Origin: Candidatus Nealsoniibacteriota bacterium | GTDB taxonomy: Bacteria > Patescibacteriota > Minisyncoccia > Minisyncoccales > RBG-13-42-11 | Assembly (NCBI GenBank): GCA_026396115.1 | Contig: JAPLXL010000003.1 | Coordinates: forward strand, 1-42,333 | Direction: 5' to 3' | Length of the DNA stretch: 42,333 nt | In this document: piece after piece, positions 1 through 42,333 of the stretch | Numbering within the stretch: position 1 is the first letter of the stretch | Layout of the letters: each line of letters begins with the position of its first letter | The notes under the pieces: generated by a model | What the model was told of the DNA's origin: nothing | The model's input: only the letters and a program-made list of their open reading frames with translations | Databases searched by the model: none | Made by a program: the position numbers and the translations under genes

Positions 1-645
1 GGAGTCAAATTATCCGATCCTTCTTTTTTAAATAAATTAGTGTCATCAGGAGTTGACGAATTAAGAATTCCCATTTATGGCTCTAACGCAAAAGTTCATG
101 ATTCTGTCACTCGAACACCGGGCAGTTTTAACAAAGTGGTAACCGGAATTAAAAATCTGCTAAAAAAAACTTCTAAAATAGAAATCCAGATAAGTTGCTT
201 AATCATGAAGCAGAACAAAAACGATCTTTTGAATATAGTTGATTTTGTAAACAAATTAGGAATAAAAGACTTTTACTTTTCAATTCCCTGTATACAAGAA
301 GATGATATTTCTTTTTATATTCCCCTCAAGGATCTGGGTCCTTATTTAAAAAAACTCTATAATTACGCTCTAAAAATTAACGATGAAATTAAATTTATGG
401 AAATACCTTTTTGTGTTTTTGGTGAACTTAACACAAAAAATATTATTAGTAAATGTTCACCTCCCAATTTAGGTGAATACAACCAACCGCCGGAACAAGT
501 TAGAACATCAATACCGGACCTTCCTTCGTATAGATTGAAGAAAAAGCTTAAAATTTGTAGTAATTGTAAAGCTTATAACGATTGTGATGGATTTTTTGTC
601 AATGATATCGATAAATTTGGGCCTGGAAAAATTAAGAAAATTTAA
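1..645 (+). CDS. Radical SAM protein, C-terminal part (5' end outside window)
   Basis: Frame is open to base 1 (GVKLSDPSFLNKLVSSGVDELRIPIYGSNAKVHDSVTRTPGSF...). Shares the HDxxTRxxGSF motif and C-terminal Cys cluster with the ORFs at 693 and 5932. Confidence 0.75.
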   Translation, partial: GVKLSDPSFLNKLVSSGVDELRIPIYGSNAKVHDSVTRTPGSFNKVVTGIKNLLKKTSKIEIQISCLIMKQNKNDLLNIVDFVNKLGIKDFYFSIPCIQEDDISFYIPLKDLGPYLKKLYNYALKINDEIKFMEIPFCVFGELNTKNIISKCSPPNLGEYNQPPEQVRTSIPDLPSYRLKKKLKICSNCKAYNDCDGFFVNDIDKFGPGKIKKI

Positions 646-692
646 GGGTTTAGTTAAATTCTTATATTAGAAATAAATAATAATTAAGATAA

Positions 693-1568
693 ATGAGTAA
701 TAGCAAGAGAGTTGATATTAAAATAGGCTTTCAGTGTAATAATTCTTGCCGGTTTTGCATACAAGGTGACAAAAGAAACAAGTTTCCGAATAAAACCGCC
801 GAAGAAGTAAAAAATATATTAAAAAAAGAAAAAAATAACTGTGATAGCGTATTATTTACTGGTGGAGAGCCAACCATCCAAAAAAATCTTGTTGACTATG
901 TAAAATATGCAAAAGGAAGACTTTTTGCATATAAAGATTATTGTATAGAGTTAATTAAAGCTGGTGTAGATGTTTTTAATCCTGCAATTCATGGCTCGTG
1001 TTCAGAGATTCATGATTATTTAACCCGTTCACCTGGTAGTTTTAAACAAACATTAAAAGGAATTAAAAATTTGAAAAAATTAAACCAGATTATTGGTACC
1101 CAAACCGTAATAACTAAAATCAATTATCAGGATATTCCCAACATAGCAAAAATGATGATTGATTTAAAACCTAATTTTTTTCAATTTGCCTTTATGCACA
1201 TTAATCCCATTATTCAGGAAAATCCACAACTAATTGAAGAGATTGTACCAAGATATTCGCAAGTGGAATCTTATGTGAAAGAAGGACTACAAATTGGGGT
1301 TAATGCCGGTGTTGAGACAAGAACAGAGGCCATTACTTATTGTTTTATGAAAGGATATGAAAGCCATATAACGGGAAATAAAACTCCTACTACCACCGTT
1401 TATGATGCAAATAAAATAATTGAAAACTTTAACGAAGTAAGAAAAACTCAAGGAAAGTCTAAAGGTCCTAACTGTCAAAGATGCAAGTATGATGAGATTT
1501 GCGAGGGTCCGTGGAGAGATTATCCAGAAATTTTTGGATGGGAAGAATTTAAGCCGATAAAATATTAA
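693..1568 (+). CDS. Radical SAM protein with C-terminal Cys cluster
   Basis: CNNSCRFC (CxxxCxxC), FTGGEPT motif, C-terminal NCQRCKYDEICEG. Confidence 0.85.
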   Translation: MSNSKRVDIKIGFQCNNSCRFCIQGDKRNKFPNKTAEEVKNILKKEKNNCDSVLFTGGEPTIQKNLVDYVKYAKGRLFAYKDYCIELIKAGVDVFNPAIHGSCSEIHDYLTRSPGSFKQTLKGIKNLKKLNQIIGTQTVITKINYQDIPNIAKMMIDLKPNFFQFAFMHINPIIQENPQLIEEIVPRYSQVESYVKEGLQIGVNAGVETRTEAITYCFMKGYESHITGNKTPTTTVYDANKIIENFNEVRKTQGKSKGPNCQRCKYDEICEGPWRDYPEIFGWEEFKPIKY

Positions 1569-1656
1569 TATAACCTAGAATATGCGTGAATTATTGTTTA
1601 TCGTTTGCGTATATGATTAATGAATGAGGTAAAGAAATTATTAAAAAAATTAGTTT

Positions 1657-2781
1657 ATGGACCTAAATTTAATTTATTTTTTATTCTTACTTCCTCTTGC
1701 AATTGTAGGGATATCCTGTTCTTACACCGATATTAAATACGGTAAGATTTTTAATAAATGGATAATTCTAGGCTTTATTTATATTTTTTGCCTTTACATT
1801 TTTATATTTTTTTTTCTGGAAGGTAGGGTTTATATTTTTAAATTAATCCTAAATGGAACAATTGCTTTTTCAACGGGGTATTTGCTGTGGTACTTTAAAT
1901 TATGGTCAGCTGGCGATGCGAAGCTTTTTTCTGTTTACGCCTTTTTGGTTCCATTAGATTTTTATTCAAAAAGCTACGTACTTCATTTTCCTTCTTTTAA
2001 TTTATTAATGAACTTATTTGTTCCCCTTCTTCTTGTGTTAATTATTAGCGCGTTAATAGTAACTTTAAAGGAACTATACAAAGCTAAGGATAGAATAAAA
2101 AAATTAAAACTACCAGAAACTAAAAGAGTTTTTCAGCTTTTATCATATTTGTTTCAACTTTTTTTAAACTATGTTTTTGTTTTTATAATATTACAATCAA
2201 TTATTCTTCCTTTAACAAAACATTTTCCCATAAGTGAAGTTTTTAACAATCCATTTTTTATTTTTGCTTTATTGCTTTTAACAATTGTAAGCTTTAATAA
2301 AAAAAGAAGAGAAAAAAAATGGCTAAACTGGGTTCTTTACGGGGTTATTTTGGCTTATATTTGTTCAATTATTTTTTCAGGAGAATTTTTTGATCGTTTA
2401 ATAAATCTACTGAGAGTTTCTTTAGTTTTTATGGTTTTCGTGGGTTTAACCAGAAATATTTTAAATCTTTATGTTCAAAAAAGGGAAATAGAAAAAGTAA
2501 AAATCAAAAACATTAAGGAGGGTATGATTCTTACCAAAGACGAGTCCTCTATGTTTCTAAACAAGATTAAAGAAGATTTTGGAGCCTTGGACGCTGGGGG
2601 ATTGAGCAAAAACCAGGTAAAATTAATTAAAGAATTCTTTAAAAACAGCGAAGAATTGGAGATAAAAATTTATAAAACACTTCCTTTTGCGCCGTTTCTA
2701 TTTCTATCTGCTATCATTTCAGTTTTTACCCAAAGTTCTTTTCTCGTACTGATTGACAAAGCTTTTCGATATTTCTTATAA
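1657..2781 (+). CDS. A24-type prepilin peptidase-like polytopic membrane protein
   Basis: N-terminal SYTDIKYGKIFN and GDAKLF motifs typical of type IV prepilin peptidases; multiple hydrophobic segments. Confidence 0.65.
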   Translation: MDLNLIYFLFLLPLAIVGISCSYTDIKYGKIFNKWIILGFIYIFCLYIFIFFFLEGRVYIFKLILNGTIAFSTGYLLWYFKLWSAGDAKLFSVYAFLVPLDFYSKSYVLHFPSFNLLMNLFVPLLLVLIISALIVTLKELYKAKDRIKKLKLPETKRVFQLLSYLFQLFLNYVFVFIILQSIILPLTKHFPISEVFNNPFFIFALLLLTIVSFNKKRREKKWLNWVLYGVILAYICSIIFSGEFFDRLINLLRVSLVFMVFVGLTRNILNLYVQKREIEKVKIKNIKEGMILTKDESSMFLNKIKEDFGALDAGGLSKNQVKLIKEFFKNSEELEIKIYKTLPFAPFLFLSAIISVFTQSSFLVLIDKAFRYFL

Positions 2782-2821
2782 TACAAGAAAGGTCGTATTT
2801 CTTATAATACAAGAAAGGTCG
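2770..2821 (+). repeat. Two perfect tandem 26-bp units, each with a small hairpin (TTTCTT...AAGAAA)
   Basis: tatttcttataatacaagaaaggtcg x2; the CDS stop lies inside unit 1. Confidence 0.95.
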
Positions 2822-2852
2822 AGAAGATTAAAAATTAAAAATAAAGAATTTT

Positions 2853-3314
2853 ATGCAAAATAAATTAATAATTTATTTGGGAATCTTTGGAGCAATTATT
2901 GTGATTTTCATGGCTGGCTTTTATGTAGCTTCTTTCTTCAAAAAACCGTTAGAATTGGGAGAAAAACCAGTAGAGGAAATAGGATATCTTAAATCTTTGG
3001 GAGCTCCATTTGTGCTTCATGGGTTTGTAATAAAGATAGATAGGGAGAAAACTCCGATGGAGATTATAGTTTCCGTGAATTTAGTTGGTAATTTTGAAAA
3101 TCCTCCTAGTCCCTCTATTACGAGGAAATTTTTAATTGATGACCAAACTCTTATATTTACTGGCAAATCAGGACCGGATGAGCCACTAACTCCTGCTAAC
3201 GTAGATGTATTGGAAGAAAAATCTCCAATTATTGTGACAGTGAGTGAAGATATTACAGAAATTTTAAACAGAGAAACTTTTTCTGTTCTGCGAATGAAAG
3301 TTATCAAAGAATAA
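2853..3314 (+). CDS. Hypothetical membrane-anchored protein
   Basis: ORF with N-terminal TM segment (LIIYLGIFGAIIVIFMAGFYVASFF). Confidence 0.6.
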   Translation: MQNKLIIYLGIFGAIIVIFMAGFYVASFFKKPLELGEKPVEEIGYLKSLGAPFVLHGFVIKIDREKTPMEIIVSVNLVGNFENPPSPSITRKFLIDDQTLIFTGKSGPDEPLTPANVDVLEEKSPIIVTVSEDITEILNRETFSVLRMKVIKE

Positions 3315-3338
3315 ACTATCAAAATAGTAAAAATTAGA

Positions 3339-3408
3339 TGCCTCCTCTTTATATTTAATCTTTGTTTTCCTATTGTGGGGTGAAGGAATGTTGTTATAAG
3401 AGGAGGCA
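3339..3408. terminator. Inverted repeat / possible structured 3' element
   Basis: tgcctcctctt ... aagaggaggca complementary arms flanking about 48 nt. Confidence 0.4.
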
Positions 3409-3734
3409 GTAGTTTGTCTGTTGTAGGGAAGAATAAAAACGAATTTAATTTTGTAACAAAGACGATTTTTCAAAACCGGTAATTTTTTGATAAAATTTTA
3501 AGTTAATGATGAGTTAATTAACCATTATCCAAAATGCTTCCCAAAATATCGACATGGCTTATAGTCTAACGATTGAAAAGATTGTAGGGTAGCGTAAAAG
3601 ATGTAAAGGATGTTATGAATTTTGCAAAAACGTGTAAGAATCATATAATAAATTGGTTTTACTGACATTCATCTTAAATGATTATGGTGTTGTTGTTTTT
3701 TAAATCAAACCAATATTAATAATAAATATTAATT

Positions 3735-3975
3735 ATGAAAAAAGATCAGACTAAAAAAGAGTATATCGTAACTTATTGCAGCCAAGAGCATTTCAAGGTT
3801 TTAGGGTGGTAAAGCTTCTAATTTAGAAGAAGCAATGGATCGTGCCCAGAGGGAGTTAAAAAAAGAGGCAAAATTCTATGAAGTAGAAGAAACAATGATT
3901 GGAGAAATTAAAGATGAAAAAAAGTTATTTTCGATATTAATTAGTTATCAAAAAACTAAGAATAGAACAGAATAA
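3735..3975 (+). pseudogene. Frameshifted paralogue of the 74-aa small protein at 6699
   Basis: ATGAAAAAAGATCAG... ; CSQEHFKVLGW then stop. 'gggtggtaaagcttctaatttagaagaagc' versus the intact 'gggtgggttaaagcttctaatttagaagaagc' (2-nt loss). Reading resumes in another frame to TAA at 3975. Confidence 0.8.
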
Positions 3976-5814
3976 ATGGATATAATAAACCAGCAATTTA
4001 TTCATAGTTTAACCTTGAATTTGCATAATAAAATTCCTTTTTTGATTTTGGTAAATTTTATTTTACTTTTAATCCTTATTTTTCTTAATAGAGAAGAATT
4101 AAAATTATTTTTTAAAAAGATAAAAAGAAAAACTTGGATAATTCTCTTTTTAATTTTCTTTTTAGCATTGGCCTTAAGATTATTTTTAATCCCTCATTTT
4201 TTAAGAACCTTTTATGACGAGGCCTGGCATATTGGAGCCGCAGAACGATTAGTTGAAAGTAATTTTTTAGACCAGGGGAATTATGCCAAAGGAGTAGGGT
4301 GGCCTTTTATTTTGGCTATCTTTTTTAAATTATTTGGGGTAAGCAATTGGACTGCTTTATATACTTCATCTGTTTTTGGAGCTTTGACTATATTTAATAT
4401 TTTTCTAATTGGTTTTTCATTTTTCAAGAAAGAAAAAATTGCCTTGTGGTCAGCTTTTTTGTTTTCAATAATACCCCTTCATGTAATTTGGTCTGGTTCT
4501 TCTATCGCGAACATTTCTTCTATTTTTTTTGCAACTTTTGCTCTATTTATTTCATCATTATATTTTAGAAACAAAACGCTACCTCTATTTTGTCTTTCCT
4601 TAATATCGTTAGCTTTTGCAGCCCAGTTTAGGCAGGAGAACTATATCTATTTTTTAATATTTTTTATAGGTCTATTAATTTTTAAGAATTTTTCATTTAG
4701 AAAGATAAAATTTACAAAATTAGATTGTTTTAGGAAAAAAAATTTGATAATTTATATACTCTTATTTTTACTCATCGGCATTTTTGTTCTACCTAGTTTC
4801 ATCCAAGTTCTCGATTTTCAGTTGTTTACTAATTGGGCTCAGCGTGAATCAGGAGGAAAGCTTTTGACTCAAAATTGGTCTGTGCCAAATCTAATCTATA
4901 ATTTTTCAACCTGGGGAAAAGATATTTTTACTAATAAATATCACCCTCTTGTTTTTTCATTCCTTTTTATCTTAGGCATTATTTATCTGTTTAAAAGAGA
5001 ACGTCAAAAACTGCTTTTTTTACTAATTTGGTTCTTTTCTCTTTTCTTCATCTATTTTTGTTCTTGGCCAACATTAGGATGGGAATCTCGGTTTCTTTTA
5101 AGTTTTTACCCTATAACTTCAATATTTGCCGGGGTTGGTATTTATATTATCTGCAAAAAGTTATCTGGAAAATTTAATTCTAATAACCTAACTATATTTT
5201 TTGTTTCCATTCTTCTATTCTTATTTTCCTTTTTTATTGGAAAGGGAATAATCTATAATCTTGCGGAAATAGAAGCTATTTTAGAGACAAAAATTCCGGA
5301 AATGGCCCAGAATGAAATTCCTTCGAACTGTGTTATTGTGACTAATGTGCCGGAAATGATTTCAGCAACCACTGATTTACGAGCCATTCAACTCAGTTCT
5401 TTTTTGAATTCGCAATTTTTAGAAAATCGTTATAATATTATATTTCCTTCTCAGGAAGAACTTAGCCTTGAAATTAAAGAGGATAAAAATGTTTTTCTTT
5501 CCCATCAAGGGTATAAGACTGACTGCGTACTCTTTTTTGAAGATTTTTATTGCGAAAAAGGGTCTCCAGTTTTCCCTGAATTTGTAGAAGATTGCAAAAA
5601 AATTAAAAATAAATATAATGCAGTACCTTATCTAACCTATTCAGAAAAAGAGGTATCTGTAAAATTAATAAGTTCTTATTTAAATTTTTTCCCATTGCTA
5701 GCAAATGTTAGCAACGTAGACAAGAAAAGAATAAATACCATAAAACCAGCTGTTGGAGAAGAGAACATTAAAAGTTATACTTTTTATAAACTTTATCCTA
5801 AGCTATCCCAGTAA
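3976..5814 (+). CDS. Polytopic membrane glycosyltransferase-like protein (GT-C/PMT-like)
   Basis: Many TM segments; early FYDEAWHIGAAERL resembles the acidic first-loop motif of GT-C dolichyl-phosphate-mannose mannosyltransferase-like enzymes. Confidence 0.6.
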   Translation: MDIINQQFIHSLTLNLHNKIPFLILVNFILLLILIFLNREELKLFFKKIKRKTWIILFLIFFLALALRLFLIPHFLRTFYDEAWHIGAAERLVESNFLDQGNYAKGVGWPFILAIFFKLFGVSNWTALYTSSVFGALTIFNIFLIGFSFFKKEKIALWSAFLFSIIPLHVIWSGSSIANISSIFFATFALFISSLYFRNKTLPLFCLSLISLAFAAQFRQENYIYFLIFFIGLLIFKNFSFRKIKFTKLDCFRKKNLIIYILLFLLIGIFVLPSFIQVLDFQLFTNWAQRESGGKLLTQNWSVPNLIYNFSTWGKDIFTNKYHPLVFSFLFILGIIYLFKRERQKLLFLLIWFFSLFFIYFCSWPTLGWESRFLLSFYPITSIFAGVGIYIICKKLSGKFNSNNLTIFFVSILLFLFSFFIGKGIIYNLAEIEAILETKIPEMAQNEIPSNCVIVTNVPEMISATTDLRAIQLSSFLNSQFLENRYNIIFPSQEELSLEIKEDKNVFLSHQGYKTDCVLFFEDFYCEKGSPVFPEFVEDCKKIKNKYNAVPYLTYSEKEVSVKLISSYLNFFPLLANVSNVDKKRINTIKPAVGEENIKSYTFYKLYPKLSQ

Positions 5815-6690
5815 TTTGTATTTGGAACAAATGTAATAGTAGATGTATTATGTGTACTAATCAGACTGAATTTCAAGCTAAAGATCCCTATAAGGATTAC
5901 AGTTTTAGCGAACTTAAAAAAAATTAGCAGAATGAGAATTTTCGATAATAAAGGCAATTTAATTGATGATAAAATCATTTTAACGGGCGGAGAACCGACT
6001 ATTCATCCGGATTTTTTTGGAATACTTTCTTTTATTAGAAAAAAATTTCCTGAAGTAATAATAGAATTAGATATCAACGGAAGTAGATTTTGTTATCCTT
6101 CTTTCACTAAAAAAGTTTTGTCATTTGGAAGAGTGAATATTTATATATTTTTACATGGATTTGACCCGAAAACTCACGATACTATTACCAGAACCTTGGG
6201 AAGTTTTTTGCAAACTGTAAAAGGGATAGAAAATATTTTGAAATATAGAAATCTCAGTCTTCACGAATTAGAGTTAAGGATTATTATCACTAGACTTACT
6301 TATCAATATATTGAAAAAATATTAAAATTTATAAAAGAAGATTTCCCTCAAGCAGACAGAATAGTGGTTATTTTTATGGAAATGGAAGAACAAGCAGGAG
6401 ATAATTTTAAAATTGTCGGTCTTACCTACAGTCAGTTTCAAAAATTTATATCAAAAATAGCCAAATGGATTCAGAAATTTAAAGAATTCCGTTTCTATCA
6501 TTTTCCTTTATGTACGCTTGATTCTAAATATTGGAAATACATACATAGAACCTTGCCAGACAATGAAGTTTCCTTTTTAAAATCTCGTGATAATTGTCTT
6601 TATAAAGAATATTGTCTTGGTATTCATTTTAGATACTTGGAGAATTTTGGAAGAAATGAGTTCAAACCAATTAAAAATAAAATGAATTAA
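5811..6690 (+). pseudogene. Radical SAM protein interrupted by a frameshift at an A8 tract (5916-5923)
   Basis: CNSRCIMC (CxxxCxxC, 5832-5855) is in one frame and ends at TAG 5925; the rest (LTGGEPTIHP..., ORF 5932-6690) is in the +1 frame. Removing one A from the A8 tract joins them. Confidence 0.75.
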
Positions 6691-6698
6691 AAATTAAA

Positions 6699-6923
6699 AT
6701 GGCAAAAAAATTTACTCTTAAAACAGATGAAAAAGATTATATTGTGATCTATGAAAGCCAAGAGCATTTCGAGGTTTTAGGGTGGGTTAAAGCTTCTAAT
6801 TTAGAAGAAGCTATTAAAAATGCGGAAGAAACATTAATAAATGAAATAAAGAAATATAGTGTAAAAAACGCTGAAATAGCTGAATGGAAAGATGGCAGAG
6901 AAATTTCTTTTAATATAGAGTAA
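6699..6923 (+). CDS. 74-aa small protein, intact paralogue of the pseudogene at 3735
   Basis: Short ORF directly downstream of the rSAM gene; two copies in the island. Confidence 0.65.
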   Translation: MAKKFTLKTDEKDYIVIYESQEHFEVLGWVKASNLEEAIKNAEETLINEIKKYSVKNAEIAEWKDGREISFNIE

Positions 6924-6951
6924 TTAGTTTTTATAAATGATATTCATTTGG

Positions 6952-6986
6952 GACATCTGGAGCGATTTCAAAAACGTCCAGATGTC
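6952..6986. repeat. Perfect 10-bp inverted repeat
   Basis: gacatctgga N15 tccagatgtc. Confidence 0.85.
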
Positions 6987-7165
6987 AAACGCTTACAATC
7001 AAGGCAAAATGGATACAATAAATATTTTGATTACTGAAGCTGAAAAATGCGAACCGGTTCCTATTTTAGCAAGATATTCAAACAGGTAGAATTAGAGGAA
7101 TTATTGTTGCTGACCATGTAGATGCGTCATTAGCGAAACCATTGAGTGCAAAAGGTGTACTTTAG
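6985..7165 (+). pseudogene. Decayed or frameshifted small ORF
   Basis: MSNAYNQGKMDTINILITEAEKCEPVPILARYSN then a frame change to GRIRGIIVADHVDASLAKPLSAKGVL. Confidence 0.35.
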
Positions 7166-7289
7166 ATGTTTCTTTCCGGTATGAAAATGGGTAGTTGCAG
7201 ATTTTAGATGAATAACTAATAACATTTTTACTTACTTTCAAGAAGAGACAACAAATTTTGCCCTCTCTTTTTGTAAGTTTAACAAGAGC

Positions 7290-7318
7290 TTGACAAGATA
7301 AATTAAAAAATGTATAAT
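7290..7318 (+). promoter_or_regulatory. Consensus sigma70-type promoter
   Basis: TTGACA (7290-7295), 17-nt spacer, TATAAT (7313-7318), about 55 nt upstream of an SD-bearing ORF. Confidence 0.8.
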
Positions 7319-7372
7319 TAGGACAGATTTAATTTAACAATTGAATGTATATTTAATAAAGGAGGATGAGTT

Positions 7373-7708
7373 GTGATGAAAAGGATGACAATTATCTCAT
7401 TGATTTGTGTGTGTCTATTAGTAGTGGTGCTTGTCGGCTATAGCCGTATTTATTTAGTAGATATAAATAATCTATATAATCTTAAATATGGGGCTAGGAT
7501 TGTACTCGTTATTAAAGAATTATGCCTTATAAAAGGAAAAGATTATTTATTATGTGGTACAGAATTAATAGATACAAATAAAAATTTAATATTAATATAT
7601 GTACCACCATTAAGGGCACCATTAAGGGCAACGGCTTTAGGGAGTGAGGTTAACTATACAGATGTTTTTGTCCTGACAGGGTATATTACTATCCAAGGGG
7701 ATCCTTAA
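7373..7708 (+). CDS. Hypothetical small exported or membrane-anchored protein
   Basis: Strong SD (aaaggagg) upstream; N-terminal hydrophobic segment; GTG 7373 or ATG 7376 start. Confidence 0.65.
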   Translation: MMKRMTIISLICVCLLVVVLVGYSRIYLVDINNLYNLKYGARIVLVIKELCLIKGKDYLLCGTELIDTNKNLILIYVPPLRAPLRATALGSEVNYTDVFVLTGYITIQGDP

Positions 7709-7716
7709 TTGATCTC

Positions 7717-7746
7717 AGGAGGAGATAAATATTTTTATCTCCTCCC
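7717..7746 (+). terminator. Perfect hairpin GGAGGAGATAAA/TTTATCTCCTCC
   Basis: ggaggagataaatatttttatctcctcc directly after the stop codon. Confidence 0.6.
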
Positions 7747-7763
7747 GTCATTTAGTTAGCAGA

Positions 7764-7791
7764 CGCTCTTTACAAGAAGAGCTTTTTTTAT
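7764..7791 (+). terminator. Rho-independent terminator
   Basis: gctctt tacaag aagagc ttttttt. Confidence 0.7.
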
Positions 7792-7897
7792 TAAAATGGG
7801 CCTAGAAATTAATCACTGAAATTTGGTGAATAATTTTGATACCCAAAGTATCAAATCTATGTTCAATTACCCGAATTATAATGAAATTATAATAAAG

Positions 7898-7924
7898 GGT
7901 GAAGAAGAGATTTATCTCTTCGAC
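7898..7924. repeat. Stem-loop repeat family, first member in window
   Basis: ggtgaagaagagatttatctcttcgac, upstream of rny. Confidence 0.7.
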
Positions 7925-7946
7925 TACCAAAATTTTAGTTTAAACT

Positions 7947-9476
7947 ATGAATCAATTTACCTCACTTATCGTAGGCATAATTGCCTTGGCAGCAGGTTCT
8001 GTTTTGGGTTACTATGCCCGTCAATCAATTGCCAAAAAACAGGCAGGCACCTTAGAGGCCAAACTTCAAAAAAAAGTTCTCAAAGCAAAACAAGAAAGTG
8101 AAACGATTTTCTCTACCGCTAAACAAAAAGTCCAGCAGATTTCAGAGGCAGCCCAAAAAGAAATAGACGAGCGGAGGTTTGAGGTTTTAAGAACCGAGCG
8201 TCTTCTATTAAAAAGAGAAAGTAATTTGGACCAAAAACTTTCTGCTTTTGAAAGAAACCAAAAGGAATTTGAAGTTAAAGTAGAAAAGCTTAGGGACATT
8301 AAAGAAGGCCTGGAAAATTTGAGACAGGAAGCAATAGACAACTTGGAAAGAGTTGCCAAACTTTCAAAAGAGGAAGCAAAAAAGGAATTGCTTCGGAATT
8401 CAGAAAAAGAGTATCAGCAGGAAATATTGGAGAAAATACGAAAGATTGAAAAGGAGGGTTGGGAAAAATACGAAGAAAAAGCAAAGGAATTATTAACTAT
8501 TGCCATTCAAAAGTGCGCTCTTAATCAGGCCCAAGAGATTACTACTACTTCTTTGACCTTGCCCTCAGAAGAAATCAAAGGAAGGATTATCGGAAAAGAG
8601 GGAAGAAATATCAGAACCTTGGAAAAACTAACCGGAGTTGAAATTATTGTTGATGAGACCCCGGAAGCTGTGGTTATTTCCGGTTTTGACCCCGTTCGCC
8701 GGCAAATCGCCAAAATCGCCTTGGAAAAACTAATTCAAGATGGAAGGATACAGCCAGCCAGAATTGAAGAGCAGGTCCAGAAAGCGGAAGTTGATATTTC
8801 AAAACAGATTAAAGAGGCGGGAGAGACAGCAGTTTATGATACGGGAGTGATTGGTCTTGACCCCAAAATAATTCAATTATTGGGAAGATTAAAATTCAGA
8901 ACAAGCTTTGGCCAAAACGCTCTGCTTCATTCAATTGAGGTAAGCCATTTGTCTGGAGCTTTGGCTTCAGAAATTGGAGCCGATTTTTCAGTTTGTAAAA
9001 AAGCCGGGTTATTGCACGACATTGGAAAATCAGTTGATCATCAAATTGAGGGCTCTCATGTTGATATTGGAATTAAGATTTTAGAAAAATTCGGCGTTGA
9101 AAAAAAAGTGGTTGATGCTATGAAATCCCATCATGAAGAATATCCTTATCAAACCCTTGAATCAATAATAGTTCAGGTCGCTGACCAAATATCCGGAGCC
9201 AGGCCCGGAGCAAGAAAAGACACTTTGGAAAACTATTTGAAAAGGTTGGAGGAATTAGAAAAAATTGCTTTGAGGTTTTCGGGAGTGGAAAAGGCCTGGG
9301 CTTTGCAAGCAGGCAGAGAGATTAGGGTTTTTGTCAAACCGGAAGAGATTGATGACTTGGAAGCAAAAAGTTTAGCCAAAGCCATTGCCCAGCAGATTCA
9401 GGAGGAATTGAGGTATCCCGGAGAAATTAAGGTCAATGTAATAAGAGAATTTAGAGTAATTGAACACGCTAAATAA
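7947..9476 (+). CDS. rny: Ribonuclease Y
   Basis: N-terminal TM, long coiled coil, KH (GRIIGKEGRNIRTLEKLTGVEIIVDETPEAVVISGFDPVRR), HD domain (LLHDIGKSVDH). Confidence 0.95.
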   Translation: MNQFTSLIVGIIALAAGSVLGYYARQSIAKKQAGTLEAKLQKKVLKAKQESETIFSTAKQKVQQISEAAQKEIDERRFEVLRTERLLLKRESNLDQKLSAFERNQKEFEVKVEKLRDIKEGLENLRQEAIDNLERVAKLSKEEAKKELLRNSEKEYQQEILEKIRKIEKEGWEKYEEKAKELLTIAIQKCALNQAQEITTTSLTLPSEEIKGRIIGKEGRNIRTLEKLTGVEIIVDETPEAVVISGFDPVRRQIAKIALEKLIQDGRIQPARIEEQVQKAEVDISKQIKEAGETAVYDTGVIGLDPKIIQLLGRLKFRTSFGQNALLHSIEVSHLSGALASEIGADFSVCKKAGLLHDIGKSVDHQIEGSHVDIGIKILEKFGVEKKVVDAMKSHHEEYPYQTLESIIVQVADQISGARPGARKDTLENYLKRLEELEKIALRFSGVEKAWALQAGREIRVFVKPEEIDDLEAKSLAKAIAQQIQEELRYPGEIKVNVIREFRVIEHAK

Positions 9477-9499
9477 TTGATAATTGATAATTGAAAATT

Positions 9500-9527
9500 A
9501 CAAAAAGCGCCAAAGGGCGCTTTTTGT
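9500..9527. terminator. Bidirectional terminator hairpin
   Basis: acaaaaagcgcc aaa gggcgctttttgt. Confidence 0.8.
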
Positions 9528-9550
9528 GTCTGACTATTCTGGAGCGGGCG

Positions 9551-9608
9551 AGGCGAAGAGAACTTCGTTCTCTTCTTCACCTTCGCTTCCATAAATGGAA
9601 GCTCGGTA
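9551..9608. repeat. Stem-loop repeat family, full two-module copy
   Basis: gaagagaacttcgttctcttc + ttcaccttcgc + ttccataaatggaagctcggta; nearly the same as the copy inside tsaD. Confidence 0.9.
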
Positions 9609-9647
9609 AGAGATAAATCTTTTCTTTTGCTCTGTGCTATCGCTTGA

Positions 9648-9717
9648 GCGGGTGATGGGAATTGAACCCACATAAATAGCTTGGAAAGCTATCACACTGC
9701 CATTGTGTTACACCCGC
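9648..9717 (-). tRNA. tRNA-Gly(TCC)
   Basis: Cloverleaf on minus strand; anticodon loop TTTCCAA; GCGGGTG/CACCCGC acceptor. Confidence 0.92.
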
Positions 9718-9722
9718 CAATT

Positions 9723-9792
9723 CGGGGTACTCGGATTTGAACCGAGACTAAATCCTCCCAAAGGACTCGTGCTACCGTTACACTATACCCCG
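9723..9792 (-). tRNA. tRNA-Pro(TGG)
   Basis: CGGGGTA/TACCCCG acceptor; loop TTTGGGA; T-loop TTCAAAT. Confidence 0.92.
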
Positions 9793-9846
9793 TCTTTTTG
9801 AATTTATCATGTTTTCAACTTTTTTTCAATTGTGGTAAAATTTAGA

Positions 9847-9916
9847 TGATGAGATTTTTGCGAAATTTCATCTAAGAAGCTTCGTAAATTTCTAACGAAA
9901 TTTACTTGCTAAATTA
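9847..9916 (+). repeat. AT-rich stem-loop repeat directly upstream of the histidine kinase start
   Basis: gatgagatttttgcgaaatttcatc and cgtaaatttctaacgaaatttac; the second element recurs upstream of rplS on the other strand. Confidence 0.8.
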
Positions 9917-10864
9917 ATGGCTGTTAAAAATATTCTTGAACAACTTAATATTATTAGACGGTGCCAGAGATACAACTTATCTCTTTGGCAGTGCCCTCAG
10001 TTTCTTTTTCTGATAATGGGAGGTATTATCATTGTTTCCAGTTTAGCAACTTATGTCATAGGAAATAGATATATCGAGGACCCTCTTATAATAGCTCTGG
10101 TTGTTATTTTTATAACTACTCTTTTGTTTATCATTGCTTTCATCATTACCCAAAGTTTTGAAAGATTGGCCGAAGCCAACAGAATGAAGTCAGAGTTTGT
10201 TGGTATTGTTTCTCATCAACTCCGCTCCCCTCTTTCTAATTTAAAATGGGTTATCGAACTTTTAATGTCGGGAAGAATTTCCACAGTTTCTGAAAAACAA
10301 GCAGAATATTTCAGAATCTTAAAAGAAAACAGCGAAAGAATGAGGGAGCTGGTTTCAGACTTGTTGACCGTTTCAAGAATCGAACAAGGCAAACTTTTTT
10401 TTAAAAAAGAAAGAATTTCTTTACAGGGTTTAATTGAAAAAGTGATAAAAGAAGTAGAGATTTTTTCTAAAGCTTCCAATGTTGAAATAAGTTTTGATTC
10501 AGAAGAAAATTTACCTCAAATTATTGTTGACCCCGATCAGATTAAATTAGTAATTGGAAATCTTCTGGATAATGCCATTCGCTATATTAAAGAAAGGGGA
10601 AAGGCAGAGATAGATTTAAAGAAAAAGAATGATAATCTTTATGTTGAGGTTAAGGACAACGGAATCGGCATTCCAAAAGATGATCAAAAATATATTTTTC
10701 AGAAGTTTTTTCGCTCGGCTAACATAAAAAGACATCGAACCGAGGGGTCAGGCTTGGGTTTATATATTGCCAAATCAATTATTGAAAAATCAGGAGGAAA
10801 AATGGGCTTTAAAAGTCAAGAAGGTATTGGGTCGACCTTCTGGTTTGTCCTTCCAATTAAATAA
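9917..10864 (+). CDS. Membrane sensor histidine kinase
   Basis: Two TM segments, HisKA (SEFVGIVSHQLRSPLSNLKW), HATPase boxes (NLLDNAIRY, GIGIPKDD, GSGLGLYIAKSI). Confidence 0.93.
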   Translation: MAVKNILEQLNIIRRCQRYNLSLWQCPQFLFLIMGGIIIVSSLATYVIGNRYIEDPLIIALVVIFITTLLFIIAFIITQSFERLAEANRMKSEFVGIVSHQLRSPLSNLKWVIELLMSGRISTVSEKQAEYFRILKENSERMRELVSDLLTVSRIEQGKLFFKKERISLQGLIEKVIKEVEIFSKASNVEISFDSEENLPQIIVDPDQIKLVIGNLLDNAIRYIKERGKAEIDLKKKNDNLYVEVKDNGIGIPKDDQKYIFQKFFRSANIKRHRTEGSGLGLYIAKSIIEKSGGKMGFKSQEGIGSTFWFVLPIK

Positions 10865-10878
10865 AAAAATAATCCTTG

Positions 10879-10936
10879 GTGGTCGATGAAATTAAAATTT
10901 CATCTCCACCTTCGCCCGTTGAAACGGGCTCGGTAT
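10879..10936 (+). repeat. Stem-loop repeat copy abutting the response regulator start codon
   Basis: gatgaaattaaaatttcatc + caccttcgcccgttgaaacgggctcggtat|ATG. Confidence 0.85.
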
Positions 10937-11305
10937 ATGAAGACAATTTTATTTATCGAAGACGAGTCAGTTCTTCAAAAGACTTTTAGGGAAATCATAG
11001 TCCAAGAGGGATATCAAATGATTTCTGCTTTAGATGGTGAGACAGGTTTGAGAGTGGCGAAAGAAAAAAAACCAGATTTAATTTTACTTGATTTAATTCT
11101 GCCAAAAATCCACGGCTTTGATGTTTTAAAAAAACTGAAAGAAGAAAATGAAACCAGAGATATTCCGGTAATTGTTTTAACTAACCTTGAAGGGTTGGAA
11201 GATGTGGAAAAAACTTTGAAGCTAGGGGCCACCACTTATTTGGTGAAAACAAATTATAGCTTGGAAGAAATATTGGAAAAAATTAAAAAAGCTTTGGGTG
11301 AATAA
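10937..11305 (+). CDS. Response regulator receiver protein
   Basis: MKTILFIEDESVLQ...DLILLDLILPKIHG...VIVLTNL. Start chosen at 10937; the upstream part of ORF 10886 is repeat sequence. Confidence 0.9.
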   Translation: MKTILFIEDESVLQKTFREIIVQEGYQMISALDGETGLRVAKEKKPDLILLDLILPKIHGFDVLKKLKEENETRDIPVIVLTNLEGLEDVEKTLKLGATTYLVKTNYSLEEILEKIKKALGE

Positions 11306-11308
11306 TCG

Positions 11309-11381
11309 GGTTTTAGGTTTTAGCTTCTTAGGTTTTTGGAAAAATTCCTAAAAAGCTAATTCCTAACACCTAAAACCTAAT
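11309..11381 (+). promoter_or_regulatory. Long imperfect hairpin upstream of pilB
   Basis: ggttttaggttttagcttcttaggtttttgg ... ttcctaaaaagctaattcctaacacctaaaacc; self-complementary over about 70 nt. Confidence 0.6.
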
Positions 11382-11383
11382 CA

Positions 11384-13135
11384 ATGAAAGTAGAACCACA
11401 ACAATTAAAAGCTTTTCTTTTGGACGCTAAATTGATCACCGAAGCACAGTTTAAGGAAGCTGAAAATATTGCCAATAAAACTAATCAAAAAATAGGAGAT
11501 GTTTTTGTTTCCCAGGCCTTAATTTCTCAAGAGGAATTAATTAAAATGGAGGCTTATATTTTGGGCATTCCTTTTGTTGATTTGGAAAAAGAAAAAATTG
11601 AAGACGAAGTGTTAAAAATTATCCCCGAGCCCATTGCCAGATCTCATAATATCGTCGCTTTTAGAAAAAAAGGAAAGGACTTGGAAGTTGCCATGTTGGA
11701 TCCGGAGGATCTAAGAACGATTGAGTTTATTAAAAAGACTTCTGATTTAAGAATTTTACCGAGATTGACCACGCCAGAAAGCATTAAAAATGTTCTTTTG
11801 CAATACCAAAAAACCTTAGAAGCTGAATTCGGAGAAATAATTAAAAAAGAAGCCAAGGGAATTAAAACGGTAAAAGAGACAGGAATAGAAATGGGAGATC
11901 AAGAAGAACTAAAGAAAATAGCAGAAGAATTGCCGTTGGTGAGGATTGTTGATACCCTTTTGAAGCACGCAATCTTGGAAAGGGCTTCTGACATTCATAT
12001 TGAGCCGACAAAAAAAGAGGTGATCGTCAGATACAGAATTGATGGCGTTTTGCGAGACGCCATGATTCTTCCAAAAACAGTTTCCTCTGGAGTTGTTGCC
12101 AGGATTAAAGTTTTATCAAATTTAAAATTAGATGAACATAGATTGCCTCAAGACGGTCGTTTTCGAGTTGAAGCCGAAGATTACAAATATTCGATTCGCG
12201 TTTCAATTTTGCCGGTTTTTGACGGAGAAAAAATTGTCATGAGGCTTTTGTCAGAAACCGCCAAAGCCCTGACCTTAGAGCAGATAGGATTGAGAGGAGA
12301 AGCTCTAGAAACTGTTCAAAATAATTTAAGAAAACCGGTTGGAATGATTCTGGTAACCGGTCCAACAGGCTGCGGAAAAACCACTACTCTTTATTCAATG
12401 ATGGAAATCTTAAATGTTCTCGGGGTAAATATTTGTACTGTTGAAGATCCGATTGAATACAGAATGCCGAGAATTAATCAAACCCAGGTTAATCCTAAAA
12501 TTGGATTAACTTTTGCTTCAGGCCTTCGCTCTTTAGTCAGGCAGGACCCGGATATTATTATGGTTGGCGAGATTAGAGACAATGAAACCGCAGGCTTAGC
12601 TATAAATGCCGCTCTAACCGGTCATTTGGTTTTATCAACTTTACATACCACTTCGGCTTCAGGTGCTCTCCCCCGTCTTATTGATATGAAGGTGGAGCCA
12701 TTTTTAATTTCTTCAACCCTAGACGTTATTTTAGCTCAAAGATTGGTTAGAAGGTTGTGTCCAGAAAAAGAAAAATACACCTTTAAAGAGCCTGAAATAA
12801 AAAATTTAAAAAAATATTGCGATTTAGACATGATTTTAAAAATTTTTAAAGAAGAAAAACTAATAAAGCCAGAACAGATCTTGAAAGATGTCGTCTTTTA
12901 TCGACCAAAATCCTCTAAAGATTGCCCGGATGGTTATCAGGGTAGAATTGGAATTTACGAAGTATTATCTGTTACAGAGACCATAAAAGAACTGATAATA
13001 AAAGAAGCTGATGCTGACCAAGTTCAAAAGCAGGCTCAAAAAGAAGGAATGAGGACAATGATCGAAGACGGTTTTATTAAGGCCGCTCAAGGAATTACTT
13101 CAATTGAAGAAGTTTTGAGAGTTATTGTTGAATAG
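11384..13135 (+). CDS. pilB: Type IV pilus assembly ATPase (PilB/GspE)
   Basis: MshEN-like N-terminus, GPTGCGKTTTLY Walker A, DPDIIMVGEIRDNETAGLAINAALTGHLVLSTLHTT. Confidence 0.93.
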   Translation: MKVEPQQLKAFLLDAKLITEAQFKEAENIANKTNQKIGDVFVSQALISQEELIKMEAYILGIPFVDLEKEKIEDEVLKIIPEPIARSHNIVAFRKKGKDLEVAMLDPEDLRTIEFIKKTSDLRILPRLTTPESIKNVLLQYQKTLEAEFGEIIKKEAKGIKTVKETGIEMGDQEELKKIAEELPLVRIVDTLLKHAILERASDIHIEPTKKEVIVRYRIDGVLRDAMILPKTVSSGVVARIKVLSNLKLDEHRLPQDGRFRVEAEDYKYSIRVSILPVFDGEKIVMRLLSETAKALTLEQIGLRGEALETVQNNLRKPVGMILVTGPTGCGKTTTLYSMMEILNVLGVNICTVEDPIEYRMPRINQTQVNPKIGLTFASGLRSLVRQDPDIIMVGEIRDNETAGLAINAALTGHLVLSTLHTTSASGALPRLIDMKVEPFLISSTLDVILAQRLVRRLCPEKEKYTFKEPEIKNLKKYCDLDMILKIFKEEKLIKPEQILKDVVFYRPKSSKDCPDGYQGRIGIYEVLSVTETIKELIIKEADADQVQKQAQKEGMRTMIEDGFIKAAQGITSIEEVLRVIVE

Positions 13136-13139
13136 GTTG

Positions 13140-13318
13140 CCTAGCTCTAAGCTAGTCGAAGAGGATAAATCCTCTTCTTCGCCCCTCGCTGCGGCTCGGG
13201 TAGTCGAAGAGATAAATCTCTTCTTCAGCCACCGAGCTTTCACGTAGTGAAAGTGAAGGTGAAAAAGAGGCTTGCCTCTTTGCCTTCATTGCGATTCGGC
13301 TAAGCAACTACTAAGTAG
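13140..13318 (+). repeat. Array of several stem-loop repeat modules between pilB and pilC
   Basis: gaagaggataaatcctcttc, gaagagataaatctcttc, gctttcacgtagtgaaagtgaag, aagaggcttgcctctt, with variable linkers. Confidence 0.9.
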
Positions 13319-13320
13319 CT

Positions 13321-14541
13321 ATGCCAAGATATTCTTATACTGCCAAATCTTTAAAAGGAGAAGAAAAATCTGGGATTACTGAAGTTAAAGACGAAAGACA
13401 GTTGTCAAAAACCTTAAGAGAACAGGGTTTTATTTTAATTAAAGCAGAACTCGAGACAGCTGAGAAAAAAAGAAAATTTAAAATCTCTTTGCCTTTTTTA
13501 GGGGGGGTTTCTTTAACCGAAAAATTGATGTTTACCAGAAACCTTCAAGTAATGATATCAGCCGGTCTTCCTTTACCAAGAGCCCTTGAAACTTTAGCTT
13601 CCCAGACTAAAAGCAAAAAATTTAAAAAAGCCCTTTTAAATATAAACGAAGAAATTATCAAAGGAAAAAATTTTTCTGATTCTTTAAAGGCACATCCCGA
13701 TATTTTTTCTGAACTTTTCCAAAGCATGATTAAAGTAGGAGAAGAAACCGGTAATCTTGAGGAAGTTTTAAGAACTTTATCTCAGCAGATAGAAAAAGAG
13801 AATGAATTAAAATCAAAAATTAAAGGAGCTCTAATGTATCCTGCAGTAATTGTTTCGGCCATGATTGGCATTGGGATTTTAATGTTGGTTATGGTTGTCC
13901 CAAAGTTAGCTGAAACCTTTGAAGAGTTAAATATTGAACTCCCTTTTACTACCAGAATGGTAATTGGGCTGGGAAATTTTTTAGCCGAAAAATGGTTTTT
14001 AGTTCTTTTAATTATGGCGGTTTTTTTATTTTTTTTCCGGTTGGCTTTAAAAACCAGACGAGGCAAGGAAATGATAGATGCCATAACTTTAAAAATTCCC
14101 ATTATTTCTCCTTTGATAAAAAAAACAAACTCTGCCCATACCGTCAGAACTTTAAGCTCTTTAATTTCTGCCGGCGTTCCTATTGTCAGCTCTTTAAACA
14201 TTGTGGCCGGCATCTTGGGAAATATTCATTATAAAACCGCACTTTTGCAAGTTGCTGAAAAAGTTAAAAAGGGAGAAAAATTATCCGATGCTATGGCGCC
14301 TTATAAAGAAATTTATCCTTTAATCGTTATGCAGATGATAAAAGTTGGGGAAGAAACTGGTGAAACATCGGATATTTTAGCTAAATTAGCTATTTTTTTT
14401 GAAGAAGAAATTGGCTATGCCACAAAGAATTTAACCTCTGTTATTGAGCCAATTTTAATGCTTATCGTTGGGGGGGCGATTGGTTTTTTTGCTATTTCAA
14501 TGATCCAGCCAATGTATTCAATGCTGGAAGCTATCGAATGA
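13321..14541 (+). CDS. pilC: Type IV pilus inner membrane protein (PilC/GspF)
   Basis: Duplicated T2SF domains (MIKVGEETGNLEEVL / MIKVGEETGETSDIL). Confidence 0.93.
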   Translation: MPRYSYTAKSLKGEEKSGITEVKDERQLSKTLREQGFILIKAELETAEKKRKFKISLPFLGGVSLTEKLMFTRNLQVMISAGLPLPRALETLASQTKSKKFKKALLNINEEIIKGKNFSDSLKAHPDIFSELFQSMIKVGEETGNLEEVLRTLSQQIEKENELKSKIKGALMYPAVIVSAMIGIGILMLVMVVPKLAETFEELNIELPFTTRMVIGLGNFLAEKWFLVLLIMAVFLFFFRLALKTRRGKEMIDAITLKIPIISPLIKKTNSAHTVRTLSSLISAGVPIVSSLNIVAGILGNIHYKTALLQVAEKVKKGEKLSDAMAPYKEIYPLIVMQMIKVGEETGETSDILAKLAIFFEEEIGYATKNLTSVIEPILMLIVGGAIGFFAISMIQPMYSMLEAIE

Positions 14542-16358
14542 AATTTTCAATTTTCAATTACCAAGTGTTAGCGAAAGTGGAAAAGAAGAAAATCTTCTTC
14601 TCTGACTTTCAATTTTCAAAGAGAGGTTTTACTTTTATTGATGTGATGGTAGGCACGGCTTTGGTGCTCATTATCTTTATGGGAATTTTTAGTGCATATC
14701 AGTTAGGAATGAAAGCGGTTGGGCAGGCAAAAAATAAAATTACAGCAACCGCTTTGGCTAACGAGCAAATAGAAAAAATTAGAAATTTACCCTACGAATC
14801 AGTAGGTATTATAGACGGACAATTGCCTGTTGCTGTCGGAGTTTTGGCCTCATCTACGAACATTTTTTTAAACAATGTAGAGTATTTTGTTAAAAGAAAT
14901 ATTGAATACATTTCTGATGAAGCTGATGGAATTGGCGATGAAGATGAGTGTGATTTGGATTATAAAAGAGCCGAGATTAAAGTTTCTTGGGGAGGAAGAT
15001 TTTTAGGAGAAGTAAAGATGGTTACAGACATCGCTCCCAAAAATAAATTTGAAGAAATTGCTTCTTGTGAAGCCCAGCCCGGAGGAATTCTTTCTGTCAA
15101 GGTTTTTGACGCTTATGGCATAATGGTTGTCTCTCCTTTAATTGAAGTTTTTGAAGAGGTGAGCGGAGAATTGATTGCCTCTTATATGCCACTCAGCGGC
15201 AAAAAAGATATTCCTTTAGCTACTTCTACTTACAAAGTACTTGTTTCTAAAACCGGTTACTGCACAGATAGAACATACGGCACAGATGAAATTACTACTC
15301 CAATAAAGCCTCACCCAATAATTTTAGAGAAGCAAACTACAGAAATTAGCTTCTCTATTGATAAAATTAGCGCTTTTTCAGTAAATACTTTTTCCCCTTG
15401 GGGAGAAAGTATTTGGGCAGATTCTTTCCAAGACACCAGCAAGATTTTTGAAATGGAGAATGTGGTTGTGGCTGGAGGAGAAGCAAAATTAGCTACCACT
15501 ACCGAGGGTTATTATCCTTCCGGTTTTTTAATTTCCACTGAAATTTCGCCGACAAATTTACTGAATTGGAATGAATTTATTTTTACAGACTCAGAACCAA
15601 TTGATACAGATTTGAAATACCGGATTTATTATGCCACCAACACCAGTTGGGAGCTTATTTCAGATACAGACTTGCCGGGTAATTCAATAGGCTTTGACGA
15701 AAGTCCAGTGGATTTATCAGGATTAGATTCGGCTATCTACCAAAAACTTAAACTCAGAGCCAATTTTTTAACTAACACCATAACCACTACTCCGACTCTT
15801 TACGATTGGCAGGTTTCTTGGATTACTTCTGAAGCCACACCAATTCCTAATGTGACTTTTAATTTAAGAGGAGCTAAACTTATTGGCTATGATGTTAATG
15901 AAAATCCGATTTATAAATATTCTCAAAATTCTGCTTCCACTAACCAGGGTCAGATTGATACTGTGGGTTTGGAATGGGACAATTATACTTTTTCTGTTGA
16001 TACTGAAACCAGTTTAAATTTAGTAGGGATTGATCCTGAGCCTCAGCCGATTGGTTTGATACCAGACACCATCTTGCAAGTAAATTTATATTTGGAATCA
16101 GAAAATTCTCTTTTGGTTACTGTTCAAAATATTGAGACCTTAGAGCCCATATTTTCAGCCGCAGTCAGATTGTTTAATTCTGGATTAGGTTATGATACTA
16201 CTCAGTATACAAATGAGAAAGGTCAAACTTATTTTATTTCTTTGACTGCTACCACTTACAATTTAGAGGTTCAGGCACCAGGATGTTTAGATTATGAGGG
16301 TCAAGTTTCTGTTTCGGGCAATACGACAAAGACAGTGGGACTTGAGAGAGTGGAATAA
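14538..16358 (+). CDS. Pseudopilin with prepilin signal and large C-terminal region
   Basis: KRGFTFIDVMVGTALVLIIF prepilin-like N-terminus; overlaps the pilC stop by 4 nt (ATGA). Confidence 0.75.
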   Translation: MKFSIFNYQVLAKVEKKKIFFSDFQFSKRGFTFIDVMVGTALVLIIFMGIFSAYQLGMKAVGQAKNKITATALANEQIEKIRNLPYESVGIIDGQLPVAVGVLASSTNIFLNNVEYFVKRNIEYISDEADGIGDEDECDLDYKRAEIKVSWGGRFLGEVKMVTDIAPKNKFEEIASCEAQPGGILSVKVFDAYGIMVVSPLIEVFEEVSGELIASYMPLSGKKDIPLATSTYKVLVSKTGYCTDRTYGTDEITTPIKPHPIILEKQTTEISFSIDKISAFSVNTFSPWGESIWADSFQDTSKIFEMENVVVAGGEAKLATTTEGYYPSGFLISTEISPTNLLNWNEFIFTDSEPIDTDLKYRIYYATNTSWELISDTDLPGNSIGFDESPVDLSGLDSAIYQKLKLRANFLTNTITTTPTLYDWQVSWITSEATPIPNVTFNLRGAKLIGYDVNENPIYKYSQNSASTNQGQIDTVGLEWDNYTFSVDTETSLNLVGIDPEPQPIGLIPDTILQVNLYLESENSLLVTVQNIETLEPIFSAAVRLFNSGLGYDTTQYTNEKGQTYFISLTATTYNLEVQAPGCLDYEGQVSVSGNTTKTVGLERVE

Positions 16359-16400
16359 GAAAAATCAAAGATTAATCCGCCAACTGGCAGACAAAAATCA

Positions 16401-16458
16401 AAAGTCGAAGAGGACTTCGTCTTCTTCTTCACCTTCACTTCCTTCGGAAGCTTGGTAT
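16401..16458 (+). repeat. Stem-loop repeat copy abutting a start codon
   Basis: gtcgaagaggacttcgtcttcttcttcaccttcacttccttcggaagcttggtat|ATG. Confidence 0.9.
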
Positions 16459-17439
16459 ATGAAAGGATTTACTCTTATTGAAACCATAGTAACTATTGTC
16501 ATTTTCACTATTATTTTTGGTGTGGTTAGCGCCTTCATTATTATGGCTTACAGGACTCAGGGGTATACTTGGCAGCAGTCGATGGCCATAAATGAAGCCA
16601 GAAGAGGAATTGAAACTATGGTTAAAGAAATTAGGGAAGCAAGGCCAGGCGATGATGGTTCCTACCCAATTGTTTATGCTGGTGATAAAGAATTCATATT
16701 TTTTGCAGATATTGATAAAGATGGCGCAACAGAAAGATTGAGGTATTTTTTGGGGACAGTGGATTCTGGGAGTCAAGCTCAAAAATGCGTCACTTTTACC
16801 AAAGGCGGAACTTGCAGTGTTAGTTTTTCTAATTTTTTAAAAGGAAATTTAAAATCAACCCAAGTGAAAATTTCAGTGGAAGGAGATTTGGGAGCTTCTA
16901 ATGAATATGTTGAAATTTTTGCTGATGGAGTAAAATTAGAAAATCTTTGCCAGACAGGTTGTACAGATTGTGCTGTAACCTGGCAAGGAACCCAAACTTT
17001 TGATGTCACCGATTTGACAAAAGACAATTCCATTCAATTTTTAGCTGATGCCACTATCCATGTTGATTCTCAATGTAGTTGGGAAGAACCAAATCACGCA
17101 ATGAAAGCCATTTTTGAGTTAAGCTGGAATGAAGAAGTTATTGGAGCCGGCAATGAGCTTAAGAAAGGAGTAATAAATCCGGTGGCAGGATCGGGCGGGA
17201 AAATTACTTATCCTTTAGACCAAGAAGAAGTTACTATTTTAACTTCTTATGTCCGTAACGTTCCGCCAATTTTTAGATATTTTGATCAAGATGGGCAAGA
17301 GTTAATTGAGACCCCTGCTCGGCTTAAAGACACTAAGGTAATGGAAGTTTATTTAATTGTTAATATTGATCCAAACCGGCCGCCTCAGGATTTTGAATTA
17401 AGGTCGGCTGTTCAACTTCGCAATCTTAAAGATGAATAA
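16459..17439 (+). CDS. Prepilin-type N-terminal methylation domain protein (PilW-like)
   Basis: MKGFTLIETIVTIVIFTIIFGVVSAF; start chosen after the repeat. Confidence 0.82.
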   Translation: MKGFTLIETIVTIVIFTIIFGVVSAFIIMAYRTQGYTWQQSMAINEARRGIETMVKEIREARPGDDGSYPIVYAGDKEFIFFADIDKDGATERLRYFLGTVDSGSQAQKCVTFTKGGTCSVSFSNFLKGNLKSTQVKISVEGDLGASNEYVEIFADGVKLENLCQTGCTDCAVTWQGTQTFDVTDLTKDNSIQFLADATIHVDSQCSWEEPNHAMKAIFELSWNEEVIGAGNELKKGVINPVAGSGGKITYPLDQEEVTILTSYVRNVPPIFRYFDQDGQELIETPARLKDTKVMEVYLIVNIDPNRPPQDFELRSAVQLRNLKDE

Positions 17440-18946
17440 AGGCATTATTACAACTTATACTTTGGTTTTTGGGGCGATCTTTTTGCTTCTGCTTTCCGGT
17501 CTTTTAGGATTTATTCTTTTACAACTTAGACAAGCCGAACAAAGATTAAACTGGAACCAATCTTTACACATTGCTGAAGCTGGCCTTGATTATTACAGAT
17601 GGTGCTTAAACAATGAGATTGAACAAAATTGCCAAGGTCAAAAAGATTATTATGACCCAGCCGGGAATTTTGTCGGTCAATTTTCAATAGAGGATCTTTC
17701 TGCTTTAGCTTGTGACCAAATTACTTCTCGAAAAATAACTTCTGCTGGCTGGACCAATAAGTATCCTCAAATAAAAAGAAAAATTAGTGTTTTATATGCC
17801 AGGGAATCGGTGGCAAAATATTCTTATATTTTGAATGACAATGTCTGGATAGGAGCAGACCATGAAATCAGAGGACCATATCATTCAAATGGCGGAATCA
17901 GATTTGATGGAGAAAATCAATCTTTGGTTACTTCAGCCAAAAATGAATGGATTTGCACCGCCTCTTTTGGTTGCGGCCCAAAAGGATTTCCAGGAAAAGG
18001 ATGGGGACTTGGTCAATGTGGTGATCCTTGCCACCTTGAAGACAAAAATTGTGTTTGCCCAGGAGTATTTACCACTACTCAAAATTCAAAACCGGACTTA
18101 TTTTCATTTCCTGTTCCGCCTTTTGATTTTGCTGGAATTACCACTGATTTAGCTCAGATGAAAAAATTAACTAAAGAAGAAGGTAAGGGATTATATTTTG
18201 GTCCCTCTGGCGCAAAAGGTTATCGTATCGTTATTAATGAAGATAATATAAAAGTTTGGAAAGTTTTGAGTACAAGAATGCTCGATAAAATCTGCACGGT
18301 TGTTGGTTCTAAGGTAATTTGTGATGGTGGAACCTGTGAACCGGAATGTCCTGAATGCCAAGCGGGCAAATGCATAGTCAGAGATCCGGTAATAGAAACT
18401 GAAAACATTATCTATGATGATCAAATTTCCCAAGATTGCGGATTAATTTTTTTTGAAGACGAACTTTGGGTGGGAAAGGAGAATGTAGAGAGCAAGATAA
18501 AAGGGAAAATTACTATTGTTTCCGCTGATTTAATCGACCCAAACAAAGAAACCAATGTCTGGTTGCAAGGGAATATCGGTTACGTCAGGGGAAGCGAATT
18601 GGATGGTTTACTTCTTATTGCCCAGCACAATAACTTAATCGGCCTTTATTCTCCAAATGTAATAGAATTGAGGGGAATTTTTGTTGCCCAAACCGGCTTT
18701 TTTGGTAGAAACCACTATCCTTGTGCTGAATATTCGTCCTATTGTCTGAGAGAAAAATTAGAAATTTATGGTTCAATAATTAGTAATGGCCGGGTAGGAA
18801 CTCAATGGATTTCCGGAAGTCAGGTTGTTTCCGGTTATTTAAAAAGAGAAAGCTATTTTGATTCAAATTTAGTTTACAATCCTCCTCCTTTTACGCCTTA
18901 TACTGTTTCTGATTTTAAGATTGTCAATTGGGAAGAAATAGAATAA
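17432..18946 (+). CDS. PilX-like pilus-associated protein, Cys-rich middle region
   Basis: N-terminal TM, position in the pilus operon, overlap with upstream gene. Confidence 0.6.
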   Translation: MNKGIITTYTLVFGAIFLLLLSGLLGFILLQLRQAEQRLNWNQSLHIAEAGLDYYRWCLNNEIEQNCQGQKDYYDPAGNFVGQFSIEDLSALACDQITSRKITSAGWTNKYPQIKRKISVLYARESVAKYSYILNDNVWIGADHEIRGPYHSNGGIRFDGENQSLVTSAKNEWICTASFGCGPKGFPGKGWGLGQCGDPCHLEDKNCVCPGVFTTTQNSKPDLFSFPVPPFDFAGITTDLAQMKKLTKEEGKGLYFGPSGAKGYRIVINEDNIKVWKVLSTRMLDKICTVVGSKVICDGGTCEPECPECQAGKCIVRDPVIETENIIYDDQISQDCGLIFFEDELWVGKENVESKIKGKITIVSADLIDPNKETNVWLQGNIGYVRGSELDGLLLIAQHNNLIGLYSPNVIELRGIFVAQTGFFGRNHYPCAEYSSYCLREKLEIYGSIISNGRVGTQWISGSQVVSGYLKRESYFDSNLVYNPPPFTPYTVSDFKIVNWEEIE

Positions 18947-18960
18947 AATTATTATAAGAT

Positions 18961-19124
18961 GTTCAATGAATCTTTGATTCATTTCACCTTTGAGTTCAAT
19001 GAATCTTTGATTCATTTCGATCTTCATTAAATTTTCAATTTAATTCGATGTTCAATGAATTTTTAATTATCTAGCTTCCGAAGGAAGCGAAGATGGAGAA
19101 GAGATTTATCTCTTCGACTTATTT
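18961..19124 (+). repeat. Array of AT-rich and GAAGAG-type stem-loops upstream of pilM
   Basis: ttcaatgaatctttgattcatttc x2, attaaattttcaatttaat, cttccgaaggaag, gaagagatttatctcttc. Confidence 0.9.
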
Positions 19125-19126
19125 CA

Positions 19127-20230
19127 ATGTTTGATTTTCTTAGTTTAAAACAACAAGCCTTTGGTTTGGACATCTCTGATTTATCTTTAAAAATTGTAAA
19201 ACTTAAAAAAAATGGCCGGTTTTTCGATTTGGCTTCTTTTGGCGAAACTCAAATTAAGCCCAGAGTAGTTAAAAAAGGAGAAATTAGAGACCAAGACAAA
19301 TTAGCAGAAATAATTAAAAAAGCGGTGCGAGAGGTAAAAGGTGAAAAATTGGGAACAAGAAATGCCGTGGTTTCTTTGTCAGAAGAGAAAGCTTTTTTGC
19401 AAGTAATTCAAATGCCCCGACTTTCAGAGGAAGATTTAAAATCAGCCGTAATTTTTGAAGCTGAAAATCACATACCCTTGCCAATTGAAGAAGTTTACTT
19501 GGATTATCAGATTATTTCTCCCTTGCGTAACCATTTGGACCACCTCGATGTTTTAATTGCTGCTTTTCCAAAAAAAATAATTGATTCTTACGTAACTTGC
19601 CTTAAAAAGGCAAATATCAAACCAATTGTTTTAGAAATTGAATCTTTAGCCATTAGCCGCGCTTTGATTAAAGATGAAACTACTACCCGACCCGTTCTTT
19701 TAATTGATTTTGGCGCCAACCGAAGCGTTTTTATTATTTTTGCCGGTTGCTCTGTGAGATTTACTTTTTCTATACCTGTTTCTTCCCAAAGTTTTACCGA
19801 AGTTGTCTCTCGAGCAATGAAAATCGATTTAATCAAAGCTGAAAAATTAAAAATAAAATATGGGCTGGAAGAAAAGTCTACAAAAATAGGAAAAGAGGTT
19901 TTCGAATCTCTTATTCCTGCTTTAACCGATTTAACCGAGCAAATTAAAAAATACCTTGATTATTATCAGACCCACGCTTTTCACGAGCACTTACCGCCAA
20001 ACGGTAAAGGAATAGAAAAAATTTTAATTTGCGGAGGCGGAGCTAAATTAAAGGGATTTACTTCTTTTCTTTCGTCTGAATTAAAAATCCCGGTTGAAAT
20101 TGGCAATCCCTGGATAAATATTTTGCCTCCCACCGTCCAACCCAAAGAGCAAATGTTAATTTATGAAAAAGAAGAATCTTTGGGCTACACTACTGCCCTA
20201 GGACTAGCCCTCCGTGGCATATATGATTAA
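19127..20230 (+). CDS. pilM: Type IV pilus assembly protein PilM
   Basis: FGLDISDLSLKIVKL, actin-like ATPase motifs, LLIDFGANRSVFIIF, ILICGGGAKLKGF. Confidence 0.92.
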   Translation: MFDFLSLKQQAFGLDISDLSLKIVKLKKNGRFFDLASFGETQIKPRVVKKGEIRDQDKLAEIIKKAVREVKGEKLGTRNAVVSLSEEKAFLQVIQMPRLSEEDLKSAVIFEAENHIPLPIEEVYLDYQIISPLRNHLDHLDVLIAAFPKKIIDSYVTCLKKANIKPIVLEIESLAISRALIKDETTTRPVLLIDFGANRSVFIIFAGCSVRFTFSIPVSSQSFTEVVSRAMKIDLIKAEKLKIKYGLEEKSTKIGKEVFESLIPALTDLTEQIKKYLDYYQTHAFHEHLPPNGKGIEKILICGGGAKLKGFTSFLSSELKIPVEIGNPWINILPPTVQPKEQMLIYEKEESLGYTTALGLALRGIYD

Positions 20231-20774
20231 TCTTTTACCGCACCAAAACAAAGAAGAACTTTTACAGGAAGAAAACTGGAAGATTGTTATGATTTTAGGG
20301 ATTAATATATTAGTAATTTTTGTTTGTTTTGTTTTAATTTTATATTCAATAAACATTTTTATTTCCGGAGAAATTAATTTTCAAAAAATTATTTATGAAC
20401 AAAGAGAGAAAGAATTTGAAACTTCCCAAATGCAGACTCTTCAGCAAAATTTAATAACTTTTAACGAAACTCTCTCACGCTTAGATTCTTTCTATCAGGA
20501 TTGGTTTAACGCAACAAAAATTTTAGAAGAAATTTCAGAAACTATTCCTTCAGAAATCTATCTGACCAATTTATCAATTGATCCGAAAACTGTAAAAGAA
20601 AAAGAAGTAGAATGTATTCTGGTCGGTTTTTCTCCCACTCGAGAAGACCTACTTTTGTTTAAAGAAAATTTAGAAAAAAAAGAAATTTTTGAAGAAGTTT
20701 ATTTTCCGCCAGCCAATTGGGTGAAACCAACAGATATCAACTTTAGGGTTACTTTCAAAATAAAATGGCAATAA
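20214..20774 (+). CDS. pilN: PilN-like fimbrial assembly protein
   Basis: MINLLP start, single TM, follows and overlaps pilM. Confidence 0.75.
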   Translation: MAYMINLLPHQNKEELLQEENWKIVMILGINILVIFVCFVLILYSINIFISGEINFQKIIYEQREKEFETSQMQTLQQNLITFNETLSRLDSFYQDWFNATKILEEISETIPSEIYLTNLSIDPKTVKEKEVECILVGFSPTREDLLLFKENLEKKEIFEEVYFPPANWVKPTDINFRVTFKIKWQ

Positions 20775-21304
20775 AGAAGAAAATCTATTTAACGTTAATA
20801 ATTTTTTCGCTTTTAATTATTCTAATAATTGTTTTTGTTATTTTTCCTCTTTTTCGCGGGATAAAAAATAATTCCAAAGAATTAATTGTTCAAAAAGAAA
20901 AATTTGTCGCCTTGGAGGAAAAAATTACAAATCTTGAAAAATTCAAAGTTTTGTACGCAGAACTTCAACATTTTTTAAAAGAAATTGACAACTTGTTTGT
21001 TGATTCGGGGGTCCCGGTAGAATTTATTAGTTTTTTGGAAAAAACTTCTGAAAAATCTCAGCTTAAAATTGAAATCCTGCCTACCTCCGACAAAAAAATG
21101 GAAAAGGATTTTTGGCCCTTTCTTACTTTTCAAATAACTTCTACCGGTTCTTTTACTAATTTTTTAAAATTTTTAGAAAAATTAGAAAATGGTCTCTATT
21201 TGGTTGAAGTACAAAATGTAAGCATCAGTAAATTAACAGGAGATAATGACATTGTTTCAGATAATGTTAGGGCTAATTTTTCCGTCAAAGTTTTTGTTAA
21301 ATAA
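20765..21304 (+). CDS. pilO: PilO-like protein
   Basis: N-terminal TM and coiled coil, position after pilN. Confidence 0.7.
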   Translation: MAIKKKIYLTLIIFSLLIILIIVFVIFPLFRGIKNNSKELIVQKEKFVALEEKITNLEKFKVLYAELQHFLKEIDNLFVDSGVPVEFISFLEKTSEKSQLKIEILPTSDKKMEKDFWPFLTFQITSTGSFTNFLKFLEKLENGLYLVEVQNVSISKLTGDNDIVSDNVRANFSVKVFVK

Positions 21305-21308
21305 AATA

Positions 21309-21361
21309 ATCAATGAATTTTCAATTCATTTCAATCTTCAATAAATTTTCAATTTATTTCG
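21309..21361 (+). repeat. AT-rich stem-loop repeats
   Basis: caatgaattttcaattcatttcaat and caataaattttcaatttatttcg, ending at ATG 21362. Confidence 0.85.
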
Positions 21362-21664
21362 ATGCTTAAAATAAAATTTAAAAAAATTAAAAAATCTTTA
21401 AAAAATCTGCCAAGAATTTTGGCAGAAAAAAGTTTTTTGACTTTTTTAGGGTTATTTTTTGTCGTTTTTCTTTTGGGATTGGCTGTTTTTTATTATTCCT
21501 ATGTTTTTTTAACCGAAATTTCCGATGAAACCATAGAGGAAGAAAAACTATTGAAACTTGACATGGAAAGCCAGCAAAAAGTTTTAGAGGAATGGCAAAA
21601 AAGAAACGAAAAATTCTTGGAGGCCGATATCAAAGAATATCCCGACCCCTTTAAAGTTGACTAA
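21362..21664 (+). CDS. Small single-TM protein of the pilus operon
   Basis: ORF with one TM segment and charged tail. Confidence 0.55.
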   Translation: MLKIKFKKIKKSLKNLPRILAEKSFLTFLGLFFVVFLLGLAVFYYSYVFLTEISDETIEEEKLLKLDMESQQKVLEEWQKRNEKFLEADIKEYPDPFKVD

Positions 21665-21700
21665 AAAATAATTTGAGATAGAATATAACCGTTAAAAATC

Positions 21701-21774
21701 GCCCTCGTAGCTTAATTGGATAAAGCAGGGCCCTTCTAAGGCCAAGAGTGTAGGTTCGAGTCCTGCCGAGGGCA
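21701..21774 (+). tRNA. tRNA-Arg(TCT)
   Basis: GCCCTCG/CGAGGGC acceptor; loop CTTCTAA; T-loop TTCGAGT. Confidence 0.92.
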
Positions 21775-21794
21775 TTAAATATGAAATAAGATAT

Positions 21795-21867
21795 GGGGAT
21801 CGTGGTGTAATAGTAGCACTAGGATCTGTGGAGTCCTCGGTACGGATGCAAATTCCGTCGATCCCCC
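21795..21867 (+). tRNA. tRNA-His(GTG)
   Basis: Loop CTGTGGA; extended acceptor GGGGATCG/CGATCCCC; discriminator C. Confidence 0.9.
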
Positions 21868-21897
21868 AAAAAATTTCTCGAGTAATCTAATCAAAAA

Positions 21898-21923
21898 ACA
21901 GCCTTCAAAGCTGTTTTTTTTGT
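21898..21923. terminator. Hairpin terminator
   Basis: aacagccttcaaagctgtttttttt. Confidence 0.75.
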
Positions 21924-21958
21924 TTAATATAATGAAACGCTTCTCGGCCCCGTTTCAT

Positions 21959-22984
21959 TTATTTCTTCTCTTCCAGTTTTGCTTTTAGATTTATTTCTTT
22001 GCCGGCTCTAAGAACTTTTAAAGAAATTTCTTGATTAACTTCGCATTTTTGGAGAATATGCGAGAGCGGATTTTCTTCGGTAATTTTTTCTCCTTGGCAT
22101 TCTAAAATTATATCAAACTCTTTTAAACCGGCTTTTTCAGCAGCGCCTCCTGTGATTATGGCTGATTCTCCCAGGACCTCTCTGACAATTAAGGCGCCGT
22201 AATCCACCGGTAACTTATCCTTATCTGCAATTTCTTTGTTCAAAATAATATATTTTACTCCCAAAAATGGTCTCTTTATCTTTCCGTATTTTTTAACTTC
22301 TTCCAAATCTTTTTTGGCATAATTAATCGGAATAGCGAAACCAATGTTTTGAGCGCCCATTACGGTCGCCGTATTGATGCCGATTACTTTTCCTTCAATA
22401 TTGACCAAGGGACCGCCGGAATTTCCCGGGTTAATAGCGGCATCGGTTTGGATTAAACCCCTTAGCATTTCTGCTTGCCTGGATAAGCCAGAAAAAGCAG
22501 TGATATAGCGCGATAACCCGGAAACCACTCCGGTGCTTACCGTGTCGTGGAATTCGCCAAGAGCGTTGCCAATAGCAATTACGGTTTCTCCCAGTTCAAT
22601 TTTATCCGAATCTCCTAATTCTAAATAAGGAAAATTTTTAATGTTTATCTTTAAAATAGCCACGTCATTAATTGGATCTCGAGAGATTACTTTAGCCGGA
22701 TAAGTTTTGTTTGGTTCATAAATAACGGTATAATCCGCATCTCTTTCGGCAACAACATGGTTTGAAGTGATAATATAACCATCGGGGTAGACAATAAAAC
22801 CAGAGCCACCTCCGATTTTTGTTTTTTCTCTTTTGCCTTTTTTCATTTTAGGAACAACAAATTCTTGGCTGCCATAAGGAAAAAAATAAAATCCCTCTAT
22901 TTTGGGAAGGTCGCGGGAAATAACAATGGTGACTACTGCCGGACAAGCCCTTTTAACAATTTCAATAATTGGTGACTTTTCCAT
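21959..22984 (-). CDS. HtrA/DegP-like trypsin-like serine protease with PDZ domain
   Basis: ITSNHVV, DVAILKI, NPGNSGGPL catalytic motifs; C-terminal PDZ-like segment. Confidence 0.92.
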   Translation of the reverse strand: MEKSPIIEIVKRACPAVVTIVISRDLPKIEGFYFFPYGSQEFVVPKMKKGKREKTKIGGGSGFIVYPDGYIITSNHVVAERDADYTVIYEPNKTYPAKVISRDPINDVAILKINIKNFPYLELGDSDKIELGETVIAIGNALGEFHDTVSTGVVSGLSRYITAFSGLSRQAEMLRGLIQTDAAINPGNSGGPLVNIEGKVIGINTATVMGAQNIGFAIPINYAKKDLEEVKKYGKIKRPFLGVKYIILNKEIADKDKLPVDYGALIVREVLGESAIITGGAAEKAGLKEFDIILECQGEKITEENPLSHILQKCEVNQEISLKVLRAGKEINLKAKLEEKK

Positions 22985-23002
22985 TTTTTTATTTTATCAT
23001 CA

Positions 23003-23053
23003 AAGGCGAAGAGAGACAAGCTCTCTTCTTCACCTTCGCTCCGCTCGGTAAAT
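23003..23053. repeat. Stem-loop repeat copy
   Basis: gcgaagagagacaagctctcttcttcaccttcgctccgctcggtaa. Confidence 0.85.
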
Positions 23054-23106
23054 GATTGTCAACAAGCAAAAATTATGATAACCTTAATAATTGAAAATTA
23101 TTATTT

Positions 23107-23178
23107 GTCCCCGTCGTTCAACGGATAGGACGAGGGTTTCCTAAACCCTAAATGAAGGTTCGATTCCTTCCAGGGACA
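23107..23178 (+). tRNA. tRNA-Arg(CCT)
   Basis: Loop TTCCTAA; T-loop TTCGATT; GTCCCCG/CAGGGAC acceptor with one mismatch. Confidence 0.88.
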
Positions 23179-23192
23179 CAAATAAACAAATA

Positions 23193-23234
23193 GGGGCCTG
23201 TAGCTTAGAGGAGAGAGCGCCCCCTTTCCATTCT
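23193..23234 (+). pseudogene. Truncated tRNA-like 5' half upstream of tRNA-Ala
   Basis: ggggcctgtagcttagaggagagagcgccccctttcc: acceptor, D-arm and 5' anticodon-stem layout with no 3' half. Confidence 0.6.
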
Positions 23235-23235
23235 T

Positions 23236-23306
23236 GGGCCTATGGTATAGTGGTAACACGCGTCCATGGCATGGACGAGTCCGGGGTTCGAGTCCCCGTA
23301 GGTCCA
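23236..23306 (+). tRNA. tRNA-Ala(GGC)
   Basis: CGTCC ATGGCAT GGACG anticodon arm; T-loop TTCGAGT; GGGCCTA/TAGGTCC acceptor. Confidence 0.9.
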
Positions 23307-23312
23307 TAAAAA

Positions 23313-23395
23313 GGAGGGTTGCGATAATGGCTATTCGGCTGGTTTCGAAAACCAGTGGGAGCAATCCCTTGCAGGTTCGAGTCCTGCACCCTCCG
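23313..23395 (+). tRNA. tRNA-Ser(CGA)
   Basis: CTGGT TTCGAAA ACCAG anticodon arm; long variable arm; GGAGGGT acceptor. Confidence 0.9.
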
Positions 23396-23408
23396 CAGTG
23401 TTACCAAT

Positions 23409-23443
23409 ATGTTCAATGAATTTTTAATTCATTTCAATTTTCA
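23409..23443 (+). repeat. AT-rich stem-loop repeat
   Basis: gttcaatgaatttttaattcatttcaattttca|ATG. Confidence 0.85.
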
Positions 23444-23854
23444 ATGTTTAATTTTTTTAAAAAACAAAAAAAAGAGCCAAAAGACTTAAAAGAAATTTTA
23501 GAGCAATTTAAGGTTTTAGAAGGCAGTTTTGATAAACTTTCTCTAGAATTTGAGAATTTAAAGAAAGAACACCAGTTTTCGGTTCAGAAGGTTGGAATTA
23601 TAAGATTCAATCCTTTTTCCGAAGTTGGCGGAGACCAAAGCTTTTCTATTGCTTTGCTTGATGGAAACGATGACGGTTTGGTGATTACCAGTTTTTATAC
23701 GAGAGAGGGAAACAGAGTCTACGGAAAACCAATAAAAAATGGAAAATCTCAATACGCGTTTTCTCAGGAAGAAATAAAAGCAATTGAAATGGCAGAAAAA
23801 AGTAGTAGTAATAGATATGATGAAGAATCAAAAAACAACAACTCGGCCACCTGA
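23444..23854 (+). CDS. DUF4446-like protein
   Basis: VGIIRFNPFSEVGGDQSFSIALLDGNDDGLVITSFYTREGNRVYGKPIKNG resembles DUF4446. Confidence 0.75.
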   Translation: MFNFFKKQKKEPKDLKEILEQFKVLEGSFDKLSLEFENLKKEHQFSVQKVGIIRFNPFSEVGGDQSFSIALLDGNDDGLVITSFYTREGNRVYGKPIKNGKSQYAFSQEEIKAIEMAEKSSSNRYDEESKNNNSAT

Positions 23855-25472
23855 GCCGCAGCAAGAGGGGAAGAAGAGAATTTATCCTCTTCGACCTCCC
23901 GAGCCGCAGCGAGGGGCGGAGAAGAAGATTTATCTTCTTCGACCGCCAATCGTGGTGGTTCTGGGACATATTGATCATGGGAAGACCTCTCTCCTTACCG
24001 CCATAAAGGATTTTAAAATTTTAGAGAAAGAAACCGGAGGTATTACTCAACATATCGGGGCTTACCAGATTGAACATCAGGGTAAAAAAATCACTTTTCT
24101 TGATACGCCGGGCCATGAGGCTTTTTCTCAAATGCGCTCCAGGGGAGCGAAAGTGGCTGATATCGCAATTTTAGTTATTGATGCGGCAGAAGGAGTAAAG
24201 TCTCAAACAAAAGAAGCAATCTCACATATTAAAAAAGCCGGAATTCCGGTAATAATTGCTTTAAATAAAATTGACAAGCCTGAAGCCAATCCGGAAAAAG
24301 CAAAAAGAGAATTATCTCAAGAAGGTTTTTTAGTTGAGTCATTGGGAGGTAAGGTTCCTTCGCTTGAAATTTCAGCTAAAACCAAAAAGGGTATCCCCGA
24401 ACTTTTAGAATTAATTTTATTGGTAGCAGAAATGGAGGAATTAAAAGCCGATTCTCAAAAACCGGGGGAAGGCCTGGTCATTGAATCGTATTTGGACAAT
24501 TTAAGAGGCCCTACCGCCACCTTGCTTTTAACCGACGGCCACTTGAAAATAGGAGATACGGTTGGCACAAATTCAGCTTCTGTCAGAATTAAAAACATAG
24601 AAAATTTTCAAAAAACTTCCGTTCAAAAGGCACTTCCTTCAGACCCCGTGATTATTTTCGGTTTTAATCAAGCTCCTGGAGTTGGTGAGAAATTTAAGGT
24701 TTTTCCGGATTTGGCAAGCGCTGAAAATTATATTAAAACTTCAAAGGGCGGAGAAGATAAATCTTCTTCTTCCCCCTTCGCTGTCGCTCGGGAAGAAAAA
24801 GGAAAAGCTTCGGAAGTTTTAGAGGCAACTGATCAACAAAAGGTTTTAAATTTAATTTTAAAAACCGATGTTTTGGGATCTGCCGAAGCTATGGAAGGAA
24901 TTTTAAACTCTTTTCCGCAAGAAAAGATTTTTTTAAAGATTCTAAAATCAGAAACAGGCAACATTAACGAATCCGATATTAAATTAGCTCTCAGCAGCAG
25001 AGCAACAATTTTGGGCTTTAGGGTGAAGATGGATTTTATTGCTAAAAAGATGGCCGAGCGGGAAAAAGTTAAGATAATAATTTTTGAAGTTATTTATGAT
25101 TTGGTCGAGAGAGTGCGTAAAATAATGGAAAAAATTGTTGAACCGAAAGAATTGAGGACGGATTTTGGAAAAGTAAAAGTTTTAGCTAAATTTCTAACAG
25201 AAAAAAACCGCCAGATTATTGGTGGTAGAGTAACAGAGGGGGAGATAAAAAAAGGAGCTCTGATCGAAGTTTTTAGACCTGCCCGCGACGCAGGTGGAGG
25301 GAGGACAGAAGAGAAGATTGGACAAGGAAAAATGATTAACCTCCAAAGAAACAAAAAAAATGCAGTTTTAATCTCAAAAGGAGAAGAATGCGGGATTTTA
25401 TTTGAGGGAGATGTAATAATTGAAGAAGGAGATATTTTGTTGTTTTACACAGAAGAAAAGAAAAAAGGCTAG
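23817..25472 (+). CDS. infB: Translation initiation factor IF-2, short N-terminus
   Basis: VVVLGHIDHGKTSLLTAI, FLDTPGHEAF, LNKIDKP. Start uncertain (ORF 23784; ATG 23817/23820 also possible). Confidence 0.93.
   Translation: MMKNQKTTTRPPEPQQEGKKRIYPLRPPEPQRGAEKKIYLLRPPIVVVLGHIDHGKTSLLTAIKDFKILEKETGGITQHIGAYQIEHQGKKITFLDTPGHEAFSQMRSRGAKVADIAILVIDAAEGVKSQTKEAISHIKKAGIPVIIALNKIDKPEANPEKAKRELSQEGFLVESLGGKVPSLEISAKTKKGIPELLELILLVAEMEELKADSQKPGEGLVIESYLDNLRGPTATLLLTDGHLKIGDTVGTNSASVRIKNIENFQKTSVQKALPSDPVIIFGFNQAPGVGEKFKVFPDLASAENYIKTSKGGEDKSSSSPFAVAREEKGKASEVLEATDQQKVLNLILKTDVLGSAEAMEGILNSFPQEKIFLKILKSETGNINESDIKLALSSRATILGFRVKMDFIAKKMAEREKVKIIIFEVIYDLVERVRKIMEKIVEPKELRTDFGKVKVLAKFLTEKNRQIIGGRVTEGEIKKGALIEVFRPARDAGGGRTEEKIGQGKMINLQRNKKNAVLISKGEECGILFEGDVIIEEGDILLFYTEEKKKG
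23849..23948 (+). repeat. Two stem-loop repeats in frame within the infB N-terminus
   Basis: ctgagccgcagcaagaggggaagaagagaatttatcctcttcgac and cccgagccgcagcgaggggcggagaagaagatttatcttcttcgac. Confidence 0.9.
24747..24796 (+). repeat. Stem-loop repeat in frame inside infB
   Basis: ggcggagaagataaatcttcttcttcccccttcgctgtcgctcggg; encodes GGEDKSSSSPFAVAR. Confidence 0.88.
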
Positions 25473-25501
25473 TTGTAAAATTTTTAATCTTCAAACCTAC
25501 T

Positions 25502-25846
25502 GTGTCTAATCGTCTTGCCCGCGTTAATCAGTTAATTAAAAAGGAGTTATCGCAAATTATTCTAAGGGAAGTTAAGTTTTTATCGGGCGTTTTGGTGACC
25601 TTAACCAGAGTTGAAACAACTCCTAATCTAAACGAAAGCAAAGTATATATCGGCGTAATACCCGAAAATAAAACCGAGAGCGTTTTTCAAATTTTGAACA
25701 AGCAAATTTATCGGCTGCAGCAAGAATTAAATCATAGATTAAATATGAGGCCGGTTCCCAGGATTTATTTTGCTAAAGAGAAAGACACGATAATGGCAGG
25801 TAGAGTTGAGGAAATTCTGGAAAAATTGAAAAAAGAAAAGAAATAG
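25502..25846 (+). CDS. rbfA: Ribosome-binding factor A
   Basis: RLARVNQLIKKELSQII...VYIGVIPENK...LNMRPVPRIYF; GTG start. Confidence 0.9.
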   Translation: MSNRLARVNQLIKKELSQIILREVKFLSGVLVTLTRVETTPNLNESKVYIGVIPENKTESVFQILNKQIYRLQQELNHRLNMRPVPRIYFAKEKDTIMAGRVEEILEKLKKEKK

Positions 25847-25900
25847 AATATAATCCACACGAATTAGGATGCGAATTATATGCGAATTTTATACAAATAG

Positions 25901-25972
25901 GGCCAGGTAGCCAAGTAGTAAGGCATTGGTCTGCAAAACCAATATACATGGGTGCAAATCCCATCCTGGCCT
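25901..25972 (+). tRNA. tRNA-Cys(GCA)
   Basis: TTGGT CTGCAAA ACCAA; GGCCAGG/CCTGGCC acceptor. Confidence 0.9.
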
Positions 25973-25979
25973 CAAATTT

Positions 25980-26067
25980 GCCCGGGTGTTGGAACTGGTA
26001 GACAAAATTGACTTAAAATCAATTGGGATTTATTCCCGTGAGGGTTCGAGTCCCTCCCCGGGCACCA
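25980..26067 (+). tRNA. tRNA-Leu(TAA) with encoded CCA
   Basis: Loop CTTAAAA; long variable arm; GCCCGGG/CCCGGGC acceptor + ACCA. Confidence 0.9.
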
Positions 26068-26096
26068 AAAATCCGGCTCCAATGGCCGGATTTTAA
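26068..26096. terminator. Hairpin terminator
   Basis: aaaatccggctccaatggccggatttt. Confidence 0.75.
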
Positions 26097-26131
26097 ATTT
26101 GAAACAGTTTACAATCGTGAATTATTTAATT

Positions 26132-26665
26132 TTATCCTTCCAGAACTTCTATATACGTTCTTTTAGTTCCAAAGTTGAGGGCTTCCCAATAAGAAGGAAA
26201 CCAGATGTCAAAATGATAATCTTCTTTTCTCCAGTGCATCCGGTCCTCAATTACAAAAATTTTATCTCCATAAATCTCAGGAAATCTAACCTTTGTACCA
26301 AAAGAATATTTATTATTAGCTACAATTCCATCTCTTACTTCAGTTCCGGCAGCAGTAATAAAAGGGTTGCCATCAGTTTCCCAGGGCGTGCTGGAGTAAG
26401 CGGTAATAATTACCAGAAGTTTTTTGACGATTTTGAGTTCCGGATTAGATGGATCAGAAGCCGAAATCAAAGTGTTTTCGTTAAAAAGTAGCAATTTTTC
26501 TTGAGCGAAAAGATTTTCCTCCAAAAACAACTCGGCTTCGCTTTTTTTAATAGGCAAAGCCAAAAAAGGCATTCCAACAATTAAAATTATCAGACCGATG
26601 AAGAAAAAGAGGGAAATTTTTGTTTTATTACCCGATAAAGCGGGGAATTTAGAGTTAATATCCAT
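26132..26665 (-). CDS. 3D-domain protein with N-terminal TM
   Basis: ITAYSSTPWETDGNPFITAAGTEVRDGIVANNKYSFGTKVRFPEIYGDKIFVIEDRM. Confidence 0.82.
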   Translation of the reverse strand: MDINSKFPALSGNKTKISLFFFIGLIILIVGMPFLALPIKKSEAELFLEENLFAQEKLLLFNENTLISASDPSNPELKIVKKLLVIITAYSSTPWETDGNPFITAAGTEVRDGIVANNKYSFGTKVRFPEIYGDKIFVIEDRMHWRKEDYHFDIWFPSYWEALNFGTKRTYIEVLEG

Positions 26666-26747
26666 TTTAAAATCCCGTTTTACGGGATTTCATCATAATA
26701 ACCTATTCATGGAAGATGTCAAGCTCCGGACCCCTGCTTAAACAGAG

Positions 26748-26823
26748 ACGAAAGGCGAAAAGAAATTCATCTCTTTGAGTGGCGAAGAGATAAATCTCTT
26801 CTTTGCTCTGTGCTATCGCTTGA
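26748..26823. repeat. Stem-loop repeats flanking the 3' side of tRNA-Gly(GCC)
   Basis: gaagagataaatctcttc + tttgctctgtgctatcgcttgagc; the second module also flanks tRNA-Gly(TCC) at about 9628-9648. Confidence 0.85.
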
Positions 26824-26893
26824 GCGGGTGATGGGAATCGAACCCACGTGCTCTGATTGGCAACCAGATGCACTACCATTGTGCTACACCCGC
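26824..26893 (-). tRNA. tRNA-Gly(GCC)
   Basis: Loop TTGCCAA; GCGGGTG/CACCCGC acceptor; T-loop TTCGATT. Confidence 0.92.
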
Positions 26894-26905
26894 ATTAATT
26901 CTTGT

Positions 26906-26977
26906 GCCGCGGGCCGGACGTGCGCCGGCTACCTCATCTTTTTCAGAGATGCGCTCTACTGCATGAGCTACCGCGGC
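26906..26977 (-). tRNA. tRNA-Phe(GAA) with atypical T- and D-loops
   Basis: GCCGCGG/CCGCGGC acceptor; CATCT CTGAAAA AGATG; T-arm GCCGG CGCACGT CCGGC; D-loop ATGCAGTA. Confidence 0.75.
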
Positions 26978-27017
26978 CCGCTTTTAATTTTAATTAAAAA
27001 TCTTTTTTTCAAATGGG

Positions 27018-27088
27018 TGGGTGCGTCAGGACTTGAACCCGGAAGTATCCCGCTAAAGCGGGAAACTACGCGGTAGACCTACAATCTG
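27018..27088 (-). pseudogene. 5'-truncated tRNA-Tyr-like sequence with repeat-derived variable arm
   Basis: Minus strand CAGATTGTAGGTCTACCGCGTAGTTTCCCGCTTTAGCGGGATACTTCCGGGTTCAAGTCCTGACGCACCCA: GTA anticodon loop, long variable arm and T-arm, no acceptor/D-arm 5' half. Confidence 0.55.
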
Positions 27089-27089
27089 T

Positions 27090-27161
27090 GGACGGTACAG
27101 GATTTGAACCTGTAACCTCCGCGATGTAAACGCGATGCTCTGCCATTGAGCTAACCGTCCA
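27090..27161 (-). tRNA. tRNA-Val(TAC)
   Basis: GGACGGT/ACCGTCC acceptor; loop TTTACAT; T-loop TTCAAAT. Confidence 0.9.
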
Positions 27162-27163
27162 GT

Positions 27164-27246
27164 GCGCGGGAGAGGACTTGAACCTCCACGTCCATAAGGA
27201 CACTAGCACCTCAAGCTAGCCTGGCTACCAATTACAGCACCCGCGC
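27164..27246 (-). tRNA. tRNA-Leu(GAG)
   Basis: CTAGC TTGAGGT GCTAG; long variable arm; GCGCGGG/CCCGCGC acceptor. Confidence 0.9.
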
Positions 27247-27248
27247 CT

Positions 27249-27270
27249 ATAACAATTCCACCACCCGGGC
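27249..27270 (-). pseudogene. About 20-nt 5' fragment of a tRNA-Leu
   Basis: Minus strand GCCCGGGTGGTGGAATTG resembles the 5' end of tRNA-Leu(TAA) at 25980 (GCCCGGGTGTTGGAACTGG). Confidence 0.55.
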
Positions 27271-27273
27271 TTA

Positions 27274-27672
27274 TTATTCTTTCATAATAGCTTCCTCTCT
27301 CTTCAATTTTGTCTTTCTTCCCTTAGCTTTTCTTAAATAATAAAGCTTTGCTCTTCTTGCTTTTCCTCGTTTAATCACTTCAATTTTATCAATAATCGGC
27401 GAGTGAACGGGAAAGATTCTTTCAACTCCAACTCCGGAAATTACTTTTCTGACAGTAATAGTTGAGGTAATTCCTTTGCCGTGTTTTTTGGCTATTACCT
27501 GACCTTCAAAAACATGGATTCTTTCTTTTTCTTCCTGTTCTTTAGAAGATTTGTCTTTTTTCAAAGCTTCTTTTTTCATTTTTTGGTGAATTCTAATCGT
27601 ATCACCCGAACGAATATCGGGCAAACCTTGCTTAAGTTGAGTTTTGGTGAACGTTTCTAATTTTGAAGTCAT
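27274..27672 (-). CDS. rplS: 50S ribosomal protein L19
   Basis: [11 protein letters not shown]...[64 protein letters not shown]. Confidence 0.95.
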
Positions 27673-27706
27673 TTTAGTGAGTGAATTTCGTTAGAAATTT
27701 ACGAAA
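27673..27706 (-). repeat. AT-rich stem-loop repeat abutting the rplS start, same family as 9889-9916
   Basis: Minus strand TTTCGTAAATTTCTAACGAAATTCACTCACTAAA|ATG. Confidence 0.8.
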
Positions 27707-27710
27707 CTTT

Positions 27711-28331
27711 TTAGAGTTTTAGATTCTTTAATATTTTTTTTAAATCATTGGGCAATTCTGATTTAAATTCTTTTTCTCGACCATTTGGCAAATTTATCTT
27801 TAAACGATGAGAGTGTAAAAAATGTCTTTTTAATTCTTTGGGCGCAGGCTGATTTTTGAATCCGTACATTTTATCTCCGGCAATCGGATGGCCGAGATGA
27901 GCAAAATGGGTTCTGATTTGGTGCTTTCGGCCGGTCTTGAGTTCAACCTCAATCAAATCATAATCTTTAAATCTTTGCAATACTTTATATTTAGTAATTG
28001 CCTTTCTTTTTCCTTGAGAACCGGGTTCATGGGCTAGATATACTTTTTGTTTTTTTCTGTCTCCGGTTGAGCGCCCGATTAAAGTTTCAATTACCCCTTC
28101 TTTATTTTTAAGATTGCCGACTATTAAAGCCAAATATTTCTTCTTGACTCTTCTCTCTTTGAATTGCTTTTGGAAAAACTCTAAGGCCTTGCCACTTTTT
28201 GCTATTAAAAGTATTCCTGAAGTATCTTTATCTAATCTGTGAACTCTTTTTTGAAAATCATCGGAGTTTATTCCTGCTGGCTTGTCTATGACCAGCAAAT
28301 TTTCGTCTTCGTAAATAATATTAAACTTCAT
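27711..28331 (-). CDS. RluA/RluD-family 23S rRNA pseudouridine synthase
   Basis: VHRLDKDTSGILLIAKS and GRKHQIRTHFAHLGHPIAGDKMYG. Confidence 0.92.
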   Translation of the reverse strand: MKFNIIYEDENLLVIDKPAGINSDDFQKRVHRLDKDTSGILLIAKSGKALEFFQKQFKERRVKKKYLALIVGNLKNKEGVIETLIGRSTGDRKKQKVYLAHEPGSQGKRKAITKYKVLQRFKDYDLIEVELKTGRKHQIRTHFAHLGHPIAGDKMYGFKNQPAPKELKRHFLHSHRLKINLPNGREKEFKSELPNDLKKILKNLKL

Positions 28332-28333
28332 AT

Positions 28334-28407
28334 GGGCGGTAGAGGACTTGAACCTCTGAACCTCTTCAATGTCAGTGAAGCGCTCTAACCAACTGAGCTA
28401 ACCGCCC
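28334..28407 (-). tRNA. tRNA-Val(GAC)
   Basis: CTTCA CTGACAT TGAAG; GGGCGGT/ACCGCCC acceptor. Confidence 0.92.
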
Positions 28408-28412
28408 CTGGT

Positions 28413-28484
28413 GCGCACGGCAGGACTCGAACCTGCGACCTTGGCCTTATAAGGACCCTGCTACTGCCACTGAGCTACGTGCGC
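28413..28484 (-). tRNA. tRNA-Ile(TAT)
   Basis: Minus strand GCGCACGTAGCTCAGTGGCAGTAGCAGGGTCCTTATAAGGCCAAGG...; anticodon loop CTTATAA. Confidence 0.85.
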
Positions 28485-28490
28485 ATTTGA

Positions 28491-30386
28491 TTATATTACT
28501 TTGATTTTTAATTTCGTTGGTTTTTCTCGTTTTGTTGGCGATTTTGCTTTTGTAATTTTAAGCTTTGATGAAGGCGGTTTTATTAAATTTTCAAATTCTT
28601 CCCTTTCAATGGTTTCTTTCTCAATTAAAGTTTTGGCAATTTTTTCAAGCAATCTTTTTTTCTTCGTCAAAATCTTTCTTGCCTGATTTTCTGCGTCTTT
28701 AATGAATTTTTTCACTTCTTTGTCAATTTGGCTGGCTATCTTTTCAGAATAATTTCTTTGTTCTGAAATTTCTTTTCCCAAGAATGCCAATTCTTCCTTT
28801 TCTCCAAAAGAAATCGGCCCCAAAGAAGACATGCCGTATTCTTTGACCATTTTTCTGGCTAATTGAGAGGCTCTTTCCAGGTCATTTGATGCTCCGGTAG
28901 TTATTTCTCTGAATTTTATTTTCTCGGAGCAGAAACCTGCCAGTAAAGTTGCCATTTCTGAAAGGAATTCCGATTTTGTTTTAATGCTCTTTTCTTCCGT
29001 GGGCATTTTAATCGTATAACCTGCCGCTAATCCTCGGGCAACAATGGATATTTTTCTAATAGGTTCCGTTCCCGGTAGAGAAGCAGAAACCAGAGCATGG
29101 CCGGCTTCGTGATAGGCAGCAATTTCCTTTTCTTTTTTTGACAAAACATGACTTTTTCTTTCCGGTCCCAATAAAACCTTTTCAATTGATTCTAAAAGCT
29201 CTTGTTGAAAAATCTGCTGTTTGTTTCTTCTGGCAGCCAAAATGGCTGCTTCATTAACTGTATTAGCCAAATCTGCTCCGGTAAAACCCGGAGTTCTTTC
29301 AGCCATCTCTCGCAAATTAATATTTAAAGCCAAAGGTTTTCCCCGACAATGAATTTTTAAAATTTCTTCCCTATCATTAATATCAGGTATATCCAAAACC
29401 ACTTTTCGATCAAATCTTCCCGGTCGCAAAAGAGCAGGGTCCAATATATCTCCCCTATTTGTAGCGCTTATAACTATCACATTGGTATCTCTTTCAAAAC
29501 CATCCATTTCCACTAAAATTTGATTTAGGGTCTGTTCTCTTTCGTCGTGGCCACCACCAATTCCCGATCCTCGAACTCGACCAATAGCATCTAACTCATC
29601 AATAAACAAAATAGCCGGAGTTACCTTTTTGGCAGTAGCAAATAAATCTCTTACTCTGCTTGCCCCAACGCCAACGAAAAGTTCAACAAAAGTCGATCCG
29701 GAAGTATGAAAGAAAGGAACATTAGCTTCCCCTGCCACTGCTCTTGCCAATAAGGTTTTGCCAACTCCACTTGGTCCCAAGAGCAGAACTCCTCTGGGAA
29801 TTCTGGCGCCCATCGCTAAGAATTTTTTAGGATTTTTCAAAAAATCTACCACTTCTTTTAATTCTTCTTTGGCTTCTTTCAAGCCGGCCACATCTTTAAA
29901 GGTAATTTTTTCTTTGGAATGGCCTTCGGCTCCAAAAAGCCGAGCTTTGGCTTTTGTAAAATCAAAAGCCTGCATTGCTCCTCCTTTTGCTTGTCGGAAA
30001 ATCATCCAGAAGAAGAACCCAAAAACTAAAAGGGGAAGAATAAATAATATGGGCATTAACCAGGTCCAAACATCTTTTTTTTCTTTTGTTTCAATTTCAA
30101 GTGTTTTTAACTTTTCTTGAGTTACACCGTAATTTATTAAAGATTGGGAAAGAGCGGTTTCTGCCTCTTTTACGGAAAAAGCTTTCGTTTCATCTTGATA
30201 AATTATTTCAAGATCATTGTTCAAAACCGTAATCTTTTTTATTTCACCCTGATTAATTTTTTCAACAACTTGAGTTAAAGACAATTCTTTTTTCTTTTCA
30301 AAAGGATCTGAAAATAAGGTAAAAATACTGGAAATTACCAGAAAAATCAACAGAATAATTATGAAATTTTTCGTCAAATTTTTCAT
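28491..30386 (-). CDS. ftsH: ATP-dependent zinc metalloprotease FtsH
   Basis: GPSGVGKTLLARAVAGEA, SRH region, HEAGHALV. Start set at MKNLTKN; upstream MEARYI is repeat-derived. Confidence 0.95.
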   Translation of the reverse strand: MKNLTKNFIIILLIFLVISSIFTLFSDPFEKKKELSLTQVVEKINQGEIKKITVLNNDLEIIYQDETKAFSVKEAETALSQSLINYGVTQEKLKTLEIETKEKKDVWTWLMPILFILPLLVFGFFFWMIFRQAKGGAMQAFDFTKAKARLFGAEGHSKEKITFKDVAGLKEAKEELKEVVDFLKNPKKFLAMGARIPRGVLLLGPSGVGKTLLARAVAGEANVPFFHTSGSTFVELFVGVGASRVRDLFATAKKVTPAILFIDELDAIGRVRGSGIGGGHDEREQTLNQILVEMDGFERDTNVIVISATNRGDILDPALLRPGRFDRKVVLDIPDINDREEILKIHCRGKPLALNINLREMAERTPGFTGADLANTVNEAAILAARRNKQQIFQQELLESIEKVLLGPERKSHVLSKKEKEIAAYHEAGHALVSASLPGTEPIRKISIVARGLAAGYTIKMPTEEKSIKTKSEFLSEMATLLAGFCSEKIKFREITTGASNDLERASQLARKMVKEYGMSSLGPISFGEKEELAFLGKEISEQRNYSEKIASQIDKEVKKFIKDAENQARKILTKKKRLLEKIAKTLIEKETIEREEFENLIKPPSSKLKITKAKSPTKREKPTKLKIKVI

Positions 30387-30598
30387 TATATACCGAGCTT
30401 CCATTACCGAGTTCCCATTTATGGGAACGAGGTGGAAGAAGAGGGCGAATCCTTCTTCGCCCTATAGAAGCGAATCGAAGAACATTCGTTCTTCTCTACC
30501 CTTCGCTGTGACTCGGGTAGGTGAAAAAGAGGGCGAAGAAAAGTTTTTCTTCTTTCGTCTCGTCTTTGACTCGACGGTCGAAGTCCTCTTCGCCTATT
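30387..30598. repeat. Array of stem-loop repeats upstream of ftsH
   Basis: ttcccatttatgggaa, gaagagggcgaatccttcttcgccc, gaagaacattcgttcttc, cttcgctgtgactcgggtaggtg, gtctcgtctttgactcgac. Confidence 0.9.
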
Positions 30599-30634
30599 TA
30601 AGATTAACAAAAAAATTTTCAAAAATCAAGAATT

Positions 30635-30672
30635 AAAAAACCTTATACATTGAGGAGCAATAAGGTTTTTTG
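30635..30672 (-). terminator. Hairpin terminator downstream of rpsA
   Basis: aaaaaaccttat ... ataaggtttttt. Confidence 0.75.
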
Positions 30673-30685
30673 GGGTAAAAAGACG

Positions 30686-31834
30686 CTAATCAACCAATTT
30701 TAAACTTATTCGGTGTTCAACAGAATTAATGGAAAGGATTTGAAATTTGTATTTTTCGCTTATTTTTAAGGCTTCTTCCATTTTTGTTTTGGTTCCAAAT
30801 TCGGAAATATGGCAAAGTCCTTGAATTTTTGGAGTAATTTGAACAAAGACTCCGTAATGATAAAATTTGGTTACTTTACCTTCAATCACATCTCCTTTTT
30901 TATATTCTTTTTCAATATCTTTCCAGGGATCTTTTTTTAGGGCTTTCAAAGACAGGGAAACTTTATTATCGGAAATAGAAATAATTTTTGCCTTAACTTT
31001 TTCCCCCACTTTTACAACATTAGCCGGATTTTCGATCAGTTGCCAGTCCAATTCGGATATATGTATCAACCCCTCGATAAATTCAGGACAAGTTATTTCT
31101 AATTCTTGCCCTTTATAAGTCTGAGTCGAAGAAGATTCCTTTTTCTCCACCTCAGCTAACGCTTCGGTAGCTGAAGATTCGGCGGGGAACTTCATAAAAG
31201 CTCCAAAGTCGGTGATACCGGTGATTTCTCCTTTAACCACATCACCGACTTTATAATTTTTTAAAATTTCTTTTATTCTCCCATCTTTTTTGGCTTTTTC
31301 TGATAAAATCAATTTTCCTTGTTTTGAATCTAAATCAAGAACTTTAACTTCCATTTCTTTCCCAACAAATTTTTGAAGTTCTCCAATGATTTTAGAAACA
31401 TCCCCCTTTTCTACTCGAGGATAGTGTTCTGGCAGTAATTGGGAAACCGGTAAAAAAGCAGGGATGCCAAAAACTTCTGCTAAAAGACCTCCCTTGTTTG
31501 TCCCCAAAATTCTAACCTTTAGAGTTTCATCCTTGTCTTTTTGCTGTTTCAATTTTTCCCAGGTTAATTCGTCAGAGGCTTGGCTTAAAGAGAGTTCAAT
31601 ATAACCCTCTTCGTTCTCGAGGTCTATAATTTTGGCAAAAAGAGTGCTGCCAATTTTTGAATTCTTTATTTCTTCTCTGGCTTCTTGAAATTCTTTTCCG
31701 TAGATTATGCCTGTTCCCATCGGCCCCAAATCTAAAAAAACCGCAGACCTTGCTTTGCCGATAATTTTTCCTTCTACAATTTCACCAACTCTAAGAGGCT
31801 TTAAGAGATTATTTTTTTCCAGTAAATCTTTCAT
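30686..31834 (-). CDS. rpsA: 30S ribosomal protein S1 (four S1 domains)
   Basis: Repeated S1 motifs: GEIVEGKIIGK, GDVVKGEITGITDFGAFM, EGLIHISELDW, GDVIEGKVTKFYHYGVFVQI. Confidence 0.92.
   Translation of the reverse strand: MKDLLEKNNLLKPLRVGEIVEGKIIGKARSAVFLDLGPMGTGIIYGKEFQEAREEIKNSKIGSTLFAKIIDLENEEGYIELSLSQASDELTWEKLKQQKDKDETLKVRILGTNKGGLLAEVFGIPAFLPVSQLLPEHYPRVEKGDVSKIIGELQKFVGKEMEVKVLDLDSKQGKLILSEKAKKDGRIKEILKNYKVGDVVKGEITGITDFGAFMKFPAESSATEALAEVEKKESSSTQTYKGQELEITCPEFIEGLIHISELDWQLIENPANVVKVGEKVKAKIISISDNKVSLSLKALKKDPWKDIEKEYKKGDVIEGKVTKFYHYGVFVQITPKIQGLCHISEFGTKTKMEEALKISEKYKFQILSINSVEHRISLKLVD
31118..31190 (-). repeat. Degenerate stem-loop repeat in frame inside rpsA
   Basis: Encodes FPAESSATEALAEVEKKESSSTQ between two halves of an S1 domain. 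Confidence 0.7.
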
Positions 31835-31845
31835 ATATCAAGTTT

Positions 31846-31965
31846 TCGCATAGCGAATCGAAAGAGGATTTCATCCTCTTTCTCACCTTCGTTTCCTTTG
31901 GAAACTCGGTAAACGAAGATGGAAAAGAGATTTATCTCTTTGACTTTAATTTACAATGAATATTG
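31846..31965. repeat. Stem-loop repeat cluster upstream of rpsA
   Basis: ttcgcatagcgaa, gaaagaggatttcatcctctttc, gtttcctttggaaac, aaaagagatttatctctttg. Confidence 0.88.
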
Positions 31966-31997
31966 AATTTTTGCAATAGTTGTGATAAAATTAAATA

Positions 31998-32057
31998 TGT
32001 CGATGAAATTACAATTTCATCTCCAAATTCGATTTTAATAAATTAAAATCTCGCTTT
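31998..32057 (+). repeat. AT-rich stem-loop repeats upstream of the MBL-fold gene
   Basis: gatgaaattacaatttcatc and cgattttaataaattaaaatctcg. Confidence 0.8.
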
Positions 32058-32711
32058 ATGACTATTTTTTGGCACGGACAATCTTGTTTTCAAATAATAT
32101 CGAGCCAAGGGAAGAACAATCACGTCAATATTGTTATTGATCCGTATTCTGAAGATATTGGTTTGAAAGTTCCTAAACTTGCGGCAGATATTTTATTAGT
32201 GAGCCATGGTCATCATGACCACAATAATGTCAAAGCGGTCGGAGGCAATCCTTTTTTAGTTTCCGGACCCGGCGAATATGAAATAAAAGAAGTTTTTATT
32301 CAAGGGATTCCCGCCTTTCATGATTCATCCTTGGGAAAAGAAAGAGGCACCAACACCATTTATACTATAGAAACTGAAGAATTAAAGCTTTGCCATCTTG
32401 GAGATCTTGGTCAAAAAGAACTAACCTCAGAACAAATTGATAAAATAGGCCAAGTTGATATTCTAATGATTCCCATAGGTGGAGTTTATACAATTTCAGC
32501 CAAAGAAGCAGTTAAAATAATGTCTCAAATCGAGCCAAACATTATAATTCCCATGCATTATCAGTTGCCAAAATTAAAATTAAAACTTGATGGTCTGGAT
32601 AAATTTTTGAAGACAATGGGAATGAAAAAATTGGATTCCTTGCCAAAATTATTCATAAAAAAGAAAGATATTTTACCGGAGGAAGCGAAAATAATAGTAT
32701 TGCAGCCATAA
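32058..32711 (+). CDS. MBL-fold metal-dependent hydrolase (UlaG-like)
   Basis: LLVSHGHHDHNNVKAV, CHLGDLGQ, IIPMHYQLPK. Confidence 0.85.
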   Translation: MTIFWHGQSCFQIISSQGKNNHVNIVIDPYSEDIGLKVPKLAADILLVSHGHHDHNNVKAVGGNPFLVSGPGEYEIKEVFIQGIPAFHDSSLGKERGTNTIYTIETEELKLCHLGDLGQKELTSEQIDKIGQVDILMIPIGGVYTISAKEAVKIMSQIEPNIIIPMHYQLPKLKLKLDGLDKFLKTMGMKKLDSLPKLFIKKKDILPEEAKIIVLQP

Positions 32712-32777
32712 TTTATTATCTTTTAGCAATGGTTGCCACGTGGTTGCTTAGATTAGCTGAGCAATAGCCCGTTTCAG

Positions 32778-33050
32778 ATGAATATCTTACAAAAAATCCG
32801 GAACCAATCGGAAAAGACTCGAAAAGTAATTTTATGGGTGATAGTGATTATTTTTGGTTTGATTTTATTCTTTTTTTGGATAAAAAACGTTCAAAGTAAA
32901 TTAGAAAGTTTTCAAAAGGAAGAATTTAAAGAAAAATTAAATCTCCCGAAACTGGAAGTGCCAAAAATTGAAATGCCAAAGTTTGAAATGCCAGAGTTTT
33001 CAGAAGAGGAATTAAAGAAGTTAGAGGAGACGATGGGAGAAACAGAATAA
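32778..33050 (+). CDS. Hypothetical single-TM protein with short Pro/Met/Glu repeats
   Basis: TM segment followed by LPKLEVPKIEMPKFEMPEF. Confidence 0.55.
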   Translation: MNILQKIRNQSEKTRKVILWVIVIIFGLILFFFWIKNVQSKLESFQKEEFKEKLNLPKLEVPKIEMPKFEMPEFSEEELKKLEETMGETE

Positions 33051-33054
33051 CCGC

Positions 33055-33165
33055 TTGACGAACCGAGTTTCCGAAGGAAGCGAAGTCGAAGAGATAAATC
33101 TCTTCTTCGCCCTTCGTTGCGACTCGGGTAGGTGAAGAAGAGTACAAAGTACTCTTCGCCTAATA
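33055..33165 (+). repeat. Stem-loop repeat array upstream of gyrA
   Basis: gtttccgaaggaagc, gaagagataaatctcttc, cttcgttgcgactcgggtagg, gaagagtacaaagtactcttc. Confidence 0.9.
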
Positions 33166-33170
33166 AAAAT

Positions 33171-35651
33171 ATGGCGAAAGATTCTCAAAAACAAAATACC
33201 GAGATAGGTCATGTCAAGCCCCGGGAAATCACCGAAGAAATGCAGGAATCCTATATTAATTATGCAATGTCGGTCATTGTTTCCCGAGCTCTGCCGGATG
33301 TCAGAGACGGATTAAAACCTGTTCACCGTCGGATTTTGTATACGATGCTGGAAGAGGGTTTGAGACATACCGCTAAATTCAGAAAATCAGCAAATGTTAC
33401 TGGGAATTGCCTTGCTCGTTATCATCCGCATGGCGATATAGCGGTGTATGATGCTTTAGTCCGTATGGCTCAAGATTTTTCGTTAAGATATCCTTTGATT
33501 CAAGGTCAAGGTAATTTTGGCAGTGTTGATGGGGATAGTGCTGCAGCTCCTCGTTACACTGAGGCGCGGCTTTCAAAAATCGGAGAAGAAATGCTTAAGG
33601 ACATTGAAAAAAACACCGTTGATTTTATAGATAATTATGATGGAACGAGAAAAGAACCAACCGTTTTGCCTTCTCCTGTTCCCCAGCTTTTGTTGAATGG
33701 CTCTTTGGGAATCGCTGTTGGTATGGCGACTAATATTCCCCCTCATAATCTGTCAGAGGTCTGCGATGCTTTAATTTATTTAATTGATAACCCAAAGGTT
33801 GATACTGAGGAACTTTTTAAATTTATACAGGGGCCAGATTTTCCTACCGGCGGCATAATTTATGACCAAAAAGGAATAATTCAGGTCTATTCTCAAGGCA
33901 AAGGACCTATTATTGCTCGGGGTAAGGTTGAAATAATGGAGCAGGAAAAAACGGGACGCCAACGCATTATTATTACTGAAATTCCATTCCAGGTTCAAAA
34001 ATCAACTCTAATTGAACAGTTTGCCAATTTAGTTCAACAAAAAAAGATAGAAGGGATAAAGGATATTAGGGACGAATCTGATAAGGAAGGACTTAGGATT
34101 GTTATTGAGCTTTCTCGAGACGCTTATCCTCAAAAAATTCTAAATCGTCTTTATAAATTCACCGACCTTCAAAAAACTTTTCACTTCAATATGCTGGCTT
34201 TGGTTGATGGAATCCAGCCAAGAGTTTTGAATTTGGTTGAATTGTTGGATTATTTTATCAGCCACAGGAAAGAAGTGATTACCCGGCGGATGAAATACGA
34301 GCTGGAAAAGGCCAAAGAGAGAGTCCATATTTTGGAGGGCTTGCATAAGTGTCTGGCCAATATTGACGAGGTAATTAGAATAATTAAAAATTCAGCCGAC
34401 AGAGAAGAGGCAGAGAAGAATTTAATTAAAAGATTTCGTTTAACAAAAATCCAGGCAAACGCCATTTTGGAAACAAAGCTTTCAGCTTTGGCTAAACTAG
34501 AAAGAAAGAAAATTGAAGACGAGCGAAATGCACTTGAAACAAAGATTAAAGAGCTTACGGGAATTCTTAAAAGTCCTCAAAAGATAAAAGGAGTGGTCAA
34601 AAAGGAATTAAAAGAAATTAAAGATAATTTTGGCGACGAGAGAAGGACAAAAGTTCATATTCAAAAAATAGGAGAAATTGCCGAAGAAGATTTGATTCCT
34701 CAAGAAGAAACAATTATTACCCTGACCCAGGGTGGCTACATTAAGAGAATTAATCCTAAAACCTATAAAATTCAAAAAAGAGGAGGAAAGGGAATTTTAG
34801 GAATGAAGACTCTTCAAGATGATGTTGTTGAACATTTCCTTTCTGCCCAAACCCATGATTCTTTGCTTTTTTTTACTGATTCTGGAAAAGTTTTTCGCGT
34901 TCCTGTATATGAAATTCCCGAAGGTCAAAGAGTTGCCAGGGGAAGAGGCCTTTTAAACTTTCTTGAGATTTCTTCTCAGGACAAGATTTTATGCCTCCGG
35001 ACGCTGAGCAAAAGAGACCAAGAGCAGGGCATTAGATATTTGTTTATGGCTACCAAGAGAGGTATAATAAAAAAAACCCCTTTAACCGACTTTGATAATA
35101 TCAGGAAAACGGGCTTAATCGCTATTTCTTTAAAAAAAGGAGACGAACTTAAAAATGTCCAAAAAACTATTGGCCAGGATGAGATAATTCTTGTCAGCAG
35201 AAATGGTCAATCCATTCGTTTTAAGGAAAAAGAAGCAAGGCCAATGGGAAGAACGGCTTCCGGCATAAGAGGGATTAGATTAAAAAAAGGAGACGAGGTG
35301 GTAGCACTTGATGTAATTAGAAATATAAAGCAAAATGAACAAAAGGTAAAAGAATATTTGGCCGTTATTACCGAAAACGGATTTGGCAAAAGAACCGATA
35401 TTAAAGAATATAAAGCCCAGGGAAGAGGAGGTTCAGGAATCAAAACTGCAAATATTAACCAGAAAACCGGAAACATAACTGCCGCAAAAGTTCTTACGGG
35501 CCAAGAAGAAAACTTAATTGTTATTTCCCAAAGAGGCCAAGTTATCAGAATAAAAATTTCCCAGATTTCAAAACTTTCCCGAGCTGCTCAAGGAGTGAGA
35601 TTAATGAGGTTAGAACAGGGCGACAAAGTGGCGTCGGTTACCTGTGTATAA
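33171..35651 (+). CDS. gyrA: DNA gyrase subunit A
   Basis: [57 protein letters not shown], GyrA-box-like QKRGGKG. Confidence 0.95.
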
Positions 35652-35663
35652 TGCATATAATTA

Positions 35664-35719
35664 AGGCGAAGAGGACTTCGTCCTCTTCTTTATCTTCGCT
35701 TCCTTCGGAAGCTTGCTAT
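35664..35719 (+). repeat. Stem-loop repeat copy abutting the methyltransferase start
   Basis: gcgaagaggacttcgtcctcttctttatcttcgcttccttcggaagcttgctat|ATG. Confidence 0.9.
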
Positions 35720-36244
35720 ATGATGAAGGGAGATTTTCTTAAACCAAACGAAGTTTTAAAAAAATTTAAATTAAAAGAAGACATGATAGCTGCTGATTTT
35801 GGTTCAGGTAGCGGCGGTTGGGTGATTCCTTTGGCAGAAAAATTGGAAGATGGAAAAATTTATGCCATAGACATTTTAGAAGAACCGCTTTCAGTCCTAA
35901 GAGCAAAAGCAAAATTGGCAAAAATTTCCAACATTCAGACGATTCTGGCCGATGTTGAAAAGAAAACAGAAATTTTTGAGGAAAGCTGTGACCTGGTTTT
36001 AATAACCAACCTTCTTTTCCAGTCAGATGACAAAAAAAAGGTTTTAGAAGAAGCCGAAAGGGTTTTGAAAAAAGGTGGCAGGGTTTTGGTGGTTGATTGG
36101 AAGGAAGACGTGTCATTGGGGCCAGAAGAGGGCATGGTTTCGCCGGAAGAAGTAAAAGAATTGGCTCTTGACCTTAATTTAAGAATTGAAAAGGAATTTG
36201 AAGCCGGCCCTTATCATTATGGTTTGATCTTTACTAAAGATTAG
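35720..36244 (+). CDS. Class I SAM-dependent methyltransferase
   Basis: MIAADFGSGSGGWVIPLAEKL...IYAIDILEEPL...DLVLITNLLFQ. Confidence 0.85.
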   Translation: MMKGDFLKPNEVLKKFKLKEDMIAADFGSGSGGWVIPLAEKLEDGKIYAIDILEEPLSVLRAKAKLAKISNIQTILADVEKKTEIFEESCDLVLITNLLFQSDDKKKVLEEAERVLKKGGRVLVVDWKEDVSLGPEEGMVSPEEVKELALDLNLRIEKEFEAGPYHYGLIFTKD

Positions 36245-36272
36245 GTACGGGATAAAATAAACCCAGTAGAAT

Positions 36273-36614
36273 ATGAATTTAAGAAAAGAAATATTTATTT
36301 TAGTTTTGCCTTGTTTAATTTTTCCATCTATTGTCATTGGAACTAGTTCGGTTATTCAGCTTGAACCGCCGACAAAGTACAATACTTTTGGAGAATTAAT
36401 TGAGGCAATTATTGATTTTATTTATAAAGTTGCTTTGGTTTTGGCCCCCTTGTTTATTGTTATTGCCGGTTTTTATTTTGTTACTGCTAGCGGCGATCCG
36501 GCAAAAATTAAAACCGGTCAAGATATAATTAAATATACTTTAATTGGCTTGTTGATTATTCTTCTTGCCAAAGGTTTAATCGCTGTTATTCAAAGCGTTT
36601 TGGGTGTACAATAA
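36273..36614 (+). CDS. VirB2/TrbC-like small membrane protein (pilin-like)
   Basis: Signal/TM + TM layout, ASGDPAKIKTGQDIIKYTLIGLLIILLAKGLI. Confidence 0.65.
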   Translation: MNLRKEIFILVLPCLIFPSIVIGTSSVIQLEPPTKYNTFGELIEAIIDFIYKVALVLAPLFIVIAGFYFVTASGDPAKIKTGQDIIKYTLIGLLIILLAKGLIAVIQSVLGVQ

Positions 36615-36673
36615 TATAATAAAACTTTCAAAAGGTCGAAAAATTAGAAATCAAAAATAATGGGGATTAAAAA

Positions 36674-37012
36674 ATGAAAACGAAAAAATATTTATTGAGC
36701 CTGACTTTAGTAAGCCTTTTGGCAGTAAGCCTTTTAGCCTTACCCGCAAAAGGATTAGCTGCAACTTCTACCTTGGAAGATCTTGATGTGGAGGATATCC
36801 TAACAAAAATCGTTAACTGGCTTATTACAATTTTGTTGGTAGTAGCAGCGCTTTTTATTGTCTTAGCTGCTTTCACCTTTGTTACTGCTGGAGGTGACCC
36901 AGAGAAAATAAACACGGCGAGAAATCAAGTACTGTATGCTTTAATAGGAGTAGGGGTAGCCCTTTTGGCTTGGGGTTTGGTTGCCTTAGTGCAAAAGATA
37001 ATAGGGGTGTAG
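36674..37012 (+). CDS. VirB2/TrbC-like small membrane protein, paralogue of 36273
   Basis: TAGGDPEKINTARNQVLYALIGVGVALLAWGLVALVQKIIGV, same architecture as the upstream ORF. Confidence 0.65.
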   Translation: MKTKKYLLSLTLVSLLAVSLLALPAKGLAATSTLEDLDVEDILTKIVNWLITILLVVAALFIVLAAFTFVTAGGDPEKINTARNQVLYALIGVGVALLAWGLVALVQKIIGV

Positions 37013-37075
37013 AGTCTTAAAATTTTTATTACAAAAAGTAATTTCTCGAGAGAGTGAACGTCTTGAACAAGAGGA

Positions 37076-37136
37076 TTAATTAATCCTGCTTTCTTAAACG
37101 CCTGTTTTTGGATAGAAAGCAGGATTGATTTTTATG
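37076..37136 (+). terminator. Large hairpin terminator
   Basis: aatcctgctttct ... agaaagcaggatt gattttt. Confidence 0.7.
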
Positions 37137-37144
37137 TTCAAAAT

Positions 37145-37226
37145 GTCGGAGTGGCGGAACCGGAAGACGCGCTGGGTCTAGGACCCAGTGGGGAAACCCG
37201 TGAGAGTTCAAGTCTCTCCTCCGACA
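37145..37226 (+). tRNA. tRNA-Leu(TAG)
   Basis: CTGGG TCTAGGA CCCAG; long variable arm; GTCGGAG/CTCCGAC acceptor. Confidence 0.92.
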
Positions 37227-37273
37227 CCCGAGCCGTAGTGAAGGGTAAAGAAGAAGATTTATCTTCTTCGCCC
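37227..37273. repeat. Stem-loop repeat copy directly at the 3' end of tRNA-Leu
   Basis: cccgagccgtagtgaagggtaaagaagaagatttatcttcttcgccc. Confidence 0.85.
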
Positions 37274-37336
37274 ACCTAAAAATCCTGTTTTTGGCAGGAT
37301 TTTTTGTTTAGAAATTAAAAATTTCTAATTTTTAAT

Positions 37337-38026
37337 TTATTCTCTAACAATAATTCTTCTTTTCTTTTCTCTTAAAATTTTAGGGATTCTAATTGTCAGA
37401 ATGTTGTTTTTCATTTCAGCCACAGCTCTTTGCGGGTCAACTTCAGAGGGCAGTATCACTTCTCTTGAAAAAGGTCCCCAAAAACATTCTTGGATAAAAT
37501 AGTCGCCGTTTTCTTCAAATGGTTTTTCTCTGCTTCCCTTAATGGTAATAATGTCTCTTTCAATTGAAATATCTAAATTTTCCGGCTTAACTCCGGCAAT
37601 TGCTGACTGAATAACCAAATCATTTTCGGTTTGATAAACATCAATTGCCAATTGTCCCTCTTCTATTTTGCCAAAAGAGGGCCATTTTTTTTCTTTTTGT
37701 TCCTTTAGTTCTTTTGGAGGTTCTTTTTCAGCCTGTTCTTTAACTTCTTCTTCTTCTCTTTCTTCTTCTCTTTCTTCTTCTGGCATTTTTGTTTGTGTTT
37801 CTAATTTTCTAATTTTTACTTCCGGCGATTCCTTTTCTTTTTTGGCAGTCGAAGAGAACTTCATTCTCTTCTCCACCTTCGCTTCCTTAGGAAGCTCGGT
37901 TTTTAATTTTTTCGGTTCTTTGCCCGTTTTTGTTTCAATTGGTTTTTCTTCTATTTCTTTTTCTGGTTCAGCAATTGGTTCTTCAATATCCATCCCCCTT
38001 TTTAATTTTTCAAAAAATGACGCCAT
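37337..38026 (-). CDS. Hsp20/alpha-crystallin family protein with long charged N-terminus
   Basis: LAIDVYQTENDLVIQSAIAGVKPENLDISIERDIITIKGSREKPFEENGDYFIQECFWGPFSREVILPSEVD...LTIRIPKI. Confidence 0.9.
   Translation of the reverse strand: MASFFEKLKRGMDIEEPIAEPEKEIEEKPIETKTGKEPKKLKTELPKEAKVEKRMKFSSTAKKEKESPEVKIRKLETQTKMPEEEREEEREEEEVKEQAEKEPPKELKEQKEKKWPSFGKIEEGQLAIDVYQTENDLVIQSAIAGVKPENLDISIERDIITIKGSREKPFEENGDYFIQECFWGPFSREVILPSEVDPQRAVAEMKNNILTIRIPKILREKKRRIIVRE
37847..37903 (-). repeat. Stem-loop repeat in frame inside the hsp20 gene
   Basis: gtcgaagagaacttcattctcttctccaccttcgcttccttaggaagctcggt; encodes TELPKEAKVEKRMKFSST. Confidence 0.9.
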
Positions 38027-38029
38027 ATA

Positions 38030-38737
38030 TTATATTTTACACGTGCTTTTTAATTTTTTCAACCTTTTAAAAGCAAAAGCGAGAAAAATCGCCAAACTGA
38101 TTAAAATGATAATTGGAATTAACCAGGAAAATATTCTTTCTAATTCCATAATAGAAAAATTATAGAGTCCGTGCAAGAGGGTAGATATCCCCACCCCGAT
38201 GATTAAAAGCACGCTTCTTTTTTTTGTTTCAAAAATAGATAAAGCCAAAAAATAGCCGAGAGTTCCGGAGCATAAGGCGTGTAAAAAAGTTGCTCCCCAG
38301 AATCTTAAAACGCTGATTGTAAAAACCTCCTCGAATAAAAAAGCTGGGCCCAAGGAAAATAAAATTAAAATATTTTCTGCGGCGGCAAAGCCAAGAGCCG
38401 CGATTATCATATAAAGCATTACATCTATCGGCTCGTCAAATTCCGGGTGGTCCAGAACTTTTTCTCTTACCACCAAGTATTTTAAAAATTCTTCCACCAG
38501 AGCTATTCCGATAAAAACATTAAGAAAAGTTAAAAAAATTAAGGGCAATTTTAATTCTGTAAAGACCTTAAGAATTCCCATTTCCAATAAAATAGCGGGT
38601 AAAGCTGCCAACATTCCATAAAAGAAAATTTTTAATACCATTTGATTGGATTCGGGGTGCGAATCTTTTCTCAAATAAAATAAAAGCCAGATAAGGCTGG
38701 GCAAAACTCCAAAAAATATATAGAAAGGATAAGACAT
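38030..38737 (-). CDS. PrsW-family intramembrane protease-like protein
   Basis: ALVEEFLKYLVV, AAENILILF, FLHALCSGTLGYFLAL, LLHGLYNF; start placed at MSYPFYIFFG. Confidence 0.8.
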   Translation of the reverse strand: MSYPFYIFFGVLPSLIWLLFYLRKDSHPESNQMVLKIFFYGMLAALPAILLEMGILKVFTELKLPLIFLTFLNVFIGIALVEEFLKYLVVREKVLDHPEFDEPIDVMLYMIIAALGFAAAENILILFSLGPAFLFEEVFTISVLRFWGATFLHALCSGTLGYFLALSIFETKKRSVLLIIGVGISTLLHGLYNFSIMELERIFSWLIPIIILISLAIFLAFAFKRLKKLKSTCKI

Positions 38738-38795
38738 TTTAAAAATTTCTAATAGGAGTCCACCAAAGATGGGAAGGTGGTGGGTGGGTTGTAGT

Positions 38796-41036
38796 CTAAA
38801 CCGGCCAGTTTTCAATCATTAGACATTTCTTTTTGTTTTTAATCGGCAGCTTTTGATAAATTTCTTCGGTGATAAAAGGGATAAAGGGATGTAAAAGTTC
38901 CAAGTTGGTTTTTAAAATTTGCAAAAGAAGGTATTGGCTAGCCTCCTTTTCTTTTTTATTGGAGCCCTGAAGCCGAGATTTTTCTTCCTCAATAATTTTA
39001 TCGCAAAAAATATGCCAGAAATAATGATAAATTTTTTCTGCCGCTTGGTAAAATTTGAAGGAGTCCATCAACTTGGTAATTTCTTTTGAAAAGCTGTTTA
39101 ATTCCCTTAAAATTTTCTTATCTTTTTTAGTTAATTTTGGCTTAATTTTGGGGTCAAAACCTTTTAGATTCATCAAGACAAACCGGCTGGCATTCCAGAT
39201 TTTATTGGCAAAATTGCGCATCCCCCTGATTTTATTATCGCTGATACAAATATCGGTTCCCGGCGTTGTTCCAAAGATGACTGACATCCTTAAAGCGTCT
39301 GCTCCATATTTTTGCACCATATCCATTGGATCGAGAACATTTCCTTTACTCTTTGACATCTTCTGACCATTTTCATCAACTACTCGGCAGTGAATATGAA
39401 CTATTTTAAAGGGAACCTCTTTTGTCAAATAAAGGCCGAACATTATCATTCTGGCAACCCAGAAAAACAAAATGTCCCACAGCGTATCCAAGACCGATGT
39501 TGGGTAGAAATATTTAAAGTCTTTGCTCTTTTGATAGCCAAGCGCGGTCAGCGGCCATTGTCCAGATAAAAACCAGGTGTCAAAGGTGTCTGTTTCTTGC
39601 AGAATTTTTTTACCTTTACATTTTTGGCAAGCTTTTTCCTCCAAAGAATAAACAGGATTTTTACTAGCGCTTAAACTTTGCAATCCTTTTTTGATTTCAG
39701 CAAAGTTGTATTTGTCCTTTAAATCTTTATAGGTTCCGTTTATTTTATTGCCTTTTTTATTAATAAAATTGATTAAAATATCAGGGTTGCAATCCAAGCA
39801 ATACCAAACTGGTATTTGAGGGCCCCAGACAATTTGTCTTCCAATATTCCAGTCACGGACATTTCTCATCCAATTAAGATACATTTTTTTAAATCTCTTT
39901 TCTGGAATAATCTTTATTCTTTCTTTTTCAACAGCTTCTAAGGCTGGTTTTGCCAAAGGTCCGATTTTCAAAAACCATTGAGGCATAATTAACGGCTCAA
40001 TAGTTGTTTTACAACGATAACAAATTCCTATTGAGTGCTTCAAGGGTTCAGTTTTTACCAGTTTTTCTGCTTTTTCCAAATCATTTATTGTTTTTTCCCG
40101 AGCCGTTTTTACTGTCAGGCCAAGATACTTTTCTGGCAGATTTGTCATTCTTCCATTTTTGTCAATAATGGTGATGGTTTCTAGGTTGTGAGTTTGGCCG
40201 ATTTCGTAGTCAGTGGTGTCGTGGCCAGGGGTTACCTTCAAGACTCCGGTACCAAAGTTAACATCGATTCTTTTGTCGGCGATTATGGGTACCTCTTTGT
40301 TAATGAGCGGGATAACAGCCTTTTTACCAATGAGATTTTTATATCTTTTGTCTGTTGGATTTACGGCTACGGCCACGTCCGCAAAAATAGTTTCTGGTCT
40401 CGTGGTGGCAATTTGCAAAGTCGTGTAATCCAAATAGTAGAGGAACTCGTCTTTTTCTACATAGTCTACTTCCAGGTCAGAAAAAGCAGTGCCGCATTTG
40501 GTGCAAAAATTCACAATTCTTTCTCCTCTGTAAATTAAGCCATCCCGATGCAGTTTACGGAAAGTGTCAAAAACTATTTTGACAATGTTTGGTTCAAGAC
40601 TGTAATGGTACCTAGTCCAGTCTAAAGAAAATCCTAATTTTTTAAGTTGTTCCCTATTTATATTTTTATTTTTTTCAACAAATTCAGAAATCATTTTGTA
40701 TAAGGTTTTTCTGCCAAAATCAAAACGGCTTTTTCCTTCTTTGGCCAATCTTTTTTCAAAGACAAACTGCGTTTCAATCCCAGCATGGTCACCTCCTGGC
40801 AACCAGAGAGTCGGTCTGCCTCGCATCCGATAGTATCTAATTATAATATCTTCTACTGCAAAAAGAACATGACCCATGTGCAGAGGATCATTGGCGTTGG
40901 GGAGAGGTAAGAGGATGGTGAAAGGTTTTTTACGAGGAACGATTTTGGGAGTAAACCAGCCACCTTTTTCCCAAAACTTATATATTTTACCTTCAACTTT
41001 TTTTGGTTCGTAAGTTTTAGAAAGTTCTGAGTTCAT
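38796..41036 (-). CDS. valS: Valyl-tRNA synthetase
   Basis: LPNANDPLHMGHVLF, GGDHAGIETQ, KMSKSKGNVLDP. Confidence 0.93.
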   Translation of the reverse strand: MNSELSKTYEPKKVEGKIYKFWEKGGWFTPKIVPRKKPFTILLPLPNANDPLHMGHVLFAVEDIIIRYYRMRGRPTLWLPGGDHAGIETQFVFEKRLAKEGKSRFDFGRKTLYKMISEFVEKNKNINREQLKKLGFSLDWTRYHYSLEPNIVKIVFDTFRKLHRDGLIYRGERIVNFCTKCGTAFSDLEVDYVEKDEFLYYLDYTTLQIATTRPETIFADVAVAVNPTDKRYKNLIGKKAVIPLINKEVPIIADKRIDVNFGTGVLKVTPGHDTTDYEIGQTHNLETITIIDKNGRMTNLPEKYLGLTVKTAREKTINDLEKAEKLVKTEPLKHSIGICYRCKTTIEPLIMPQWFLKIGPLAKPALEAVEKERIKIIPEKRFKKMYLNWMRNVRDWNIGRQIVWGPQIPVWYCLDCNPDILINFINKKGNKINGTYKDLKDKYNFAEIKKGLQSLSASKNPVYSLEEKACQKCKGKKILQETDTFDTWFLSGQWPLTALGYQKSKDFKYFYPTSVLDTLWDILFFWVARMIMFGLYLTKEVPFKIVHIHCRVVDENGQKMSKSKGNVLDPMDMVQKYGADALRMSVIFGTTPGTDICISDNKIRGMRNFANKIWNASRFVLMNLKGFDPKIKPKLTKKDKKILRELNSFSKEITKLMDSFKFYQAAEKIYHYFWHIFCDKIIEEEKSRLQGSNKKEKEASQYLLLQILKTNLELLHPFIPFITEEIYQKLPIKNKKKCLMIENWPV

Positions 41037-42190
41037 AATTTTTCATCTATTTTAAGATTAGCATTAGCTTTAATCTTTTTCCATACCTTTTTTTTATACC
41101 ACTTGAAATATCCGGCAATTGCTACCATTGCGGCATTGTCGGTGCAAAAATTTTTTGCCGGAACCAAAAAATTTATTGCTAATTGTCGATTGCTAATTGT
41201 TAATTGAAATTGTTTTCTCAGCTCAGTATTAGCAGCGACGCCGCCGCTCAAAATGATTGATTTTGCTTTATAATCTTTAGCCACTTTTAAGGTTTTATGG
41301 ATTAAAACATCAATAATTGCCTGCTGAGTTTCAGTACACATTTCCTCTATATATTTTTTTGACCTTCTGACTTTTGAAGAACGTTTTTTGAAATCATACA
41401 AAACCGCTGTTTTCAAACCGGAGAAACTAAAATCATAATTTTTTTGATAAATCATCGGTCTCGGCAAAAAAACACGGGTTCGACCTGTGTATTTTTGCCT
41501 GTGTTTTTTAGCCAGGGTTGAAATAATCGGACCACCGGGGAAGCCGAGCCCTAAAATTCTAGCTGCTTTATCAAAACATTCACCAGCCGCATCGTCGCGA
41601 GTTTCTCCTAAAATTTTGTATTGGCCGAATTTCTTCACCCCATTAGAAGATTTTCGATTTCTAACGGGGTTCATTAAAATAAGTTGAGTGTGCCCGCCAC
41701 TGACCACTAAACAAATTGCCGGAAAGATATTTTTGTAATTTGTAATTTGTAATTTGGAATTTTCGCCAATAAAATTGGCGAGAATGTGTGCCTCTATGTG
41801 ATTTATTGGGACTATTGGCAATTTCATCTTTTCTGCCAACTCCTTGGCAAAATTTATTCCTGTCCATAAGCAAAGTTCCAGACCGGGGCCAATGGTAACT
41901 GCAATTAAGTTAATTTTTGGATTACCGGCTTCTTTTAAAGCTCTTTTTAAAACTATCGGTAAATTTTTTTGATGTTCTTTTTTAGCTAAAAAAGGATAAA
42001 CCCCTCCATATTTTGCATGTAGTTTTACTTGCGATGAAACCACATTACTTCTAATTTCGAAAGGCGAAGAGAACTTCGTTCTCTTCTTCACCTTCGTTTC
42101 CATAAATGGAAGCTCGGTTTTCGAATTTCTAATTTCTAAAACAGCGACGCAGGTATCATCGCAACTTGTTTCAATGGCTAAAATAATCAT
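41033..42190 (-). CDS. tsaD: tRNA t6A synthase subunit TsaD
   Basis: ILAIETSCDDTCVAVLE, NHIEAHILANF, LVVSGGHTQLILM, FSGLKTAV, SGGVAANTELR. Confidence 0.94.
   Translation of the reverse strand: MIILAIETSCDDTCVAVLEIRNSKTELPFMETKVKKRTKFSSPFEIRSNVVSSQVKLHAKYGGVYPFLAKKEHQKNLPIVLKRALKEAGNPKINLIAVTIGPGLELCLWTGINFAKELAEKMKLPIVPINHIEAHILANFIGENSKLQITNYKNIFPAICLVVSGGHTQLILMNPVRNRKSSNGVKKFGQYKILGETRDDAAGECFDKAARILGLGFPGGPIISTLAKKHRQKYTGRTRVFLPRPMIYQKNYDFSFSGLKTAVLYDFKKRSSKVRRSKKYIEEMCTETQQAIIDVLIHKTLKVAKDYKAKSIILSGGVAANTELRKQFQLTISNRQLAINFLVPAKNFCTDNAAMVAIAGYFKWYKKKVWKKIKANANLKIDEKL
41637..41677 (-). repeat. NPVR-type palindromic repeat in frame inside tsaD
   Basis: accccattagaagattttcgatttctaacggggttcat; encodes MNPVRNRKSSNGV. 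Confidence 0.85.
42063..42118 (-). repeat. Stem-loop repeat in frame inside tsaD
   Basis: ggcgaagagaacttcgttctcttcttcaccttcgtttccataaatggaagctcggt; encodes TELPFMETKVKKRTKFSSP. Confidence 0.92.
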
Positions 42191-42237
42191 ATCTTTACAA
42201 ATATCATAAATTAATCTAAGATAGAAGGGAAATTCGG

Positions 42238-42312
42238 GGCCTCATCGTCTAGCCTGGTCCAGGACACTTGGTTTTCATCCAAGAAACTGGGATTCAAATT
42301 CCCATGAGGCCG
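42238..42312 (+). tRNA. tRNA-Glu(TTC)
   Basis: CTTGG TTTTCAT CCAAG; GGCCTCA/TGAGGCC acceptor. Confidence 0.9.
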
Positions 42313-42333
42313 CATGAAAAGTGACTATTTAAC

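Follow-up and report, generated by a model that had tools for sequence, protein, structure and literature searches.

The stretch of DNA considered here (the window, 42,333 nt) is an entire contig, C8, of a genome of 792,029 bp in 8 contigs. Short in-frame inserts lie in the window's minus-strand genes for the heat-shock protein Hsp20, the tRNA-modifying enzyme TsaD and an rpsA-like S1-domain protein. The hsp20 open reading frame (37337-38026, minus strand) contains a 54-nt element at 37847-37900 on the same strand, such that the protein reads LK-TELPKEAKVEKRMKFSST-AKK with the peptide TELPKEAKVEKRMKFSST occupying residues 43-60. The tsaD open reading frame (41033-42190, minus strand) reads NSK-TELPFMETKVKKRTKFSSP-FEI, and here a 57-nt element at 42062-42118 (minus strand) provides residues 25-43, TELPFMETKVKKRTKFSSP. 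The third host, at 30686-31834 (minus strand), encodes a protein of four S1 domains and holds a 45-nt element at 31124-31168 (minus strand) that is translated as TEALAEVEKKESSST. Frame names begin with S where the reading is on the strand of the element itself, as in Hsp20, and with A where it is antisense; the digit that follows gives the offset of the first full codon. All three inserts are read in frame S0. The first two elements belong to a repeat family termed F1 and the third to a family termed F3.

When the Hsp20 copy is used as the query in a nucleotide search it matches the TsaD copy with 87% identity (E 1e-14). As the same query matches 47 places in the genome, with other copies down to E 1e-17, a chance likeness between the two inserts is excluded. 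Counted by eye, 13 of the 19 aligned residues are identical in the two peptides, and the 54-nt and the 57-nt copy differ in their first hairpin loop. An earlier note on this DNA had taken the two inserts to be one repeat that, having entered both genes with identical orientation and frame, gives unrelated proteins a common peptide of about 19 residues, and this is borne out, since both are in S0 and the Hsp20 and TsaD proteins have no Pfam family in common. The same note placed the element at 37847-37903, where the start is right but the end lies 3 nt too far, the true end being 37900. It also saw in rpsA a diverged third example; this is a real insert with the same superfamily ends, but it is a member of the separate 45-nt family, with a different body, and not of F1.

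A real domain homology, which would be the competing source of a shared peptide, is excluded for TsaD. Among 23 aligned TsaD orthologues the insert is present only in this genome and in genome G026, and an exact empty site, NSK|FEI, is found in a relative (L070, the tsaD of G045), where the protein runs uninterrupted as EIRNSK-FEILSN. This near-total absence from the orthologues, together with the lack of a common Pfam family, led to the rejection of shared-domain homology as the origin of the peptide. Within Hsp20 the insert falls in a poorly conserved, charged region for which the empty site is inexact, far from the Hsp20/alpha-crystallin domain that Pfam assigns to residues 131-225. In an AlphaFold2 model of TsaD the insert occupies the turn between the strands at residues 12-20 and 44-53, and residues 23-39 have a pLDDT below 50, so the insert is predicted to form an unstructured loop between two strands.

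An F1 peptide, TEFPFMETKVKKRTKSSSP, is also present within the same TsaD loop in G026, whose genome belongs to another family (L043, 1578-1635); it may reflect shared descent, transfer or a second insertion. In the TsaD of many relatives, including L070, the alignment breaks into two matches near residue 88-95, and this suggests that other, longer inserts are found at a second site.

Repeat families and their copies in the window

Profile HMM searches of the genome, with copies counted at E 1e-4, located three families with a total of about 256 copies: 145 of F1, 90 of F2 and 21 of F3. A narrow regular expression had recovered just 69 copies of F1, and the profile HMMs were used in its place. 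F1 has the consensus ACCGAGCTTCCGAAGGAAGCGAAGGTGAAGAAGAGGACGAAGTCCTCTTCGCCT and a unit of 54 or 57 nt, F2 the consensus ACCCGAGCCGCAGCGAAGGGGGAAGAAGAAGATTTATCTTCTTCGCCC and a unit of 48 nt, and F3, with about 20 copies, the consensus ACCGAAGCTTCAGCTGAGGTGGAGAAGAAGGAATCTTCTTCGACT (also written TEASAEVEKKESSST) and a unit of 45 nt. F3 is frequently nested inside F1, and a variant F1 is found nested within the loop of another F1. The two stems of F1 are paired in 96-97% of cells across the 54- and 57-nt copies, with 6 and 10 pairs that have changed on both sides, and the covariation score lies above that of every shuffle and far above the slid controls. This covariation of the stems indicates that the F1 palindromes are maintained at the level of DNA or RNA. 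An Rfam scan of the window returned tRNAs only.

Further copies are scattered along the window, both within and between genes. The plus-strand gene for initiation factor IF-2, infB, contains an F2 copy at 24745-24793 (minus strand), which is read antisense to the element as GEDKSSSSPFAVARE. The N-terminal leader of infB holds two head-to-tail F2 copies (23849-23945, plus strand, comprising 23849-23897 and 23897-23945) that have a 48-nt period and encode PPEPQQEGKKRIYPLR PPEPQRGAEKKIYLLR; the second copy alone passes the strict coding test described below. In the interval from gyrA to a methyltransferase-like gene whose start codon is uncertain, an F1 copy (35664-35717, minus strand) is either an N-terminal extension of the methyltransferase-like open reading frame (AKRTSSSSLSSLPSEACYM) or a mere 5' leader. 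Two more F1 copies precede gene starts: one lies 2 nt ahead of the start codon (ATG) of a prepilin-like gene whose product begins MKGFTLIE (16403-16456, minus strand), the other directly upstream of the start of ftsH, a minus-strand gene (30406-30462, plus strand). Intergenic copies include a 57-nt F1 at 9551-9607 (minus strand) that is 98% identical to the TsaD copy, an F2 at 13153-13201 (minus strand) and an F1-like element at 13231-13285 (plus strand). Just upstream of gyrA an F2 copy (33083-33129, minus strand) abuts an F1 fragment at 33130-33161.

A further F2 copy (37226-37274, plus strand) begins on the last base of a tRNA gene (37145-37226), abutting its 3' end, and may have an effect on 3' processing. 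IF-2 has an F2 copy in the same region both here and in genome G006 (L078, G006:C3:39997-40045), and the opposite orientation and frame of the two copies suggest that they are independent insertions into one tolerant loop. The window also contains a separate AT-rich palindromic repeat (TCAATGAATCTTTGATTCATTTC...), which forms short arrays at 18963-19083, 21310-21369 and 23413-23472.

Junctions, distribution and the search for a mover

All three families follow a common junction rule, TY(N4)| outside the left end and CTTC(N4)| at the right end. In the left flank, T at position -6 and Y (C or T) at position -5 are found in about 95-100% of full copies in each family, equally for coding and noncoding copies, and the right-end CTTC is present in 149 of 174 copies (70/87 in F1, 62/68 in F2 and 17/19 in F3). 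Since both junctions are located 4 nt past a CTTC-like motif, the element's own right end would itself be a target, which would explain the head-to-tail arrays. TY is found at 13 of 35 of the matching empty sites of relatives (37%), against a background of 14% in the same codon phase, and this enrichment shows that the motif belongs to the target. No general target duplication was found for flanking repeats of 3-11 nt. In F1, 7-nt flanking repeats are weakly over-represented, with 6-7 matching nucleotides in 5 copies versus 1.0 expected; examples are the tsaD copy (window 42055-42125) and the F1 copies at C5:23394 and C3:2182. A 7-nt duplication is, moreover, incompatible with an in-frame coding insertion such as that in tsaD, as the reading frame would be broken.

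Genome-wide, 17 of the 63 full noncoding F1 copies lie antisense exactly 2 nt before an ATG start, a position comparable to that of the window copies at 16403-16456 and 30406-30462. In our reading, the complement of the TY target is here provided by an ATG with an A after it. Such an element may contribute the ribosome-binding region of the gene or take its place.

Of 99 genomes searched with the F1 query, 9 give a match, this genome counted, and no other carrier was found in a wider phylum sample of 380 genomes at E <= 1e-6. Exact matches to the F1 pattern in GTDB come from Parcubacteria CG1_02_39_15, Ca. Nealsonbacteria CG01_land_8_20_14_3_00_12, CG2_30_36_38 and one further bin, the named genomes all being of the Parcubacteria type, and viral contigs gave no match to the pattern. 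The system looks to be distributed patchily within one Parcubacteria order. A search of the open-access literature found no paper on such elements in Parcubacteria. As to the protein that moves them, this genome has no gene for Y1_Tnp (PF01797, at E <= 0.001), RVT_1, rve or DDE_Tnp_1, and a list of the genes common to this genome and the carrier G006 but not G003, inspected by eye, contains no obvious transposase.

One possible account of how the elements move, itself compatible with the explanation favoured below, is that they are remnants of HUH/Y1-type single-strand transposition of the IS200/IS605 or REP kind, with the transposase acting in trans now or formerly; we regard this as tenable but less than probable. 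The elements share with the IS200/IS605 group a hairpin close to each end, the absence of a general target duplication and a left-flank motif that is matched at the right end, to which the head-to-tail arrays can be added, and Y1_Tnp genes are present in the carriers G001, G006, G022 and G026. Unlike IS200/IS605, however, the cut would be 4 nt from the motif, and the element is too short for an ordinary pair of IS ends. Moreover, Y1_Tnp is lacking in this genome and was not found in the carrier G008, whereas many non-carriers have it too (32 of 59 genomes overall). A Y1 transposase could act in trans or have been lost.

Other short repeats of bacteria share some of these properties. According to PMC3733652, REPs are 20-40 bp long, most of them in superfamilies tagged with GTAG or CGTC at one end. 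Like REPs and REPINs with their RAYT, the present elements are short palindromic repeats of high copy number; unlike them, they are 45-57 nt long, are often intragenic (REPs being extragenic by name), have no GTAG or CGTC tag in the consensus and are not accompanied by a Y1/RAYT gene in this genome. The MITEs ERIC/RU-1, Correia/NEMIS and YPAL are likewise non-autonomous, and their open frames become joined to genes of the host (PMC2229807; PMC2759123). These MITEs are, however, about 100-200 bp long and mostly have terminal inverted repeats and target duplications. Here the consensus ends ACCGAGC.../...TTCGCCT are not inverted repeats, and target duplication is not general.

Reading frames of the coding copies

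Genes were called with our own dicodon script, which predicted 771 of them, and an element was taken as coding in a given frame if the joined flanking peptide had a junction-spanning homologue in the same-family genomes G006/G003. By this strict filter 85 of the 256 elements are coding, in 61 assigned genes (about 8% of the genes), although one of the 85, that at 35664, possibly lies in an N-terminal leader and is not coding. For 38 of the 61 host genes a near-clean empty site, with no more than 3 aligned gap positions near the junction, is found in a relative. The hosts include UvrA, UvrB, UvrC, ThrRS, AlaRS, PheT, TopA, LepA, FtsZ, NusA, MurB, acetate--CoA ligase, S9 and L3, and the cleanest case among them is TsaD. 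The earlier suggestion of a route to new protein segments is upheld in that added segments are common (about 61 genes), the peptides themselves being predicted from the DNA. Lengths divisible by three are found in 41 of 42 coding F2 copies as against 7 of 12 intergenic ones (p 0.001), and in 19 of 24 coding F1 copies as against 21 of 39 (p 0.06). The few coding copies whose length is not a multiple of three are either compensated or misjudged.

The frames were tallied for full copies with a length divisible by three, against a null of open frames multiplied by target availability; the p values are uncorrected for the number of frames, and the antisense frames of F2 are numbered for the 48-nt unit. 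For F1 (n = 19) there are 10 copies in S0, the TELP..KVKKR frame, where 3.4 are expected (p 7e-4), followed by S2 with 4, A1 with 3, and A2 and S1 with 1 each, whilst A0 has none where 3.7 are expected. For F2 (n = 42) the counts are 21 in A1 (14.3 expected), 13 in S0 (7.3 expected), 3 each in S1 and S2, 1 in A0 and 1 in A2, where 9.0 are expected (p 5e-4). The spread over all six frames is therefore not even, contrary to the outcome that the earlier note had named as telling against it. A frame preference does exist, but not the single preferred open orientation that had been proposed, as F1 is also read in S2, A1, A2 and S1, and F2 favours A1 as well as S0. Genome G006 shows the same left motif and the same frame bias for F2. 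Each family consensus has 4 or 5 of its six frames open, which is no more than in shuffles, and the idea that the element has been selected for openness in many frames was consequently set aside as unsupported.

The preferred frames are hydrophilic: the hydrophobic fraction of the used frames is 0.172, as compared with 0.265+/-0.015 for random open frames, and is lower than in all 5000 draws. The frame bias hence looks like the survival of tolerable peptides after insertion and not an insertion preference. Part of the hydropathy bias may have been acquired by later selection, since copies could drift after insertion. Alternatively, the bias in frame and orientation may be mechanistic, with insertion directed by codon phase or transcription, either through the codon position of TY(N4) or because one template strand is attacked. 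A target motif does exist and its availability varies by frame, at 13-25% per orientation and frame class, but the availability is highest in A1 and not in S0. With this availability already in the null, the excess of F1 in S0 and the depletion of F2 in A2 and F1 in A0 persist. F1 and F2, moreover, each use both orientations, and the less hydrophobic frames are the ones used. A mechanistic origin of the bias is, for these reasons, unlikely.

It is much less likely still that selection on its sequence keeps the shared peptide in several proteins as a conserved functional motif, such as a tag or binding segment. Synonymous differences from the consensus make up 32 of 82 in the S0-coding copies versus 54 of 205 in noncoding copies in the same frame, a small excess in which shared ancestry is uncorrected; against this, nearly all TsaD orthologues are without the peptide, elsewhere this DNA is read in five or more frames and is common between genes, and the TsaD insert is predicted to be unstructured. 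Equally improbable is that the inserts are transcribed but not translated, through removal or skipping at the RNA level or bypassing by the ribosome, for although the hairpins are strong and translational bypassing over palindromic elements has a precedent in the mitochondria of the yeast Magnusiomyces (PMC6649704), the coding copies favour lengths divisible by three (F2, p 0.001) and frames that are hydrophilic and free of stops, properties that matter only if the inserts are translated.

With good confidence, then, we explain the shared peptide as a translated short, non-autonomous palindromic mobile repeat, of which selection keeps the tolerated copies. F1 (54/57 nt), F2 (48 nt) and F3 (45 nt) are related families, each F1 copy being foldable into two hairpins. 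Copies enter at a short target, with TY 5-6 nt to the left of the insertion point, bringing their own CTTC(N4) right end and generating no general target duplication, and a single enzyme would cut at (CT)TY(N4)|. As the usual unit lengths are divisible by three and several frames contain no stop, insertion into a gene would often merely add 15-19 residues. Purifying selection would then retain those copies whose site is a tolerant turn or linker and whose frame is hydrophilic. The TsaD and Hsp20 peptides would be alike because both are surviving F1 copies in the most tolerated frame of F1. This explanation implies no gain in catalysis or regulation for TsaD or Hsp20.

In-frame palindromic insertions have reportedly been described before in Rickettsia and Wolbachia, the Rickettsia palindromic elements (RPEs) by Ogata et al. 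in 2000 and 2002. RPEs are 100-150 bp long and are found inside preexisting open reading frames without destroying the frame (PMC3767692), and the first study reported them in 19 reading frames (PMC2229807). The RPEs and the Wolbachia palindromic elements resemble the present ones as dispersed hairpin-forming repeats that are in frame in many conserved genes and also intergenic (PMC3767692; PMC2229807). In contrast to RPEs, the elements described here are 45-57 nt long, have two hairpins in the case of F1, occur in a different phylum and have a junction rule of their own. RPEs are the closest analogue, and the present system looks independent and smaller, as set apart by length, host and junction rule and not by sequence alignment.

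If this is true, an apparently independent system in Parcubacteria, affecting about 61 genes of a 0.8-Mb genome, would make such insertion a recurrent route to protein segments in reduced genomes. The empty sites in close relatives, the two families with different frame preferences and the defined target motif together make it possible to test whether the insertion machinery picks the inserts or selection filters them, and the present evidence favours filtering. Extra loops and peptide similarities in the proteins of these bacteria may, as a warning, be mobile DNA and not domains. More tentatively, the elements may constitute a mobile system of its own kind, in which three related mini-palindromes with units that are mostly multiples of three would be joined to DNA at each end by an unrecognised enzyme, 4 nt beyond a CTTC-like motif, leaving a reduced genome with near-identical unstructured peptides in about 8% of its genes, essential single-copy enzymes included.

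Two further hosts have features of their own. MurB has two head-to-tail F2 units here (G000:C2:138209-138305, L011) and three in the same region in G006 (C6:16291-16435), which probably represents a shared insertion followed by tandem expansion. Finally, a single open reading frame at L033:17517-19571, the first half of which resembles MiaB and the second half MiaA in an apparent fusion, carries two F2 copies.
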